Shown: one piece after another, positions 1 to 64,000 of the stretch | How the letters are laid out: each line of letters starts with the position of its first letter | Numbering within the stretch: the stretch's first letter is position 1 | Source: Desulfocapsa sp. | GTDB lineage: Bacteria > Desulfobacterota > Desulfobulbia > Desulfobulbales > Desulfocapsaceae | Direction: 5' to 3' | Length of the DNA stretch: 64,000 nucleotides | NCBI GenBank assembly: GCA_022712895.1 | Contig: JAFLJS010000051.1 | Location: 101,927 to 165,926 of the forward strand | Translations under genes and position numbers: made by a program | Notes under the pieces: generated by a model | Seen by the model: the letters and a program-made list of their open reading frames with translations, nothing else | Told to the model about the DNA's origin: nothing | Databases searched by the model: none

Positions 1-1266
1 CCGGATCACCGGCTCTGTGCCTGACGCCCGAACAAGTATCCGCCCACTCTTACCCAGTTTCTTCTCCATTTTTATCACTGCTTTTTGAAAACTTGGAAAA
101 TTCTCAAGGTCAATTTTAGAGGATGTCCTGACATTGTTGAGCACCTGAGGATAGGAAGTCATCACCGTGGCCAGCTCAGACAGCTTCTTCTTCCGTTTCC
201 TCATGATCGACAATAAACGAAGAGCAGCAAGATTGCCGTCTCCTGTTGTTATATGATCAAGGAAGACTAAATGACCGGATTGTTCCCCGCCAAAGGAATA
301 TCCGTTCTTGCGCATCTCTTCAACCACATAGCGGTCACCGACATTTGTCCGCACCATTTTTCCACCCATCTCCTTCATGGCAATTTCAAGGCCCATATTG
401 GACATTACGGTGGTAACGAGGGTTTTCTTTCTCAGCTTTCCTCGTTTGATAAGATCTTTGGCACAAATCGCCATGATGTGATCACCATCAACAACTTTTC
501 CATTTTCATCACAGACTATCAAGCGGTCACCATCACCGTCCAAAGCAAGGCCGATATCAGCACCGGTCTCTTTCACCTTTGCTGCCATCAATTCTGGGTG
601 CAGAGCGCCGCATTGGTGATTGATATTTTTACCGTCTGGGCTCACACCAAGGCTTGTCACCTTTGCCCCTAATTCTTCAAGGACATATGGTGCGACCCCG
701 TATGTTGCACCATGGGCACAATCAAGCACGATATGCATTCCCTCAAGGGTCTGTTTTTTAGGGAAAATATTTTTTAAGAAGACGATATATCGACCTTTGG
801 CATCATCAATTCGTCTGGCCTTCCCCACTTCTTCAGCAACTGGTCGTAACGTTGCCATTTTTTGTGAGAAGATCAGCTCTTCAATATCCGCTTCCACTTC
901 GTCAGGTAATTTGAACCCATCACTGGAAAATATTTTAATCCCATTATCCTGAAAAGGATTGTGAGAGGCGGAGATCACCACACCGGCATCGGCTCGCATG
1001 GAAGTTGTAATAAATGCGATACCAGGCGTTGGCAACGGCCCTACGAGCAGTACATCGACCCCCATGGAACAGATACCTGCTGCCAGTGCATTTTCGATCA
1101 TATAACCGGATACGCGGGTATCTTTGCCTATAACAATGCGATGCCGACCTTTTTTATTCTTGACGATAAAAGCAATTGCCCGCCCTACCTGCATAGCAAT
1201 TTCTGTGGTCATGGGGTAGATGTTGGCCACCCCTCTTATACCGTCAGTTCCGAATAGTTTACGCAT
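1..1266 (-). CDS. glmM: Phosphoglucosamine mutase, C-terminus off the left edge
   Basis: Converts glucosamine-6-phosphate to glucosamine-1-phosphate on the way to UDP-GlcNAc, in the cytoplasm. The ORF track shows only shadows here because the real frame runs off the left edge. Reading the minus strand from the ATG at 1264-1266 gives '[15 protein letters not shown]', the active-site serine loop 'ISASHNPF' (Ser about residue 101), the metal loop 'DGDGDR', the sugar-binding 'GGEQSGH' and the C-terminal phosphate-binding 'RASGTEP'. 422 codons are visible of about 450 usual for the family, so only some 25-30 residues are missing. It is the last gene of the cdaA-cdaR-glmM block, separated from cdaR by 195 bp, an order classically known from Firmicutes. 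Confidence 0.95.
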
Positions 1267-1461
1267 ATTATTTTATATTTTTGGGAGTGTTAGTAGCCGT
1301 CATTGTGTCATGACGACGAGAGTCTAGATCAGGTAAGCGAAAATCCCGAGTCTTGAATGATGAAGAAAACAGTAAGCCAGCGCACAGTATAATACCCCCC
1401 GAGGAGGATAAGTACCTTTATGCCAAATTCTTTTCAAAAAAACAAAAAATATTATACGTTA

Positions 1462-2403
1462 CTAGTTCTCTTCTATCAAGGTGACCGTGGACGGCTCAAT
1501 TTTTAATATTTTGACCGGGCCTGAGAAAGCACTTGTTTGCATCACTTTGACCTGCATCTGTCCATTTTCCTGTTCATCTTCAGCGCTCACCTTGAAAAGT
1601 TTGTGCAAATCTATCTGTCCACGAATCAATGTTTTAGGAAGTGCTGCGGTGATGGAAACAGTTGCCGGGGTAACCCGTTGCAGGATTCCATCTTTTTGAA
1701 CGTTAACCATAAAACCTGAAATCGTTTTCTGTACTGTTTCCACCCTTATATCCAGGGATGCTGTGATAGTTGTCGCACCGATAAGATCAACAAAAACCGG
1801 ATCAAGTTCCAGAGGAACCTGAAGTTCCGTAGACTTATTCAATCCTTGGATATCGATAACTCTTGTACGTAATACATCAAACTTTTCAAGTACTGTCTGC
1901 GGTCCGGTAATGGATATTGAGTCGGGCTCCATACGGATATTTTTCAGGATATAATCGACTGCCAGCTCCCCGCTGGTCACGGGATTAACCGGGAACTGCT
2001 TTTGGATCAGTTTATCCAGGGACAAAATTACACTTTTAGGCTGGATTCGAAGAACCTTCACTCCTCGAGGTACTGCAATTACATCATTACTGTTTTCAAG
2101 AACCATTGTTCCGGGAGTCGCTTTTTCCAGATCAATCTGACGAGTGATTGATCCTTTTCCCATATTGAGTACCAGACTGCGCGGCCCACTCACTGAAACT
2201 TCAATTTCTTTCTTAAACTGATTGGAAATAACCAGATCTCGGGGCAGGTTAATTATTTCAACCGGTACCATAACGTTTTTATTCACGATATCTTCACCAC
2301 CCACAAAGTACCAGAGCATTATGGCAAGCCCCAGTGAGATCATACGTAAGATCCAGTCTTTGGGGGAAAGCTGTAACCAATATCGAATATTCAAATAGTT
2401 CAT
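1462..2403 (-). CDS. cdaR: YbbR-domain protein, CdaA partner (CdaR-like)
   Basis: A 313-residue membrane-anchored protein with one N-terminal transmembrane segment (about residues 18-36, 'MISLGLAIMLWYFVGG') followed by an extracytoplasmic region that looks like successive YbbR repeats (for example 'VPVEIINLPRDLVIS' and 'VPLELDPVFVDL'). In Firmicutes the YbbR protein CdaR binds the diadenylate cyclase CdaA and modulates it. Here the start codon overlaps the cdaA stop by four bases (ATGA), which implies translational coupling and fits a joint complex at the membrane. The family assignment rests on the repeat pattern and on gene order; the regulatory role is carried over from Firmicutes and is not shown for this lineage. 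Confidence 0.88.
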   Translation of the reverse strand: MNYLNIRYWLQLSPKDWILRMISLGLAIMLWYFVGGEDIVNKNVMVPVEIINLPRDLVISNQFKKEIEVSVSGPRSLVLNMGKGSITRQIDLEKATPGTMVLENSNDVIAVPRGVKVLRIQPKSVILSLDKLIQKQFPVNPVTSGELAVDYILKNIRMEPDSISITGPQTVLEKFDVLRTRVIDIQGLNKSTELQVPLELDPVFVDLIGATTITASLDIRVETVQKTISGFMVNVQKDGILQRVTPATVSITAALPKTLIRGQIDLHKLFKVSAEDEQENGQMQVKVMQTSAFSGPVKILKIEPSTVTLIEEN

Positions 2404-3191
2404 GACTTACCCATCCACTGCTTCCAGCCTGTGCTTGCATTGTCCTTGGGAATAAAAATATTACGCAGACTATTGGTAAGTGTCATTTCATCATGCATTG
2501 CGGTGAGGGCACCATGCTGCACCAGAGAAATCTCCTGAGTCTCTTCTGAGACCACAAGAATCACAGCATCAGTTTCTTCGGACAAACCAATTGCTGCCCG
2601 GTGTCTTGTACCGAATCGTTTACTGATATAAGGGTTTTGAGACAGAGGCATGATGCACCCCGCAGTCTGAATTTTACCTTTATAGATGATAACACCGCCA
2701 TCATGGAGGGGCGAAACGGGCATAAAGATAGAGATCAGCAGTTCTTTACTGAGATTTGCATTCAGCCTGAAACCGGACTCAAGAAACTCACGTAAACCGG
2801 TGTCACGTTCAATGACAATAAGCGCACCAATGCGACGTTTGGACAGATAAAAAACTGCACGAATAATTTCATCCAGCTCCTTTTCCGCTAAATCTGTGCT
2901 TTTCTGAAAGGGCGATTTACCAACCTGAGTAAGGGCCTTGCGGATGTCCTGTTGAAAAACAATCACCACAATAAGGAACAGAGAGCCAAGGAAGGTCTTA
3001 AGCAACCACTGGAGGGCGGCAAGGTCAAACATGGAGGCCATAAAATAGACCATGCCGAGAACCAGCAGACCAAGTACCATCTGTACCGACCTGGTACCAC
3101 GAATAATGGTGATAAGCTGGTAAATAATGAACGCGACTACAAGGATATCGACAACATCCTGCCAGCGAATTATATTGAAACTTTCAAACAT
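2400..3191 (-). CDS. cdaA: Membrane diadenylate cyclase (c-di-AMP synthase)
   Basis: Condenses two ATP into cyclic di-AMP, a second messenger controlling K+ and osmolyte uptake and cell-wall balance. The 263-residue protein has three N-terminal membrane segments (about residues 13-30, 36-56 and 62-82) and then a DisA_N/DAC domain with the family motifs 'PLHDGGVIIYKGKI' (DGA motif, here DGG) and 'GTRHRAAIGLSE' (RHR motif), followed by 'AVILVVSEET'. The length matches CdaA. It is the first gene of the cdaA-cdaR-glmM block and overlaps cdaR by four bases. Upstream on the same strand lies a terminator (3225-3250) and then a K+ channel remnant, so cdaA probably has its own promoter close to its start. 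Confidence 0.95.
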   Translation of the reverse strand: MFESFNIIRWQDVVDILVVAFIIYQLITIIRGTRSVQMVLGLLVLGMVYFMASMFDLAALQWLLKTFLGSLFLIVVIVFQQDIRKALTQVGKSPFQKSTDLAEKELDEIIRAVFYLSKRRIGALIVIERDTGLREFLESGFRLNANLSKELLISIFMPVSPLHDGGVIIYKGKIQTAGCIMPLSQNPYISKRFGTRHRAAIGLSEETDAVILVVSEETQEISLVQHGALTAMHDEMTLTNSLRNIFIPKDNASTGWKQWMGKS

Positions 3192-3224
3192 TTAACCGTT
3201 CACAGAATCGTTTAGATAAGGGAC

Positions 3225-3250
3225 AAAAAAACCGGGCCACAGCAGTGGCC
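3225..3250 (-). terminator. Rho-independent terminator of the channel-remnant transcript
   Basis: On the minus strand a perfect 6-bp GC stem GGCCAC/GTGGCC with a 4-base loop is followed by CGG and seven T residues. It lies between the K+ channel remnant (upstream) and cdaA (downstream), so it would separate the two transcripts. Confidence 0.75.
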
Positions 3251-3390
3251 AGGAACACTTCCTATTTACGGAGTAACTTTAACAGATTTACTCTAAAAAA
3301 ACTCTATTATTTCAGCAACTGATCCTTTTTTCAGGATTAACACCTCTCCTTCATGTCCTGTTGCTGCGGTCATGATATTAAAACCGGGTT

Positions 3391-3660
3391 TTAGGCCCCT
3401 TCTATCATCGATTCAATATAAACATGTGCTGCAAAGGCAAGACTTCCCACGCCAAAGAGAAGCAAAAACATGGTAAAGATTTCTCCACCATCAGAAAGAG
3501 GCTGCACCTCTCCATAGCCAACGGTTGTAATACTGATCACAGCCATATATACTGTTTCCAGCAATGTATAGCCTTCAAGAAGGTATATAATCACCAGTTC
3601 CGCCAATCAGAAAAAAAGTACCCGCGCCAGTGATAAAATGATGTGCTTACGACTATCCAT
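3391..3660 (-). pseudogene. K+ channel pore module, probably decayed, with in-frame TGA
   Basis: From the ATG at 3658-3660 the minus strand reads 'MDSRKHIILSLARVLFF', then TGA (3607-3609), then 'LAELVIIYLLEGYTLLETVY' and the selectivity-filter region 'ISITTVGYGEVQPLS', a second membrane helix and a stop after 'IESMIEGA'. This is the two-helix pore of a Kch/MthK-like K+ channel. The cytoplasmic RCK domain that normally follows 'IEG' is absent; only a short out-of-frame piece ('GHEGEVLILKKGS') downstream could be an RCK relic. The ORF track starts after the TGA at a TTG without a ribosome-binding site. Since this organism has selB, selenocysteine was considered, but the first helix of this family has no place for it. 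A point nonsense mutation plus deletion is simpler. A K+ channel beside cdaA is notable because c-di-AMP gates such channels. Confidence 0.6.
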
Positions 3661-3810
3661 TCGTTTTCATTTTGAGGTTTTTTCTATTCAGTGTTAGATT
3701 CGACCAACTGATAAAAAGTGTAACGACTTCTTAATCCCTATTTTTTCTAATTCTATTGCACAAAACACAATAAATGCTAGTAAATACGTCTTCTTCCACC
3801 ATAAAAATCC

Positions 3811-6800
3811 ATGTCTGATCGTTACGGTTCTATTTCCATCACCGAGGAGCCAGACTCCAGGGACAAAAGAAAACCAGTGCGCCGTCGTCCCATTTTGCCA
3901 AAAAAGAAAAAAAAAGGTGGCAAATGGGGAATTTTATGGGCAACACTTGCAGCACTTACCATCAGCTTTTATTTTCTGGCAGCACTGTATATTGCCCCCA
4001 TGGCCCTGCACAGATATCTGCCCGGGTACATAACAAAAGTCACCGGTCTCACCCTCACCATGGAGAGGGTGGAACTCAATCCGTTTAATTTTCAAATAAC
4101 ATTCTCCGAAATCAGAGCCGATGTACCCGGTTCCACCACCGGCAAACCACTCCTTGAGATCCCTTCTCTCTTTATCGACATGGATCTCACCTCTCTTTTG
4201 CGCAACAGCTTTGCCTGCGACAAGCTCATCATTAAAGAGCTCTCACTGAACATTACCCGTTTTAAGGACAACCACTATAACCTGCCAGTACTCACACAGA
4301 TTTCAGAAAAACAGAGTCAGGAACAAATAATAGATTTCACCAACCTTCCGTTTCTCTTTTCTCTCAACAATATTAATATCAGTGACAGCCGTATCCTCCT
4401 CACTGACCAGGTAACAGACAAAGTACACACTGTAGAACAGTTAACGCTTGCGATCCCAACGCTTTCAAACTTCTCATTTCAGTTAAACGATTACATCCTT
4501 CCTCATTTTTCAGCTCGTATCAATGGCAGTTTCATCCAGCTCGACGGTAAGAAGATCGCATCAGAAGATGGGAAAAGCTTCAGGACCAAACTCTTTTGCT
4601 CCATCAAGGCACTGCAACTCAGCTCATACCTCTCCTACCTCCCTGACAACTTTCCACTCGTACTCAGTAAAGGTGTTGCGGACCTCAACCTTGAACTCGG
4701 ATTCAGCCCTGAAAAAAAGCAGGGTGAGCGAGTTTCCATAGATATCGACATAACAGGTTCTGACATTTTACTGCACACCAGAAAAGGGAACAACAAGATC
4801 AGCTTGCCCAATGTCAGATTGGATGCCACGCTCACTCCTGTGAACAGGCTGTTGCACATCAAAACTATTGTTGCCAAAAAACCACAACTGATCACCAGCC
4901 AGAGGCAACTCCCTAGAGGGCTTGCAAATTTCCTTGCCATTGGCTCTCCCTCTTCCAGGCGTTTAGGCCTCACCATCGATTTACTTCTCATTGACGAAGG
5001 ACGACTGGTTTTCACGGACAGGAAAGACTCTATCTGGGATACTTTACAGCTCTCTATTAATGATTTTGACCGAAGAAACTCCACCGGAAGTTTTCACATA
5101 AGTGGTGAACAGGCAGTAGGTCCGGGATCTTTCTCCTGGCAAGGAAAACTCTCAGGGCCCGGCAATCTCAAAGGAAAAGTACTGCTCAATGAATTCCCGG
5201 CCCGGACAATACTGACACAGCTTTATCCATATCCAGACGCAAGTATTACAGGGAGCTCTGAGTTTACCGGTGAACTGACCTTGTCGACTATAGATAAAAC
5301 AACAACAACTTACAGCTTGGACAATGCAACATTACAATTTCACAATCTGCAACTGGCAGAGAAAGAAAGGGTATGGCTGAAAGCTGACTCTGTTCGTTTT
5401 ACCCGACTTAGCCGACAGGAGACTCGTTTTTCCCTCGGCAATATTTTTCTGAAGAATGCCGAGTTGATACTGACAAACAATGAATATCCAGCATTTTTCA
5501 GCGATGTATTCGGAATAAAAGAACGGCCCCAAATAAGAGGAATTGATTTCTCGGGCAGCCTCGCCCTGCGCCCCCAAAAGAAGCAAGAGCAAACTCTCCA
5601 GTTTTCAGATGTCAAATTCCAGGCAAACAGGATTGATCAACAAGCAAATGCAGAAAATTTCATTTTTTCAGCAACACTTGGAGATGAGGGTTCCATCAAA
5701 TCACGTGGTAAACTCAGCCTTTTCCCCTTAAACATTGAAACAGAAATCGTATTTTCAGACATAGACTCCGCACTGTTTTCCCCCTACGCTTCAGGATGGC
5801 CACTGTTGCAACACTCTGAGGCCATGCTCCATGGAAAAGGTGTTTTCAACTACCCTGCCCTGTCCTTTCAGGGAGACGTGCGTCTCAGTGATGGACGGTT
5901 ACAACTGGAAACGAATGCAAAACTTTTCAGTTGGGACCTTGCGGAACTGAGTAAAGTTCAATACACATTCGCTCCTTTTTCCCTGCGAAGCACAAGCCTT
6001 CACTTACAAAACCCACAACTGCACTACAGAATCCGTACAGAGTCTCCTTTCCAGTTACTCTCAGAAACTTTGCAAACAGTCTTATCCAGAAACAATGAAC
6101 AGAAGAAACTTTTCCCTGTTCACATACAAGATCTCAGCGTTGACGGTGGACTTGTCAACCTGACTGACAGCCGCCTGACACCACCCTGGCACGGGCGGGC
6201 AACGGAAATAAGTGGCCACATAAAAAACGTTAACAGCAAAGACAGAGGGATAACATCCTTTGACCTGAAGGGACGTGTTGAGGATGCACCATTTAAACTT
6301 TCAGGTTCCATGTTTCTTTTCCAGGAGAAAAAGAATAACAGGGCACGCCTCGACCTGACTGATTTCCCTCTTCACAGTTTTTCAAAGCAACTGAAGAACA
6401 GTCAATTGCAGATACAGAATACTAACGTCAGCCTTCAATCGAGATACTCGGAAAACGATACAGGCACAAACAGTACTACAGAACTGACGATTAGTGACCT
6501 ACGGCCCCTTTCTGCAAGCAGAGATGCGGCACTTGCCCTGGCCTTGTTAAAAGACAGCAGTGGTACATTCGCCCTCACAGTACAACAAAACAACAGAAGG
6601 AGATCTCTCTTTCAGGAAACTGTGGATACCTTCCAAACAACAGTAATCAAAGCCTCTTACGCGCCCTTGCTCCTTGACCGTAACTTTAAAGACCTCCAGG
6701 ACAATAACTTTGTCTCTTTTCAACCTGGTACAAATACGATAAATGCAGCCGGCAAAGAATTGTTAATCCGCTATTCTGAGCTGTTGGCAGCACACCCCGG

Positions 6801-7071
6801 CCTTGCCCTGTCAATTACAGGCCTTGCGGATGACAAAAAAGACCGCAACGTACTGGCCAAAACTGTTCCTCCGGCAAAACCTCTGATCATTCGTGACAAA
6901 GCATTGCTGACACTTGCCAAAGAAAGAAGCCTGATCACCTATGACTTTTGTATTCACAGCCTTGGCATCGCGCCATCGCGACTCTCGATTAGTGACTCCC
7001 CGCTTATCAGGAAAGAGTCTCCGGCACATGGCAGTAGTCTCGACATAAGAGTGCTGATAACAAAAACCTGA
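3811..7071 (+). CDS. DUF748 / AsmA-like envelope protein
   Basis: A 1086-residue protein with a basic cytoplasmic N-terminus ('RRRPILPKKKKKGGKWG'), one transmembrane segment at about residues 44-65, and a very long beta-rich periplasmic region in the style of AsmA/DUF748 proteins. Near the C-terminus, 'ELLAAHPGLALSITGLADD' followed by 'DRNVLA' resembles the OmpA-like tail that DUF748 proteins carry. AsmA-like proteins are thought to form periplasmic bridges moving lipids between inner and outer membranes; a specific cargo is not known for this family and none is claimed here. It is divergent from the cdaA side and is followed after 12 bp by the PrmA-like gene. The window also encodes TamB, which shares the AsmA-like fold. 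Confidence 0.8.
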   Translation: MSDRYGSISITEEPDSRDKRKPVRRRPILPKKKKKGGKWGILWATLAALTISFYFLAALYIAPMALHRYLPGYITKVTGLTLTMERVELNPFNFQITFSEIRADVPGSTTGKPLLEIPSLFIDMDLTSLLRNSFACDKLIIKELSLNITRFKDNHYNLPVLTQISEKQSQEQIIDFTNLPFLFSLNNINISDSRILLTDQVTDKVHTVEQLTLAIPTLSNFSFQLNDYILPHFSARINGSFIQLDGKKIASEDGKSFRTKLFCSIKALQLSSYLSYLPDNFPLVLSKGVADLNLELGFSPEKKQGERVSIDIDITGSDILLHTRKGNNKISLPNVRLDATLTPVNRLLHIKTIVAKKPQLITSQRQLPRGLANFLAIGSPSSRRLGLTIDLLLIDEGRLVFTDRKDSIWDTLQLSINDFDRRNSTGSFHISGEQAVGPGSFSWQGKLSGPGNLKGKVLLNEFPARTILTQLYPYPDASITGSSEFTGELTLSTIDKTTTTYSLDNATLQFHNLQLAEKERVWLKADSVRFTRLSRQETRFSLGNIFLKNAELILTNNEYPAFFSDVFGIKERPQIRGIDFSGSLALRPQKKQEQTLQFSDVKFQANRIDQQANAENFIFSATLGDEGSIKSRGKLSLFPLNIETEIVFSDIDSALFSPYASGWPLLQHSEAMLHGKGVFNYPALSFQGDVRLSDGRLQLETNAKLFSWDLAELSKVQYTFAPFSLRSTSLHLQNPQLHYRIRTESPFQLLSETLQTVLSRNNEQKKLFPVHIQDLSVDGGLVNLTDSRLTPPWHGRATEISGHIKNVNSKDRGITSFDLKGRVEDAPFKLSGSMFLFQEKKNNRARLDLTDFPLHSFSKQLKNSQLQIQNTNVSLQSRYSENDTGTNSTTELTISDLRPLSASRDAALALALLKDSSGTFALTVQQNNRRRSLFQETVDTFQTTVIKASYAPLLLDRNFKDLQDNNFVSFQPGTNTINAAGKELLIRYSELLAAHPGLALSITGLADDKKDRNVLAKTVPPAKPLIIRDKALLTLAKERSLITYDFCIHSLGIAPSRLSISDSPLIRKESPAHGSSLDIRVLITKT

Positions 7072-7083
7072 GCGGACCAAACC

Positions 7084-7917
7084 ATGCTAAAACCTCCTTA
7101 CACCTGCTACGATCAGTTATATGTTTATAATTTTGACCGGACAGATCTCGGAGAGATTAATGATCCTGATCTCATCGGCACCTGGATTGAAGATGAAACT
7201 GCCATTCTCTTCTTCCACAAAGAAAAAAAAATATTAATAGAGGAAATTCGCAAGCGCAGTGAGGCAATAATCATCTATGAAGCCAATCTCAACTATCAGG
7301 ATTGGGAAGCAGGTCTTAATATAACCACTTTTTCAATACCACCCCTCGTTGTTGCGCCACTGTGGGAAGTCGCACAACTCCAGTTACAGGAAGGTGAAAT
7401 TGGTATACATCTTGACCCCAGTGTTATTTTTGGTTCAGGTTTTCATCCCACCACCAGACTTTGTCTGCAAGTCATCAGTGATATGGTTACCTCAAATAGC
7501 ACAGCTGTTCAAAGCATGGTGGATCTGGGAACGGGTACCGGGTTGCTCTCCATTGGGGCGGCAAAACTGGGCGTGCAGACAATCCGCTGCTACGACAACA
7601 ATCCCTTTGCCTGTGCTGTTGCAGACAAAAACGTAAAGCTAAACAATTGTGAACAGCAGATCCTAGTCAGCGAAGCTGATCTGCGCGCAAACCTTCCCGA
7701 TACCAATGTGGATCTAGTGGTTGCCAACCTGTATAAAGGGCTGCTCCTGGAATTTTTCGAGAATCCTGATTTCTGGAAAGCCAAGTACTACATCATCTCA
7801 GGATTTACCCCTTCCATGGAAGGAGAACTTCTGGCCGCCTTGCCCATGGATCAGTTAAAACTTCTGGAAAGAAGAAAAAGCGAGACCTGGCGGCTCTGGC
7901 TGTTGGCAAAAAAATGA
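7084..7917 (+). CDS. prmA: PrmA-like class I SAM methyltransferase
   Basis: 277 residues. The C-terminal half is a Rossmann-type methyltransferase: 'VIFGSGFHPTTRLCLQVI' corresponds to the AFGTGxHPTT signature of ribosomal protein L11 methyltransferase, 'MVDLGTGTGLLSIGAAKLG' is SAM motif I, and 'VDLVVANLYKGLLLEF' replaces the usual DLVVANIL catalytic segment. The N-terminal half is not obviously like E. coli PrmA and the protein is slightly short (about 295 usual). It may methylate L11 or a related substrate. Start ATG chosen as the first in frame after the upstream stop; 12 bp separate it from the DUF748 gene. Confidence 0.78.
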   Translation: MLKPPYTCYDQLYVYNFDRTDLGEINDPDLIGTWIEDETAILFFHKEKKILIEEIRKRSEAIIIYEANLNYQDWEAGLNITTFSIPPLVVAPLWEVAQLQLQEGEIGIHLDPSVIFGSGFHPTTRLCLQVISDMVTSNSTAVQSMVDLGTGTGLLSIGAAKLGVQTIRCYDNNPFACAVADKNVKLNNCEQQILVSEADLRANLPDTNVDLVVANLYKGLLLEFFENPDFWKAKYYIISGFTPSMEGELLAALPMDQLKLLERRKSETWRLWLLAKK

Positions 7918-8064
7918 TCCTTGGCCTCAGCCTCCTGGGCTTTCCAGGGAAACCAAATGCAGTGGACAAGCTGTTGCAGATACAGTCCATTCAAAGAACC
8001 CTTAACTGGATCAGAACAAAAGGGGGAAAGAACAACTTCCACTCCCCTGAATCAAGTCATTAAG

Positions 8065-9141
8065 ATGCTCTCTACCCTCCAACAATCCCTGCTCCAATGG
8101 TTTTCAAAAAACCAGCGCCCCCTGCCATGGCGACAACAATACCATCCTTATCAGGTCTGGATTTCCGAAATCATGGCCCAACAGACGCAGATGGATCGAG
8201 TAGTGGAATACCATAATCTCTGGATGAAAACATTTCCAGATATGCAGACGCTTGCCGAATCATCAGAAGATACAGTATTAAAGTGCTGGGAAGGCCTGGG
8301 ATACTATTCACGGGCCAGGAACATTTTAAAGACAGCAAAAATCCTTATCAGTAACTATAATGGTACTCTTCCCAGAAACCAAAAAGAGCTTCTTGCTCTT
8401 CCGGGAATCGGCCCCTACACTGCCGGCGCCATTGCCTCCATCGCCTACAACCAGGATGTGCCAGTGGTGGATGCCAATATTGAAAGAATTTTTTCCAGGC
8501 TTTTCAATATCGATCTTATCCCGGGCAGTCCCGAGGCTAAACGGGAATACTGGCAAAAGGCAGAATTTGTTCTACCTGCAAATAATGCCAGGGATTTCAA
8601 CCAGGGTCTTATGGAACTGGGCGCGCTGATCTGTCGCCCCAAACAACCGAACTGCCAAGCTTGCCCTTTGGCGACACACTGCCTGGCACTGCAATACGAC
8701 CTGATCCCCGAACGCCCAATCCCTAAAAAAAGCACAAAGATCATCCCTATTGATATGGCCACAGGAGTCCTGCTGCATAAGGGACTGATCTTTATCCAAC
8801 AGCGTTTAGCCAACGACGTCTGGGGGGCACTTTGGGAATTTCCGGGAGGACGTATGGAAGAAAAAGAAACTGCGGAAGAGACTGTTATTCGTGAGTTTAT
8901 GGAAGAGACGGAACTTGCAGTTCGGGTGGACTCCAAAATCACAACCACTCTTCATCATTACACCCGATATAAGGTTACCCTGCACTGTTTTTTTGTAAGC
9001 CTTGAACAAAGCGAAAGCGACCCTGTGCTCCATGCTGCACAGGAATTTCACTGGCTCCCTTTTGACCAGATAGATCAGTATGCGTTTCCGGCAGGACACC
9101 GAAAACTAATACAATTTATGAAAACCCACAAACTACCGTAG
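8065..9141 (+). CDS. mutY: A/G-specific adenine DNA glycosylase
   Basis: Removes adenine mispaired with 8-oxoguanine. The track ORF begins at 7921, but residues before 'MLSTLQQSLLQWF' have no counterpart in MutY, so I place the start at the in-frame ATG 8065 (358 residues, the usual length). Visible are the helix-hairpin-helix 'LPGIGPYTAGAIASIAY', the catalytic Asp in 'VVDANIERI', the four [4Fe-4S] cysteines in 'CRPKQPNCQACPLATHC', and a C-terminal Nudix-fold domain that reads 8-oxoG. Its Nudix box is unusually complete ('GGRMEEKE' ... 'REFMEETEL'), lacking only the last Gly. The gene converges on ampG with a 20-bp gap. Confidence 0.95.
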   Translation: MLSTLQQSLLQWFSKNQRPLPWRQQYHPYQVWISEIMAQQTQMDRVVEYHNLWMKTFPDMQTLAESSEDTVLKCWEGLGYYSRARNILKTAKILISNYNGTLPRNQKELLALPGIGPYTAGAIASIAYNQDVPVVDANIERIFSRLFNIDLIPGSPEAKREYWQKAEFVLPANNARDFNQGLMELGALICRPKQPNCQACPLATHCLALQYDLIPERPIPKKSTKIIPIDMATGVLLHKGLIFIQQRLANDVWGALWEFPGGRMEEKETAEETVIREFMEETELAVRVDSKITTTLHHYTRYKVTLHCFFVSLEQSESDPVLHAAQEFHWLPFDQIDQYAFPAGHRKLIQFMKTHKLP

Positions 9142-9161
9142 GAGCCTGCCCCTGCGGTCGA

Positions 9162-10508
9162 TCAGCAGGAGCCACCCGCCCTCTTTTCATTTCCATTCCA
9201 GGGAGCTACCCAAACAAGCAATATCATCCCCGGAATAGCCAACACCGCACAGACAAAAAAGAAATTGGTATATCCTATTCCACTCACATCACCTAAAATG
9301 GAATAAAACATTCCATCTTTTTCGTTAATTCCCTCAACCAATACTCCTGCGAATATTCCGGAAAAAGATTTGGGAATAGCAAATAAGGAACTGAGCAGAG
9401 CAAGCTGGGTGCCGGTAAATTTTTTATTTGTACTTTTGGCAATAAACGCCATTAACGCGGCAGAACCAAGTCCTACACCCAGATATTCAAAAGCAACCAC
9501 TCCACCCAAGACCCAAACATTTGCACCCACTTCACTGAGTAATGCAAAACCAAAAATAGACATCACCTGAACAATTCCAAAAATCCACAGCGCCTTGTTG
9601 ATTCCCATTCGGAACATCAACAATCCTCCGACAAACCCTCCAAGCAACATCGACCACAAGCCAACCACCTTCGCCACTGTACCGATGATTGTCGCTGAAA
9701 ATCCTACATCGAGATAAAATGGTGTAATCAAAGCTGTTGCGACCGTATCTCCAAACTTATAGAAAAAAATGAATAATAAAATCAGCAAGCCGGACTTAAA
9801 ACCATCCCGTAGAAAAAACTCTTTAAACGGTTCAACAACCGCCTCCTGCAAAGACTTTGGGGGAGAAATTCCGGTATCAATCTCAGCGATAACAAAAGTA
9901 TGAATAATCCCCACCAGCATAAAGAGAGAGACAACAATGAAAACCATGGACCATGGCATATAATCAGACAAAATTAATCCCAGCCCTCCAGGAATAAAGC
10001 CGGCAACTCGATATGCATTTGCATAGAACGAGCTTCCAAGTCCCAGTTCATTGTCTGGCAGCAATTCACGACGATACGCATCAAGCACTATATCCTGAGT
10101 GGCTGAGAAAAAGCCAATGGCTAGGCCAACATATAAAATCATCTGAATATCATTCTGCGGATTGAACACCGCCAACGATATCATAAAAACTAACAGGCCA
10201 ATTTGACTCACCATCATCCAGCCACGTCGTCTCCCTAAAAACGGAGGTACGTAACGATCAAGAAAAGGTGCCCAAAGATATTTAAACGAGAAAGGAAGTA
10301 AAACCAGCCCAAAAAATCCAATTGTTTTCAGGTCAACACTCTCGCTCCTTAACCATGCCGGGATAAGCTGTGCCAAGAAATATAACGGGAGACCAGCGGT
10401 AAATCCGTTGAAGACGCAAATCAACATTCTTTTGTTTATTAATGCCTTCCACAGACTCGGTTTTTCCTCCGCAATGTTCCGTTTACTTCCATCCATCCGC
10501 TCACTCAT
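9162..10508 (-). CDS. ampG: AmpG-family muropeptide permease (MFS)
   Basis: A 448-residue 12-helix major facilitator protein. Early residues 'FTAGLPLYFLAQLIPAWLRS' and 'FKYLWAPFLDRYVPPFLGRR' match the AmpG signature (G-LP then WAP-lD--------GRR). AmpG imports GlcNAc-anhydroMurNAc peptides from the periplasm for murein recycling. Mpl (16167-17612), which re-attaches recycled tripeptide to UDP-MurNAc, is encoded 6 kb away, so both import and re-use steps are present. The start ATG is the first in frame; a palindromic dispersed repeat (10575-10700) lies upstream, between ampG and the divergent cysS. Confidence 0.88.
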   Translation of the reverse strand: MSERMDGSKRNIAEEKPSLWKALINKRMLICVFNGFTAGLPLYFLAQLIPAWLRSESVDLKTIGFFGLVLLPFSFKYLWAPFLDRYVPPFLGRRRGWMMVSQIGLLVFMISLAVFNPQNDIQMILYVGLAIGFFSATQDIVLDAYRRELLPDNELGLGSSFYANAYRVAGFIPGGLGLILSDYMPWSMVFIVVSLFMLVGIIHTFVIAEIDTGISPPKSLQEAVVEPFKEFFLRDGFKSGLLILLFIFFYKFGDTVATALITPFYLDVGFSATIIGTVAKVVGLWSMLLGGFVGGLLMFRMGINKALWIFGIVQVMSIFGFALLSEVGANVWVLGGVVAFEYLGVGLGSAALMAFIAKSTNKKFTGTQLALLSSLFAIPKSFSGIFAGVLVEGINEKDGMFYSILGDVSGIGYTNFFFVCAVLAIPGMILLVWVAPWNGNEKRAGGSC

Positions 10509-10574
10509 TCTTCTCTTTTCCCCGCAACCTATTTATGGTACTGTCCACCAAGCTCGTTAAAAAACAAAACAGCA

Positions 10575-10700
10575 AATGGCCACGTAAGAAACTTCCTATA
10601 CGAGGCGCGTATTTTAAATTAAATTTCGACCTACTAACGTACGTCGCAATTTATTTTTAAATGCAGCAACGAAGCAGATGAAGAGTTTTACCTGGCCATT
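10575..10700. repeat. Dispersed terminal-inverted-repeat element, copy A
   Basis: A 126-bp palindromic unit bounded by AATGGCCA and TGGCCATT. The right arm carries 'AACGAAGCAGATGAAGAG', matching the arm of copies B-E, and the centre has the family's CGTACGTCG motif. It lies in the ampG-cysS divergent gap and is one of six related loci in this window. Confidence 0.75.
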
Positions 10701-10753
10701 GTATTAACCTTAGTTCCTGATTAATAGCAAACAGCTTTCCAGATTCAATCATT

Positions 10754-12223
10754 ATGTCAGTCAAAATATATAACACTCTTACCCGAAAGAAAGAACCGTT
10801 CCACCCCCTTGAAAAAGGGCATATCAAGCTCTACGTCTGTGGAATCACCTCCTACGATTATTGTCATATCGGACACGCCCGCTCGGCCCTGGCCTTTGAT
10901 ATGATTGTCCGCTATTTCCGCTACCTGGACTACAAAGTTACCTACATCCGTAACTTTACAGATATCGATGACAAAATCATAGCACGTGCTGCCGAACAGA
11001 ACACCTCAACGGAAGAGCTGGCCAATCGTTTTATCGACGAATTTTACATAGATATGGACAAGCTTGGGGTGGACAGGCCCACCATGGAGCCCAAGGCCAC
11101 CGAACATATCCAGGAGATGATTGACCTTATCAGTGAACTCATCGACAAAGATATGGCCTATGCCGCAAACGGTGATGTGTACTACCGGGTTGGTTCTTTT
11201 GCGGAATATGGCAAGCTCTCTGGTAGAAGACTTGAGGATATGCAAGCCGGCGCCCGTATCCAGATCAATGAAAACAAAGATGATCCCATGGATTTCGTGC
11301 TGTGGAAAGCCTCCAAACCCGGTGAACCAAATTGGAAAAGTCCCTGGGGCGATGGCCGGCCGGGCTGGCATATAGAATGTTCTGCAATGAGCCGTAAGTA
11401 TCTTGGAGATACGTTTGATATTCATGGCGGTGGACAGGATCTGATTTTCCCGCACCACGAAAATGAACTTGCCCAGAGCGAAGCTGCTACCAGTAAACCC
11501 TACGTGAACATGTGGATTCATCACGGTTTTGTCACCATTCGTGATGAAAAGATGTCAAAATCCCTGGGTAACTTCCTGACCATCCGGGACATTCTTTCCC
11601 ATTACCATCCTGAAGTGCTGCGATTTTTCATCTTTTCCACCCAATATCGTAACCCTCTTGACTTCTCTGAAGAGGCCATGCAGAATGCAATGACAGGGCT
11701 TGATCGTCTGTACGAATGTATTGCCACTGTGGAAGGAATGCGTGACGATTTTTCCACACAGAGTAAACAAATCGCATCAGCCAAAGACATTACAAAACTG
11801 ACAAGCATAAAAGAACGCTTTCAAAAAGCGATGAATAACGATTTCAACACTGCCTTGGCCCAGGGAGTTTTATTTGAGTCCGCCAAAGTAATGAACAAAA
11901 TCAGCCGCCAGATAGATAAGCAACCATGCCAGAGCGACTACGATCTGCTCACAACTGCTGCCGCCACCATTATAAAATTGGCATCAATTATGGGTATTCT
12001 CCAGGAAAAAGCGGATAAATATCTCGCAGCAAAAAAAGCAGCAATGCTTGAGCAGATTGAAATTTCTGAAGACGAAATCTTACAACTGATCAAAGAACGT
12101 AATCATGCCCGGGATGAAAAGAACTGGAGCCAAAGTGACGAAATTCGTGACCGACTGCTTGCCCACAATATCGAGCTCAATGATGGTGCCACAGGCACAG
12201 GCTGGAGCATAAAAAAGGACTGA
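10754..12223 (+). CDS. cysS: Cysteinyl-tRNA synthetase
   Basis: Charges tRNA-Cys with cysteine. 489 residues, the usual length. The class I signatures are intact: HIGH as 'YCHIGHARSALAFD' and KMSKS as 'DEKMSKSLGNF'. The zinc ligands are visible: Cys in 'LYVCGITSYD', Cys in 'WHIECSAMS', and 'FPHHENELAQSEA'. The C-terminal DALR and anticodon-binding regions follow. The stop is one base before the MEMO-like gene, so the two are probably co-transcribed. Confidence 0.97.
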   Translation: MSVKIYNTLTRKKEPFHPLEKGHIKLYVCGITSYDYCHIGHARSALAFDMIVRYFRYLDYKVTYIRNFTDIDDKIIARAAEQNTSTEELANRFIDEFYIDMDKLGVDRPTMEPKATEHIQEMIDLISELIDKDMAYAANGDVYYRVGSFAEYGKLSGRRLEDMQAGARIQINENKDDPMDFVLWKASKPGEPNWKSPWGDGRPGWHIECSAMSRKYLGDTFDIHGGGQDLIFPHHENELAQSEAATSKPYVNMWIHHGFVTIRDEKMSKSLGNFLTIRDILSHYHPEVLRFFIFSTQYRNPLDFSEEAMQNAMTGLDRLYECIATVEGMRDDFSTQSKQIASAKDITKLTSIKERFQKAMNNDFNTALAQGVLFESAKVMNKISRQIDKQPCQSDYDLLTTAAATIIKLASIMGILQEKADKYLAAKKAAMLEQIEISEDEILQLIKERNHARDEKNWSQSDEIRDRLLAHNIELNDGATGTGWSIKKD

Positions 12224-12224
12224 C

Positions 12225-13037
12225 ATGGAGAGGTTAACCCGCTCACCCGCAGTTGCTGGCCGCTTTTACCCTGAAGACAGCAAATCGTTACGACTGTCAA
12301 TCCAGGAGCTGTGCTCTGCGAAATCGGTCACCAAAAAGAAGGTTCTGGCAGTGGTCTCCCCCCATGCCGGATATGTGTATTCAGGAGGTGTCGCTGGCGA
12401 GACCATTGGTCAGATTGATGTTCCAGAAACAGTGGTTCTCCTTGGCCCTAACCACACCGGTAAAGGGCTGGCTGTGGGGTTGTCAACTGCAACCTGGGAA
12501 ATGCCCATGGGACCGGTTCCGGTTAATCAAGATTTCGCTCAGGACTTACTGAACGAAACGAATTACATTAAAGAAGATGAGCTGGCCCACCGATATGAGC
12601 ACTCACTCGAAGTGCAGCTTCCATTTTTGCAGATACAGCAGCCAAATCTCTCCATCATTCCCATTTCCATTGCCCATATCTCTTATCAGGCACTGGAGGA
12701 AATCGGACTGGCGCTGGCCGCAGTAATCAAAAGAAGTGGCAAAGAAGTACTTATCCTTGCTTCCTCAGATATGACTCACTACGAACCACGGGCTGCCGCT
12801 GAGAAAAAAGATCATTATGTTCTCAAAAAACTGGCAGACATGAATCCCAGCATTCTCTACCGCTCAGTCACAGGACATAGCATCTCCATGTGTGGGATCA
12901 TGCCGGTAACGGTTGCACTCATTGCCGCCCTTGAATTAGGAGCGACCAAAACTGAACTTGTTCGTTATACTGACTCCGGAGAAATTACAGGTGATACGGA
13001 TCAAGTTGTCGGATATGCCGGGGTGCTCATATTCTGA
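12225..13037 (+). CDS. amrB: AmmeMemoRadiSam system protein B (MEMO1 family)
   Basis: 270 residues, beginning 'MERLTRSPAVAGRFYP', the hallmark N-terminus of MEMO-family proteins. The conserved metal/active-site segments are present: 'VVSPHAGYVYSGGVAGE', 'VVLLGPNHTG', 'HRYEHSLEVQLPFLQ' and 'LILASSDMTHYEP', with 'GHSISMCGIMPV' near the C-terminus. The fold is related to class III extradiol dioxygenases. In many bacteria it occurs with an AMMECR1 protein and a radical-SAM enzyme; the radical-SAM partner is encoded 32 kb away (44974-45987) and no AMMECR1 gene is in the window. The biochemical role of the bacterial system is not firmly settled. The gene starts one base after cysS. Confidence 0.92.
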   Translation: MERLTRSPAVAGRFYPEDSKSLRLSIQELCSAKSVTKKKVLAVVSPHAGYVYSGGVAGETIGQIDVPETVVLLGPNHTGKGLAVGLSTATWEMPMGPVPVNQDFAQDLLNETNYIKEDELAHRYEHSLEVQLPFLQIQQPNLSIIPISIAHISYQALEEIGLALAAVIKRSGKEVLILASSDMTHYEPRAAAEKKDHYVLKKLADMNPSILYRSVTGHSISMCGIMPVTVALIAALELGATKTELVRYTDSGEITGDTDQVVGYAGVLIF

Positions 13038-13050
13038 GCATGTTTTTCAC

Positions 13051-13079
13051 TTGACAGACAGAAGAAAACTTTCTAAATA
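13051..13079 (+). promoter_or_regulatory. Sigma-70-like promoter of tRNA-Gln
   Basis: TTGACA (13051-13056) and TAAATA (13074-13079) are separated by exactly 17 bases, and the -10 box lies 23 bases before the first tRNA base. Confidence 0.7.
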
Positions 13080-13102
13080 ATCCACCTCGCAACGAGATGT
13101 TC

Positions 13103-13176
13103 TGGGGAATGGTCTAATGGCAAGACTGCAGACTCTGACTCTGTCTATCAAGGTTCGAATCCTTGTTCCCCAGCCA
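13103..13176 (+). tRNA. glnX: tRNA-Gln (anticodon CUG)
   Basis: A complete cloverleaf can be drawn: acceptor TGGGGAA/TTCCCCA, D stem GTCT/AGAC, anticodon stem GCAGA/TCTGT with loop CTCTGAC (anticodon CTG), a four-base variable loop, T stem CAAGG/CCTTG with loop TTCGAAT, discriminator G and an encoded CCA. The length is 74 nt. A promoter lies just upstream and a terminator just downstream, so this is a single-gene transcription unit. Confidence 0.95.
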
Positions 13177-13183
13177 AATTGTA

Positions 13184-13226
13184 AAAAGCGGTTAAGCCAG
13201 ATTTCAGGCCTAACCGCTTTTTTTTT
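13184..13226 (+). terminator. Rho-independent terminator after tRNA-Gln
   Basis: AGCGGTTA and TAACCGCT form an 8-bp stem extended inside by GCC/GGC, followed by a run of T residues. It starts eight bases after the tRNA CCA and could also serve the convergent cytochrome gene, since A residues precede it. Confidence 0.9.
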
Positions 13227-13518
13227 ATTTACCACATACCTTCTTTATATCAGGGGCAGGAGGCGACAGACAACCCAGCAACAACTTTCTCTCACTATCA
13301 GTTACTTCTGCACCACGTTTTTTAATCATCCGTTTCAAGGTTGACTTCCAGCCACGTTTTGATCGCTCTCCTACCTGTTTACAAACGCGTTCTAAATAGT
13401 GACATTCCGTACAACGTAATTCCAATAACTCTGCGCACTCTGGTGTCGTCGCTTCAGTTTGAGCCCCGGCAACTCCCGCGCTACAGATCATTATTACAAG
13501 AACAAAACACAACCTCAT
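13225..13518 (-). CDS. Small secreted monohaem c-type cytochrome
   Basis: 97 residues with a signal peptide (about residues 1-19, 'LCFVLVIMICSAGVAGA') and one haem-binding CXXCH motif, 'CTECH'. The context 'CTECHYLERVC' and the later 'WKSTLKRMIKKRGAEVT' resemble small cytochromes in which a Trp and Met follow the haem site; the Met in 'KRMI' could be the sixth ligand. It would act in the periplasm as an electron carrier; partners are unknown. Two further cysteines ('VCKQV' and 'LGCLS') might form a disulfide. The stop overlaps the T-run of the tRNA terminator. Confidence 0.8.
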   Translation of the reverse strand: MRLCFVLVIMICSAGVAGAQTEATTPECAELLELRCTECHYLERVCKQVGERSKRGWKSTLKRMIKKRGAEVTDSERKLLLGCLSPPAPDIKKVCGK

Positions 13519-13533
13519 ACTTCCCCTCTTTAA

Positions 13534-14805
13534 TTACACGAGAGCATTATTTCCATTCCTGGCTTCCACCGATGCCAACCCTCGTTCTCTTAGCTGCTCC
13601 GGAAAGAGATTAGCCAACAAGTCACGTTCTTCCAACTGACTACGCCGCATTAAACGAAAGCGTGCCATTTGTTGCACTTCTACCTGTCGAATTTCTACCA
13701 CACTGCGCAAAAAGGACTGTGCTTCCGTGGCTTCTCTTTCCACTACTGTCTCTGCATTCTCACTTGCATTTCCGTTTATAGCAAGCTTAATTTCCTGGAG
13801 AGGCCGAACCTCCCCTTCCTCAGTCAGAAAAAAGCCGGAGGCAGCAACTTCTCCCAAAAGTTTATTCTTGGAATCCCTCAGTTCAAAGGATGTCTGGTCA
13901 TGGGTAAGACTTATTGCCCCGACACCAGCTTCAGCAAGGCTAATCAATTCTTCTCCTTCAGGACTTCCCGGTTTCCAGATCCGAAGTTTTGAAAATACGG
14001 GGTCATTCTCATCAATCCAGCCATTTGCATCAAAATCGTGTTTTGCGAGCTCTTGAAAGCCATGGCCGGTTGTCGGGCCAAAAAGCTCTGTACCATTATT
14101 GATTAACCCATCATTATTCAAATCAAGGGCTAAAAATCCACTCCCCGGTTGTAAAGAAAAAGATTCGTCGTCCTGCCCGTCACTATCCAGGTCAAATTGG
14201 AAACTCTTATTGATAAGCATACGCAAATCACAATCAAAGGAGAAGACCAACGGATCCATCAAAATACCGCCAGCTGCACGCCAGGCGACACTTTCCCTCA
14301 CCATTGATTCCCGTTCCATACTGAGATCAAGAGAAAAACTGATATTCCTCCCATCGGCGAGCTGAACAGAGCCGGAAGAGTGGACAGATACTTTCTCATA
14401 GTGATAACTGGTGATGTGCGATGTCAGAGAAAATATTGCCTGTTGCCCCGGTGGGCTAACCGGTTCAGACAGCACAATACTTCCACCATTCCTCAATCCA
14501 GGAACTCTGTGCAAACGAAGTCGATGCCCCATCACTTCTTGTGTCATTTGCTCAACGACCTGATTTGCCGTTGTTTCATACTTTGTCTCACCGTCAGAAC
14601 CCTCCACCGCACTTGTGGCGGTAAGCGTTTGAGATTGACGATTCTCCTCAATCCTCTCCCTGCTGACACCTGACCTTCCAGGTAACCGCAGCTGAAACTC
14701 AGGCTGCTCTCCCTGTGTAGCTGCCACTAACTGTGTACTTCTTCCAGTCACATCCTTGTGTTCTACTGACGCGTCCATGCTGATTTGTGAAGTGTTAATT
14801 CTCAT
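13534..14805 (-). CDS. Conserved protein with EF-hand-like calcium loops
   Basis: 423 residues, no signal peptide or membrane segment. The middle (about residues 220-310) has Asp/Asn-rich loops in the style of EF-hand or dockerin calcium sites: 'FDLDSDGQDD', 'LDLNNDGLINNGTELFG' and 'HDFDANGWIDENDPVF', followed by 'KLRIWKPG'. The same module is seen in many proteobacterial proteins, some of them RTX-like secreted proteins. The N-terminus is polar and Gln/Ser-rich, and the C-terminus is predicted helical ('RLMRRSQLEERDLLANLF'). The biological function is not recognised. A 10-bp inverted repeat (14851-14879) sits 46 bp upstream of the start. Confidence 0.72.
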   Translation of the reverse strand: MRINTSQISMDASVEHKDVTGRSTQLVAATQGEQPEFQLRLPGRSGVSRERIEENRQSQTLTATSAVEGSDGETKYETTANQVVEQMTQEVMGHRLRLHRVPGLRNGGSIVLSEPVSPPGQQAIFSLTSHITSYHYEKVSVHSSGSVQLADGRNISFSLDLSMERESMVRESVAWRAAGGILMDPLVFSFDCDLRMLINKSFQFDLDSDGQDDESFSLQPGSGFLALDLNNDGLINNGTELFGPTTGHGFQELAKHDFDANGWIDENDPVFSKLRIWKPGSPEGEELISLAEAGVGAISLTHDQTSFELRDSKNKLLGEVAASGFFLTEEGEVRPLQEIKLAINGNASENAETVVEREATEAQSFLRSVVEIRQVEVQQMARFRLMRRSQLEERDLLANLFPEQLRERGLASVEARNGNNALV

Positions 14806-15149
14806 GCCACTCCTCCTGCGTCAAAATCATATTATGGCTGGTAGCCGTTTTCTCTTTTTCAGATCTTCAGAAAAAGAGACTTATTGATTCATATCGACAA
14901 ATGTAAAAAAAAATTAATGGTGTAACGGCCCGATTAATTTTAAAAGAGTTTCTTTACATGTCAGGTGCTAGAGGCGAGGCAACAAAACAGGCAGCATTTT
15001 CCATTCTGACATCAGGGTATTGTTACAAAATCACATGACAACGCACAGACCATAAGCAAATTATTGCCAGCAGCATCGTTCTATGGTACCTCTTTTTTGA
15101 TGTACCTGGAAAACACTCGCTGGGCTTATTCACTTTTATGGAGCAATAT
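14806..15149. other. Non-coding gap between divergent genes
   Basis: About 340 bp between the divergent EF-hand-like gene and the secreted 197-residue protein gene. It holds the inverted repeat at 14851-14879 and the ribosome-binding site of the rightward gene. No RNA gene or ORF was recognised. Confidence 0.6.
14851..14879. repeat. 10-bp perfect inverted repeat
   Basis: TCTCTTTTTC and GAAAAAGAGA enclose a 9-base spacer. It could be an operator or a hairpin in the leader of the leftward gene; the sequence does not decide. Confidence 0.5.
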
Positions 15150-15743
15150 ATGCTTACAAAAACCTGTGCCGCCATTCTGTTGTGTCTTTTTACATTCATG
15201 CCTACTGCGATAGTTGCTGAAGAACAAGACCCCGTTATTCAGACCATAGAAAAGGCCATATCCGAATACAAAAAACAGAGCTACAGCAATGCCGCAACCA
15301 ACCTTGATTACGCAAGCCAGCTGATTCGGCAGAAAAAGGGTGAAGCTTTAAGTGCATTCCTGCCCGATGCCCTGGAAGGCTGGACAGCCAGTAAAAGTAA
15401 ATCTCAGGTAACAGCAGCCTCTCTGTTTGGTGGTGGTCTCACCGCAGAGCGTGACTACACAAAAGAGAACGCCAGGATACATATAACCATTATTACCGAC
15501 TCCCCACTACTGCAACCCATGATCATGATGTTTTCCAATCCCATTTTTGCAGCATCTGCCGGACGCTTTGAACTGATCAATGGTTACAAAGGCATAATCA
15601 AGCACCAGAATAACGGCGGTGATGTAAATATTGTGCTGAATAATCGCTTTCTAGTGACTGTTAAGGGACGGAACGTGAGCGAAGAGGAATTAGTGGATTA
15701 CGCCAAACATATTGACCTAAAAGGAGTTGCGAACCTCCCATAA
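15150..15743 (+). CDS. Putative periplasmic protein of unknown function
   Basis: The track ORF begins at 15138, but GGAG at 15140-15143 is well placed for the ATG at 15150, giving 197 residues starting 'MLTKTCAAILLCLFTFMP', a clean signal peptide cleaved near 'IVA-EEQ'. The mature part begins with a helical region ('IEKAISEYKKQSYSNAATNLDYASQLIRQKKGEALSAF' in essence) and continues with 'FLPDALEGWTASKS' and a beta-rich C-terminal half. Similar short secreted proteins occur widely in Proteobacteria without a known role; I do not recognise a function. Confidence 0.7.
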   Translation: MLTKTCAAILLCLFTFMPTAIVAEEQDPVIQTIEKAISEYKKQSYSNAATNLDYASQLIRQKKGEALSAFLPDALEGWTASKSKSQVTAASLFGGGLTAERDYTKENARIHITIITDSPLLQPMIMMFSNPIFAASAGRFELINGYKGIIKHQNNGGDVNIVLNNRFLVTVKGRNVSEEELVDYAKHIDLKGVANLP

Positions 15744-15794
15744 CAGTAAACGAATTCTACAGAGATGGCCTGATCGGTTATTTTTGCTGGAGCC

Positions 15795-15844
15795 CGCCAC
15801 TGCCGGTCTGACGAAATTAAGGCCTTCTTCCACCGGCAGCGGCG
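15795..15844. repeat. Inverted repeat downstream of the secreted-protein gene
   Basis: CTGCCGGT/ACCGGCAG (8 bp) flanked by CGCC/GGCG gives a GC-rich hairpin with a loop of about 24 bases, some 50 bp after the stop. A T-run does not follow, so termination is only a possibility. Confidence 0.55.
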
Positions 15845-16005
15845 TTTAAAACACTTACAGGAAACGTATCTTTGCCTATCCTCTCTTCCTGCATAGTATA
15901 CTATAGCCTGAAGAGGGAGCAGACAAACCTACATTCCCTGTAAGCATTTTAAACATTGCTAAAATCACAAAAACAAAACCATTACTTATTGTTACTATTA
16001 CGACT

Positions 16006-16167
16006 ATGGCTGATAACAAAAACACCATCGCAGACGAAATCATCCTCAAAGTATCCAAGGAAATTGCAGTAAAATTTATTGAAGTGGGCCGCCTCACTCC
16101 AGCCACATTCGAGAGCACATTTCAAAAAATTTACGACACTGTAAAGCAGACTGTGGATAAAAAATAA
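16006..16167 (+). CDS. 53-residue protein translationally coupled to mpl
   Basis: Too short for the track. ATG at 16006 opens a 53-codon frame, 'MADNKNTIADEIILKVSKE' ... 'FIEVGRLTPATFESTFQ', ending in TAA whose last A is the first base of the mpl ATG (TAATG). The predicted protein is acidic and mostly helical. The one-base overlap and the coherent amphipathic composition argue for a real gene. Function not recognised; the coupling suggests it is made in step with Mpl. Confidence 0.65.
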   Translation: MADNKNTIADEIILKVSKEIAVKFIEVGRLTPATFESTFQKIYDTVKQTVDKK

Positions 16168-17612
16168 TGGAGCTGAACAAAGAGTTAAACCACGCCCCCG
16201 AGAATATTCACCATATCCACATTATGGGAGTATGTGGCACCGGAATGGCAGCCCTTGCAGGGATGCTGAAAAGTGCGGGTTTCGAAATCAGCGGCTCTGA
16301 CAAGGCTGTATACCCACCCATGTCATTGTTTCTGGAGGAGATGCAGATCACCGTATTTGACGGTTATGGAGCACAAAACCTTGAGCCACAACCCGATCTT
16401 GTTATCGTCGGCAACGTTATCACCCGCAAAAACCCGGAAGCAATAGCGCTTGCCAAGACCGATATCCCATATCTTTCATTTCCCCAGGCACTAGCTCACT
16501 TTTTCATTCAGAACCGCACATCTTTGGTGGTAACCGGCACCCACGGCAAAACCACAACCTCGTCCCTGCTTGCCTCCTGTCTATATAGAGCAAACCTTGA
16601 TCCGACCTTTATGATTGGTGGAATTGTACGTGAATTTGATGCAAACTTTCGTCTTGGTAACGGAGAACACTTTATATCTGAGGGAGATGAGTACGACACC
16701 GCATTTTTCGATAAAGAATCGAAATTCCTTCATTATCGTCCTGACATTGCAATCATCACCTCCGTTGAATTTGACCATGCCGATATCTTTGAAAATCTTG
16801 ACGCCATCAAGCGCTCTTTTAAAAAGTTCGTGTCGCTGCTTCCCAAAGATGGGCTAATTATTGCCCACCTTGACGATCCCAACGTGGTGGAAGTGGTTGC
16901 GAATGCTCCTTGCGAAGTACAGGGCTACGGTGAAAACATAAATCTGGACTGGTCACTTACGGATGTAAAAGCTGATGGTGGCACAACCCACTTTAGGGTA
17001 AATCATAAGGGCCAAGAATGGGCGAACTTACGCGTCCAACTCCCTGGAAAGCACAACTGTCTAAATGCACTCGCTGTTGCAGCAGTGCTGCATCATGCTG
17101 GTGTTACACCAGAAACCATAAATAAAGGGTTATCCCTCTTCGGTGGCATAAAACGGCGGCAGGAGGTACGAGGTATCGTCAATAATATTACTGTCATTGA
17201 CGATTTTGCCCACCATCCAACCGCTGTCAAAGAGACCATCCAAGCTCTTAAAAATGCTTACGAGGGCCAACGACTGGTCACCGTTTTCGAGCCACGCACC
17301 AACTCCTCCAGACGTGCTATCTTCCAACAGGATTACATCCCCTGTTTTGATGCCTCTGACCTCACATTTATCCGTGAACCAGTTCCTCTGGAAAGCGTAG
17401 CCAAAAAAGATCTCTTTTCTGCAAAACAGTTAACCAGTGACATCAATAAACGTGGAAAACACGCAATATCCTGCCCGGACACCGAAAGTATCCTAACACA
17501 GCTTCTCCCCATCCTTAAGGCAAACGACGTCGTTGCAATACTCTCCAATGGTGGCTTTGACAATATCCATAATAGATTGTTGAAGCAGCTGCATACAGGT
17601 AAAGCTGCTTGA
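16167..17612 (+). CDS. mpl: UDP-MurNAc:L-Ala-gamma-D-Glu-meso-DAP ligase (murein recycling)
   Basis: 481 residues. Mur-ligase fold in three domains: N-terminal UDP-binding 'IHIMGVCGTGMAALAGMLK' and 'GSDKAVYPPMS', central ATPase with the P-loop 'VTGTHGKTTTSSLLASC' and 'EGDEYDTAFFDKESKF', and a C-terminal domain with 'IDDFAHHPTAVKETIQAL' and 'VFEPRTNSSRR'. The 'GSDKAVYPPMS' and 'EYDTAFFDKESKF' segments distinguish Mpl from MurC. It attaches recycled tripeptide directly to UDP-MurNAc. Together with AmpG (9162-10508) it supports an active murein recycling route. Translation is probably coupled to the 53-residue upstream gene. Confidence 0.93.
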   Translation: MELNKELNHAPENIHHIHIMGVCGTGMAALAGMLKSAGFEISGSDKAVYPPMSLFLEEMQITVFDGYGAQNLEPQPDLVIVGNVITRKNPEAIALAKTDIPYLSFPQALAHFFIQNRTSLVVTGTHGKTTTSSLLASCLYRANLDPTFMIGGIVREFDANFRLGNGEHFISEGDEYDTAFFDKESKFLHYRPDIAIITSVEFDHADIFENLDAIKRSFKKFVSLLPKDGLIIAHLDDPNVVEVVANAPCEVQGYGENINLDWSLTDVKADGGTTHFRVNHKGQEWANLRVQLPGKHNCLNALAVAAVLHHAGVTPETINKGLSLFGGIKRRQEVRGIVNNITVIDDFAHHPTAVKETIQALKNAYEGQRLVTVFEPRTNSSRRAIFQQDYIPCFDASDLTFIREPVPLESVAKKDLFSAKQLTSDINKRGKHAISCPDTESILTQLLPILKANDVVAILSNGGFDNIHNRLLKQLHTGKAA

Positions 17613-17742
17613 CCATTCGACTATTTTAGCGTAGTATTAATTGCTCATTCATTCCAAGGCTTAAATCTTCTTTCACAATACCTGTGAAAAATTAAAGATT
17701 CGACAAGCTTTATTATTTTATTATTTTCAAGGGGACCCCATT

Positions 17743-18873
17743 ATGAAACTCGCTGTCCTTAAAGAGACCGAAGAGGGCGAAAACAGGGTTGCTATCATCC
17801 CAGATTCTATCAAACGGCTGAGTAAAAAAGGCTTTGATGTATTGATAGAAGCAGGTGCTGGATTGGCCTCTGGACATAGTGATCAGGATTACACGGATAA
17901 AGGTGCCACCATCTTTGCTACAGCTGCTGAGCTCATTGCTCAAAGTGACTGTATCATAAAGGTACGGCCACCATCCATGGAAGAAGCCGACGCCTTAAAG
18001 GACGGTTCTTTTTATATTTCCATCATTCAGTCCACGTTACGCCACGATCTTGTCAAAAAACTGCAGGAGAAAAAAATCACGGCCTTTGGTCTTGATATCA
18101 TTCCTCGTACAACTCTTGCCCAGTCCATGGATGTCCTTTCCTCCATGAGTACCATTTCAGGATACAAATCGGTATTGCTGGCTGCTGACAATATCAACAG
18201 GTTCTTCCCCATGCTTATGACTGCTGCGGGCACTGTTGCCCCGGCAAAGGTTCTGGTACTAGGAGCCGGCGTTGCAGGCCTTATGGCCTGTGCCACTGCT
18301 AAACGGCTGGGTGGAATTGTTGAAGCCTTCGACGTTCGCCCTGAAGTGCGTGATCAAGTGGCATCGGTTGGTGCCAAATTTGTTGAAGTTCCCGTTGAAG
18401 AAGACGGGTCCGGCGGCGGAGGATATGCTAAAGAGATGTCCGATGAGTACAAGAAAAAGCAGGCCGAGCTTATCTCCAAACATATTGCAAAATCAGACGT
18501 TGTTATCCCAACAGCTCTGATCCCCGGAAGAAAAGCTCCAATCCTTATCAGTGAAGAGCAGGTTAAATCCATGAAACCAGGATCAATAATTGTTGACCTT
18601 GCTGCTGAAATGGGCGGCAACTGTGCTCTCACAACAGTTGGTGAAACCACTGTTGAACATGGTGTAACCATCGTTGGCCACGCCAATCTACCTTCCACCA
18701 TGTCGTATCATGCATCGCAAATGTTTTCCAAAAACGTAGAGAAATTCCTCTTCCACCTTTCTGACGAGAATGGTTTCAAAATGGATATGGAAGATGAAAT
18801 CACCAGCGGTTCACTGGTCACCAAAGATGGCGAGGTCATTCATGAACTGACCAAGTCACTCATGGCCGCTTAA
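17743..18873 (+). CDS. pntAA: Proton-translocating transhydrogenase, NAD-binding alpha-1 subunit
   Basis: 376 residues: domain I of the H+-translocating NAD(P) transhydrogenase, which binds NAD(H). It begins 'MKLAVLKETEEGENRVAI' (AlaDH/PNT N-terminal domain) and carries the Rossmann motif 'VLVLGAGVAGLMACATAKRLG', then 'VIVDLAAEMGGNCALT' in essence and 'NLPSTMSYHASQMFSKN'. The separate alpha-1, alpha-2 and beta genes follow the Rhodospirillum-type split rather than the fused E. coli PntA. Start ATG has 'AAGGGGACCCC' upstream, containing a purine-rich ribosome-binding site. Ten bases separate it from pntAB. Confidence 0.95.
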   Translation: MKLAVLKETEEGENRVAIIPDSIKRLSKKGFDVLIEAGAGLASGHSDQDYTDKGATIFATAAELIAQSDCIIKVRPPSMEEADALKDGSFYISIIQSTLRHDLVKKLQEKKITAFGLDIIPRTTLAQSMDVLSSMSTISGYKSVLLAADNINRFFPMLMTAAGTVAPAKVLVLGAGVAGLMACATAKRLGGIVEAFDVRPEVRDQVASVGAKFVEVPVEEDGSGGGGYAKEMSDEYKKKQAELISKHIAKSDVVIPTALIPGRKAPILISEEQVKSMKPGSIIVDLAAEMGGNCALTTVGETTVEHGVTIVGHANLPSTMSYHASQMFSKNVEKFLFHLSDENGFKMDMEDEITSGSLVTKDGEVIHELTKSLMAA

Positions 18874-18883
18874 GGAGAAAAAA

Positions 18884-19189
18884 ATGGATACAGGAACAAT
18901 CATCATTGGTTTGACCATTTTTGTACTGGCCTGCTTTGCAGGGGCCGAGCTTATTTCAAAAGTGCCACAAACCTTACACACCCCGCTTATGTCCGCATCG
19001 AATGCCATTTCAGGTGTTGCTATCCTTGGTGCATTACTAGCCACTGGACGCCCAGAAGGAATTGATGCCGAATCCATACTTGGATTTTTTGCGGTTATAT
19101 TTGCCACTGTCAACGTGGTGGGTGGATACATGGTAACGGACAGAATGCTTCAGATGTTCAAGAAAAAGAAGCGGAAGAAAAAAGAATAG
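18884..19189 (+). CDS. pntAB: Transhydrogenase alpha-2 membrane subunit
   Basis: 101 residues with three hydrophobic helices (about 4-22, 38-58 and 63-87) including 'HTPLMSASNAISGVAILGAL', typical of the short alpha-2 subunit that forms part of the proton channel (domain II). The C-terminus is very basic ('FKKKKRKKKE'). AAGGAG lies 8 bases before the ATG. Between pntAA and pntB. Confidence 0.95.
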   Translation: MDTGTIIIGLTIFVLACFAGAELISKVPQTLHTPLMSASNAISGVAILGALLATGRPEGIDAESILGFFAVIFATVNVVGGYMVTDRMLQMFKKKKRKKKE

Positions 19190-19209
19190 TACAACCAGAG
19201 AGTTAAGTT

Positions 19210-20592
19210 ATGTCTACTGTTAATATTATCGATTTCATATATCTGATATCAGCTGTACTATTCATGCTCGGTATCAAAAATCTGAGTTCTCCTGCCACGG
19301 CAAAATTCGGAAACAAACTGTCCATGGCTGGAATGCTTGTGGCTATCGCTGCCACACTCGCCTCTCCGGATATGTTCGGCTACACCATGATCATCATCGC
19401 CATGGCAATTGGTGCTGCCATTGGCGGTACCGCAGCGGTTAAGGTTGAGATGACTTCAATGCCCGAGATGATCGCACTCTTTAACGGTTGTGGTGGTGCA
19501 GCTTCAGCACTCGTTGCCATGGCAGAATTTAATGGCCACACCGGTGCATTTGCAGGATTCACCATGATTACCCTGCTCCTCTCCGTGATTATTGGCGGGC
19601 TGACCTTTACCGGCTCAATCATTGCCTATACTAAACTACAGGGTATTATTTCAACCCGGCCTATCACCTATCCTTTCCAGCAGGTCGTGAACGCTGGCAT
19701 TGTACTCTTAACATTTTTTCTTGCCTATCTGGTATTTCAAAACCCTGCCAACACCTTTGCATTTGTGCTCATTATTGCTCTGGCATTAGTTCTTGGTGTA
19801 TTGGCTGTTATCCCGATTGGTGGCGCAGATATGCCGGTTATTGTTTCACTGCTGAACTCCTACTCAGGGCTTGCAGTTTCCATGACGGGTTTTGCTCTAA
19901 ACAACAACGCACTTATTATCGTTGGCTCTCTTGTTGGTGCCTCCGGCCTCTTCCTTACCAGAATCATGTGCCAGGCGATGAACCGCTCACTGGCTAATGT
20001 CCTGTTTGGTGCATTTGGAGCCATTGACGACTCCGTTGCAGATGCGGGAGAAGGGCCCACAGGTTCCATGAAAGGTTTTGATGTTGAAGATGTTGCCATT
20101 GCCGTTGAAAATGCCGAATCTGTCATTATTGTTCCCGGTTATGGAATGGCTGCCGCACAGGCCCAGCACGTGACTCGTGAACTTGGCGATTACCTTATCG
20201 ACGAAGGCATCAAGGTTCGTTACGCAATCCATTCTGTTGCCGGTCGTATGCCGGGACACATGAATGTTCTCCTTGCTGAAGCGGATGTTTCTTATGATCT
20301 GCTTTTTGCCATGGAAGATATCAACGATGATTTCTCCACAACCGATGTCGTGCTCGTTATTGGTGCCAATGATGTTGTAAACCCTGCTGCGAAAACCAAT
20401 CCAAGCAGTCCCATCTATGGCATGCCGGTACTGGATGTTGAAGATGCACGGACCGTTGTTGTCCTGAAACGTTCCATGAATGTTGGTTTTGCCGGAATTG
20501 AGAATGAGTTGTTCTTTAAAGATAACACCATGATGCTCTTTGGTGATGCAAAAGATTCTATCCAGAAACTGCTTTCAGCAGTAAGAGAATAA
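19210..20592 (+). CDS. pntB: Transhydrogenase beta subunit, NADP-binding
   Basis: 460 residues. About nine membrane helices in the N-terminal 270 residues (domain II), then the cytosolic NADP-binding domain III with 'VIIVPGYGMAAAQAQH', 'YAIHSVAGRMPGHMNVLLAEA', 'VVLVIGANDVVNPAA' and 'VVVLKRSMNVGFAGIENEL'. All of the expected domain III motifs are intact. The three-gene operon uses the proton gradient to make NADPH from NADH. A strong terminator follows 28 bp after the stop. Confidence 0.96.
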   Translation: MSTVNIIDFIYLISAVLFMLGIKNLSSPATAKFGNKLSMAGMLVAIAATLASPDMFGYTMIIIAMAIGAAIGGTAAVKVEMTSMPEMIALFNGCGGAASALVAMAEFNGHTGAFAGFTMITLLLSVIIGGLTFTGSIIAYTKLQGIISTRPITYPFQQVVNAGIVLLTFFLAYLVFQNPANTFAFVLIIALALVLGVLAVIPIGGADMPVIVSLLNSYSGLAVSMTGFALNNNALIIVGSLVGASGLFLTRIMCQAMNRSLANVLFGAFGAIDDSVADAGEGPTGSMKGFDVEDVAIAVENAESVIIVPGYGMAAAQAQHVTRELGDYLIDEGIKVRYAIHSVAGRMPGHMNVLLAEADVSYDLLFAMEDINDDFSTTDVVLVIGANDVVNPAAKTNPSSPIYGMPVLDVEDARTVVVLKRSMNVGFAGIENELFFKDNTMMLFGDAKDSIQKLLSAVRE

Positions 20593-20620
20593 CAACACTT
20601 CGCTGGTAAATCTTTTATAA

Positions 20621-20652
20621 GGGCGAATTGAGATGATCTCAATTCGCCTTTC
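20621..20652 (+). terminator. Terminator of the pnt operon
   Basis: GGCGAATTGAGA and its exact complement TCTCAATTCGCC form a 12-bp stem with a very short loop, followed by TTTCTT. It is directly followed by repeat copy B. Confidence 0.85.
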
Positions 20653-20654
20653 TT

Positions 20655-20782
20655 GATGGCGTCGTGAAAACTCTTCATCTTCTTCGTCACTGCTAATTTG
20701 TTGTTGTTGTTACAACGTACAACGTACGTCACACTCCATCAGATTAGCATTCCTCGAATATGAAGTTTTTCACTTAGCCATC
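20655..20782. repeat. Dispersed terminal-inverted-repeat element, copy B
   Basis: 128 bp, from GATGGCGTCGTGAAAACTC to the inverted arm ending TTAGCCATC. The inner arms carry CTTCATCTTCTTCG and CGAATATGAAG, and the centre has AACGTACGTCAC. It separates the pnt terminator from tilS. Confidence 0.85.
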
Positions 20783-20841
20783 TAAATTTTCCAGGCTTTT
20801 CTTTTTTGGTTTTGCTCATTTTGGCAAAAGGTTTAAAACTG

Positions 20842-22233
20842 TTGAAAAATCGTATCCTTCGCTTTCTACAGACAAATCATATTTTTGAAACAAATAGGCA
20901 AGCCATCGTAATTGCAGTTTCCGGTGGCTCTGACTCTGTTGCACTGCTCCACATTCTTTCCGTCCTCTATCCCGAAAATCAACGTATTGCTGTTTATATC
21001 GATCATGGCCTGCGTCCCCATGAAACACCAGCTGAAAAAGTACTGGTTGAAGCACTTGCCGTTTCATGTTCTGCCACTTTTATCTCTTTAGCGGTCGATG
21101 TGGCAAGTGAACAAAAAGAAAAAAAAGGTTCCCTTGAAGAAACGGCGCGTCATTTACGCTACAAGGCCCTTGAGAGGGTTCGCAAACAGTACAAGGGCCG
21201 ATACATTGCTGTGGGACATACCAGCGACGATCAGGCAGAAGAGGTGCTGTTGCGTTTAATCCGAGGCAGCGGATCTGCAGGTCTCAGCGGCATGGCAATA
21301 GAGAATGGTTTTATCATTCGTCCCCTGTTACATGAATCTAAAAAAACGCTTCGCAACTACCTCAAAGAACAGAACATTACTTACTGCGAAGACAGCAGCA
21401 ACAAGGATCTTCGTTTTCTGCGCAACAAAATCCGCCACAACCTGTTGCCAGACCTTGAGCAGGACTACAATAAATCGATACGGAAAACTCTCATTCAAAC
21501 TGCTGCTATTTTAGACGAAGAAAACAAACTACTGGACACCTTGACGGCCAAGGTCTTTCTTAAATTGTGCATTGTTGACCAGGAACAATTAACACTGGAC
21601 TATGCTGGGATTGTAAAAGAACACATTGCCATTCAAAGACGTATATTTGAAAAAATATGCTGGCAGATGTCAGCAAAACCATCCTTTAAACAAATTGCAA
21701 GCTTATGTGATCTCAGCCTTTCACAAAACGGGACTGAAATACATCTGGCACATGGATTACGAGCAATTAAACAACAGGAGAATATTCTCTTCTACTATCC
21801 TGTAAAAAAAGCTGGCTATCGTGGCTCTGCAATTCTCCATAAGAACTTTGCAACAATCACTATTCAAAGCCCCGGAACCACCTGTGTCCCTGAGCTGGGC
21901 TACAAATTAACGATCCGTCAAAATGACTTCTGCGAAGAACTGCTTTCTCAAGCAAATACCCTAATTGTGGATAACTCGCGGATATCCTTTCCACTCACCC
22001 TACGTCACCATTATGATGGTGAGACATTCCACCCTTTAGGCAGCCCTGGATCAAAAAAAATCTCCCGCTTTTTGACAGATCAGAAAATCCCTGCCACAAA
22101 AAAAACAAATTTCCCCATCCTACTGGCTGATAGATCTATCCTGGCTGTTGTGGGAATAAGAATCGACAACAGATACCGCACCCAATATAACACTTCAACA
22201 TGCCTGCAACTTCAATGGACAAAAGCTGAGTAA
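20842..22233 (+). CDS. tilS: tRNA(Ile)-lysidine synthetase
   Basis: Converts the wobble C34 of tRNA-Ile(CAU) to lysidine, allowing AUA decoding. PP-loop ATPase motif 'IAVSGGSDSVALLHIL' near the N-terminus, then 'VYIDHGLRP', 'GHTSDDQAEEVLLRLIRGSG' with 'GLSGM', and 'IRPLLHESKKTLRNYL' with 'EDSSNKDLRFLRNKIRH'. A C-terminal substrate-binding domain ends 'GIRIDNRYR'. The track start (TTG at 20806) lies close to repeat copy B; the in-frame TTG at 20842, giving 'MKNRILRFLQTNHIF', fits the family better. Neither has a strong ribosome-binding site. Confidence 0.92.
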   Translation: MKNRILRFLQTNHIFETNRQAIVIAVSGGSDSVALLHILSVLYPENQRIAVYIDHGLRPHETPAEKVLVEALAVSCSATFISLAVDVASEQKEKKGSLEETARHLRYKALERVRKQYKGRYIAVGHTSDDQAEEVLLRLIRGSGSAGLSGMAIENGFIIRPLLHESKKTLRNYLKEQNITYCEDSSNKDLRFLRNKIRHNLLPDLEQDYNKSIRKTLIQTAAILDEENKLLDTLTAKVFLKLCIVDQEQLTLDYAGIVKEHIAIQRRIFEKICWQMSAKPSFKQIASLCDLSLSQNGTEIHLAHGLRAIKQQENILFYYPVKKAGYRGSAILHKNFATITIQSPGTTCVPELGYKLTIRQNDFCEELLSQANTLIVDNSRISFPLTLRHHYDGETFHPLGSPGSKKISRFLTDQKIPATKKTNFPILLADRSILAVVGIRIDNRYRTQYNTSTCLQLQWTKAE

Positions 22234-22441
22234 TCGAATTTACTGTAGAAAAGCATCTAAACTATTGATTTGTCCCTTTCAGCCAATGATGGTAGTAGCA
22301 ACAATGAGGGACGAAAGACTACTACTCTTTTCAGTATCTCCTTGAAGGGTAAAAGTAGCGTAACCAAATTCTTCCCGAAAAAACAAAGGGAATTGTTAAG
22401 GCACTAACAAGCAGCCACAAACCATCAAAAAATAGAGCCAT

Positions 22442-23080
22442 ATGCAAAACGAACTCGCAGCCAGCAAAGACAACAGCCAAAACCTGCAAGAGGTATCCGT
22501 GACACCCCAATCAGATACCTGTCTTATTGCTTGCCCTATCTTCCAAAGAGAACTGGAAAGTGTTCTCCTGGAACTTGGCCTTGCACCCTCCATCAAGTAC
22601 ATGCATTACACCATCCACAACAATCCTTTGGTGATGGAAGAACAGTTAGTCGAAAAAGTTACCGATGCAAAAAAATCCACACAAAACGTGCGTTTTCTTG
22701 TGGGGAAGCACTGTAAAGGCAAGCGTGACATTAATGAGGTGGTTGAGAGCTGTAACGGTAAAATTCCTCAGGCCAGAAATTGCATTGATATGCTGATTGG
22801 CAGTGAACTCACCAAAGAGCTACAGAAAAACAGAACTTCTCTGATGACTCCGGCCTGGATTCGTATGATTAATCAGTCCATTGCTGATGGCCAGTGGTCG
22901 GTGACTGATGCCCGGGTCAACCTGGGATGGTACAATAAGATTTTGATTCTTGATACCGGAGTGGAACCATTAGATGATGAACAGATTATGGAGTTTTACG
23001 ATCTGACTCAGGTAGAGATAGATATCCTGCCAGTGAACCTGAAACACTTCAAGGCATTACTACAGGAGTTGTTGCAGTAA
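22442..23080 (+). CDS. DUF1638-type protein
   Basis: 212 residues, soluble. The pattern 'LIACPIFQRELESVLLELG' near the N-terminus, 'IPQARNCIDMLIGSELTKEL' in the middle (family usually has R-DC---L-G) and 'LMTPAWIRM' match DUF1638 proteins. Members are often found beside corrinoid-dependent methyltransferases, but no such gene is in this window. Here the expected Asp before Cys is Asn. No biochemical function is established for the family. It ends 11 bp from the convergent selB stop. The start ATG is the first in frame. Confidence 0.7.
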   Translation: MQNELAASKDNSQNLQEVSVTPQSDTCLIACPIFQRELESVLLELGLAPSIKYMHYTIHNNPLVMEEQLVEKVTDAKKSTQNVRFLVGKHCKGKRDINEVVESCNGKIPQARNCIDMLIGSELTKELQKNRTSLMTPAWIRMINQSIADGQWSVTDARVNLGWYNKILILDTGVEPLDDEQIMEFYDLTQVEIDILPVNLKHFKALLQELLQ

Positions 23081-23091
23081 GAAACAGGTGC

Positions 23092-25026
23092 TTAGGAGCT
23101 GGACTTTCGTAGAATACGAATATCGCCCACCCGAATTGTCAGCTTAATACGATCAAAGTACTCAAGCAGCGGAATTGAGAACTTACGGGTCAAGCCGGTA
23201 AGGTTCTTAAAACGTGGGGCATCAATCTCCCCTTCTTTCTCGATAAATGCCGTTACATCCTTGAGTAATACCTCAATGGCTGCAGCATCATAATAGAGTG
23301 TCTCACTCACCTTCAATAATTTGTCTTCACGTTGCAGCAGGGCAAATACTTCTTTCACCAGCGTTTCAGGGTAATCACTGAACTCGTCCATGGTTTCACG
23401 AATAGTGGCTGTTTTTAAACCTTTCCCACGGTACCATTTTTCGAGATCCTTTTGCAATTTCCTTTCATCTGCCTGCAGAGCAACCTGATGAGATGCTAGA
23501 CGCACTACAGACTCTTCCTGCACAATCAAATCTTTTTTCTGCAATTCATTCAAACAGAAATGAAACACTTTTCCATCCACATTATGACCAAGACCTGAAC
23601 GGAGTTCTTCTTTGGAAAGCCCGAGCTGCATGGGATTTTTTACATGATATATCTCAAGATTTTTTTGCAGCACCTGCTCGACACCATCGCTCACACTCTT
23701 GGCAAGATAACGCTGTGTTGTGGAATCAACAACCACAATTTTCCTTGAAGAGAGGGGTGCAGAAATCAGTTTTTTCAACTGCTTGGCAAAAACCCCAAGC
23801 CGTACAGCCAACTCATCAAAAGTAAGCCCACTGGTGCCTCGTTCATTCAGAAACAAGAGAATCTTATTCTCAACATTCTCATCATAGAGAATCTGGAAGA
23901 CTGCTCTATTTTTATCCCGGTCCGGCTCGTTCAAACGTTTACGTTTCCGGGGTGGCATATTACCAAGAATTTCACCTCCACCGATGGTCGCAACAGGTGA
24001 GTAGGATCTTACCACATATCTGTCACCGGGCCAGCAACTCACCGGCTCTTCAAGAAGAAGTTGCACACCGGCAGTGTCCCCAGGTTGCAAGACATCACGA
24101 TCAAGCAGAGAAATCCTGCCCATAACCTCAATGGTTCCGAGATGTACCCGAACACGTGTTCTGTGTTTCAGGGGTTTGCTAATGGATGCCAGGTAGAGAA
24201 AATCACAATCAAGCATATACCCAGGAGACAGACAGCCAGGAGTTGCCGCAACCATGCCTCTTGAAACGGCTGCAGTATCAACACCCTGCAAGTTGATAGC
24301 AGTACGGTGTCCGGCTTCTACAGTTTCCACATCTTTGGAATGGACCTGAATACCTCTCACTTTGGCCGTCATATCCGATGGGTAAAAACAGAGTTCATCT
24401 CCAATGTTCAGTCGTCCGGACATTGAGGTTCCGGTGACAACCGCACCAAAACCTTTTATGGCAAAAATCCGATCCACAGGAAGACGAAAAGGTCCGTGCA
24501 CTTCCTTGAACTGCTGCCCAGCAACAAATTCATCAAGCAAAACTTTAATGTCATCGATTCCGTCACCAGTGGTGGAGGAAACGTGCACAAGAGGTGCCTC
24601 TTCTAAAAAACTGCCTTCACAATATTCCCGGACTTCCTCGGTGACCATCTCCAGCCACTCTTCTTCCACCATATCTTTTTTGGTGATAACAATGATTCCC
24701 TGTTTCACACCTAGCAGACGGCAGATCTCAAAATGCTCTTTAGTCTGGGGCATAATGCCTTCATCTGCTGCAATAATGAAAGCAACAAGATCCATACCAG
24801 TGACACCGGCTACCATATTTTTGACAAATTTTTCATGGCCGGGAACGTCTACAATACCAAGACGATGGCCGCAGGGAAGATCGAGATAGGCAAAACCCAG
24901 CTCAATGGTGATACCGCGTTTTTTTTCCTCAGCCAGACGATCGGTTTCAATACCGGTCAACGCCCGGACAAAACTTGTTTTACCATGATCAACATGGCCT
25001 GCTGTACCGAGGACTATTTCACGCAT
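23092..25026 (-). CDS. selB: Selenocysteine-specific elongation factor
   Basis: Delivers Sec-tRNA to UGA codons marked by a SECIS hairpin. 644 residues: EF-Tu-like GTPase domain with '[17 protein letters not shown]' (G1), '[15 protein letters not shown]' (G3) and 'ITKKD' (G4); beta-barrel domains ('[19 protein letters not shown]'); and about 260 C-terminal residues forming winged-helix domains that bind the mRNA hairpin ('[21 protein letters not shown]' region). The length matches SelB. Its presence gives independent reason to read the in-frame TGA at 36224 as selenocysteine. No selA, selD or tRNA-Sec was seen in the window. Repeat copy C occupies the DNA just upstream of the start codon. Confidence 0.96.
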
Positions 25027-25030
25027 AGAC

Positions 25031-25096
25031 TATGGCGTCATAAAAACTCTTCATCTTCTTCGTCACTTCGAATATGAAGTTTTTTACTTAGCCATC
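25031..25096. repeat. Dispersed terminal-inverted-repeat element, copy C (short form)
   Basis: Only 66 bp: the two arms (TATGGCGTCATAAAAACTC and the complementary arm ending TTACTTAGCCATC) are almost directly joined, without the central CGTACG part of the longer copies. It begins five bases from the selB start codon, within the likely leader or promoter. Confidence 0.8.
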
Positions 25097-25144
25097 CTAG
25101 TTATAGGTTTTTACGAATTTATCGTATAAAATATTAAAGAAAGG

Positions 25145-25774
25145 TTAACTGAGATATGGATTAGAGCGAGCTTCTTCGGCAAGTGTAGAACGACTGCCGC
25201 CATAACCATGTCCTGGCCATACCGTAGTTTCCCCTGGAAGAATCAAAAGCTGATCCTTGATAGAGGAAATCAATTCATCATATGATCCACCTGGAAAATC
25301 TGTCCTGCCAATACCACCAACAAAAAGGGTATCCCCGGTAATAAGATCAGTGCCGCAATACAAACACATGCCACCGGGAGTATGCCCCGGGGTATGAATT
25401 ACTTTAATTTCTTCTTCGCCAATCTTGATAATATCTCCGTGTTTCACTGTACGGTCAGCAGGTGGGGATGCTTCCAACCCCAGCATGGAAAAGTAATTCT
25501 GCACTTCAGGTTTGGCAAAAAACTCTTCGTCAAGCTCATGGATGATTATATCAGCACCACTGGCTTCTTTAATAATTCTATTGCCACAGACATGATCAGG
25601 ATGTCCGTGGGTTGCGATAATAGCATCAATAGTAAGGCCGGAGTCTTTCACCTCTTTCAGGATTTTATCTTCATCACCACCAGGATCAACAATCGCACAA
25701 CGATTAGTCTTGGAACAGCCGATAATGTAGCAGCAGACACCCATGGAGCCAACTGTAAGTTGTTTCAGAAACAT
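25145..25774 (-). CDS. MBL-fold metallo-hydrolase (glyoxalase II-like)
   Basis: 209 residues with the metallo-beta-lactamase metal motif 'ATHGHPDHVCGN', further ligands in 'HTPGHTPGGMCLY' and 'ITGDTLFVGGIGRTDFPGG', and the final His in 'VWPGHGYGG'. This is the short, YcbL-like branch related to hydroxyacylglutathione hydrolase; substrate could be a thioester or a persulfide. It carries no rhodanese domain, so it is not a fused persulfide dioxygenase. Preceded on the same strand by mrp, with a long palindrome between them. Confidence 0.85.
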   Translation of the reverse strand: MFLKQLTVGSMGVCCYIIGCSKTNRCAIVDPGGDEDKILKEVKDSGLTIDAIIATHGHPDHVCGNRIIKEASGADIIIHELDEEFFAKPEVQNYFSMLGLEASPPADRTVKHGDIIKIGEEEIKVIHTPGHTPGGMCLYCGTDLITGDTLFVGGIGRTDFPGGSYDELISSIKDQLLILPGETTVWPGHGYGGSRSTLAEEARSNPYLS

Positions 25775-25858
25775 GATAAGAAATCCCTAAGCAAAAGAGC
25801 AGAAAAAATAATCAAATAACCAAGAACTGTAAAAGTTTACCAGATAAGCGTAGACTTC

Positions 25859-25940
25859 GTGCCCCATATCTGGGCAGGCGTATCATCCCTGCTATACAGT
25901 ACCGTATGCAGGGCGATGCGACCGTTCAGAGATGGGGTGC
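25859..25940. repeat. 82-bp imperfect palindrome between mrp and the MBL gene
   Basis: Left arm 'GTGCCCCATATCTG' ... 'ATCCCTGC' pairs with the right arm 'GCAGGGCGAT' ... 'CAGAGATGGGGTGC' over about 33 positions, with a loop around CAGTACCGTA. No T-run follows on either strand. The sequence differs from the copy A-E family and from the 47-kb palindromes. Confidence 0.75.
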
Positions 25941-25961
25941 TGGTGATTTTTCACCTCGCTC

Positions 25962-26918
25962 CTAGCAATCGCATTTATCAGGGTCACATCCGCCACCACC
26001 ACAGCCGCAATCACTCGACTCTGAATCAGCAGAAGCCATTTGAATCGGAGCAGGAGCCATAACTGGAGGCAAACGAAGCTCAACAGAATCAATCACCTTG
26101 GCAAATGCTTCGATTGCAGGACTCTTGGCACCCGATGAAAGATATGGAACACCGTCATCACCGGCAATCACAATCTTAGGATCCATGGGAATAGCACCAA
26201 GGAACGGAAGATCAAATTCACGGGAAAGCTCCTCGCCACCACCAGTTTTGAAGATATCAACTGTGGTATTACATTCAGGACAGACAAAACCTGACATGTT
26301 TTCTACGATTCCGATGACTTCCATCTCAACAGTACGACAGAAATTCAAAGATTTACGAACATCAGCAAGAGCAACCTTCTGCGGTGTGGTCACCACAAGC
26401 GCTCTCACATTAGGAATGGTCTGGGCAATAGACAAAGGTTCGTCACCGGTACCTGGAGGAGCATCTATAACCAGATAATCAAGTTCGCCCCAATCCATGT
26501 CCGCAACAAACTGACGAATAGCCTGAATTTTCAAAGGCCCGCGCCAGATAATAGCTTCATCGCGATCCTTCATCATATACTCGAGAGATACAACCTTCAG
26601 GTTATCATTGTATTGAAGAGGTGCAACCAGATCGTTTGGATTTTTGGGTGGCTCCAAAGTTCCGGTAAGATTAAGCATACGGATAACGTCAGGACCATGA
26701 AGATCCACATCCATCAGGCCGACCATATGCCCTTTAGCAGCCAATCCCAGTGCGAGGTTTACAGACACAGTTGATTTTCCAACTCCGCCTTTACCACTCA
26801 TTACCAGAATTTTATTTTTGATTTTCCCAAGGGAGCGGGTGATAGCATTATCCTGCTGTGCCATTTGTGCTTGCTGATCTTCCTGGCTTCCACAGGAACC
26901 ACTTGAACATGAACTCAT
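25962..26918 (-). CDS. mrp: Mrp/NBP35-family P-loop ATPase (Fe-S carrier)
   Basis: 318 residues. Deviant Walker A 'VMSGKGGVGKSTVSVNLA', 'DVDLHGPDV', 'DAPPGTGDEPLS' and the Mrp metal-binding pair in 'FVCPECNTTVDIF'. The N-terminus has two cysteine clusters ('CSSGSCGSQ') in NBP35 style, and the C-terminus ends in a Cys-rich tail 'CGCGGGGCDPDKCDC', an extra potential metal site. These proteins bind and transfer [4Fe-4S] clusters. The HesB/IscA-like selenoprotein at 36119 is another likely Fe-S biogenesis factor in the same region. Confidence 0.9.
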   Translation of the reverse strand: MSSCSSGSCGSQEDQQAQMAQQDNAITRSLGKIKNKILVMSGKGGVGKSTVSVNLALGLAAKGHMVGLMDVDLHGPDVIRMLNLTGTLEPPKNPNDLVAPLQYNDNLKVVSLEYMMKDRDEAIIWRGPLKIQAIRQFVADMDWGELDYLVIDAPPGTGDEPLSIAQTIPNVRALVVTTPQKVALADVRKSLNFCRTVEMEVIGIVENMSGFVCPECNTTVDIFKTGGGEELSREFDLPFLGAIPMDPKIVIAGDDGVPYLSSGAKSPAIEAFAKVIDSVELRLPPVMAPAPIQMASADSESSDCGCGGGGCDPDKCDC

Positions 26919-27214
26919 AACATCCTCCTAAAAACAGTATCTATAATTAAAAAGCTAATAAACATTTTCAAATGAGCTGCGTCAGCTAATCAATCTGCTC
27001 CTTAAGCAGCTCGCAACCTTGCCATACATTAATGCTGTTCTACAGAAAAGCAAATATTTTCCTGGCCTCCGGGACAACTTCATTTTTGCTCTCTGCAAAT
27101 GATAAAAAAGGCATTCGTTTTTATTGCTTTCTTATTGATCTAGGCGTAATATACATGGTTTTTGTGACGCGAGTATTTCAATGCATATAAACTTATCAGA
27201 TCAAGGATTTCTGT

Positions 27215-28315
27215 ATGTTAGGATGGTTTAAGAAAAAATTCTCCAAAACTGAGGAGAATGCTACAGCTGCAGAGGCAGTTGAAGTACCTGTTGCTCCAAT
27301 TCAGGAGACTGAAGAAAACAAACCGCAGGAACAGAAAGTAGAGACGCCTGCTGCCCCGGTGGCAGAAGAAAAAAGCACCGGCGCCTCCATGTTTCAGCGC
27401 CTCTCATCACGACTCGGAAAAACTAAAGAATCATTAATCTATCGGATGGATTCGTTGTTTCTTGGCAAAAAAGAGATTGATGCAGATCTTTTTGATGAGC
27501 TGGAAGAGATCCTGATCACTGCTGATCTTGGCGTGGCGACCACCATGGACCTCCTTGACGATGCCAGAAAAAAAGTTAAACGTGATGCCCTTTCAGACCC
27601 AGCAGTTCTCAAAGGAATCCTGAAAGAGAAACTCTGTTCCTATATCACAGAATCTGAAAAACCAGCAGAACTGGTTATGCCTGGCGATGGCCCTTTTGTA
27701 ATTATGGTGGTGGGCGTCAATGGTGTTGGAAAAACCACGACAATTGGCAAGATTGCAAAAAAATTCAAAGATTCTGGACAATCTGTTTTACTGGTTGCAG
27801 CCGATACTTTTCGTGCTGCAGCTGTTGCACAGCTTAAAATCTGGGGTGAACGCAATGCTGTTGAAGTTGTTTCCAAAGCAGAAGGGGCAGACCCGTCGTC
27901 GGTCGCTTTTGATGCTATGGATAAGGCCGTTGCAGATAACTATGATGTGGTGATTGTCGATACTGCCGGAAGACTGCATACTCAAACCAACCTTATGGAA
28001 GAGTTGAAAAAAATCAAACGGGTTATGGGAAAACGCCTGGATGGTGCTCCCCATGAGATTATGCTGATCCTTGATGCAACAACTGGCCAGAACGCCGTCT
28101 CCCAAGCCAAACTCTTTAATGAGGCCGTGACCATTACCGGCCTTGCCGTCACCAAACTTGACGGCACTGCCAAAGGTGGCATCGTTGCCAATATCTGTCG
28201 GGAACTAAAAATCCCCATTCGTTTTATAGGCATTGGCGAGCAGATTGACGACCTACGTGATTTTGATGCCGACGAGTTTATTGGCGCTCTCTTTGGCGAA
28301 GAAAATATACAGTAA
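27215..28315 (+). CDS. ftsY: Signal recognition particle receptor FtsY
   Basis: 366 residues. A charged, Glu/Pro/Ala-rich N-terminal A-domain of about 70 residues, then the NG domain: '[17 protein letters not shown]' (G1), '[16 protein letters not shown]', '[12 protein letters not shown]' (G3), '[11 protein letters not shown]', '[11 protein letters not shown]' (G4) and '[15 protein letters not shown]'. It docks ribosome-SRP complexes at the inner membrane. The downstream J-domain gene starts eight bases after the stop, suggesting co-transcription. Confidence 0.97.
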
Positions 28316-28323
28316 GTAAAACC

Positions 28324-29151
28324 ATGCGATATCAACGACGTGAACAACCTGGATGTGGCGGCTGCCTCCTCATCATTCTTTTATTCAGCCTCCTTACCGG
28401 AGGTTTTTCCGGACTTCTTAGTTTCCTTGGAGTACTGATCTATTCCGGTATAGCTGGGATTCTGATCTTTATTGGAATCTTCTGGGGATTCAGTTTCTGG
28501 ATGAAAAAGAAGATCTCTACCTACGAACAGTCTCAGACAGAAAGCCACAATCGCTTTGTCTGGCTGCTGGTACAGATCCTCATCAATATTGCAAAAATCG
28601 ATGGTATAGTCAGTAAAGAAGAAATTTCCACCATCCACCGATTCTTTCAGCAGAACCTGCGCTATGACCAGACTAAAATGTTCTGGGTTAAAGAGCTTAT
28701 CAAGGAGGCGGTGAATTCCACTGAATCCATGGAATCGCTTCTTCTGGAATTCCGTAACACCTTTGCCTACGAGCCACGCCTCATCCTGCTTGAACTGATT
28801 TACCAGATTCTATATACCAAGAGCCACGTTCCGGAAGCGGAACTGAGAATCGCACGGGATATAGCCAATTATCTGCAAATCAAAGATTATGACAAACGAA
28901 CCATCGAGGCCAAGTACAAATATGGTAATCGGCAACAGGCAGGGACTTCACAGGGTACTGCCGATCATTACTATGCAATACTTGGTCTTAAATCCGGAGC
29001 TGACCAAGATACTATCAAGAAGGCTTACAGAAAACTCAGTATGAAGTATCATCCAGATAAAGTCCGGCATCTGGGTGAAGAATTCAGAGCTGTTGCCGAA
29101 GAAAAAATGAAAGAAATTAACGGAGCATACGACTTCTTCAAAAAGAAATAA
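28324..29151 (+). CDS. DjlA-like membrane co-chaperone (TerB-like + J domain)
   Basis: 275 residues. N-terminal hydrophobic region with about two membrane segments (residues 12-55), a central TerB-like all-helical domain ('[20 protein letters not shown]') and a C-terminal J domain, '[34 protein letters not shown]', with the HPD motif needed to stimulate DnaK. The architecture is that of DjlA, although E. coli DjlA has a single short N-terminal helix. It probably recruits DnaK to the inner membrane. Repeat copy D begins right after its stop codon. Confidence 0.88.
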
Positions 29152-29280
29152 CCATAGATATGTAAAAAATCTCCATCTTCTTCGTTGCTGTCAAATTAAA
29201 CTAATTGCGACGTACTCTAGTACGCCGAAATTAGTTTAATTTCCCGCGCCTCGAACATGAAGCTTTTTACAAATCTATGG
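29152..29280. repeat. Dispersed terminal-inverted-repeat element, copy D
   Basis: 129 bp bounded by CCATAGAT and its complement ATCTATGG. The whole unit can fold into one hairpin: outer arms with CCATCTTCTTCG and CGAACATGAAG, inner arms AAATTAAACTAATT and AAATTAGTTTAATTT, and a CTAG centre flanked by CGTAC/GTACG. It starts immediately after the DjlA-like gene. Confidence 0.85.
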
Positions 29281-29317
29281 CCGCCAACCCTATAAAATAT
29301 ACAAGGAGTTACACATA

Positions 29318-30502
29318 ATGACTATCTCAACAAAAATGCGTGCCTTTGCCGAGAAATCCTCCTGGATTCGTAAGATGTTTGAAGAGGGGGCCAAAATGAA
29401 GGCCGAATTTGGTGCTGAAAATGTTTTTGATTTCAGCCTTGGCAATCCCGACGTACCACCGCCACCGGAATTCGACAAAGCCATCAAAGAAATCGTAAAC
29501 GACCAGTCTCCCATGGTTCATGCTTATATGCCAAACGGCGGATATCCATGGGTACGTGAAGCTCTGGCTGGCAAGATGTCTAAAGAGCAGGGTGTGGAAG
29601 TGTTCCACGGTGATATGCTTATGACCTGTGGTGCTGCAGGTGCCTTGAATATAGTGATGAAGGCACTTCTCAATCCAGGTGACGAAGTTATCATTCTGGC
29701 GCCTTTCTTTGTGGAATATAACTTCTACGTGGACAACCATGGTGGAACCACCAAGGTCGTGCAGACCGACTCAGAATTTAACATCGACCTGGCAGCGATT
29801 GACGCCGCCATCAGTGATAAAACCAAGGCGATCATCATTAACTCGCCAAACAATCCAACAGGCCAGATATACTCCCAGGAATCTCTCAATGCACTGGGTG
29901 CACTGCTTGACCAAAAAGGAGAGGAACTCAAAACCACCATTTATATGCTGGCCGATGAACCTTACCGAAAAATCATATTTGATAATAATGAGGTTGGCAG
30001 CATTTTTCAGGCCACCACAAATTCCATTGTTCTTTCATCTTATTCCAAGGATCTTTCTCTTCCCGGCGAACGCATAGGCTATCTTGCTGTGCATCCCGAT
30101 ATTACCGAAAAAGGGGCTCTCCTGGATGCCCTTACTCTGGCCAACAGAATTCTTGGTTTCGTTAATGCACCAGCATTGATGCAAAGGGTGGTCGCAGAGT
30201 TACAGGATGTAAGTGTCGACAATTCAATCTATATGGAAAGACGTAAGACATTCTGCAAGATTTTAGAAGAAGCAGGATTTGACTTCATTCCCCCCAAAGG
30301 TGCTTTTTATGTATTTCCTAAGTCACCCATTGAAGATGACGTAAAGTTCTGCGCCATGCTTCAGGAAGAAAAAATTCTCGCCGTCCCCGGACAGGGATTT
30401 GGAGCTCCCGGATATTTCCGTCTGGCTTTTTGTGTTCCGGATTCAGTTATTGCCGGATCTGGTCAGGCGTTTAAGAACGCAATGGCAAAAGCAAAAGCAT
30501 AA
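29318..30502 (+). CDS. Class I/II PLP-dependent aminotransferase
   Basis: 394 residues, cytosolic. Fold type I motifs: 'FSLGNPDVPPPPEF', 'TCGAAGALNIVMKALL', 'VIINSPNNPTGQIYS' (NPTG), 'LADEPYRKIIF' (Asp binding the PLP ring nitrogen) and 'LSSYSKDLSLPGERIGY' with the Schiff-base Lys, and a C-terminal Arg in 'YFRLAFCV' for the substrate carboxylate. The family includes aspartate/aromatic aminotransferases; the exact substrate cannot be read. Followed after 2 bp by a LysE-type exporter, so an amino-acid-related unit is plausible. Confidence 0.9.
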   Translation: MTISTKMRAFAEKSSWIRKMFEEGAKMKAEFGAENVFDFSLGNPDVPPPPEFDKAIKEIVNDQSPMVHAYMPNGGYPWVREALAGKMSKEQGVEVFHGDMLMTCGAAGALNIVMKALLNPGDEVIILAPFFVEYNFYVDNHGGTTKVVQTDSEFNIDLAAIDAAISDKTKAIIINSPNNPTGQIYSQESLNALGALLDQKGEELKTTIYMLADEPYRKIIFDNNEVGSIFQATTNSIVLSSYSKDLSLPGERIGYLAVHPDITEKGALLDALTLANRILGFVNAPALMQRVVAELQDVSVDNSIYMERRKTFCKILEEAGFDFIPPKGAFYVFPKSPIEDDVKFCAMLQEEKILAVPGQGFGAPGYFRLAFCVPDSVIAGSGQAFKNAMAKAKA

Positions 30503-30504
30503 AT

Positions 30505-31119
30505 ATGACAATGCTTAACCTGCTGGCCTTTGCTGCTGCCATGTTTCTTCTGGCAGCATCGCCTGGCCCCGGAGTATTTGCAACCCTTGCCCGGGCACTG
30601 GCCAGTGGATTTTCCCATGCTGCAGTTTTAGTTCTTGGGATCGTATTGGGCGATATTATTTTCCTTTTGCTCGCCATCTATGGACTTTCATCCATGGCTG
30701 AGTTCCTTGGCAGTTTTTTCACTTTTGTCAAATATGCGGGAGGGATTTATCTGATTTGGCTTGGAATTGGTATTTGGCGATCGAAGGCAAATACTAAAAA
30801 AGTACTGGGAGTGCGGGAAGATTCCTGGAAGAAAAATTTTCTCAGCGGACTCAGTATTACCCTTGCCAACCCCAAAGTAATCTTCTTTTATCTTGGGTTT
30901 CTTCCTACTTTTGTGGATCTGACCAGACTTACAAATATTGATATTCTAGCCATTAGTATTGTAGTAGTAGTGGTACTTGGCAGTGTATTGCTTAGTTATG
31001 CTTTTCTTGCTACTCGCGCGAGTAGACTTATTACCAGTGAACGGAACCAGAGACGTCTCAACCGCTGCGCAGGAGGAGTTATGATCACTGCTGGTGGTGC
31101 CATTCTCATGAAACCGTAA
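30505..31119 (+). CDS. LysE/RhtB-family amino-acid exporter
   Basis: 204 residues and about six membrane helices. 'LAASPGPGVFATLARALASG' is the conserved N-terminal signature of LysE/RhtB transporters and 'GLSITLANPKVIFFYLGFLP' the conserved central one. Exports amino acids or derivatives; the substrate is unknown. Two bases separate it from the aminotransferase, so they are almost certainly one transcript. Confidence 0.9.
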   Translation: MTMLNLLAFAAAMFLLAASPGPGVFATLARALASGFSHAAVLVLGIVLGDIIFLLLAIYGLSSMAEFLGSFFTFVKYAGGIYLIWLGIGIWRSKANTKKVLGVREDSWKKNFLSGLSITLANPKVIFFYLGFLPTFVDLTRLTNIDILAISIVVVVVLGSVLLSYAFLATRASRLITSERNQRRLNRCAGGVMITAGGAILMKP

Positions 31120-31189
31120 AGCACTCCATCAAACGTCGTTGCTGTCTTCTACGATTTCATGCAACAGATAAATCTTGTAAATCTATCCC

Positions 31190-31245
31190 TTTTGATAAAC
31201 CCGTAAAAGCCCAGAATTTAGATGGTTAAGTATTTATGCCATCAA
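31190..31245. repeat. Relic of the dispersed inverted-repeat family (copy F)
   Basis: 'AACCCGTAAAAGCCCAGAAT' followed by TTAGATGGTTAAGTA matches the outer flank of copies B, C and E, and TTTATGCCATC then follows almost directly, as if only the two extreme ends were left after an internal deletion. Confidence 0.5.
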
Positions 31246-31283
31246 TATTGAAAAGTCTACCTCACCTTCAAACCAGCAGCTTC

Positions 31284-33482
31284 CTAACGACGTCGCCCAC
31301 CACCACGATTCCCGCCCCCCCTGCTCGGACGGCTTGTTCGTGTTGTGGCACGTTGCCTGGAATAGTGCTGGCGATCTATAGATGAGGAACGATTGTAGCC
31401 AGAAAAATCTCGTGTGCTGCTTCGCTGTACACCCTCAGCTCTCTTCACTGGGGCACGATCCTGCCACTGCCCACCGCTACGTTGTTGCCACTTGCCGTTA
31501 TTGTTGCGCAACACGTTTCCATCCCGATCGGCCATTACATTATTCTTCACATTTGAATGGTTTAATGCCACAGCGGCCCCACCAGCCACACCAGCGGTTG
31601 CCAGTGCTGCAGTATTAACATTCTGGCGACCCTTAGCTCTGTTTTTAATTTCCTGCCTATCCTGACTGGAGATAGAACGGGCATTAACACTATTTGTAAT
31701 ATTGGCTCGCTGGTCTACGTTTCGATACAGATTATTTCTATTGGAGACGCGATTATAATTGTTTCTGTTATTAATGGTAACATTGTTGATATGCACATTA
31801 TTATAAGACCGCCTATACCCCCTCGGCCCGTAGTAGCCACGTCCCCAATGCGAGCCATGATACCCACCGCCGGAATAAAAACCGAAAGTAAAGGGACCGG
31901 AGCTCCAGCTCATACCAAATCCCCAACCAGTCCAGGGATTATAAGCAACAGAAAGTCCCCAGGTTGCAGGGCGCGGATAGTAATAATAGGGAGAAACCCA
32001 TGGACTGTAGTACCAGCCAGTTCCATAGACAATGGTCGGCCCATACACATAACTTCCCACATACCCGGGCGTATACCCCACATATACGACTTCGGGTGTA
32101 GAGTCATACACATATACATATTTCGTATTATAGATTGGGCTTGATGGCGGAATCCTATCTATTCCAGGAGGTGCCTTATCCGAAACTACCCAGGGACCAG
32201 TTGCAGAACCAGCGACATACCAGACTGCATCCTTAACAAGATAAAAATCCTGCCCGTCTTTTATAACGGTCTCTGAACAGTTGACAGCAAATGAGAGTTT
32301 GGTTCCTGCTATTTCTTTAAATTTGGGCGTTCCGTCATAGGTGACATCCAGCTCAACAGTACCTCGCTTCACCGCCGCAGTTTGCGGGATCTGAGCATCC
32401 ATTATCGCCTCTTTCGCTTCATCAGTACCGGCGACATAGGCTCTCACATCACCATATTTCGAATCTGCAGGGATATCTTGAAAAGTTGCTGGAAGTGCAT
32501 CGGAGGCGACATAACTCCACTTTCCCTTCATTGAATCTGCTGAATACCAGCGACCTGAAATAACAAGAAAATATTGCTGACTTTTCACATCCATAAAAAC
32601 ATCTGACTCGGTATTACTCATCGCCAGCAAGACATCAGTAAGAGGTTGAAAACTTGCCTTACCAATGGACACCACAAGTTCTGCCGCTGTATGTGAAACC
32701 ACAATCAACGGTGCATTGTCACTTGTTATGGTGCTCTTTGGCACAGGAGAAGCCCCATCAAATTTCGAAGCTTTTGCAGCCACCATTTTCACAAGATCGG
32801 CTGGCGGTTCTGTATCAAATGCCCAGGGGCCATCCACATCTTTTGCTTTGTACCAGACTTTTTCAGCGACATTAAGATACCAATTCTTGCCATCACTAAA
32901 CAAAGGATAGGGAGTATTAACCACTGCCTTAAATTTGCTGTTCTCCACCTTCTGCAAACTGGTTTTGCCATCAATGCTGATCAAAAGAGCTGGCTCTTCA
33001 AGATAGAGAATCTTTGGAGGAATATTTTTCAGATCTGCGGCCTGTTTCTGTTCTTGGCCAACAGCCGCCAGGGCGGTGGTTAATGCATCCAGTGACATGG
33101 TCAGGTTAGAACCTTTCATGGCAGCATCCACACCATTCTTGAATTCTTCCTCGATCTTTTTATTATCCTCAGGAAGGCGAGTATCTGTAATGGTGAAAGT
33201 CTCAAAACGAACTGTGTTTGCAACACGATCGATATCGACTCTTGCGGTAAACCAGGCAACACCAAAAACTGGAGGCTGATCTCCGGCACCATGGTAAGCC
33301 ATTGCAGCACGCCCTGTCAGGATATTCTTTTCCAATGAGTCGACCTGCGGCTGGTAAACCGTTATACTACCGGAGGAAACTGCGACCTCACGCGGCCACG
33401 TTTTGAGCTCTTTAGCAATCAGCCCTGGAGCAAAAAGAAATGTCGCCAATACCAAAAGACTCCACACTCGACCATGTATCAT
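31284..33482 (-). CDS. Large secreted protein with Gly/Tyr/Asn/Arg-rich tail
   Basis: 732 residues. Signal peptide (about 1-23, 'SLLVLATFLFAPGLIAKE'), then 'TWPREVAVSSGSITVYQPQV', a pattern I associate with proteobacterial envelope proteins often labelled 'carbohydrate-binding family V/XII', although no binding activity is shown. The central 400 residues contain recurring units around 'KNWYLNVAEKVWYKAKDVDGPW', 'QQYFLVISGRWYSADSMKGKW' and 'QDFYLVKDAVWYVAGSATGPW', that is, at least three W-Y-x-A repeats. After residue 470 it becomes low complexity: Tyr/Gly-rich, then Asn/Arg-rich, ending 'RPSRGGGNRGGGRRR'. Probably exported or surface associated. Confidence 0.75.
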   Translation of the reverse strand: MIHGRVWSLLVLATFLFAPGLIAKELKTWPREVAVSSGSITVYQPQVDSLEKNILTGRAAMAYHGAGDQPPVFGVAWFTARVDIDRVANTVRFETFTITDTRLPEDNKKIEEEFKNGVDAAMKGSNLTMSLDALTTALAAVGQEQKQAADLKNIPPKILYLEEPALLISIDGKTSLQKVENSKFKAVVNTPYPLFSDGKNWYLNVAEKVWYKAKDVDGPWAFDTEPPADLVKMVAAKASKFDGASPVPKSTITSDNAPLIVVSHTAAELVVSIGKASFQPLTDVLLAMSNTESDVFMDVKSQQYFLVISGRWYSADSMKGKWSYVASDALPATFQDIPADSKYGDVRAYVAGTDEAKEAIMDAQIPQTAAVKRGTVELDVTYDGTPKFKEIAGTKLSFAVNCSETVIKDGQDFYLVKDAVWYVAGSATGPWVVSDKAPPGIDRIPPSSPIYNTKYVYVYDSTPEVVYVGYTPGYVGSYVYGPTIVYGTGWYYSPWVSPYYYYPRPATWGLSVAYNPWTGWGFGMSWSSGPFTFGFYSGGGYHGSHWGRGYYGPRGYRRSYNNVHINNVTINNRNNYNRVSNRNNLYRNVDQRANITNSVNARSISSQDRQEIKNRAKGRQNVNTAALATAGVAGGAAVALNHSNVKNNVMADRDGNVLRNNNGKWQQRSGGQWQDRAPVKRAEGVQRSSTRDFSGYNRSSSIDRQHYSRQRATTRTSRPSRGGGNRGGGRRR

Positions 33483-33740
33483 TTTGTTTACCTCTACTGA
33501 CCCCAGTATTTCCTGAGCCCACTGAAAAAGTTATAACGTATTCACGACTACCAAGTACCATGTCGTAATCAAAATACCTTTATGCAACATGCCTTTCACA
33601 TGCAAGGTAGCACAGCACTTCTCTTATATACCACTGCTACCTGAAATCACAAACAAAAGTCAAAACCTCTGCCAACACTACGAGTTGGCATCATTCTCGC
33701 ATGTATCAAGTCAAAGATCCACAGACAATGGAGCACAACC

Positions 33741-34094
33741 ATGATACCAGCTGCTAATTCGACACTTTCAGGACTTCAGGCATACGGAACAAAAATCAAC
33801 TCCAATGCCAACAATATCGCCAACCTTTCGACAGAAGGCTATAAAAAGACCCGGGTAACATTGTCAGAACAGGCGCCACAAGGGGTACAGGCCAACGTGG
33901 AGACGGTGGATTCACCGGGGAATACTCGCCTGGAAGAGACTACCCAGGGACAGGAGCAGGTAGAACTCTCAAATGTTGATCTGGCCGAAGAATTACCAGA
34001 GTCTCAACTCAATGCACGCTTCTACCAGGCAAATTTAAAGACGCTGGATGTTGTAGATGAAATGACTAAAAACCTGTTGGACATTAAGGCTTAA
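33741..34094 (+). CDS. Short flagellar rod-like protein (FlgC/FlgB type)
   Basis: 117 residues with both terminal signatures of axial flagellar proteins: N-terminal 'LQAYGTKINSNANNIANLSTEGYKKTRV' in essence (the ANNIAN motif) and C-terminal 'VDLAEELPESQLNARFYQ' with 'DEMTKNLLDIKA'. The central domain present in true rod/hook proteins is reduced to a short linker. No other flagellar gene is in the window, so it is isolated. It may be a minor rod component or a paralogue with another job. The GTATCA...ATG start at 33741 has 'GGAGCACAACC' upstream. Confidence 0.82.
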   Translation: MIPAANSTLSGLQAYGTKINSNANNIANLSTEGYKKTRVTLSEQAPQGVQANVETVDSPGNTRLEETTQGQEQVELSNVDLAEELPESQLNARFYQANLKTLDVVDEMTKNLLDIKA

Positions 34095-34112
34095 AGCAAA
34101 CTACTCTCTTCT

Positions 34113-34754
34113 TCAGACCCCGTGTAAAGGACACTCTTTGCAGCGGGGTTTTCCTTTTTTACAGAACTCTTTAGCAACAGCAACAATCAGTGCATGAAAC
34201 TCATTAAAAAGCGCGATATCTTCGGGCAAACTATCTAAGAACTCCTGCTGCAAACCATAATAATCGTTGTCTTCAAGAACTATTTCATGACGTGAAAAAA
34301 CTCGATGGGTATAAGTATCAATGACAAATGTTGGTTTTCCCGCCACATAGAGCAGTATGGAGTCTGCAGTTTCAGGCCCCACGCCCTTCACCCGTAACAG
34401 GTTCTCCCGGGCTCCATCAAGACTATCGTCACATAAAAACTGTAATTCACCTTCATACTCCTCTTCTATCATCTGCAAGAGGTTTTTCAAACGAACTGCT
34501 TTGATATTATAATATCCGGAAGGTCTGATATATTCAGCCAGAGACTCCAGCGACAGGGATTGCATGGCTGTAAAATGTAAACAACCTGCATCTTTAAGAT
34601 TGGCAATGGCCAGTGTGACATTTGCCCAATTTGTATTCTGGGTGAGTACTGCTCCAACAAGTATCTCAAAAGGTGAATCTGCAGGCCACCAGTGTTGTGG
34701 CCCATAATAAGCAAACAGACGATCGTACACATCAAGAAACGGATTGTTTTGCAT
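34113..34754 (-). CDS. EndoIII/MagIII-like HhH-GPD DNA glycosylase
   Basis: The track ORF starts at 34808 inside pfkA; I prefer ATG 34754, which has GGAG nine bases upstream and lies just after the pfkA stop (213 residues). It has 'EILVGAVLTQNTNWANV', the helix-hairpin-helix 'LLRVKGVGPETADSILLYVA' and the catalytic Asp in 'FVIDTYTHRVFSRH'. The EndoIII AP-lyase Lys (G-R-K-T-A) is replaced by Glu ('GPETADS'), the pattern of MagIII-type 3-methyladenine glycosylases, so it is probably monofunctional. The Fe-S loop has only three of four cysteines ('FCKKGKPRCKECPLHGV' then stop). It follows pfkA on the same strand. Confidence 0.82.
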   Translation of the reverse strand: MQNNPFLDVYDRLFAYYGPQHWWPADSPFEILVGAVLTQNTNWANVTLAIANLKDAGCLHFTAMQSLSLESLAEYIRPSGYYNIKAVRLKNLLQMIEEEYEGELQFLCDDSLDGARENLLRVKGVGPETADSILLYVAGKPTFVIDTYTHRVFSRHEIVLEDNDYYGLQQEFLDSLPEDIALFNEFHALIVAVAKEFCKKGKPRCKECPLHGV

Positions 34755-34758
34755 AATA

Positions 34759-35844
34759 TCAGTCTCCGAGGCAGACACCGATGTCTCTGGCGGTGTACAC
34801 TTTGTCACTGTTCACATTTACTTTTTTACGCGATTTCACAGCATCAGCCAGCGGAACAGATCCCATATGTGGCGATTTCAGCGCCACCATATGGCCAAAT
34901 GTCCCTTTTTCGACAAGACGAACTGCAGCTGCACCAAAACGCATGGCAAGTAAACGGTCAAAGGTTGTTGGAGAACCACCACGCTGTAGATGCCCAAGCA
35001 CCAGAGAGCGGGTATCTTTACCCGTTCGCTCTCGTACTTCTTTTGCCACCCATTCCCCCACACCACCAAGGAGCAGTTCAGAGCGCCCCACTTCTCCTCC
35101 CCCTTTACTGATCACCTCCCCACCTGCTGCCACGGCACCTTCTGCCACTACAATGATGGCATAATTTTTTCCATGCAACTCATTATCCATTATCTTGGCA
35201 CACACTTTTTCCATGTCAAAAGGAATTTCGGGAATCAGTAGCACATCAGCGCCACCGGAAATTCCAGAATACAACGCAATCCAGCCGGAATCACGCCCCA
35301 TGACCTCAACCACCATTACCCTATCATGAGATTTTGCAGTGGAATGCAGTTTATCCAACGCTTCTGTAGCAGTGGATACAGCAGTATCAAAGCCAAAGGT
35401 TCGATCTGTTGCTTCCAGATCATTGTCAATGGTTTTGGGAATTCCAATCACTGGCATGCCCATCCGTGAAAAACGCTCAGCAATCTCAAGACTGCCGTCA
35501 CCACCAATAGCAATATGGCAGTCAAAACCCATTCTGTTAAAATTATCGAGTATCTTTTCCGAGATATCGACTACCTTTACTTCTCCAGCATAGTTCTCAA
35601 CAGGCATTTCAAAGGGATTCCCCTTATTTGTAGACCCAAGTATAGTACCACCGGTTGCATAAATATCTTCAACATCCTCAGTTCTCAGACGGCACATCTC
35701 GTCTCGATCAAGAAAGCCTTTATACCCACTGCGGCTGCCATAAACCTCCCATCCTTTTCTATAGCAGGCGTGTACCACAGCGTATATCACTGCGTTGAGT
35801 CCCGGTGCATCGCCACCACCTGTAGAGATCATAATTTTTTTCAT
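34759..35844 (-). CDS. pfkA: 6-phosphofructokinase, phosphoryl donor uncertain
   Basis: 361 residues, PFK family. 'STGGGDAPGLNAVIYAVV' is the N-terminal nucleotide/PPi region, 'IAIGGDGSLEIAERF' and 'IGIPKTIDNDLEATDRTFGFDTA' the catalytic loops, 'EVMGRDSGWIALYSG' the fructose-6-phosphate site. The glycine in GGDGS is the ATP-type residue, while Lys in PKTIDND (instead of PGTIDND) is more usual in PPi-dependent or group III enzymes, so the donor cannot be settled from sequence. The glycosylase gene follows after four bases. Confidence 0.92.
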   Translation of the reverse strand: MKKIMISTGGGDAPGLNAVIYAVVHACYRKGWEVYGSRSGYKGFLDRDEMCRLRTEDVEDIYATGGTILGSTNKGNPFEMPVENYAGEVKVVDISEKILDNFNRMGFDCHIAIGGDGSLEIAERFSRMGMPVIGIPKTIDNDLEATDRTFGFDTAVSTATEALDKLHSTAKSHDRVMVVEVMGRDSGWIALYSGISGGADVLLIPEIPFDMEKVCAKIMDNELHGKNYAIIVVAEGAVAAGGEVISKGGGEVGRSELLLGGVGEWVAKEVRERTGKDTRSLVLGHLQRGGSPTTFDRLLAMRFGAAAVRLVEKGTFGHMVALKSPHMGSVPLADAVKSRKKVNVNSDKVYTARDIGVCLGD

Positions 35845-35970
35845 AAAACCATACCTTTTGCTTCACATCATCGTCAATATGTGCATACTATTCTATAGAG
35901 AACAAATGACTTTCCCGTTCATTCTCTGTTTTTTTTGAATGTTACTTGAAATCTTTTCTCAGCATAGAGA

Positions 35971-35998
35971 TTGACTTCTCTTTATGAGTTATTATGAT
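35971..35998 (+). promoter_or_regulatory. Sigma-70-like promoter of the selenoprotein gene
   Basis: TTGACT (35971-35976) and TATGAT (35993-35998) with a 16-base spacer. It predicts a leader of about 110 nt before the ATG at 36119. Confidence 0.55.
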
Positions 35999-36014
35999 TG
36001 TAGCATATTACTTT

Positions 36015-36044
36015 CACAGAAGGTGAGTAGTTTTTCACTCTGTG
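36015..36044 (+). repeat. Hairpin in the selenoprotein leader
   Basis: CACAGA and TGTG-side TCTGTG pair, extended by GTGA/TCAC across a two-base bulge, loop of about 8 bases. It would be at the 5' end of the leader transcribed from the promoter at 35971. Role unknown; it may simply stabilise the mRNA. Confidence 0.45.
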
Positions 36045-36118
36045 AGTGATACTCAAGTGACATACGAAACAAAGTTTTAACACTTTGCTATTTTTTTGAT
36101 TATAAAAAGGAGGATTTC

Positions 36119-36463
36119 ATGTCTGATTTTACAGTTACAGACCAGGCCGTAGAAAAACTCAAGGAATATTTGGAGCAGAATAATATCAGTTCTGCACTTC
36201 GTATTGCCTTGATGCAGGGCGGCTGAAGCGGCCCATCACTGGGACTGGCTCTGGATGAGCCAAAAGACAACGATAAAGTTTACGACCAGGATGATCTTAC
36301 ATTCTTGGTTGAAGAAGGATTAATGAGCACCTGCGGTACAATCACAGTTGAGTTTATCGACGCTGGTCCACGCTCAGGTTTTGGAATTACTTCCACCAAC
36401 TCCATTGGCGGTGGAAGTGGTGGTTGTTCCTCTGGATCTTGCGGATCCGGTGGTTGCGGCTGA
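36119..36463 (+). CDS. HesB/IscA-like selenoprotein (in-frame UGA = Sec)
   Basis: Missing from the track because of an in-frame TGA at 36224-36226. The frame opens at ATG 36119 behind a strong AAGGAGG and gives 114 residues: 'MSDFTVTDQAVEKLKEYLE', 'ALRIALMQGG-U-SGPSLG' (Sec at residue 36), 'EEGLMSTCGTITVEFIDAG' and a C-terminal 'CSSGSCGSGGCG'. This is the A-type Fe-S carrier (IscA/HesB) pattern with Sec at the position of the first conserved Cys; HesB-like selenoproteins of this form are known from anaerobes. The tail has three more cysteines. Bases right after the TGA can form a small hairpin (CCCA/TGGG, loop TCAC), a candidate bacterial SECIS. selB is in the same window. Confidence 0.9.
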
Positions 36464-36493
36464 TTGATTTCGCTTCAACCGTTCGTTTAAAAT

Positions 36494-36531
36494 ATGGCGC
36501 AAAGAAAGCTTTCCTGCTTTCTTTGCGCCAT
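36494..36531 (+). terminator. Strong hairpin, probable terminator
   Basis: ATGGCGCAAAGAAAGC and its complement GCTTTCTTTGCGCCAT form a 16-bp perfect stem with a 6-base loop, 30 bp after the selenoprotein stop. A T-run is lacking, so it could act as an mRNA-stabilising 3' hairpin. Confidence 0.65.
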
Positions 36532-36779
36532 TGAATTATCTGCCTTATACTACTTTCCTCCTTTTTTCTTCCCTGCAACAGACAAGAAAAACCAGTCATA
36601 TACCAGCCCCGCTTTTTCACTCCACGTGCGAAATCCTTTCTTCCTCTTTATTGCTACAACAAAAAGGTTAAAAATGTGGTGACTTACACCTGTTTTCACC
36701 TTACTATGGCCTTTAGGAACAATTGCCAAAAAGGACAATCAATCTTTATCAACCCATAGCCTTATAGCCACAACATACT

Positions 36780-38585
36780 ATGCCGCCACACTATTTTTCC
36801 CGATCCACACACAAACGGTTGTCAGCAAAATCTTTATCTTCTCTGTCCCTGACAGGTTTTGTCGCCTTACTGCTCCTCTCACCTCCCTTTGCCTTTGCAG
36901 GTACTCCCCTGACTGTCGAAGTTTCAGGACTTGAAGCACCCCTGCAGACAAATGTTCTTAATTTCCTCGATATTGAGAAAAACAAAAGCAACGAAGAACT
37001 AACTCCCCGCTGGATACAGCATCTGCACAAACAAGCACCGCAGGAAATTCGCGAAGCACTCTACCCCTTCGGATATTACCACGCAACCATCCAGGCAGAT
37101 CTTACAGAAAACCATGGCAAATGGCTGGCCCGCTATACCATTGATGCCGGCAAACCAACCTTTATAACCAAACACAATATTCGATGGACAGGTGAAGGCG
37201 CTACTCACCCCGTATTCCAGGAATCCATACAAAAACTCATAAACAGTTCTAACGGGCAAGTAATTCATGCGAAATATGACGCAGCCAAAAGCAACTTCCT
37301 GAACGTTGCCCTCTCCGAAGGATATCCACAGGCCAAAATAACCAAAAGTGAAATCCTGATTGATCTCGATGCCCACAGCGCTGAATTAACGCTTCTCATG
37401 GACACTGGTCCCCTATACTATTTTGGTGATATCCATTTTCTACAGGATTTTCTAGATCCAGAGCTCCTGCAAAAGTATGTTTCCCTAAAAAAGGGACAGC
37501 CATACTCTCACGATGCCCTTCTCGAGTTTCAACAGAACCTTATAGCTTCAAATTATGCACGTGAAGTCACCCTCACTCCCCTATTCGCCAAAACACAGGA
37601 CAAACTGTTACCAATAGAAGTGCTGATGCAGCCGATTCTTCCCCATAAACTCTCTTTTGGGCTCGGGTACGAAACAGATATCGGTATTCGTGGATCAGCA
37701 CGCTGGGAAGATCGTCTGCTCAACAGCTATGGTCATCACTCGGATTTATTTTTCAAACTCTCAGAGAAAGAAGGACTGTTTCGCGGCCAGTATTATATCC
37801 CGGTAAACAAGGCTCTTACTGATAGTTGGGTATCGTCAGCTGGTATAGAATACGAAACGACGCCGGACACAAGCAGCAGAACTGTAGCTCTGGAAACCGC
37901 TTTTGTACGAAAGAATCTCGAAGACACTCATTTCTACAAGGGATTTCTGCTGGCTTCATACGAATATTTCACCATTGGTGATGATCCACAAGTAGGTACC
38001 AAACTGTTTTCCATTGGCACCACCATCCGATTCTCAGATCTGGAGGATAACATCTATCCACAGTCCGGATATTCGTTCTTCTCTGATCTGCGAGGCGCTT
38101 CTGAGATACTGCTGTCAGATACCACCTATACCAGACTGCATCTTAAAGGCCGTTACATGTTCGGTCTTGGTGAAAATGGACGGTTAGACAGTCATTTTGA
38201 ATTTGGATCAGCCTGGGTTGATGACTACAATGTCTACCCGACATCATTACGTTTTTTTGCAGGTGGAGACAGTTCTGTCCGTGGCTACAAATATGAATCC
38301 CTGGGGCCCATGGACGATGACGGCAATATTATTGGTGGTAAGCATGTTTTCAGCGCAAGCCTTGAGTATGACCACAGAGTGGCAAAATCCTGGGTTATAG
38401 ATATTTTTGCCGATGCTGGAAATGCTTACGATGACACCTTAGACAAGGTATTCATTGGTTCCGGTTTTGGTTTTCGCTGGCTGGCGCCTTTTGGTTCTCT
38501 TCGCTTCGATTTTGCATGGCCTGTGAGCGAGGGCCTTACCATTAGTGCCGCACGAATTCACATTGGATTTGGAGCAACATTATGA
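36780..38585 (+). CDS. tamA: Outer-membrane barrel TamA (BamA/Omp85 superfamily)
   Basis: 601 residues. Signal sequence (about residues 20-40, 'SLTGFVALLLLSPPFAFAG'), three POTRA-like domains ('LTVEVSGLEAPLQTNVLNFL' first, 'FITKHNIRWTGEG' second, 'YYFGDIHFLQDFLDPELL' third), then a C-terminal 16-strand barrel with 'RFFAGGDSSVRGYKYESLGP' corresponding to the VRGY/F motif and ending 'ISAARIHIGFGATL'. TamA acts with TamB in outer-membrane protein or phospholipid transport. The stop overlaps the tamB start (ATGA), so the pair is translationally coupled. Confidence 0.93.
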   Translation: MPPHYFSRSTHKRLSAKSLSSLSLTGFVALLLLSPPFAFAGTPLTVEVSGLEAPLQTNVLNFLDIEKNKSNEELTPRWIQHLHKQAPQEIREALYPFGYYHATIQADLTENHGKWLARYTIDAGKPTFITKHNIRWTGEGATHPVFQESIQKLINSSNGQVIHAKYDAAKSNFLNVALSEGYPQAKITKSEILIDLDAHSAELTLLMDTGPLYYFGDIHFLQDFLDPELLQKYVSLKKGQPYSHDALLEFQQNLIASNYAREVTLTPLFAKTQDKLLPIEVLMQPILPHKLSFGLGYETDIGIRGSARWEDRLLNSYGHHSDLFFKLSEKEGLFRGQYYIPVNKALTDSWVSSAGIEYETTPDTSSRTVALETAFVRKNLEDTHFYKGFLLASYEYFTIGDDPQVGTKLFSIGTTIRFSDLEDNIYPQSGYSFFSDLRGASEILLSDTTYTRLHLKGRYMFGLGENGRLDSHFEFGSAWVDDYNVYPTSLRFFAGGDSSVRGYKYESLGPMDDDGNIIGGKHVFSASLEYDHRVAKSWVIDIFADAGNAYDDTLDKVFIGSGFGFRWLAPFGSLRFDFAWPVSEGLTISAARIHIGFGATL

Positions 38586-41500
38586 AAAAATGGATCGTAC
38601 GAATATCCGTCACCGGCCTCGCTTTTCTTTTCCTGATTATCGGGACTGTCTCTTTTCTTATCGGAACCCAGAGTGGAACGAATTTTATTGTAACTCAAGC
38701 AGAAAGACTAATGAATGGGCAGCTGCAAATAGGTTCTGCGACAGGGACACTTCTTGATCGTCTGGAACTGAGTGATCTGCTCTTCGAAAGTCCGGCTGCA
38801 GGCAAGGCAGAAGTTGGTAAACTGGTTCTGGACTGGAAAAGCAGCGATCTCTTCAATCTTCACATTCATATTGTTGAATTAAGTGCAACTAATATACATT
38901 ACACCGCCTCTCAACTAGAAACAGAAGCAATAGCCGAGCCCAAATCGACAGCTTCCACCACACTCCCGGAACTTGCATTACCCATTACAATCACAGTTGA
39001 AAAACTCCTTATTGACAATGTTAAATTCTACACAGCTAAAGACGTAGAACCCATTACCATTACCCACACTGAGATTTCAGCTCTGTGGAATACTAACGGT
39101 ATCCAGCTAAAAAAACTCTCCTTTGCCATGCCCGAAATAACACTGGAAGCTAAAGGAGAAGTTCTTCCCACAGGAAATTATCCTTTAGCCTTCACAACTG
39201 TGATCACAACCCTCAGCCCTGAGTATCCTTCCGTTACGCTCCGCGGCGATTACGGAGGAGACCTGCAAACACTGACAATCAATGAACAACTGCGTGGAGA
39301 GCTAGAAGCAGACCTCCAGGGAACGTTACAGGATGTTGTCAATGCATTGGCCTGGGACATAAAGCTAAACATTATCCATTTTACTCCTGAAATATTCAAT
39401 CCCGATATTCCCGGAATAATAACCGGGAACATTGCATCGACTGGTACACTGCAGAGTCTCAATGCCACAGCACAGATTGCCATGCGTGACACAGAAAATT
39501 CATATGGTAACTGGGATGCAGTTCTCGATGCGGATATAAATCTTGAATCACTCCTAATTTCTATTAAACAATGCACCCTTAAACAGCAGGATTCCCCTGC
39601 TCTAATAGATCTTGCCGGAACCGTAGACATGGACCAGCAGCTTGCTATTGCACTCAGCTGGAAAAGCCTGCAATGGCCGATAACAGGAGAGGCCGAGTAC
39701 AGTTCCTCTGCCGGCGACATTAAACTCACAGGAACTATTGATGACTTTCACCTGGACCTGCAAACCACACTCTCCGGTTCTGCAATACCTGACAGCGCTA
39801 TACAACTGAGCAGTGATGGAAACACAGAAAGTGTGCATGACTTGCACCTGATCCTTAACACCCTTGAAGGAACTATTGCTGTAAATGGTGCTGTTGAATG
39901 GACACCAGCTGTAAAATGGCAGGTGGAAACGACAGGCAGTCAACTCAACCCCGGAGTACATTATCCCGGATGGCAGGGCAGTCTTGACTGGCTCATCAAC
40001 TCAAGTGGCCACCTTGAAAAAACCGACGTTTTTGCAAATGTTTCAATAACCAGTGTGCAAGGTGCTCTTCGTGATATTCCCGTTGCTGCATCAGGTAACA
40101 TCACCATTGCTCCGGAAAATATTCAGATAGAAAAGCTGTTGTTTTCCTCAGGCAAGGCTAGGATTAGCGCTCACGGCCAGCTTGGCAAGAGATCAGACCT
40201 TAGCTGGAATATTCAGGTTGCAAATTTTGCTGATTTACTTCCTGAAAGCAGCGGACAGCTCACAGCCTCCGGCACTGTTCTTGGGAAAATGACAGCGCCA
40301 AAAGTTACTGCAACTATACAGGGATCTTCAATCGCAATCCCACGGCTAGAGCTACAGGATCTGTTACTCAATACAACTCTTGATTTAAGCTGGCAGGAAC
40401 CATTTACCCTCGATCTTGTGGTGAACAATCTCCAATCCGGCGAAACCCTGCTGTCAAAAATCACCCTCCAATCAAGCGGAAAACTAACAGATCACACCCT
40501 GGACCTATTTGCCAGCCACAAACTTGCTGATCTGTCCCTTGCTCTTGGGGGAAACTACCAAGAAAAACTGTGGCAAGGCACACTGAGCAGACTTGTTCTT
40601 GATTCAAGGGATATGGGAAAATGGCAGATCGCAAAACCTACAAAAATAGTGGCCGCTGCCAAAGAGGCCACTATCGAGCGACTCTGCCTGGCACACGAAC
40701 AAAGTGAACTGTGTATAAATGGTACCTGGGACAGTGAAAACCTTCACACTGGTGGTAAAGCATCACTTACAGACTTCCCACTCAGCTGGCTTTCTCCATG
40801 GTTCCCGGATACCCTTGAAGAGCTTGGTGGCGTTTTCTCTTTTGATGCTGAGGCAAGTATGCAGGAGAAACTGAAAGCTACTGCCCACGCCAGAATCACT
40901 CCAGGAGAAATCAAATATATTACCTTTAAAAACAGTGGTATCCTGCCTCACGAAGGACTGAAACTTGATCTGCAAATTGCTGACGATGGGCTCGACTCGA
41001 ACCTGTGGCTCAGTGTAGACTCAAATATCATCAGTGGAAAGCTGCAATCTCCTGACCTTCTGCGAGGTGATGCTGACCACTCCCCCACAATTGCTGGCAA
41101 ACTCAAAATCGATGCAAGCAATTTTACACTGGTCGAAAAACTTGTTGCTGATGTGGAGAACCTGAGTGCGAAAATCGATACCGATTTTACTGTCACAGGA
41201 ACCCTGGCTCAGCCTGAAGTCTACGGCAAAGGAAAACTGCATATCAAAAACATGCTCATTCCTGTTGCCGGCCTTCAGCTTTCCAACACCTCTCTAGATA
41301 TCCTGGCAGATAACAGCAAAATAACCATTAACGGCATATTCAACTCAGGAAAGGGTTCCATGGCTCTTGATGGCAAGGCATTTCTTAATGCTGAAGAAAA
41401 ATATCCTGCCTCCATCACCTTAAAAGGAAAAAACTTCAGGCTTATAAATCTCCCTGACATAAAGGTCTATCTCTCTTCCAACCTCAGCATTGAAAGAAAA

Positions 41501-42262
41501 AAAGAGCTGACCCTTCTTTCCGGTACTATAACAATCCCCGAGGCGGAAATCTTGCTCAGGGATTTACCAAAAGGAACAAAAACAGCGTCCCCTGATATTG
41601 TCATTGTCCAGGAGATGAAAGAAGAAGAGTCAAGCAAGTCACCCATGCAAATGGATCTTAAAGTGAGCCTTGGCAAAAAAGTCTATTTCGCCGGACTTGG
41701 CGTAAATGCCTTTATTGACGGACAGTTAAGCATCACAGCACAACCTGAAGAGCAGATGCTTGGCAGTGGACAATTTCAAATCAGACAGGGGAGTTACAGG
41801 GCATACGGGCAGGATCTCGAAATTGAGAATGGCGTTATCTCCTTTCCTGGCGGCCCACTCACACAACCGGGTATCAACCTGCGTGCCACCAGATCCATTG
41901 GAGACGTGGTGGCCGGTATCTCAGTCATTGGCCCCGCCTCAAAACCCCGTATTACCACTTTCTCAAGACCTTCAATGTCTGAAAGCCAGATACTTTCTTA
42001 TATTATTACAGGCTCGTCACCCAGCACTGGTGGAGCAAAACTCTCGGTTGGGCGTCAGATAAACAACAAACTTTCGGTTTCCGTTGGGACTGATACAAAA
42101 ACTGGCGAAAGCCAATTTATTGCAAGGTATCGTCTAAGCAAAAAAATACATGTGGAGTCCACCACAGGAACCAGCAGTAATGCCGCCGATATCTTTTATA
42201 GTACTGAGCTTGGTGAGAAGAGTGAAGAACGTGCCGATGAAAATGAAAACGACTCGGAGTAA
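38582..42262 (+). CDS. tamB: TamB-like translocation/assembly module protein
   Basis: 1226 residues, matching E. coli TamB in size. One N-terminal transmembrane anchor (about residues 9-28, 'VTGLAFLFLIIGTVSFLIG') and a long beta-helical periplasmic body, ending in the conserved DUF490/TamB domain with 'GSGQFQIRQGSYRAYGQDLEIE', 'LRATRSIGDVVAGISVIGPASKP', 'PSMSESQILSYIITG' and a terminal barrel-associating segment. Forms with TamA an envelope-spanning bridge. A DUF748 gene of the same AsmA-like superfamily is at 3811-7071. Confidence 0.94.
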   Translation: MKKWIVRISVTGLAFLFLIIGTVSFLIGTQSGTNFIVTQAERLMNGQLQIGSATGTLLDRLELSDLLFESPAAGKAEVGKLVLDWKSSDLFNLHIHIVELSATNIHYTASQLETEAIAEPKSTASTTLPELALPITITVEKLLIDNVKFYTAKDVEPITITHTEISALWNTNGIQLKKLSFAMPEITLEAKGEVLPTGNYPLAFTTVITTLSPEYPSVTLRGDYGGDLQTLTINEQLRGELEADLQGTLQDVVNALAWDIKLNIIHFTPEIFNPDIPGIITGNIASTGTLQSLNATAQIAMRDTENSYGNWDAVLDADINLESLLISIKQCTLKQQDSPALIDLAGTVDMDQQLAIALSWKSLQWPITGEAEYSSSAGDIKLTGTIDDFHLDLQTTLSGSAIPDSAIQLSSDGNTESVHDLHLILNTLEGTIAVNGAVEWTPAVKWQVETTGSQLNPGVHYPGWQGSLDWLINSSGHLEKTDVFANVSITSVQGALRDIPVAASGNITIAPENIQIEKLLFSSGKARISAHGQLGKRSDLSWNIQVANFADLLPESSGQLTASGTVLGKMTAPKVTATIQGSSIAIPRLELQDLLLNTTLDLSWQEPFTLDLVVNNLQSGETLLSKITLQSSGKLTDHTLDLFASHKLADLSLALGGNYQEKLWQGTLSRLVLDSRDMGKWQIAKPTKIVAAAKEATIERLCLAHEQSELCINGTWDSENLHTGGKASLTDFPLSWLSPWFPDTLEELGGVFSFDAEASMQEKLKATAHARITPGEIKYITFKNSGILPHEGLKLDLQIADDGLDSNLWLSVDSNIISGKLQSPDLLRGDADHSPTIAGKLKIDASNFTLVEKLVADVENLSAKIDTDFTVTGTLAQPEVYGKGKLHIKNMLIPVAGLQLSNTSLDILADNSKITINGIFNSGKGSMALDGKAFLNAEEKYPASITLKGKNFRLINLPDIKVYLSSNLSIERKKELTLLSGTITIPEAEILLRDLPKGTKTASPDIVIVQEMKEEESSKSPMQMDLKVSLGKKVYFAGLGVNAFIDGQLSITAQPEEQMLGSGQFQIRQGSYRAYGQDLEIENGVISFPGGPLTQPGINLRATRSIGDVVAGISVIGPASKPRITTFSRPSMSESQILSYIITGSSPSTGGAKLSVGRQINNKLSVSVGTDTKTGESQFIARYRLSKKIHVESTTGTSSNAADIFYSTELGEKSEERADENENDSE

Positions 42263-42296
42263 CGCCACCTTTGAATGAGGTGGATTGCTTTTTTAT
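42263..42296 (+). terminator. Terminator after tamAB
   Basis: CCACCT/AGGTGG stem (6 bp) with a 7-base loop starts three bases after the stop and is followed by TTGCTTTTTT. Confidence 0.65.
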
Positions 42297-42423
42297 TCAT
42301 TGTATATTCAGCCCCAAAAGGAACAACTGAAAAAGAACATCCTTGCATCGCTTATAGAATGCGCAACTGGGCAATATTTTATTGCATTTATCAGTTACTC
42401 ATAACCAAAACTAAGGATCTGCA

Positions 42424-42699
42424 ATGGCTCTTCAGACGAAATCAGACGAACAACGACATCACGTTCGGTATCAACTCAGAGGAAATATTTTCGACGGCCT
42501 CTTCACTGTAACGGATTTAAGCAGGGGTGGCATTGGCTTCGAATCTATATGCCAGGTAAAGAAGTTGGAAGGAAAAAGACTCCTCTTTTATCACAAGTTG
42601 TCTTCAGCCATGATACAAGCCAGCGCAAAAAAATACGTCCTACACGACTACAAAAAACAGACATCAAAGAAAACACCCGCAAGTTCAGAGCCAAACTAG
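42424..42699 (+). CDS. Short PilZ-like protein, possibly truncated
   Basis: 91 residues. 'RHHVRYQLRGNIFDGLFTV' and 'TDLSRGGIGFES' resemble the N-terminal half of a PilZ domain (RxxxR then D/N-x-S-x-x-G), which binds c-di-GMP. The C-terminal half of PilZ (about 40 residues with a conserved Gly) is not recognisable, and no better continuation was found in the other frames. The tail is Lys/Ser-rich. It could be a minimal divergent PilZ protein or a decayed one. ATG at 42424 is preceded by AAGGATCTGCA. Confidence 0.5.
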   Translation: MALQTKSDEQRHHVRYQLRGNIFDGLFTVTDLSRGGIGFESICQVKKLEGKRLLFYHKLSSAMIQASAKKYVLHDYKKQTSKKTPASSEPN

Positions 42700-42730
42700 T
42701 CCGCCAAGACAGCAGGCCCTAAGTACTTGC

Positions 42731-44077
42731 TTATCGCTTCTTTTTATCTCTGTTTTTATCACGAATAAAGAGTTGTAAGGGCACTTTATCAAGCCCCAAC
42801 CCCTCACGAAATTTGTTTACCAGGTAGCGTTCGTAGGAGAAATGAACCCCCTTGGAACTGTTACTCATCACAACAAACTTTGGTGGACGGTGTCCAACCT
42901 GGGAAGTGTAATAAAATTTCAGCCGTTTGTTTTTATAGATTGGCGGCGAATGATCTTCAACCGCATCTTTTAACAATCTATTCAGTGCAGAAGTAGAAAA
43001 TGAGGATGTGAACTGTTTATACACCGAACCGATGGTGGGAAAAAGTCGTTTGATACCATAACCGGTAAGGGCAGAAGCCGTGAGTAACGGGGCAAAACTG
43101 ACAAAGGGAACAGCAAGGGCAATCTCACCCATAATCTGTTGCTGACGTATTTTATCATCTTTGACCAGATCCCATTTATTCACAAGCAGGATAAGCCCTC
43201 TCCCCTGCTCCTGGGTATAGCCAATAACCTTGGTATCCTGTTCGGTAATGCCTTCTTCGGCATCAATCAGGACAACGGCTATATCACATTTTTCAAGGGC
43301 TGCAAGAGCCTTTAAAATCGAAAACTTTTCAAGCTTCTCTGTGGTCTTCCCCTTTCGTCTGATACCTGCGGTATCAATCAGCAGATAGCTGTATTTTCCG
43401 TGAGTAAGTAACGTATCCACCGAATCACGGGTAGTACCTGACACCTCGGAAACAACCATGCGATTCTGCCCGAGTATCTGATTAATCATGGAAGATTTGC
43501 CAACATTGGGACGCCCAAAAAAAGCAACCTTCACAGTATCTGCCGGTAAATTCAAATCATCATCATTTACAATTAACTTTTCAGCTAAGGCGTCCATAAG
43601 GGTTCCATACCCGTACTTATGCTCTGCCGATACCGGCCAGAATTCATCTATGCCAAGCTCATAAAACTGGGGTAAATCATTCACTTCCTGTGCCGGGCTA
43701 TCAATCTTATTGATCACGAAGAAAACGGTCTTATCCGTACGGCGCAAGAGCTTGGTGACTTCATGATCCTGCGGTGTTACTCCTTCGCGTCCATCCAGCA
43801 CAAAGAGAATAATATCCGCCTCATCGATGGCAGCCATAGCCTGGTTACGAATATGCCCGCCCATGACATCACCGCTTGCGTCTTCTATGCCTCCGGTATC
43901 CACCAGCATAAAAGCCTTATCATCCCATGTCACCTTATCATAATGACGATCCCGGGTAACACCGGGAGTTGGATCAACCAGTGCCTTTCGAGACCTGGTT
44001 ATGCGATTGAACAGGGTAGATTTCCCTACATTTGGGCGCCCGACAAGAGCCACGATTGAATGTGTTTGAATGGCCAT
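42731..44077 (-). CDS. der: Ribosome-assembly GTPase Der (EngA)
   Basis: 448 residues with two consecutive GTPase domains, the Der hallmark: G1 motifs 'GRPNVGKSTLFNRI' and 'GRPNVGKSSMINQI', G3 'DTGGIED' and 'DTAGIRRKG', G4 'NKID' and 'NKWD', then a C-terminal KH-like domain ending in 'FIRDKNRDKKKR'. Needed for 50S subunit maturation. The repeat copy E lies just upstream. Confidence 0.97.
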   Translation of the reverse strand: MAIQTHSIVALVGRPNVGKSTLFNRITRSRKALVDPTPGVTRDRHYDKVTWDDKAFMLVDTGGIEDASGDVMGGHIRNQAMAAIDEADIILFVLDGREGVTPQDHEVTKLLRRTDKTVFFVINKIDSPAQEVNDLPQFYELGIDEFWPVSAEHKYGYGTLMDALAEKLIVNDDDLNLPADTVKVAFFGRPNVGKSSMINQILGQNRMVVSEVSGTTRDSVDTLLTHGKYSYLLIDTAGIRRKGKTTEKLEKFSILKALAALEKCDIAVVLIDAEEGITEQDTKVIGYTQEQGRGLILLVNKWDLVKDDKIRQQQIMGEIALAVPFVSFAPLLTASALTGYGIKRLFPTIGSVYKQFTSSFSTSALNRLLKDAVEDHSPPIYKNKRLKFYYTSQVGHRPPKFVVMSNSSKGVHFSYERYLVNKFREGLGLDKVPLQLFIRDKNRDKKKR

Positions 44078-44115
44078 TTTATTATTCTTAATAAACTCGT
44101 AAAAGTTACATGTTA

Positions 44116-44270
44116 GATGACTAAATAAAAAGCTTCATATTCGAGGAACTTGCCCCGCAGGAAATGCCCTTGGGGTACAAACTTGATGGAGTCAGGCGTA
44201 CTTTAGTACGTACGGAACGACTACAAATTTGTAGTGTCGAAGAAGATGAAGAGTTTTTTATGACGCCATC
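44116..44270. repeat. Dispersed terminal-inverted-repeat element, copy E (longest)
   Basis: 155 bp between der and the DUF2959 gene. Left arm GATGACTAAATAAAAAGC then TTCATATTCGAGG; right arm GTCGAAGAAGATGAAGAG then TTTTTTATGACGCCATC. The centre has AGGCGTAC...GTACGTACGG. Its last two bases are part of the stop codon of the DUF2959 gene. Confidence 0.85.
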
Positions 44271-44928
44271 ATTCTTTGATTTCTGCGATAAACTTATTGG
44301 AGGAAGCGATGGCAACATTCATGGACTGAACCAGTTCATCAATATGTCCTTCGAGATTAGCGAACTCTGCCTGTAGGGAGCCAATGGCTTGAGCATTCAG
44401 GTTATGTTTTAAAAAGAGTACGTTGTCATGGAAGATTCGCAACACAGGAGCCATGGATTCTTCTGCCGTTTTCATGGTATCCAGCATATCTGCATAACGG
44501 GACTTCGTCGCTGTAAGCTGTTTTTCGCTGGAGCGACGCATATTTTTGCTTTCATATTCTTTAAGCTCGCCTTTCCACTCTTTAAACAGTGCGTCAGCAA
44601 CGGATTCAATTTTATCAATTTGCGACGAAACATCGTCGGCTGCGCTTTTGCACTTTTTATATTCTTTATCAAATTTATCATAGGCCTTTTTCAAATCAGT
44701 CTCTTCAAGCTTTACTATGGAATCAAACTGTTCAAGAGCAGACTGAAACTGCTTCTGTGCATCCGCCTGAGAATCACGGCCGTCTTCAACTCGGTCAACA
44801 AGGATATCACGTTTATGAACACCCACCTTTTCCATAGCGCCATAATAGGTACTGGCACAAGATGTGAGAGTTGCCAGCAGCAGCACACTAAAAGCCAGCA
44901 ACAGCACAGACTGAACTGAACATTTCAT
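44269..44928 (-). CDS. DUF2959-family lipoprotein
   Basis: 219 residues. A signal peptide with lipobox 'LLATLTSCAST' predicts lipid attachment at the Cys near residue 24. The mature protein begins 'YYGAMEKVGVHKRDILVDRV', the conserved start of DUF2959 proteins, and is almost wholly helical with coiled-coil character ('KKAYDKFDKEYKKCKSA'). Known members are predicted periplasmic lipoproteins without an assigned function. The stop codon is contributed partly by the end of repeat copy E, so insertion may have changed the original C-terminus slightly. Confidence 0.85.
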   Translation of the reverse strand: MKCSVQSVLLLAFSVLLLATLTSCASTYYGAMEKVGVHKRDILVDRVEDGRDSQADAQKQFQSALEQFDSIVKLEETDLKKAYDKFDKEYKKCKSAADDVSSQIDKIESVADALFKEWKGELKEYESKNMRRSSEKQLTATKSRYADMLDTMKTAEESMAPVLRIFHDNVLFLKHNLNAQAIGSLQAEFANLEGHIDELVQSMNVAIASSNKFIAEIKE

Positions 44929-44973
44929 ACAATAAACCTCATTATTCTTTTGATTGAAAATTCCTGCAAGAAT

Positions 44974-45987
44974 TTATTTCCATACTCCATGAATAGCTTG
45001 TCCACATGAAGGGCAACAGCCATTTTGCAGCCTGTTTTCATTGATGGAAAAACCGTGCCTTAGAATAACCTCAATACCACAGGATGGGCAAGATGTATTT
45101 TCACTACCATTGCCAGGTCTATTCCCCGTATACACGTAATGCAAACCAGCTGAAATTCCAATTTTCCTGGCTTTTTCCAAAGTCGCAACAGGTGTTGGTG
45201 GGCGATCCGTCATTTTATAAGTGGGATAAAATCCACTTACATGCCATGGGATAGCAGCATCAACAGAGTAGATGAATTCTGCGATATCTCGTAACTCTTC
45301 CTCACTATCATTATGACCGGGAATCACAAGAGTTGTCACCTCAACCAAAACACCAGCCTTATGCATACGCTGGATGGAATCGAGTACCGGTTGCAACCTG
45401 GCACCACAAACAGAACGATAGAAGGAATCACTAAATGCCTTGAGATCAATATTAATGGCATCGAGCCAGGGAGTCATGACTTCCGTGGCCTCCCGGCTCA
45501 TAAAACCATTGGAAACAAAAACATTCTTCAAACCCTGAGCCCTGGCAAGTTGCATACAGTCATACGCAAATTCAAAAAAAATAGTGGGCTCCACATAGGT
45601 ATAGCTAATGGATTTTGAACCAGAGGTGAGGGCTGCTTGTATTACATCTTCTGCGCTCTGCAAGGTTCCTGGCACTGTCTCCAATTCGGACACCTCAACT
45701 TGAGAAATAGACGCATTCTGACAATGATGACAGGAAAAGTTACAACCTGCAGTAGCTATTGAGTAGGAAAGGCTTCCGGGAAGGAGATGAAACAGAGGCT
45801 TTTTTTCTATGGGATCGACATGTGTTGCAACAAGCTGTCCGTACACCAGGCTGTAGAGAATACCATCTCTATTCTCCCTCACCCCACACTGGCCATGGCC
45901 GCCACTAGGAATGGTACAGTAATGATTGCAAAGGAGACAGTGAACACATCTGTCTTTCCCTTTCTTGTAAAGCATGGCTTCATGCAT
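44974..45987 (-). CDS. amrS: AmmeMemoRadiSam system radical SAM enzyme
   Basis: 337 residues. N-terminal Cys-rich segment 'CVHCLLCNHYCTIPSGGHGQCGVREN', then the radical-SAM cluster motif 'CNFSCHHCQNASISQ' (CX3CX2C), and the family's 'YTYVEPTIFFEFAYD' and 'WHVSGFYPTYKMTDRPPTP'. A C-terminal zinc-ribbon-like part ('CPSCGIEVILRHG' and 'CCPSCGQAIHG') is an addition. This is the PflA-like radical-SAM component that co-occurs with MEMO (12225-13037 in this window) and AMMECR1 proteins. Substrate unknown. Confidence 0.92.
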   Translation of the reverse strand: MHEAMLYKKGKDRCVHCLLCNHYCTIPSGGHGQCGVRENRDGILYSLVYGQLVATHVDPIEKKPLFHLLPGSLSYSIATAGCNFSCHHCQNASISQVEVSELETVPGTLQSAEDVIQAALTSGSKSISYTYVEPTIFFEFAYDCMQLARAQGLKNVFVSNGFMSREATEVMTPWLDAINIDLKAFSDSFYRSVCGARLQPVLDSIQRMHKAGVLVEVTTLVIPGHNDSEEELRDIAEFIYSVDAAIPWHVSGFYPTYKMTDRPPTPVATLEKARKIGISAGLHYVYTGNRPGNGSENTSCPSCGIEVILRHGFSINENRLQNGCCPSCGQAIHGVWK

Positions 45988-46028
45988 ATTCTACCAGACA
46001 ATCTAAGCTCAGAAGAGCGGAAACAGTA

Positions 46029-46211
46029 TTATAAAAAGCGGATAAAAAAAGCAACAACGGAACGACAGACAGAGACCACTCTGGATTCTTTCCGGACATA
46101 AGAGTAGGGAACATAACTACTACACTCTGTACGACCGGGATCAGGATCAGGAAGAATAAGCTTCGGGGAAGCAATGCGACACAGAACGCCTTCTAATTGC
46201 CATTTTTTCAT
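46029..46211 (-). CDS. Doubtful small ORF with a strong ribosome-binding site
   Basis: An ATG at 46211 has GGAGG six bases upstream and opens 60 codons ('MKKWQLEGVLCRIASPKL'). The product is not recognisable. In the overlapping +1-type frame (45980-46174) a strongly hydrophobic 64-codon stretch ('SLFFLILIPVVQSVVVMF' and 'VVPLLLFLSAFYNTVSALL') looks like two membrane helices. One reading is a frameshifted small membrane protein whose start is at 46211. Either might be noise. Confidence 0.3.
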   Translation of the reverse strand: MKKWQLEGVLCRIASPKLILPDPDPGRTECSSYVPYSYVRKESRVVSVCRSVVAFFIRFL

Positions 46212-46382
46212 GTGAATCCTCCATTGAAAACAGAGACGTCAAGAAAGAGAAGACTCTTCCCCATGATTAATTCACAATACCACTAACAACAGCCAAGGTC
46301 AACGCTAAAAGCACCACATATCGATGCACATTGCCACAAACCTACCACATGAAGTACCTTTGGTAAATATCCTGCTGATTTT

Positions 46383-47144
46383 TTAGGACTTATTCTTTTT
46401 AGATTCGTCCTCTTGCCACATCTCATTCACAAAAAGATAGTGAGGATTAAATCGATCTTTATAACTCATGGCTGGTACTTCTTTTAAGTAGTAGCCAAGG
46501 TAGAGATACGCTATATCAAGTTTGAGGCAAGTATCTATGAGTGTCAGAATATTGAAAATACCGGGACTGCGTTTTCCATCAGCCGGGTCAAAATAAAAAT
46601 AGACAGCATTCATCCAGTTTTCACCAATATCCACAATTCCATTCCCGATTAAGCGGCCATCCAGACGATACCGTACCTCCATTCCTTGAACAATCTTATT
46701 CAGAAAAAATCCTTCATAGTAGGATCTTCCATCATTATTTTTATGGGGATAGCGATCTTTTAGAAATGTTTCACAAAGGCTTATATTTTCGGCTGTTGCT
46801 TCAATGGGTGCAAATTCAACATCAACATCCCGGTTTTTCTTGAGCACACGCCGCTGGTTTCTGTTCAGCACCATCTCCCGTACATGGAGACGAATGGGAA
46901 TACAGGAAATACAGTCAGAGCAGTGCATGGTGTAAATGCAGTTACCATTACGCCTGTAACCGGATGCCAGAAAAAGCTCCATCACCCGGTCAGCAACTGG
47001 TGAGAAGAGTGCCTGATAAAAAATTGCATCATGGGGCAGATTATAGGGACAGTCCACCGCCATTTCCGCAAAAAACTGATCAAGCCGAGGCTTGATCAGT
47101 TCAAATTCATGGGCACATTGAATGTCATACAAGGAAGAACTCAT
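46383..47144 (-). CDS. bpt: Aspartate/glutamate leucyltransferase (L/F-transferase-like Bpt)
   Basis: 253 residues. N-end-rule enzyme transferring Leu from Leu-tRNA to proteins with N-terminal Asp or Glu. The N-terminal ATE domain shows 'MHCSDCISCIPIRLHV' (Cys cluster) and the C-terminal GNAT-like domain shows 'RYRLDGRLIGNGIVDIG', 'AVYFYFDPA', 'FNILTLIDTCLKLDIAYLYLGYYL' and 'MSYKDRFNPH'. The length agrees with bacterial Bpt. It could instead be an arginyl-transferase paralogue, but bacterial homologues are Bpt. Confidence 0.88.
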   Translation of the reverse strand: MSSSLYDIQCAHEFELIKPRLDQFFAEMAVDCPYNLPHDAIFYQALFSPVADRVMELFLASGYRRNGNCIYTMHCSDCISCIPIRLHVREMVLNRNQRRVLKKNRDVDVEFAPIEATAENISLCETFLKDRYPHKNNDGRSYYEGFFLNKIVQGMEVRYRLDGRLIGNGIVDIGENWMNAVYFYFDPADGKRSPGIFNILTLIDTCLKLDIAYLYLGYYLKEVPAMSYKDRFNPHYLFVNEMWQEDESKKNKS

Positions 47145-47160
47145 AAAAAAAGATAACCAT

Positions 47161-47372
47161 CACTCGTAAATATGATTACCACTGAAACTCAGTTCCATTA
47201 TGTACTAGCTCTCGGAACCGCAGTGTTACAGCGGGATACCGACAAACGTCCACGCTCGGGCCTCGCTGCGGCATTGTTTGTCAGCATCCCGCTGCAACAC
47301 TTGCTATCAGATAATCCTGAAGAAGGGGCACCGACTGGAAGCTGAGTTTGGGTGGTAATCACACTCGTAAAT
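47161..47372. repeat. About 190-bp nested palindrome flanked by 11-bp direct repeats
   Basis: CACTCGTAAAT occurs at 47161-47171 and again at 47362-47372. Between them, outer arms ('TGATTACCACTGAAACTCAG' and its near-complement) and inner arms ('AGTGTTACAGCGGGATACC' and 'CATCCCGCTGCAACACT') form a nested palindrome. The direct repeats look like a target-site duplication. Confidence 0.75.
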
Positions 47373-47474
47373 GTTTAGCAGTGCACCAGATTCGCTCGAT
47401 CAGGTTATGTCGTCATAGCAGCGCTATACGACATAATCTGATCGTGAGCGAAGGTGGTGTGCTGCTGGGCATTT
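47370..47474. repeat. 105-bp palindrome downstream of gdhA
   Basis: Arms of about 50 bp: 'AAATGTTTAGCAGTGCACCA' ... 'TTATGTCGTCATAGC' against the complement of 'GCTATACGACATAATCTGAT' ... 'GCTGCTGGGCATTT', about 80% paired. It starts at the end of the previous palindrome and stops six bases before the gdhA stop, so it may terminate gdhA transcription. Together the two palindromes fill the 336-bp gap between bpt and gdhA; nothing else was seen there. Confidence 0.8.
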
Positions 47475-47480
47475 ACAATA

Positions 47481-48830
47481 TCAAACTAAACCTTGGTCCA
47501 GCATAGCATTCACCACCTTAACGAATCCGGCAATATTAGCACCTGCCACATAATTCCCTTGTACACCATAACTGTCACCCGCATCAACACAAGTGCGGTG
47601 GATGGATTTCATAATCTGCTTCAGGCGGTTATCCACCTCTTCACGTGGCCAGGATAAACGCATGGAGTTCTGGGCCATTTCAAGGCCTGAAACCGCAACC
47701 CCACCGGCATTAGCAGCTTTACCCGGTGCATAGAGGAGTTTATGCTCCACAAACAGATCAACTGCTTCCGGAACCGATGGCATATTAGCACCTTCCGCAA
47801 TAACATACACACCATTATCCACAAGATTCTTACCATCCAGTGCATTAATCTCATTCTGGGTGGCACTGGGAAATGCACAATCGGCCTTATGGTTCCATAG
47901 AGGATTGTAATCCAACGCTGGATCAACCGGAAAATACTCAGCGTTAGGATATGTCTCAGTATACTCCGACATACGCCCGCGACGTATATTTTTTAACTGC
48001 TGAACAAAAGCAAGTTTTTCACGATCAATTCCCTCTTCGTCGTAAATATAACCGCCAGAATCAGACAAAGTAACAATCTTTCCACCCAGATCCAGTAGTT
48101 TTTCCGTGGTATATTGCGCAACATTACCAGATCCGGAAACCAGGCAGGTCTTCCCTTCAAAGGTCTGACTTTTAGTAGCGAGCATTTCAGCTGCAAAATA
48201 CACTGTTCCATATCCAGTGGCCTCAGGACGAATAAGACTACCACCCCAGTCAAGACTCTTACCGGTAAGCACTCCGGTAAACTCATTACGCAATTTTTTA
48301 TACATTCCAAACAGAAAACCGATCTCCCGGGCTCCCACACCGATGTCACCCGCAGGAACATCTGTATTTGGTCCAATATGCCTTGCAAGCTCTGCCATAA
48401 AAGATTGGCAGAAACGCATCACTTCACCGTCAGATTTCCCTTTTGGATTAAAGTCAGAACCACCTTTCCCTCCGCCCATGGCAAGAGTGGTTAAGCCATT
48501 TTTAAACACCTGCTCAAAGGCCAGAAATTTAATAATGCCAAGGTTGACTGAAGGATGAAAACGCAAACCTCCTTTATAAGGGCCAATGGCAGAACTCATC
48601 TCCACACGAAAACCACGGTTCACATGCACCTGAGTATCGTCATCCATCCAGGGAACCCGGAACATAATCACCCTTTCCGGCTCAGTTATCCGTTCAAGAA
48701 CTGCCTGCTGCCTGTATTCCGGGTTTCGTTCAAGTACCGGCCGCACACTTTCCACAACTTCTTTTACCGCCTGGTGAAATTCACGTTGCTCCGGGTCTCT
48801 GTTTTGAATCAAACTGATGATCTCGTCCAT
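47481..48830 (-). CDS. gdhA: Glutamate dehydrogenase, NADP-type
   Basis: 449 residues, the hexameric short form. 'TLAMGGGKGGSDFNPKGKSD' holds the catalytic Lys region, preceded by 'YKGGLRFHPSVN'; the dinucleotide fold is at 'CLVSGSGNVAQYTTEKLLDLG' with a Ser after the second strand ('VTLSDSGG'), typical of NADP preference. It assimilates ammonium into glutamate. Translation start ATG follows AACGGAGG. The receiver/PEP-binding gene ends 24 bp upstream on the same strand, so the two may share a transcript. Confidence 0.96.
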   Translation of the reverse strand: MDEIISLIQNRDPEQREFHQAVKEVVESVRPVLERNPEYRQQAVLERITEPERVIMFRVPWMDDDTQVHVNRGFRVEMSSAIGPYKGGLRFHPSVNLGIIKFLAFEQVFKNGLTTLAMGGGKGGSDFNPKGKSDGEVMRFCQSFMAELARHIGPNTDVPAGDIGVGAREIGFLFGMYKKLRNEFTGVLTGKSLDWGGSLIRPEATGYGTVYFAAEMLATKSQTFEGKTCLVSGSGNVAQYTTEKLLDLGGKIVTLSDSGGYIYDEEGIDREKLAFVQQLKNIRRGRMSEYTETYPNAEYFPVDPALDYNPLWNHKADCAFPSATQNEINALDGKNLVDNGVYVIAEGANMPSVPEAVDLFVEHKLLYAPGKAANAGGVAVSGLEMAQNSMRLSWPREEVDNRLKQIMKSIHRTCVDAGDSYGVQGNYVAGANIAGFVKVVNAMLDQGLV

Positions 48831-48854
48831 GCTAACCTCCGTTAGTCTATTGTT

Positions 48855-51800
48855 TTAGCCTTCAAATTCAGCAGTGCATCCGCTTGTATTTTCTTTGTCA
48901 CAATCCTCCATATACAATACTGCCATCTCTTTCTTGCCGTCACATTTCATCACAAAGGGTTTTTCAAGGCGAATATGACGTACATACTTCCCGTCATCAA
49001 AATCGTTCTGGGCCATAAGCCATTCCCAATCCATGCAATCTTCACCTTTTTTACTGCTGCAACCAGCCAATCCATTGGTTTTCCGCTCGGTTACCGTCAG
49101 ATAGGGGATACCAAGGGAGGTAATGTTCTGAAAAAAATGGGAGCCCTGTGAGGGATCAGCATGCAATAATTCGTTTTGCAGCTCAATTATTGCCCCGACC
49201 CCAGAGATATCACGCCACTGCACAGGCACCCCAAGCCATGGATCTGCCGATCCCCAGCGTCCTGGGCCTATAAGGAGGTAGGGCCGTTTCTCTGCCTGAA
49301 TTCTTCCATTCAACACATTTATTTCACTGGCAATATCAACGGTTCTTGCAGCATCAAAACTTTCTGGCCGTACCAGAAGAATATCTTTCATGGTAGAAAA
49401 ACGGCCATGCCCCAGACAAGAACGAGAAAGACAAAAGCTACTCTCAATGTCACAGGCGCAGATAGTAACATCACTGCGTTCACCACCCGTCACCATGGGA
49501 CGCATCTGCAGGAAGTAAAAGGTGGATTTACTAATCTCTTTTTCCAGCACGACTGCGAACTCAATCTCAACCTCACACCCTAAACCACGTTTTCCCAGTT
49601 TGAGCAATTCGCGCAGAATCTCAGCTAGGGGATAAAGATTATGTTTCAGGACCCGGGCAAAAGTCATCACCTTGGGCCCTGGCATATCCGTATCACGGAT
49701 ACGATGTTCATCTGGCACATAAGTGGATGCCAGCATTCGCACGGGCTCTTCATTTTCCGCTGCCTGCACGGTCCGCCGTACAAGATTTGAGCTTTCTCGT
49801 TTTAAGGTAGCGGTGAAATCCATATCCAATGCGTAAAACTGACGCTGACTGTTGTCAAGTATATCTTCCACCGTCGAAAACTGAACAAGACGTTTAGGAT
49901 GTGCCGGAGAAAAACGGAGGGAACGTTCACCTTCAACCACTGTTTTCCCAATACCCAGAGCAATATGGCAGATACCTTCTTCCGCCTTCATTTTCATAAT
50001 TGGATAGTAGTTATGTGACTGGGCGACACCTGAAATATGGGGATAGAAATAGTTACTATGCTGGGTCCCCACTACCTGCTGCACAATCACTGCCATGGAA
50101 TCCTCCCTGCCCTGTTCCTGAACTCTGGAATAGGCTCTGGGGCTCTCGAACCACGTTGACGCATAGACAAGCTTCACCGCTTTTTCCAGCTGCATACAAC
50201 GCATGGCAAAAGAGGGGTGATTATTAGCCAAAAAGTAGGTGGAATACAAACCGGCATAAGGCCTGAAATGCGCATCTTCCAGCAAACTTGAGGAACGCAC
50301 AGACATGGGATAGTTAGCTTTCAGCAGGAAATCCTGCAAATCTTCCTGAAGCCAGTCAGGAAGGTCTGCCGCTAGAAAGCGTTCGGCTATTTCATCATCA
50401 GTTGCATCCTTATCGAGCTTCAGATTATTGATCCGAATGAAATCATCGAAACCGTCGGCAGTGATAACACAGGTTTTGGGCAGGGTAACCTTATTTGCCT
50501 TTAAAGCCGGAAGCGAGCTGCGCCATTGCTGTAACTGCATCCACATAAATGCCAGTCCACGGGCCTTGCCCCCCATTGAACCATTGCCGATTTTTACAAA
50601 CTCAATGATTTCCGGATCAAAGCGCTCCTTTGAATATTTGACCACTACTCCCTGCTGCCGTAGTTTGCGAAGCGAATGAACCTTGAAAACAAGATCACCC
50701 CTGAGTTCCGGACACTTATCAGTGACATGCTCTCTGTGCAAACGAGTTGCAAGTGCTACTTCTGCACGAGCCATTACCCAGTTGGAGAAATGATTACACT
50801 CAGCGTGATAGCAAATAGACTCAATGGGTACTTCTCGCAACTTCTGTTCAAACTCGTACAGATTCGATGCATGAGCAATGGCTTTCCCATCCGGAGTACG
50901 AAAAACAAAGTCACCAAAACCCAGGTAGTTTAAGAAAAAAGCATGGAGCTGATCTTTAATAAGAGGTGAATCCTTATCTAAGAATACAGCAGGAATCCTC
51001 TCCGCAGCCTCTCTGTTTTCAGGCTCTGAAGAAAGCACAAGCATGGGCAGGTCCGGTACTTCCTTTCGAATCCCCTCCAGCAGACGTAAGCCAGCTTTAG
51101 CATCCATCTTTCCCCTGCGAGGGAAACGCACATCCGAAATAATACCAAAGACATAGGGTTTATAGGCCTCATACAGCACCATGGCCTCTTCATAATTAAT
51201 GGCAGAAAGAATTTTCGGACGTGCCCGCATGCGCAGTAAACGATGGGATTCGTTAAGGCTTTCATCAAGAACTGCCTGGGTCTGACGCACCACTTCACGA
51301 TAGATAAGCGGCAGGAAAAAGGAACGATAAACAGGCGAATCTTCCACCAGAATAATCACACGGACCATGGCCCGGTGAGTATCTATATCCACGTTCACAT
51401 GGTCTTCAAAATTCTTAATTACGGCCAGGAGCAGATCCGACTCACAGCACCAGAGATAAATATCATCAATGGAATGGCATTCCACGTCATCGGGTACCGG
51501 ATAAATCCCCCGTAAAGAATGGGCAACCAGAACAATATGCTGCTGAGGGTGAATTTTTTTCACTTCAGCACCAAAAGAAAAAGCATCCATACCACCAACG
51601 TTGGGCATGGTTATCACAAGCTCGAAAGATTGTCTCCTGAGACGCTCAATAGCTTCTTTTCCAGACGAGACAAGGGTGATACGGGGGGCGCCACTCAGAT
51701 TAAGACCGAGGTACTCATTGATCAAACGAGTGGCAAGGGAGCCATCTTCCTCCATGATAAAAGCATCATAAGGTGAGGAAACCAGCAAGATTTCCTGCAC

Positions 51801-51884
51801 TTTGAAAGGCATTAACTCATGAAAGATTTTGAAGTGAGGATCAAAATCCGGGATCACCTGACCTGATTCAAAACGCATAGCCAC
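48855..51884 (-). CDS. Receiver-linked PEP/pyruvate-binding protein (PPDK N-terminal type)
   Basis: 1009 residues, cytosolic. Residues 30-150: a degenerate receiver-like domain ('LVITMPNVGGMDAFSFG', no phospho-Asp). Residues 170-310: a receiver with all key residues (acidic pair in 'IILVEDSPVYRSF', Asp in 'FGIISDVRFPRRG', Lys in 'AVFLDKDSP'). Then an ATP-grasp PEP/pyruvate-binding domain starting 'VKIGNGSMGGKARGLAFMWM' and 'YPMSVRSSSLLED'. The swivelling His domain and TIM barrel of PEP synthase or PPDK are absent, so a full PEP reaction is impossible with this chain alone. A phospho-signalled kinase or carrier is a reasonable inference. It lies directly upstream of gdhA. Confidence 0.85.
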   Translation of the reverse strand: MAMRFESGQVIPDFDPHFKIFHELMPFKVQEILLVSSPYDAFIMEEDGSLATRLINEYLGLNLSGAPRITLVSSGKEAIERLRRQSFELVITMPNVGGMDAFSFGAEVKKIHPQQHIVLVAHSLRGIYPVPDDVECHSIDDIYLWCCESDLLLAVIKNFEDHVNVDIDTHRAMVRVIILVEDSPVYRSFFLPLIYREVVRQTQAVLDESLNESHRLLRMRARPKILSAINYEEAMVLYEAYKPYVFGIISDVRFPRRGKMDAKAGLRLLEGIRKEVPDLPMLVLSSEPENREAAERIPAVFLDKDSPLIKDQLHAFFLNYLGFGDFVFRTPDGKAIAHASNLYEFEQKLREVPIESICYHAECNHFSNWVMARAEVALATRLHREHVTDKCPELRGDLVFKVHSLRKLRQQGVVVKYSKERFDPEIIEFVKIGNGSMGGKARGLAFMWMQLQQWRSSLPALKANKVTLPKTCVITADGFDDFIRINNLKLDKDATDDEIAERFLAADLPDWLQEDLQDFLLKANYPMSVRSSSLLEDAHFRPYAGLYSTYFLANNHPSFAMRCMQLEKAVKLVYASTWFESPRAYSRVQEQGREDSMAVIVQQVVGTQHSNYFYPHISGVAQSHNYYPIMKMKAEEGICHIALGIGKTVVEGERSLRFSPAHPKRLVQFSTVEDILDNSQRQFYALDMDFTATLKRESSNLVRRTVQAAENEEPVRMLASTYVPDEHRIRDTDMPGPKVMTFARVLKHNLYPLAEILRELLKLGKRGLGCEVEIEFAVVLEKEISKSTFYFLQMRPMVTGGERSDVTICACDIESSFCLSRSCLGHGRFSTMKDILLVRPESFDAARTVDIASEINVLNGRIQAEKRPYLLIGPGRWGSADPWLGVPVQWRDISGVGAIIELQNELLHADPSQGSHFFQNITSLGIPYLTVTERKTNGLAGCSSKKGEDCMDWEWLMAQNDFDDGKYVRHIRLEKPFVMKCDGKKEMAVLYMEDCDKENTSGCTAEFEG

Positions 51885-52207
51885 CCTGATAGTTGAAAAA
51901 TACCTTCTCTACTTATTTCCCTCAGTCAATTTTATCATAAAAATGATTTATAATAAAAGGATTTACACCATGAAAACGGAACTTGCCATTATATAGTTAC
52001 AAGTGCGATATTGTTTTTTTTTACAACATCACATGTCCCTCTTCAAAAGAGAACCAGCCACTCGGCTGATCACTCTCCCCTCACCTAGTCGGCTAATATG
52101 TCAGGATTTATCCATGTGTTATTTTATATTCCAAAAAAGAGAGGGACTAGTGTTACGCGGTGACATAAAACAGACACAAAATACCCGATCAAACGATTTC
52201 GTAACAA
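51885..52207. other. Non-coding gap between mobA and the receiver/PEP-binding gene
   Basis: 323 bp; it should contain the promoter of the 1009-residue gene. AT-rich near 51930-52020. No RNA gene, repeat-family copy or convincing ORF was seen; the 80-codon ORF on the plus strand has no ribosome-binding site or recognisable product. Confidence 0.5.
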
Positions 52208-52804
52208 TCAAAAATCAGAGTTTTTCAACTGCTCAGGAGTATTGATGTTCCGCCAACTCTCTGCCAGATGATCAGGAACCACAGGAGTGAAAATCGTAGA
52301 ACGTTTGGCAACCCTTGAAATGCGAAAGATCCCGGAACTGGCGAGCTCTTCAAAGTAATCTCTTGCCTGTGGTTCATACAGAGCAAGAAGTGGCTCTACA
52401 AAACCACCAGCAGAGAGCCGCGGCACTGTGCCGTAGGAATCAGGGTGTCTTGATGCAAGTAACCACTCCAATGCCTCTTTGGTGATATTAGGCATATCAC
52501 AGGCCAGAAGTAACCAGCAGCAATCCGACTGCCAGCGCATGGCAGCAAGTATCCCGGTTAGAGGCCCTGCAACTTCCGGCAGATCAGCAATGCGCCTTAT
52601 ATGCGACAGACTTTCCGGAACATCACCCTTACCTGACAATACAATCTCATCAACATAAGGTTCGAGTAGTTCGACTGTGTGCTCCACCCAGGTCTGGCCA
52701 GTCGCTCCTCTTATCAGATGTTTTGGCTGTCCCATTCGTGAACTGCGGCCACCAATAAGCAAACAGGCACGGATAAGAGGAGTATTCTGTTTCATGGTAT
52801 CCAT
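52208..52804 (-). CDS. mobA: Molybdenum cofactor guanylyltransferase
   Basis: 198 residues. 'ACLLIGGRSSRMGQPKHLI' is the GGxSxRMGxxK nucleotide-binding signature of MobA-type transferases; 'VAGPLTGILAAMRW' and 'LLLACDMPNITKEALEWL' (catalytic Asp) follow. Adds GMP to molybdopterin, needed by bis-MGD enzymes such as formate dehydrogenase or DMSO-reductase relatives. Close relatives include MobA-like NTP transferases for other cofactors, so the substrate is likely but not certain. Four bases follow the mqnD stop, in the mqnB-mqnD-mobA unit. Confidence 0.87.
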   Translation of the reverse strand: MDTMKQNTPLIRACLLIGGRSSRMGQPKHLIRGATGQTWVEHTVELLEPYVDEIVLSGKGDVPESLSHIRRIADLPEVAGPLTGILAAMRWQSDCCWLLLACDMPNITKEALEWLLASRHPDSYGTVPRLSAGGFVEPLLALYEPQARDYFEELASSGIFRISRVAKRSTIFTPVVPDHLAESWRNINTPEQLKNSDF

Positions 52805-52807
52805 TAT

Positions 52808-53644
52808 TTAGAACTGCGTTGTCCGGGTAGATGACGGTAAAATCCCCGCATCACGGCCACGTTCAAGAAATGTATCTATGGCAGCAAGCCCGCCACGACC
52901 AAGACTTCTGGAGTACTCATTCACATAGAGCCCAATATGACTCTGCATAACCTTCGTATCCATCTCCTGGGCATGTTGCTGCATATATGGAACACATCGC
53001 TTTGGATCGGCATCAGCATAGGCAATACTCTCTGCAATAGCAGCATCGATGGCTACAACTGTTTCCTCGCCAAGGGAACGTCTGGCAACAATACACCCTA
53101 AAGGGATAGGATGTCCTGAGGTTTCTTCCCACCACTTACCAAGATCCTGCAAACAGATGAGCCCTTGCTCTGCATATGTAAACCGGCTCTCATGGATAAT
53201 TACACCTGTGTCCACTTTTCCTGCAATCACTGCTTCCATAATGGTGTCAAAACGCATTTCCACCAAGCTGGTTGAGGCCGGTGAATACATGCGAAAGAGC
53301 ATATTGGCTGTGGTAAACTTGCCGGGAATAGCAATGGTTGCCGTCTCAAGACTCTTCGCATCAAACCCAGGACGTGCAACAAGGAGAGGCCCACAGCCCC
53401 TGCCAAGGGCAGACCCCGCGGAAAGCACACAATATTCGTCAAGAACATGCCCCAGAGCATGAAAAGAGAGCTTGCTTACATCCAGTTTTTTTGCCATGGC
53501 CCAGCGGTTGAGTGTCTCCACATCTTCAAGCAGAGGTGACGCAAAAGCTACTTCGGGCATAGCTATCTTCTGGTGGGCCAATCCGTAAAAAATGTAGGTA
53601 TCATTAGGACATGGGGAGTATCCAACGCTCAACTTTTCACTCAT
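52808..53644 (-). CDS. mqnD: 1,4-dihydroxy-6-naphthoate synthase (futalosine pathway)
   Basis: The track ORF starts at 53698, but 'MSEKLSVGYSPCPNDTYIFYGL' at ATG 53644 is the canonical MqnD start and overlaps the mqnB stop by four bases (278 residues). The periplasmic-binding-protein-like fold shows 'SPCPNDTYIFYGLAHQKI', 'LSFHALGHVLDEYCVLSAG', 'RFDTIMEAVIAGKVDTGVIIHE' and 'GCIVARRSL'. It converts cyclic dehypoxanthinyl futalosine to the naphthoate precursor of menaquinone. With mqnB it shows that menaquinone is made by the futalosine route rather than by the Men route. Confidence 0.94.
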   Translation of the reverse strand: MSEKLSVGYSPCPNDTYIFYGLAHQKIAMPEVAFASPLLEDVETLNRWAMAKKLDVSKLSFHALGHVLDEYCVLSAGSALGRGCGPLLVARPGFDAKSLETATIAIPGKFTTANMLFRMYSPASTSLVEMRFDTIMEAVIAGKVDTGVIIHESRFTYAEQGLICLQDLGKWWEETSGHPIPLGCIVARRSLGEETVVAIDAAIAESIAYADADPKRCVPYMQQHAQEMDTKVMQSHIGLYVNEYSRSLGRGGLAAIDTFLERGRDAGILPSSTRTTQF

Positions 53645-54303
53645 TTTTGCAACAACTCCTGTAAAAAAGTGGCTGTACACTTGGCAGCATGCAGACACGC
53701 ATCCTCTAATTTCCAGCGACTGAGATCACGGTCTTCCACATAGTTCGAGATACAGCGCAACTCAAGAAGTGGCAGAGAAAATGCTTCACAGACTCTGGCA
53801 ACTGCTGCGCCTTCCATGTTTTCACACAGCGCACCATACTGCTCGTGCAGCATGCGTCCTCTTGCTGATGTTGCACTCACTCCGGCAACAGTTACAAATG
53901 TCCCCTGCTGAAATGCAATATTTTCTTTTGCTAACACCATGGCGCACTGTTTGAGCAAAATCGCATCAAGGGGATAGCGTGATTTATGCACAAGATGTTC
54001 GGGAAGCGGTTCAATATGACTCCCATGGCAGATACCAAAGTCACCAAACAGCTCTTCCCGCGCCAGACAGATATCAAGGAGTTTTGCAGTCTGACCGGAA
54101 TCAGAGACGTACGCTCCCGCCACACCGCAGTGAATAACTGCTGTGAACGCCCCTTGTTTTTGTTCCAGCATCCGGCTGAGAGAAAGTGTGGTTTCAACAA
54201 CTCCCACACCACACACCAGAGAGGTCCACTGATTTTCATCAGCCGGAACAAGCTCAAGCAAGGGGTGAAGCTCTAATTCAGTTGCACAAACGACAAGGAT
54301 CAT
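53641..54303 (-). CDS. mqnB: Futalosine hydrolase
   Basis: 220 residues, nucleoside-phosphorylase-like fold. 'VVCATELELHPLLELV', 'VCGVGVVETTLSLSRML', 'VIHCGVAGAYVSDSG', the nucleosidase signature 'ENMEGAAVARVC' and 'RCISNYVEDRDLSRW' are characteristic. It splits futalosine into hypoxanthine and dehypoxanthinyl futalosine. Overlaps mqnD (ATGA). It is divergent from queA, with a 95-bp shared promoter region. Confidence 0.92.
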   Translation of the reverse strand: MILVVCATELELHPLLELVPADENQWTSLVCGVGVVETTLSLSRMLEQKQGAFTAVIHCGVAGAYVSDSGQTAKLLDICLAREELFGDFGICHGSHIEPLPEHLVHKSRYPLDAILLKQCAMVLAKENIAFQQGTFVTVAGVSATSARGRMLHEQYGALCENMEGAAVARVCEAFSLPLLELRCISNYVEDRDLSRWKLEDACLHAAKCTATFLQELLQK

Positions 54304-54398
54304 GGTAGGGAAACAGGCTTATAGTCATCTAATACGTTTGTTCTTTTACAAACCACGCACATCATAAAATACTTTTTATACAGCACAACATAAACATC

Positions 54399-55481
54399 AT
54401 GCAACAGGATTTCTCCCTTAAGGCGTATAACTACACACTACCAGCAGAAAACATTGCCCAGCATCCGGCTGATGCCCGGGAAAATTCTCGACTGCTCATA
54501 TTAAATCGACAAACTGATCAGCAAAAGCATGGTACTTTCCATGACATCCTTGAGCTCTTTCAACCCGGGGATTTACTGGTGGTTAATAACACAAAAGTCT
54601 TTCCGGCAAGACTCCATGGCAACAAGGAAAGCGGAGGCAAGGTTGAGGTATTTCTGCTCGCCTACCCTGTTGAGCAAACAAACCAGGATGGCACAGAAAA
54701 AACGGCAGAAGCCACCTGCCTTATCAAAAGCTCCAAACGTCCAAAGGTCGGTTCGACACTCCAACTCGGGCCTGAACTAAAAGCACGCATTCTTGAATTG
54801 CTGGCAGATGGAAAAGTGCAAGTTGAACTACACTACAAAGCATCACACGATCTCGCAACAATCCTTACCACTCATGGCCAGGTGCCTCTACCTCCTTACA
54901 TCACCCGTAAAGAAGGAAGTACGGAAGAGGATCGTAAACGTTACCAGACAGTATATGCAAAAGAGCCGGGAGCAGTAGCTGCCCCCACGGCGGGGCTCCA
55001 TTTTTCAGAAGAGCTGCTGGCCGCGATTCAGACAAAAGGAGTGCAAAGCACCCAGATAACACTCCATGTCGGACATGGCACCTTCGCCCCCGTCCGCTGT
55101 GAAGATATTCGTGAACACCAGATTCATGAGGAATATATTTCCGTTTCCCAGGAAAGTGCAGACAAAATCAACACTGTCCGTAAAAATGGCGGCAAGATCT
55201 GGGCGGTCGGCACCACAACCGTTCGCACCATTGAGTTTATGGCCGATGCAAAGGGAGAAATTCAAGCTGGTAATGGCTGGTGCAATCTGTATATTCTGCC
55301 CGGTTACTCTTTTAAAACCGTCGACAATCTTATCACCAACTTTCATCTTCCCGAATCTTCCCTGCTCTTTCTGGTTTCAGCGCTCTATGGACGAGAGGCG
55401 TTAATGAGCACCTACCAACAGGCAATAACAGAGGGATACCGCTTTTATTCCTACGGAGATGCCATGGTTATCTACTCGTAA
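54399..55481 (+). CDS. queA: S-adenosylmethionine:tRNA ribosyltransferase-isomerase
   Basis: 360 residues. Builds the cyclopentane ring of queuosine on tRNA. Typical segments: 'YTLPAENIAQHPADARENSR', 'DLLVVNNTKVFPARLHG', 'VEVFLL', 'GAVAAPTAGLHFSEELL', 'VGHGTFAPVR' and 'VRTIEFMA', then 'NLITNFHLPESSLLFLVSALYG'. A 14-residue insertion ('PVEQTNQDGTEKTAEA') lies between the 'VFLL' strand and the following 'CLIKSSKRPKVG'. Full length. Confidence 0.96.
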   Translation: MQQDFSLKAYNYTLPAENIAQHPADARENSRLLILNRQTDQQKHGTFHDILELFQPGDLLVVNNTKVFPARLHGNKESGGKVEVFLLAYPVEQTNQDGTEKTAEATCLIKSSKRPKVGSTLQLGPELKARILELLADGKVQVELHYKASHDLATILTTHGQVPLPPYITRKEGSTEEDRKRYQTVYAKEPGAVAAPTAGLHFSEELLAAIQTKGVQSTQITLHVGHGTFAPVRCEDIREHQIHEEYISVSQESADKINTVRKNGGKIWAVGTTTVRTIEFMADAKGEIQAGNGWCNLYILPGYSFKTVDNLITNFHLPESSLLFLVSALYGREALMSTYQQAITEGYRFYSYGDAMVIYS

Positions 55482-55934
55482 TTTCTTATTTATTTCAAAT
55501 ATATTATTGTTAATAGGAACATTTACAGGAGACTGCCCCATAAGTTCATGTCTATACCAGGCATACACGAACCGCGTTCATTAGGTCTCAAAAGGGAGCA
55601 GATGGATCAGGCAAAACTCTTTACACTTTCCGAAGGGATACTACGGCCTGAGGTAAGTTACTTGATCTCCACAATACGGAGGAAGGATATCACCATCGGG
55701 ACCAAACAAATTGATCCCTACAACTTGATACAAATAAGCAATAAAGGTTTTTCCCCCAAATTTTCGGTAATAATTCCAATGCTGGGATAGGTTACCGGTT
55801 TCCCGTGCCATACCTTCCCTATTGTCAGAATGTGTAAGAAAATTGTAAACTACCACAAGCTAAAGTCGTACTGCCTGGGGACTGCTGAACACCTCTACTG
55901 GTACTTTCTCATGACGGACAACTTCCTAAAAGAA
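55482..55934. other. 453-bp gap without a recognisable gene
   Basis: Holds two opposed ORFs of about 70-80 codons (55548-55790 plus, 55641-55856 minus). The minus one ('KTFIAYLYQVVGINLFGPDG') reads more like a protein fragment but has no clear start or family. I cannot support a gene. The region may be a decayed insertion at the start of the accessory zone. Confidence 0.4.
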
Positions 55935-56534
55935 CTAACCCTTGGGGAAGTTGGCAATATTAGGTTTAATGGATCGGCCAAGCCAATCAATGCATTTTCC
56001 AACATGACGCATGTTCGCTAAGCCCTCCTTATCTTCACTCACCTCTCCCTTGTTCAGGCCATAGCCCATATTCCAGTAGGTTGAACCGGGAAGGATCATC
56101 CTCGACATTTGAAACATGTGGTTAATCGTATCATAGACATGAGTGGCACCACCGCGTCTAACTGCCACAACTGCAGCCCCTATTTTACCGGAAAAAGCAT
56201 GATTATTAGCATAAGCAACATAGCCAGCCCTTTCAATCAATGCCTTTAAATCTGCAGATACAGCTGCAAAATAGGTTGGTGAGCCCAGAATCATAGCATC
56301 AGCCCGTAACATTTTTGCAAAGATGTCGTTAAATTTATCCTTCTTCACTGCGCATTCGTTGTCCTTATTTTCAAAACACTTCTCGCAAGCAATACAACCG
56401 CGAATCGCTGTTCCACCAACCTTGACAAGCTCTGTTTCCCAGCCGGATTCATGTAGTTCTCCGAGTACTTCTTTAAGGAGCAATTCTGTATTTCCGCCTT
56501 TCCTTGGACTTCCGTTGATGGCTATTGCGTACAT
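55935..56534 (-). CDS. Iron-sulfur flavoprotein / NADPH-FMN reductase family
   Basis: 199 residues, flavodoxin-like fold. 'INGSPRKGGNTELLLKEVL' binds the FMN phosphate, and 'GCIACEKCFENKDNECAVKKD' supplies four cysteines in the Isf-type compact pattern (CX2CX2CX7C), binding one [4Fe-4S] cluster next to FMN. 'ILGSPTYFAAVSADLKALIERAG' completes the flavin site. Isf proteins are electron carriers or quinone/oxygen reductases in anaerobes. It has GGAGG before the ATG ('ATCAGGAGGTCACT'). Confidence 0.9.
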   Translation of the reverse strand: MYAIAINGSPRKGGNTELLLKEVLGELHESGWETELVKVGGTAIRGCIACEKCFENKDNECAVKKDKFNDIFAKMLRADAMILGSPTYFAAVSADLKALIERAGYVAYANNHAFSGKIGAAVVAVRRGGATHVYDTINHMFQMSRMILPGSTYWNMGYGLNKGEVSEDKEGLANMRHVGKCIDWLGRSIKPNIANFPKG

Positions 56535-56719
56535 AGTGACCTCCTGATTTGGGATTTGTTAGCCGAACCTTGAAAACAATTACAACTAGAAACTAAGGGA
56601 ATTCATGTGAATAATAGCTACTATCCTCACAATTCTGTCAGCAAATGAGGAATAATTCCAGCCTTTTGATCTACCTGTCGCCCTTACGTTTGTTGCCAAT
56701 CCTGCTAGATGCAATACGC

Positions 56720-58039
56720 TTAAATATTCAGTCGTAAATTACTACCGATCAATTCGAGCAATGAGTGCGGGACACTGTGTTCAGCGGCTAAGTCATTCCA
56801 ACTTGAGACATGCTCTGTAGTCTCCTCAATTATCCGATCAATTTTTTGTTTGTTGAATATGGGGCTTAATTTCTCAAAGCTATAAAAATCTTCTCGTGTA
56901 AAATTATCTCGCTTATTATTGAGCTTCATCCAATGACTATTTACCCAGGGGCTTCCTGGCTTATAGCTGTAGGCTAAATCGTAAGCAGGAGTTAATTGCC
57001 ATTGATGTCGATCATCAAGCATAAATCCAAAGTTCTTAGAATGATCGTCATGATTACGCGCAACGACATTAAAAACCATGCGTTTAAATATCTGTATTGC
57101 ATCATCAGGGCCTAATTTAAGCTCTCTTGCAATTGCGAACAGTTCGGCATAAGAGTACGAACCTACCTTTTTGTAGCTGATGTGCGCCAGACCATTTAAT
57201 GTTTGCACATGCCGCTTTTCATTGCCATCTCGATCAAAACGCTGGGTAATGAAATGGCGCCTATCGCCTTCATTTAGTAAGCGACAAGGCATCATATCTA
57301 TCCCACATGCTTTCGCCATAAGATGATAAACATACTCCATTGCTCCATACCCCATCGGATCGCCAAAGGTTTCTTTATCTTTGTTATGTTCGCTGACGCC
57401 ATCAAATTTCATTAAAAAATGAGTAAACCCTTCAGGTGCATCTGTTTGCCCGGATCGTACTTGGGTGAAATCATCATTAAACGCGAGTACCGCTTTTGGT
57501 CTGGCACCACCAGCACTCACACCTACAGACAACAATGCCATCATTGCCTCTTTGTCTTCCTGCCCCTGTGCGCCAAGGGCTATCCTGAATTGTTCTCGTT
57601 TATCTAAGATTTCCTGGGCAATAAAAACTAAAGATTGAATTTCAATATGTTGAGAAGCGTTTAAGTTTTTTCTTTGGATAGCAGGATGATATGTTAATGC
57701 ACCCATGCCGCGCTTTCCTGTATATTGAAGGCGCTGTATTGGTGTGATATCAGCTGTCGACTTACCTTGACCGGCTATCCAGGCATTCAATACAGCATTA
57801 CCAAAATCATCAGGCAACGAGTCCGCTATCATCCCAGGCAATCCTTTGAAGGCAACATTATCAACTTCTGGAAATGAGTATATCTTTCGGGATAAAGGCA
57901 TCTTTATAGGTGCTAATTCAATGCCTGTTTTGATAAAGCGAGGGTCAAATTCAAATGCGCCTATACCTGTTGTGCTATTGAAACTGACAGCGCCAACATC
58001 ATGCTCTTTATATTTTACAGTAACAACGTCCTTTACCAT
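56720..58039 (-). CDS. hipA: HipA-type Ser/Thr kinase toxin
   Basis: 439 residues, the family length. N-terminal HipA domain, then the kinase core: 'GGARPKAVLAFNDD' (ATP loop), 'GFTHFLMKFDGVSEH', 'HFITQRFDRDGNEKRHVQTL', the catalytic 'VARNHDDHSKNFGFML' and the metal-binding 'LTPAYDLAYSY'. HipA toxins phosphorylate aminoacyl-tRNA synthetases or other targets and cause dormancy. It overlaps the antitoxin gene by 7 bp and follows it on the minus strand. Immediately left of the integron-like array; whether it was ever a cassette is unclear. Confidence 0.9.
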   Translation of the reverse strand: MVKDVVTVKYKEHDVGAVSFNSTTGIGAFEFDPRFIKTGIELAPIKMPLSRKIYSFPEVDNVAFKGLPGMIADSLPDDFGNAVLNAWIAGQGKSTADITPIQRLQYTGKRGMGALTYHPAIQRKNLNASQHIEIQSLVFIAQEILDKREQFRIALGAQGQEDKEAMMALLSVGVSAGGARPKAVLAFNDDFTQVRSGQTDAPEGFTHFLMKFDGVSEHNKDKETFGDPMGYGAMEYVYHLMAKACGIDMMPCRLLNEGDRRHFITQRFDRDGNEKRHVQTLNGLAHISYKKVGSYSYAELFAIARELKLGPDDAIQIFKRMVFNVVARNHDDHSKNFGFMLDDRHQWQLTPAYDLAYSYKPGSPWVNSHWMKLNNKRDNFTREDFYSFEKLSPIFNKQKIDRIIEETTEHVSSWNDLAAEHSVPHSLLELIGSNLRLNI

Positions 58040-58371
58040 GAGGGCTTACCCTCTTTGAGCCGAGTTTTTCTGCTCTTAGATTTTGATGCTCGTTGCCGTT
58101 TTTGGCCTTTGAGTTTCGCCAACTGTATGGGGGATATTTCTTGTACAGGGAGAAACATATTCAGTTGGTCTGCCATATCCATGGCGGATAAAATAGCGAC
58201 GAAATTCTCCATCTGAACTTTTCCCTTTTCAGCATTAAGAATAGTCCTTCTGTTTAGACCTGCTCGTGATGCCACTTCAGCCTGAGTTAAATCAGCATTT
58301 AACCTGGCCTGCTTCAATCTATTTCCTAATTCTTCTGCTATCGCGGCTGGAGACATGTTTCCAAGCATCAT
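58033..58371 (-). CDS. hipB: HipB-type HTH antitoxin
   Basis: The track ORF starts at 58482, upstream of the likely promoter (58432-58459), so that start cannot be right. ATG 58371 (with AGG seven bases upstream) gives 112 residues; ATG 58392 is the alternative. An XRE helix-turn-helix is clear: 'NRLKQARLNADLTQAEVASRAGLNRRTILNAEKG'. The C-terminal tail is strongly basic ('KGQKRQRASKSKSRKTR'). It should neutralise HipA and repress the operon. Confidence 0.85.
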   Translation of the reverse strand: MMLGNMSPAAIAEELGNRLKQARLNADLTQAEVASRAGLNRRTILNAEKGKVQMENFVAILSAMDMADQLNMFLPVQEISPIQLAKLKGQKRQRASKSKSRKTRLKEGKPSW

Positions 58372-58431
58372 AATGTTACCTATTCCGTACATTACACATG
58401 TTTTATTGAGACAAGGTGTATTTCTAGTTAC

Positions 58432-58459
58432 ATTGTAGCTAAAATAATAAAAAAAACAA
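58432..58459 (-). promoter_or_regulatory. Sigma-70-like promoter of hipBA
   Basis: On the minus strand TTGTTT (58459-58454) and TACAAT (58437-58432) with a 16-base spacer, 61 bases before the preferred hipB ATG. Confidence 0.5.
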
Positions 58460-58559
58460 TTACTTTCGATTAAAATACCCAAACAGTGACATTAAACGCA
58501 ACACACCCGGTTAATGTGTACAATGATACGCCTTACGGAGGACATCTGTAAGATAGTAT

Positions 58560-59218
58560 AGAAAAAGTGGACACAAAACTAATAGCGGAGGTGTTCCATT
58601 CACCAGTACCGTAGTCTGCCAGTCCCTTAATAGCAGAAAGATAGGTTTCTTTTGTGGCTGGAGTAAATCACTGCCAATGCACGTAGTTTGTAAATTTTGT
58701 GCGGGATTTGGAACCTATAATAAATAGAAGTGGATAACCTGCTACCTTTAACAGCCCCCAAGGGACTAATTTCTGGCGTAGCAAATGGCAAAAAACGAGT
58801 CGAACACATTCATCGTTGTTCAAATCTAAAGTGGCCTTGGCAGCGATGGCTGGCGATAAGACGCTTGCAGAGTTAGCGCAACAGTTTGAAGTACATCCAA
58901 ACCAGATTACAAGCTGGAAGCAACAACTCAGTAAAGAAGCAGCAGAAGTGTTTGGTAAGGATACCGCAACAGAACTGCTTGTTGACTTGAAAAGATTACA
59001 TGCCAAAATTGGTGAACTGCATCTGGAATATCCGTTTTTGGGAGCCCGAATGCTGCGTGACCAGCTTAATCAAAAAGGATTTGTTGTCGATCGCAAGCAT
59101 TTCAGTACATTGAGGAAACGTCTGGGGTATTGAGGCACTTTACAAAAAGTCAAACACCAATAAGAAACATCCTGGTCACAAGATTTATCCCTACTTGTTA
59201 AAGAATCTGGTGATTGAA
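58560..59218 (+). mobile_element. IS3-family insertion sequence remnant
   Basis: A decayed IS3-type element. The left part near 58560 has 'AGAAAAAGTGGACACAAAAC', similar to IS3-type termini. The reading frame 58785-59133 carries OrfA ('FKSKVALAAMAGDKTLAELA' and 'VHPNQITSWKQQLSKEAAEVFG') joined after only a few residues to the HTH_21 part of OrfB ('HLEYPFLGARMLRDQLNQKG'), so most of the OrfA end and the OrfB start are deleted. A stop at 'RLGY' interrupts it; one frame over it continues 'GIEALYKKSNTNKKHPGHKI'. The DDE catalytic core is gone. The right break at about 59218 cuts directly into attC-like site 1. Confidence 0.8.
58785..59218 (+). pseudogene. Broken IS3 OrfAB transposase
   Basis: See the element entry: deletion fusion of OrfA and the N-terminus of OrfB, one frameshift near 59132, no catalytic DDE residues. 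ATG 58785 is the likely ancestral OrfA start, itself out of frame with the 'FKSKVALAA' part. Confidence 0.75.
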
Positions 59219-59324
59219 TTACCGACCAACGCAATACGAAGATAGAAACTTAAGACCAACTGGAAACTTGGCCTAAAAATAGGCGTGCTTGTTTTCCAGT
59301 GTATACAATTATTATATGATTTTC
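59219..59324 (-). repeat. attC-like site 1, truncated by the IS remnant
   Basis: Reading the minus strand from the vapC end: 'GTATACACTGGAAAACAAGC', then 'GGCCAAGTTTCCAGTTGGTC' and 'CGTTGGTCGGTAA', where it stops at the IS junction. The complete site 3 continues from the same point with 'ACCCGCTTGTTTCCAGTG'. So the distal arm and R' core have been lost. Confidence 0.6.
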
Positions 59325-59374
59325 GGATATCATTTTAGTATGATAACGTATTTTTTCTAAATTTCTTTATACAA

Positions 59375-59767
59375 CTAATACCAATCTTCAATTTTCAAAC
59401 TTTTTATTCTTTTAAATTCTTTTGTGTTATGAGTAACTAGTGTTGCGTTGTTACTTAATGCTGTACCTGCAATCAGTATATCATAAGAGCCGATCGGGGT
59501 ACCTTTACTTTCGAGGTTAGCTCTTATTGTCGCAGCTACTTTAGCTTCTTGTGCACCAAATGAAGAAATATTGACTCTTGATATAAGTGCCTCTAACTGA
59601 ATTGTTCTTTTCTTAGGTTTTGTTGATTTTGCAATACCAACTTCAAGTTCATATAGTACGATTGATGGAATGAGTATATCTTGGGGAGCCTTTGATAATA
59701 GGATGTTGGCAACATCACCTATACCTTTGAAGAAGCAAATCAGCGTATTGGTGTCAAGGAGATACAA
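59375..59767 (-). CDS. vapC: VapC-type PIN-domain ribonuclease toxin
   Basis: 130 residues, PIN fold. Acidic metal ligands: 'YLLDTNTLICFFKG' (Asp), 'PSIVLYELEVGIAKS' (Glu), 'SYDILIAGTALSNNATLVTHNTKEF' in essence (Asp, then T-x-N-x-x-E/D-F). VapC toxins cut tRNA or rRNA. The start is TTG, three bases after the antitoxin stop. The gene belongs to the first (most distal) cassette of the array; its attC-like site lies 50 bp downstream. Confidence 0.9.
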   Translation of the reverse strand: MYLLDTNTLICFFKGIGDVANILLSKAPQDILIPSIVLYELEVGIAKSTKPKKRTIQLEALISRVNISSFGAQEAKVAATIRANLESKGTPIGSYDILIAGTALSNNATLVTHNTKEFKRIKSLKIEDWY

Positions 59768-59769
59768 TT

Positions 59770-60003
59770 TTAAAGTACCTCACGATTGCTATCAACTGCT
59801 TGGGTGGAACGAATTTCTTTCAAAGTGGGAAAATCCTCTTTCCAGCTACCTGCCAAATCAACAACATCTTGTGGCCATTCTGTTGATATATTATCCTTAA
59901 TTATTTTTGCAATCCATTTACTAACAGATAGGTGGCTTGTTTTTGCCGCTGTTTTCATTTTATTTTCAATCTCATTATCGAGATATATCGTTACTTGCCC
60001 CAT
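59770..60003 (-). CDS. vapB: Ribbon-helix-helix antitoxin of the VapC pair
   Basis: 77 residues. 'MGQVTIYLDNEIENKMKTAAK' followed by 'LSVSKWIAKIIKDN' is a CopG/Arc-type ribbon-helix-helix domain; the C-terminal part would bind the toxin. The ATG has GAGGTG upstream, and a good promoter is at 60050-60078, so the cassette carries its own expression signals. Confidence 0.85.
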   Translation of the reverse strand: MGQVTIYLDNEIENKMKTAAKTSHLSVSKWIAKIIKDNISTEWPQDVVDLAGSWKEDFPTLKEIRSTQAVDSNREVL

Positions 60004-60049
60004 AATTTCACCTCACTGTAGAATACAAGCTAGCATAAATATATGTGCA

Positions 60050-60078
60050 AGTATAATTATACCGTAAGTGGTTGTCAA
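60050..60078 (-). promoter_or_regulatory. Promoter of the vapBC cassette
   Basis: TTGACA (60078-60073) and TATACT (60055-60050) on the minus strand with a 17-base spacer, overlapping the palindrome GTATAATTATAC that may be an autoregulatory operator. Confidence 0.75.
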
Positions 60079-60141
60079 GGAGGTTAGTCCTAAGATGAAT
60101 TACTGGTTGGAACACTTACATTTATTAATGGATTTCCACAC

Positions 60142-60262
60142 ATATAACGGTTTGCATCACCTGCCGGCCATGGAATGACCGTGAACTTTAAGCGTAGCAC
60201 AATGCTTGATGAACAACCAAAAATCGCTCGTGTGAGCCGGTCAGAGTGTATGCGTTTGTCCA
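60142..60262 (-). repeat. attC-like site 2
   Basis: 121 bp between the HigA-type cassette and vapBC. On the minus strand: 'GACAAACGCATACACTCTGA' with CCGGC, and at the other end GCCGGCAGGTGATGCAAACC then GTTATATG, the two ends being imperfectly complementary (GCAT, CCGGC arms). The spacing and end motifs agree with sites 3-5. Confidence 0.65.
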
Positions 60263-60356
60263 GCGTCTTTTGCCGTTTCCTTTTTTGAGGTTATGAAACA
60301 TTTGTGTAACAAAGCTGATTGTAATTATTTAAACAGGTTACGAGATTAGAGAAATA

Positions 60357-60647
60357 CTACATTAACCCTGGCAAACCTTTCTGGTCAGCAAGATTCAGCA
60401 ACTTCTGGCAGGCACCACTAGGGTTTTTCGCTCCAATTTCCCATTGTCTGATTGTGGATGGGCTAATATTCAGAAATCTGGCAAAAGCTGCCTGACTGAG
60501 TTTCAACCGCTTTCTCAGTTTGGCGATATGGGCAGCATCATATGCTTTAACCTCAGGAATACAAAGGCTTTCAATATTTTTCATTGTCACATCACCTACC
60601 AGTCCGATATTATGCAGATCTGTGACCGTCTCTTTTACTGAATCCAT
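60357..60647 (-). CDS. HigA-type XRE antitoxin
   Basis: The track start at 60668 is a non-ATG inside the toxin remnant; ATG 60647 gives 96 residues with the full-length family N-terminus ('MDSVKETVTDLHNIGLVGDV'). The helix-turn-helix is 'IAKLRKRLKLSQAAFARFLNISPSTIRQWEIGAKNPSG', the pattern of HigA antitoxins paired with RelE-type toxins. Its toxin is broken (next entry). The antitoxin alone may persist as a regulator or as an anti-addiction factor. Confidence 0.85.
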   Translation of the reverse strand: MDSVKETVTDLHNIGLVGDVTMKNIESLCIPEVKAYDAAHIAKLRKRLKLSQAAFARFLNISPSTIRQWEIGAKNPSGACQKLLNLADQKGLPGLM

Positions 60648-60756
60648 GCAAATAAACAGCACGATCACTTTGCTTAAAACAGATCATGGTACGAAAACTG
60701 CCTCTTTTTCCTTTACCTGATTTGGCAACACGCTTCTTGAATACAAGATCAACCAT
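60610..60756 (-). pseudogene. RelE/HigB-type toxin remnant
   Basis: 48 codons from ATG 60756: 'MVDLVFKKRVAKSGKGKRGS' then 'FRTMICFKQSDRAVYLHGFSKRD'. This is the middle of the RelE-superfamily toxin that precedes HigA-type antitoxins (normally 'KRVARPGQGKSGGYRT' ... 'GFAK'). About 30-40 N-terminal residues and the C-terminal third are missing, and it runs out of frame into the antitoxin start. Almost certainly inactive. Confidence 0.7.
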
Positions 60757-60810
60757 TTAAAAGAAACTGTGAATAAAATTATTGAGGATAACCTTATTGA
60801 TATTTTACCT

Positions 60811-60941
60811 GCCGAACGTCCTCTCTCACTGGAAACAAGCGGGTTTACCGACCAACGTGATACGAAGATGAAAACTAGATTTAACTGGAAACTTGGCCTG
60901 AAAACCGCTCTGCTTGTTTTCCAGTGAATACATTTGTTATC
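60811..60941 (-). repeat. attC-like site 3
   Basis: 131 bp after hicB. Minus strand: 'GATAACAAATGTATTCACTG' (R''-like TAAC) then GAAAACAAGC; other end GCTTGTTTCCAGTG ... GACGTTCGGC (R'-like GTTCGGC). CACTGGAAA/TTTCCAGTG arms are perfectly complementary. A central part 'GCCAAGTTTCCAGTT' is shared with site 1. Confidence 0.7.
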
Positions 60942-60996
60942 TTTTGATTCGTTTGTTATGGACTAACTACAGCAAGATGGGCGTGTTCCGAAAATG

Positions 60997-61332
60997 TTAA
61001 TGAGCCTGACTGGCCTTATCTAAAACTCCCGCTGCCCATTGGTTAATGCTTTTTCCATTGGCCTCAGCAGCAGAAGCTACAGCGGCGTGAATTTCTGCAG
61101 GAACTCTTAACATAAGATTACCAGAATATGGTTTGTTTGGTTTTTGTCCAAGCTCCTTACAAGCAGCTAAATAATTGTCAATTGCTTCATGAAAAGCTGT
61201 TTCAAGCTCTGTTACCGATTCACCATGGAAACCGATAACGTCACGAATGCCAATTATACGTCCGACAAAAATATGATCCTCGGCGTCAAATTCAACATTT
61301 GCGAAATAGCCATTATAATTTATCCCATTCAT
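60997..61332 (-). CDS. hicB: HicB antitoxin
   Basis: 111 residues. N-terminal HicB partial RNase-H-like fold ('YFANVEFDAEDHIFVGRIIGI' and 'GFHGESVTELETAFHEAIDNYLAACKELGQKP' in essence) and a C-terminal Arc-type ribbon-helix-helix ('NLMLRVPAEIHAAVASAAEANGKSINQW'). Overlaps hicA by four bases (ATGA). Toxin-first order is normal for hicAB. Confidence 0.92.
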   Translation of the reverse strand: MNGINYNGYFANVEFDAEDHIFVGRIIGIRDVIGFHGESVTELETAFHEAIDNYLAACKELGQKPNKPYSGNLMLRVPAEIHAAVASAAEANGKSINQWAAGVLDKASQAH

Positions 61333-61583
61333 GGTGTCTCTCCTAGTTTCGTAAGGAATTCACGGGCAGTTTTGATGCGATACCTTAAAGCTGCTTTAGC
61401 AGAGTGTGGCCTATGAAAATACGCCCGAATACCATTTTTTTCAAAAGTAACACTTGAACCTGCCCCTTCAATCGTGCGGCAACCGATAGCACCTAGAAGA
61501 GATTCAATTTTACTCCATTCCATATTTCCATTCACAGGCTCGGTAAAAATGACTGTAAGTATTTTACGATGCTTTGCCTTCAT
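61329..61583 (-). CDS. hicA: HicA mRNA interferase toxin
   Basis: 84 residues with a double-stranded-RNA-binding-like fold. 'KIESLLGAIGCRTIEGAGSS' and 'VTFEKNGIRAYFHRPH' carry the usual GS and catalytic-His-type region; 'IKTAREFLTKLGETP' ends the chain. It cleaves mRNA. The promoter's -10 box lies only seven bases from the ATG, so the transcript may be leaderless. Confidence 0.88.
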   Translation of the reverse strand: MKAKHRKILTVIFTEPVNGNMEWSKIESLLGAIGCRTIEGAGSSVTFEKNGIRAYFHRPHSAKAALRYRIKTAREFLTKLGETP

Positions 61584-61589
61584 ATGGAT

Positions 61590-61618
61590 ATGATAACAAT
61601 GAAGGACGACGAGTGCAA
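61590..61618 (-). promoter_or_regulatory. Promoter of the hicAB cassette
   Basis: TTGCAC (61618-61613) and TATCAT (61595-61590) on the minus strand, 17-base spacer. Transcription would begin at or within a few bases of the hicA ATG. Confidence 0.65.
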
Positions 61619-61656
61619 GCGAAACATGATTGCACGTGGATTGTTTGTTCTGGGAA

Positions 61657-61783
61657 GATAACGGCCGGTATCACTGGAAACAAGCGGGATTACTTGCCAA
61701 GGTTATTCACAGCTGTGAGCTCGGGTAACCGATGAAGGTTATATGAAAAACTGCGCTGCTTGTTTTCCAGTGAATACCTTTGT
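61657..61783 (-). repeat. attC-like site 4, interrupted by group II intron 1
   Basis: About 127 bp on the left of the intron. Minus strand: 'ACAAAGGTATTCACTGGAAA' with ACAAGC at the R'' end, 'CCCGCTTGTTTCCAGTG' and 'CCGGCCGTTATC' at the R' end. Joining the two sides of the intron restores GAAACAAAGGTATTCACTGG-type sequence, comparable to site 3. Confidence 0.68.
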
Positions 61784-61921
61784 GTACGCCCGGCATGGGC
61801 GTGAACTCATGGGGGTAAAGTCCCCTGTAAATGTTCCATGTAACGTTGTGAAACGTACCATAAATTACTAGCCGATGGCAAGGGCGTTACCGTGAGGTAG
61901 AGTCTGAAGGAAGCCTAAGTG

Positions 61922-61948
61922 CAGGTAAGCGAGGTACGAGACTCCGAA
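61922..61948 (+). repeat. 27-bp intron repeat, copy a
   Basis: CAGGTAAGCGAGGTACGAGA then CTCCGAA. In intron copy 2 the equivalent place reads only 'AAGTGCAAAGATG', so the repeat is an insertion of about 23 bp here. Confidence 0.85.
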
Positions 61949-62071
61949 GATATGAGGCGGAGTTTATCCCGGGTAGTTTCGGGGAACAGAAATATCATAT
62001 AAGGCCGAGTCTCTGGGTAAGTCAGCACAACATGATTAGGCCCAGGAACAGGAGATACGGTAAATGATACG

Positions 62072-62098
62072 TTCGGAGTCTCGTCCCTCGCTTACCTG
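62072..62098 (-). repeat. 27-bp intron repeat, copy b (inverted)
   Basis: Reverse complement of the unit, one base different from copy a. It is present at the same place in intron copy 2 (63780-63805). Confidence 0.85.
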
Positions 62099-62244
62099 CA
62101 TATCGGAAGTTCACGTCATTTTCCGGGGAGATCTGTATTCCATGCGGTATAAAATTATTTCCAGTGAAATCACCGGTGGGGTTCCGGTACACAAATATCC
62201 CGGTACAGACAGGGAATGTCCTGGCCTTTCCGTAAGATACGAAA

Positions 62245-62271
62245 CAGGTAAGCGAGGGACGGGACTCCGAA
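62245..62271 (+). repeat. 27-bp intron repeat, copy c
   Basis: Direct orientation, two bases different from copy a. Intron copy 2 lacks it at the equivalent place ('GATACGAAGAAAAGAAGACA'). Confidence 0.85.
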
Positions 62272-62358
62272 GAAGGCAGACAGGAAATAAGGATGTACAG
62301 CGCCACGCTGAGTAATTGGAATGGTGAGAATACAGAAGTCAGCAGAGGCCATAGTAGC

Positions 62359-62385
62359 CAGGTAAGCGAGGAACGAGACTCCGAA
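62359..62385 (+). repeat. 27-bp intron repeat, copy d
   Basis: Direct orientation, one base different from copy a. The equivalent place of intron copy 2 lies beyond the window. Confidence 0.85.
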
Positions 62386-62680
62386 TGCCAAGGGTAATGC
62401 CTTGGACACGGTGAAGGGCTGAACATTAAGGAGAGTAAAGGTAGTTGATGGCTCTTGATATGCGTTGAATCCGAATGGAGGGGCAGTGTTCAGGCGTTAA
62501 TCGACAGAACCAGCTCAAAGTCTTTACGTCCGGTTACAACCCGACAACCTTAATGAAACGCCCCGTGCGCGCCCTAAAAGAAGTGCCCCTGGGGTAGAGC
62601 CGCATGCGGGGTGTTGTGGGGGCTTGGGGGAGGAAATCCCCCGGCTACCCGATTCGGCGTCTTTTTGCCGTTTTCTTTTG

Positions 62681-62959
62681 TTACGCAAATTCGATCCGTA
62701 ACCGTTTACCTATAACATGGGCTGCACGTTCTAATGTTTGAAGAGTAATAGATGTGTTTTGTGGGTCAAGAAGTCTATCCAACGCAGAGCGACTTGTGTT
62801 CATTTGCTGTGCCATAGCTACTTTTGACAGTTTTTTAGATTTCATTAGTTGGGAAACTTGATAAGCTATTACTCGTTTAATAGCGATTGCTTCTGTTTCA
62901 GCTAATATATCTTCCTCTTCCAGAAAATCATCAAAACTGCTTCCGATATGTTTATTCAT
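62681..62959 (-). CDS. higA: HigA-type XRE antitoxin of the higBA cassette
   Basis: The track starts at a TTG (62971); ATG 62959 has GGAGGT five bases upstream and gives 92 residues. HTH: 'AYQVSQLMKSKKLSKVAMAQQMNTSRSALDRLLDP', then 'ITLQTLERAAHVIGKRLRIEF', typical of antitoxins paired with Gp49/HigB toxins. It overlaps the toxin stop by eight bases. Confidence 0.9.
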   Translation of the reverse strand: MNKHIGSSFDDFLEEEDILAETEAIAIKRVIAYQVSQLMKSKKLSKVAMAQQMNTSRSALDRLLDPQNTSITLQTLERAAHVIGKRLRIEFA

Positions 62960-63305
62960 GTTTACCTCCAAAAGTTGCCATACGTTGTTTTGCGACGTTT
63001 AAGTCATTTGCAGGAGTTTTTTGAGATTTTTTTATAAACCCATGCAACAAGACCATGAGTCCTTCATGTGAAGTGAATAGAATACGGGCGATACGGTTAT
63101 CCAACTGAATACGAACTTCCCATAAACCTGCCTCCATTTTACGGACAAGTGGCATTCCCATGGGCCAGCCAAATTGAACAGTTTTTATATCTTCTCCAAT
63201 AACTTTACGATCTTCTTTGTCGAGCTTTTTAAGCCAATCGCGTACCGGTTCTTTTCCAGAGTCTGATTTGTAAAAAACAACCTGTAATCTAAAATTAGTG
63301 CCCAT
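62952..63305 (-). CDS. higB: HigB/Gp49-type RelE-superfamily toxin
   Basis: Start set at ATG 63305 ('MGTNFRLQVVFYKSDSGKEP'; ATG 63311 is possible; the track's TTG 63332 lies in the promoter/operator). 117 residues. 'PVRDWLKKLDKEDRKVIGEDI', 'GWPMGMPLVRKMEAGLWEVRIQL', 'ARILFTSHEGLMVLLHGFIKKSQKTP' in essence: the phage Gp49-like branch with the terminal GF-KK motif. A ribosome-dependent mRNA interferase. Toxin precedes antitoxin, as in higBA. Confidence 0.9.
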   Translation of the reverse strand: MGTNFRLQVVFYKSDSGKEPVRDWLKKLDKEDRKVIGEDIKTVQFGWPMGMPLVRKMEAGLWEVRIQLDNRIARILFTSHEGLMVLLHGFIKKSQKTPANDLNVAKQRMATFGGKHE

Positions 63306-63315
63306 AAGCATAGTG

Positions 63316-63329
63316 TACCAAATATGGTG
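63316..63329 (-). promoter_or_regulatory. Palindrome at the higBA promoter, candidate operator
   Basis: ACCATATTTGGT is an imperfect inverted repeat just upstream of the higB start, overlapping a weak TTGCTG-N16-TACACT promoter. HigA could repress here. Confidence 0.4.
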
Positions 63330-63383
63330 CAAACAGCAACTGCTTTATTGGCTTCTAGAATATTATATGATTTTGGATTTTAT

Positions 63384-63513
63384 AGCCGAACGGCCGAGCT
63401 AACCTGCCCCGAGCAGATTTAGCAACCAACTTGAAGCGAAGTTAAAACTTAAAAACAACCACTGAACGCCGCCTGAAAACAGGCGTGCTCGGGGTCAGCG
63501 TTGAGTGATTTGT
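63384..63513 (-). repeat. attC-like site 5, interrupted by group II intron 2
   Basis: About 130 bp right of higBA. Minus strand: 'ACAAATCACTCAACG' and CTGACCCCGAGCA at one end, TGCTCGGGGCAGG and 'GGCCGTTCGGC' at the other; CCCCGAGCA/TGCTCGGGG pair perfectly. The arms differ in sequence from sites 1, 3 and 4 while the end motifs agree, as expected for attC sites from different sources. Confidence 0.68.
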
Positions 63514-64000
63514 GTACGCCCGACATGGGCGTGAACTAATGGGGTTAAAGTCCCCTGTAAGTGTTCCCTGTAACGTTGTGAAACGTAACATGAATTACTA
63601 GCTGATGGCAAGGGCGTTACCGTGAGGTAGGGTTTGGAGGGAGCCTAAGTGCAAAGATGTGGGGCGGAGTTTATCCCGGGTAGTTTCGGGGAACAGAAAT
63701 ATCATATAAGGCCGAGTCTCCCGGTAAGTCAGCACAACATGATCAAGCCCAGGAACAGGAGATACGGTAAATGATGCGCTCGGAGTCTCGTACCTCGCTT
63801 ACCTGCATATCGGAAGTTCATGCCCTTATTCGGGAAGATCTGCATTCCAAGCAGTATGAAATTATTTCCAGTGAAATCACCGGTGGGGTTCCGGTTCCCA
63901 AATATCCCGGCACAGATAAGGAATGTCCTGCCTGTCTGTGAGATACGAAGAAAAGAAGACAGACAGGAAGTAATGACGTACGGCGCCAATACGGGCAATC
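63514..64000 (+). mobile_element. Group II intron, copy 2, cut by the window end
   Basis: Same 5' region as copy 1, roughly 90% identical over the compared part. Begins 'GTACGCCCGACATGGGCGTG' after TTTGT. Contains 27-bp repeat copy e but lacks copies a and c. The 3' part, and any ORF, lie beyond the window. Confidence 0.8.
63780..63805 (-). repeat. 27-bp intron repeat, copy e (inverted)
   Basis: Same place and orientation as copy b of intron 1, matching over 26 of 27 bases. Confidence 0.85.

What the first reader, a model, noticed from the sequence alone, without database searches (positions are those of the whole stretch)
61922..63805. A 27-bp repeat inserted at variable places within two group II introns
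Five copies (four in intron 1, one in intron 2) of a 27-bp unit beginning CAGGTAAGCGAGG and ending ACTCCGAA differ from one another by only one to three bases and occur in both orientations. Two of the positions (copies a and c) are empty in the sister intron, with otherwise matching flanks, so the unit has moved or been lost as a discrete block of about 23-27 bp. Inverted copies could pair with direct copies in the RNA and reshape the intron. I know of no described mobile unit of this kind in group II introns.
Basis: partly seen in the sequence, partly recalled or inferred. Interest (0 to 1): 0.88.

Follow-up and report, generated by a model that had tools for sequence, protein, structure and literature searches.

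The report
Tiny mobile DNA units inside introns
The repeat is a 23-base piece of DNA that has been inserted, cleanly and several times, into group II introns; it belongs to a family of very small units scattered through Desulfobulbales genomes, resembling the very small mobile repeats known from cyanobacteria, and it matters because nobody knows what machinery moves units this small.

Summary
The window carries five near-identical copies (four in intron 1, one in intron 2) of GGTAAGCGAGGNACGAGACTCCG. Empty sites in sister introns show that the insert is exactly 23 bp, with no target duplication and no loss, at CA^A. The unit is not part of the intron class: reverse-transcriptase-bearing relatives lack it at all four sites and fit the Rfam domain model about twice as well. 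The same unit recurs across Desulfobulbales outside introns, mostly inside palindromic MITE-like repeats. Sister units share the ends GGTAAGCG...AGACTCCG around other cores (17, 18, 24, 25, 27 nt). Of 242 distinct copies, 181 have a homologous empty site, 143 with zero length difference at the junction. Units nest in one another and form tandem arrays. Core bases of the 25-mers covary as a small hairpin; outer pairs do not. Two kinds of intron deletion have breakpoints exactly at units. I read this as a mobile, non-autonomous small dispersed repeat (SDR) family, analogous to the cyanobacterial SDRs, here using group II introns as one host. Past mobility is well supported. The machinery is unknown; copying of a small single-stranded hairpin in trans is my leading guess.

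The parts
61782..62653 (+). Intron 1: group II intron without an intact intron-encoded protein gene (5' GTGTACGCCC ... CCCGAT 3'), carrying four 23-bp units
   Evidence: Rfam group-II-D1D4-3 and D1D4-1 matches; ends and alignment with 16 relatives
63512..64000 (+). Intron 2: sister intron, cut by the contig end; one unit; sites a and c empty
   Evidence: Rfam RF02001 match; alignment; window ends at the contig end
61924..61946 (+). Copy a, 23-bp unit GGTAAGCGAGGTACGAGACTCCG at GTGCA^AAG
   Evidence: empty in intron 2 and in relatives
62074..62096 (-). Copy b, 23-bp unit in inverse orientation
   Evidence: empty in unit-free relatives; a 25-nt sister unit sits at the same place in L117 and L133
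62247..62269 (+). Copy c, 23-bp unit at GAAACA^AAGAAGG
   Evidence: empty in intron 2, in G000:C16 and in unit-free relatives
62361..62383 (+). Copy d, 23-bp unit at TAGCCA^AATGCC
   Evidence: empty in G127 (97.5% identical flanks), G002, G009, G098
63781..63803 (-). Copy b of intron 2
63653..63654 (.). Empty site a in intron 2
   Evidence: Direct repeats D2 and D1 abut here and are interrupted only by the unit in intron 1
63952..63953 (.). Empty site c in intron 2
61880..61881 (.). Site x: empty here, filled by a 17-nt sister unit in G000:C21 and in L080
25843..25859 (+). 17-nt sister unit GATAAGCGTAGACTTCG, intergenic, within a MITE-like repeat
   Evidence: no independent empty site found

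Best explanation
The repeat is a small dispersed repeat (SDR): a non-autonomous mobile DNA unit of 23 bp. It belongs to a family with constant 8-nt ends, GGTAAGCG and AGACTCCG, around a short, often hairpin-forming core of 1 to about 18 nt. Copies insert seamlessly (no target duplication, no loss), mostly after CA and before A, survive mainly where insertion is harmless (intergenic repeats, group II introns), can insert into one another, and afterwards act as small homologies for recombination, which removes pieces of the introns. Shown by sequence: exact unit, exact empty sites, target preference, nesting, deletion breakpoints at units. Inferred: that copying is done in trans by a host or transposon enzyme acting on the unit as a small single-stranded hairpin (DNA more likely than RNA; about 0.4 for this sub-claim). 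The enzyme is not identified.
For: Exact seamless insertion: 181 of 242 distinct copies have a homologous empty site; net length difference 0 for 26 of 33 (17-mer), 6 of 7 (18), 90 of 115 (23), 6 of 6 (24), 14 of 16 (25), some with 100% identical flanks. Five intron sites show filled and empty alleles. Unit-free introns score 114-132 bits to Rfam RF02001; the window introns score 59-63 and two others with site b filled 80-87, so the empty state looks ancestral. About 47 dissimilar flank contexts share C(-2, 67%) A(-1, 81%) ^ A(58%). Unit-in-unit insertion: a 41-mer in G169 equals the 24-mer GGTAAGCGAGCTTGCGAGACTCCG with a reversed 17-mer at GCA^AGC (similar). Wide spread with near-zero reversed controls: 23 of 96, 68 of 193 and 78 of 193 genomes, up to 133 copies of one length class in a genome. 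Only 17 of 201 units fall in ORFs of 130 aa or more, which cover 77% of those loci. Core pairing in 63 distinct 25-mers: position 10-16 is CG 29, GC 14, AT 9; 11-15 is CG 39, TA 10; no shuffle as good; slid pairs not significant. Deletions in G000:C21 and C48 join the left flank of c to the right flank of d; in C5, x to d.
Against: No transposition was observed, only filled and empty alleles across genomes. No enzyme or longer autonomous parent was found. Y1 transposases (PF01797) occur in most genomes but do not track copy number. Folding energies are weak and not better than shuffles, and the outer pairs of the proposed hairpin show no significant covariation. Many copies share a host repeat and multiplied with it, so independent insertions are far fewer than copies.
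Confidence: 0.87

Rival explanations
1. The unit is an ancestral structural piece of the introns and of the other repeats, and empty alleles are deletions.
For: Precise loss could leave the same alleles; the same intron sites are filled in different genera.
Against: Introns with a reverse transcriptase lack it, and unit-free introns fit the intron model far better. The flanks are unrelated between introns, several MITE types and unique sites. Units lie inside other units.
Confidence: 0.04
2. REP/REPIN-type repeats moved by a RAYT (Y1 HUH) transposase.
For: Similar size, seamless insertion with a short left-flank target, and Y1 transposases in 171 of 193 relatives.
Against: No GTAG or CGTC tag (the defining marks in PMC3733652), no paired inverted organisation as a rule, and no tracking of copy number: G166 has 122 copies of the 25-mer and one weak Y1 match, G150 has 17 units and none (draft, 84% complete), while G024, G069 and G045 have 11-21 Y1 matches and no 24- or 25-mer.
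Confidence: 0.2
3. RNA-mediated copying: a short hairpin RNA inserts into RNA (such as intron RNA) or DNA and is fixed by a reverse transcriptase, for instance the group II intron RT.
For: Core covariation; concentration in group II introns in this genome; RNA intermediates were the suggestion for cyanobacterial SDRs (my recollection of Elhai et al. 2008, not readable here).
Against: Most copies elsewhere are in MITE-like DNA repeats that do not pass through RNA. GNA and GNNA loops in the 17- and 18-mers are typical of DNA minihairpins (general knowledge), which weakly favours DNA.
Confidence: 0.25
4. No mobility of its own: units spread only by gene conversion and by transposition of the MITEs and introns that carry them.
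For: Many copies do share a host repeat; one context cluster holds 96 of 244 copies.
Against: Tens of unrelated flank contexts, exact empty sites, nesting, and different unit lengths at one and the same site.
Confidence: 0.07

Closest known systems
SDR elements of Nostoc and relatives (Elhai et al. 2008, Genome Res 18:1484, doi 10.1101/gr.074336.107; not held in the library, cited in PMC3733652, PMC4390886, PMC2884548; details from memory)
   Same: About 20-27 nt, dispersed, precise insertion, short target, embedded in small transposons, nested in one another, small hairpin with compensatory changes, no known enzyme
   Different: Sequence not compared here; Desulfobulbales instead of cyanobacteria; one shared pair of ends around many cores; units down to 17 nt; group II introns as hosts; target CA^A instead of, for example, the HIP1 octamer of SDR5 (PMC4390886)
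REP/REPIN elements with RAYT transposases (PMC3116915, PMC3733652)
   Same: Short, extragenic, many copies, non-autonomous
   Different: No GTAG or CGTC tag, no strong palindrome, no doublet structure, no tracking with Y1 genes
MITEs of prokaryotes (PMC10969869)
   Same: Non-autonomous and dispersed; here they are the main host of the units
   Different: MITEs are about 100 bp or longer with terminal inverted repeats and usually target duplications; the unit has neither
GC clusters of yeast mitochondrial DNA (PMC4478555)
   Same: Small mobile GC-rich units in a mobile DNA family
   Different: Organelle DNA, other sequence; compared only by general description

Membership tests
SDR (very small mobile repeated elements) | Size about 20-30 nt and dispersed in many copies | tested here: met
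   17-27 nt commonly, up to 133 copies of one class per genome
SDR (very small mobile repeated elements) | Precise insertion shown by empty sites | tested here: met
   143 of 181 with zero length difference at the junction
SDR (very small mobile repeated elements) | Nested in itself and in minitransposons | tested here: met
   Unit in unit; MITE-like hosts
SDR (very small mobile repeated elements) | Common secondary structure supported by compensatory changes | tested here: inconclusive
   Inner stem of 25-mers supported; 24-mers weak; outer pairs of 23-mers not supported; energies weak
SDR (very small mobile repeated elements) | Sequence relation to a cyanobacterial SDR family | not tested
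   The paper and its sequences are not held
REP/RAYT | GTAG or CGTC tag at the foot of a hairpin | tested here: not met
   Ends are GGTAAGCG and AGACTCCG
REP/RAYT | Associated Y1 transposase | tested here: inconclusive
   Present in most genomes but not tracking copy number
MITE | Terminal inverted repeats and target-site duplication | tested here: not met
   No inverted termini; insertion adds exactly the unit length
Fixed element of this group II intron class | Present in all members | tested here: not met
   Absent at sites a-d in the G009, G098, G004, G127 and G002 introns as far as each can be read
CRISPR or simple tandem repeat | Regular array with spacers, or tandem only | tested here: not met
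   Mostly single dispersed copies; short tandem runs only in some genomes

The most novel reading that the evidence does not exclude
These units, down to 17 nt, are the smallest DNA insertions known to move, carried by an undescribed enzyme that reads only two 8-nt ends around any small hairpin; group II introns are a preferred host and are being dismantled by recombination between the units.
Probability: 0.25. Interest if true: 0.93.

Novelty: new variant of a known kind. Interest (0 to 1): 0.8.

Why it matters
How a DNA unit of about 20 bases moves is an open question raised by the cyanobacterial SDRs. A second, unrelated group of bacteria with the same behaviour, some in genomes of cultured strains (Desulfopila, Desulfosediminicola, Desulfogranum), makes it testable: one can compare copy-rich and copy-poor sister species for the missing enzyme. 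It also shows a way in which group II introns decay: small inserts that disturb their fold and then serve as deletion points.

Tried and rejected
Strand bias along the chromosome: suggested by the first sites seen of G054 and G169, but the full lists are mixed. Autonomous parent with the same ends around a gene: 424 end pairs up to 3 kb apart tested, only 15 with a joined empty site, and those I looked at are explained by 40-nt sister units, tandem arrays or neighbouring units. Y1 transposase as the mover: no tracking of copy number. Presence on viral contigs: none for the 23-mer and one 25-mer class. Outer stem of the hairpin: one kind of compensatory change (GATAAGC...GACTTCG), not significant overall. 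Matches with several mismatches inside genes (L049, L108, L060, L061) are probably ordinary coding sequence; a few of them remain in the copy and context counts and do not change the result.

Full report
Observation. The window lies at the end of contig C48 of a 3.68-Mb draft genome; that genome has 11 copies of the 26-mer, none of the reversed control, all in about six related group II introns or intron fragments without an intact protein gene.

What the unit is. Aligning the two window introns with relatives from the same genome and from other genera gives five insertion sites. Site a (GTGCA^AAG): filled in intron 1 and in introns of L117 (Desulforhopalus) and L133 (Desulfogranum), empty in intron 2 and most others. 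Site b (reverse strand): 23-mer in four introns of this genome, a 25-mer in L117 and L133, empty elsewhere. Site c: filled in intron 1 and L080, empty in intron 2 and others. Site d: filled in intron 1, C16 and L080, empty in G127, G002, G009, G098 and G004. Site x: a 17-mer in C21 and L080, empty elsewhere. Where flanks align cleanly the difference is exactly the unit. At site b the empty allele reads GC^GAG, so the exact register is ambiguous by one base there, and likewise in the CC-flanked MITE copies.

Derived, not ancestral. A related intron with a complete reverse transcriptase and maturase domain (G009: PF00078, PF08388) has no unit at the four sites. Unit-free introns match Rfam RF02001 at 114-132 bits, the window introns at 59-63, and the two others of this genome at 80-87.

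Beyond introns. In relatives the same unit has unrelated flanks and, in the loci tested, no group II intron match. A few copies are in introns of other genera (L075, L080, L117, L133); many others lie in palindromic MITE-like repeats, for example one with ends GTAACT.TTCAGCAG (L119). A search of 395 genomes of the phylum found a burst in one other family (G260, 49 copies) and otherwise only single hits outside the order.

A family with constant ends. Units of 17, 18, 23, 24, 25 and 27 nt share GGTAAGCG and AGACTCCG; a 40-nt relative has the shorter ends GGTAAGC and GACTCCG. Several genomes have one dominant version: G006 the 17-mer with A, G012 the 24-mer AGCCTGCG, G049 the 25-mer AACGGAGTG, G183 the 25-mer ACCGAAGGG, as expected of recent bursts from one source copy. 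Empty sites exist for every common length. The target, weighted over 47 flank contexts, is C(67%) A(81%) ^ A(58%), with little information further out.

Nesting and arrays. In G169 four 41-mers are a 24-mer with a reversed 17-mer inserted at GCA^AGC on the other strand, the usual target. Tandem arrays with a period of exactly 25 (G169) or 23 (G100) confirm the unit length.

Structure. In 63 distinct 25-mers the core pairs 10-16 and 11-15 change together (54 of 63 paired in each; shuffled means 26 and 44; slid controls not significant). In 24-mers support is weaker, in the outer stem of 23-mers absent. Shuffling letters ignores relatedness, so the p-values are guides only. Cores of 33-34 nt units in G092 form longer stems. 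Standard energy models give the short units almost no stability, so the hairpin is supported by covariation in one class, not by energy.

Effect on the introns. In intron 1, copy b is predicted to pair over about 22 bp with copy d; removing the units in silico gives a fold of which 145 of 247 pairs are kept in the filled intron (minimum-energy folds of about 870 nt, rough). Introns C21 and C48:25k join the left flank of site c to the right flank of d, and C5 joins x to d, so recombination between units, or an insertion with deletion, has removed intron segments.

Mechanism. Seamless insertion with a short left target and a small hairpin is reminiscent of single-strand transposition (IS200/IS605, REP), but no enzyme, tag or parent element was found, and Y1 genes do not track copy number. 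RNA-mediated copying is the main rival. I put 0.4 on single-stranded DNA copying in trans (half of it on a Y1-type enzyme), 0.25 on an RNA route, the rest open.

Known or new. The nearest described kind are the SDR elements of cyanobacteria. I could not read that paper and rely on memory and on citing papers. Literature searches found no such units in Desulfobulbales or in group II introns, but the library lacks most subscription journals. Hence 'new variant of a known kind'.

Noticed in passing
window 58600-63510: A run of small toxin-antitoxin-like genes (VapC-, HicAB-, HTH- and RelE-like by eye) separated by about 110-bp imperfect palindromic repeats; both introns sit at the end of such a repeat. 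It looks like a chromosomal integron with attC-like sites, which would make these attC introns; the attC core motifs fit only loosely.
   Followed up: no
window 25843-25859: A 17-nt sister unit GATAAGCGTAGACTTCG with compensating changes at the second base and its partner, between a metallo-hydrolase-like and an Mrp-like gene, in a MITE-like repeat.
   Followed up: partly
L035 (G000:C21), L034 (G000:C48), L037 (G000:C5): Introns with internal deletions whose breakpoints coincide with units (c to d, x to d).
   Followed up: yes
L083, L150, L161 and others (Desulfobulbaceae MAGs): A 40-nt relative GGTAAGCACCCTTAAAAACAGGGCATAAACTYCGACTCCG with similar outer ends and an internal CCCT...AGGG stem, at the same kinds of site.
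   Followed up: partly
L121, L138, L162: Another short recurrent string, AACAGCGAAGCGGTGTC, in similar repeats; possibly a second small family.
   Followed up: no
G260: A genome of another family of the phylum with 49 copies, mostly 24-mers among those listed: lateral transfer or wider range than the order.
   Followed up: no
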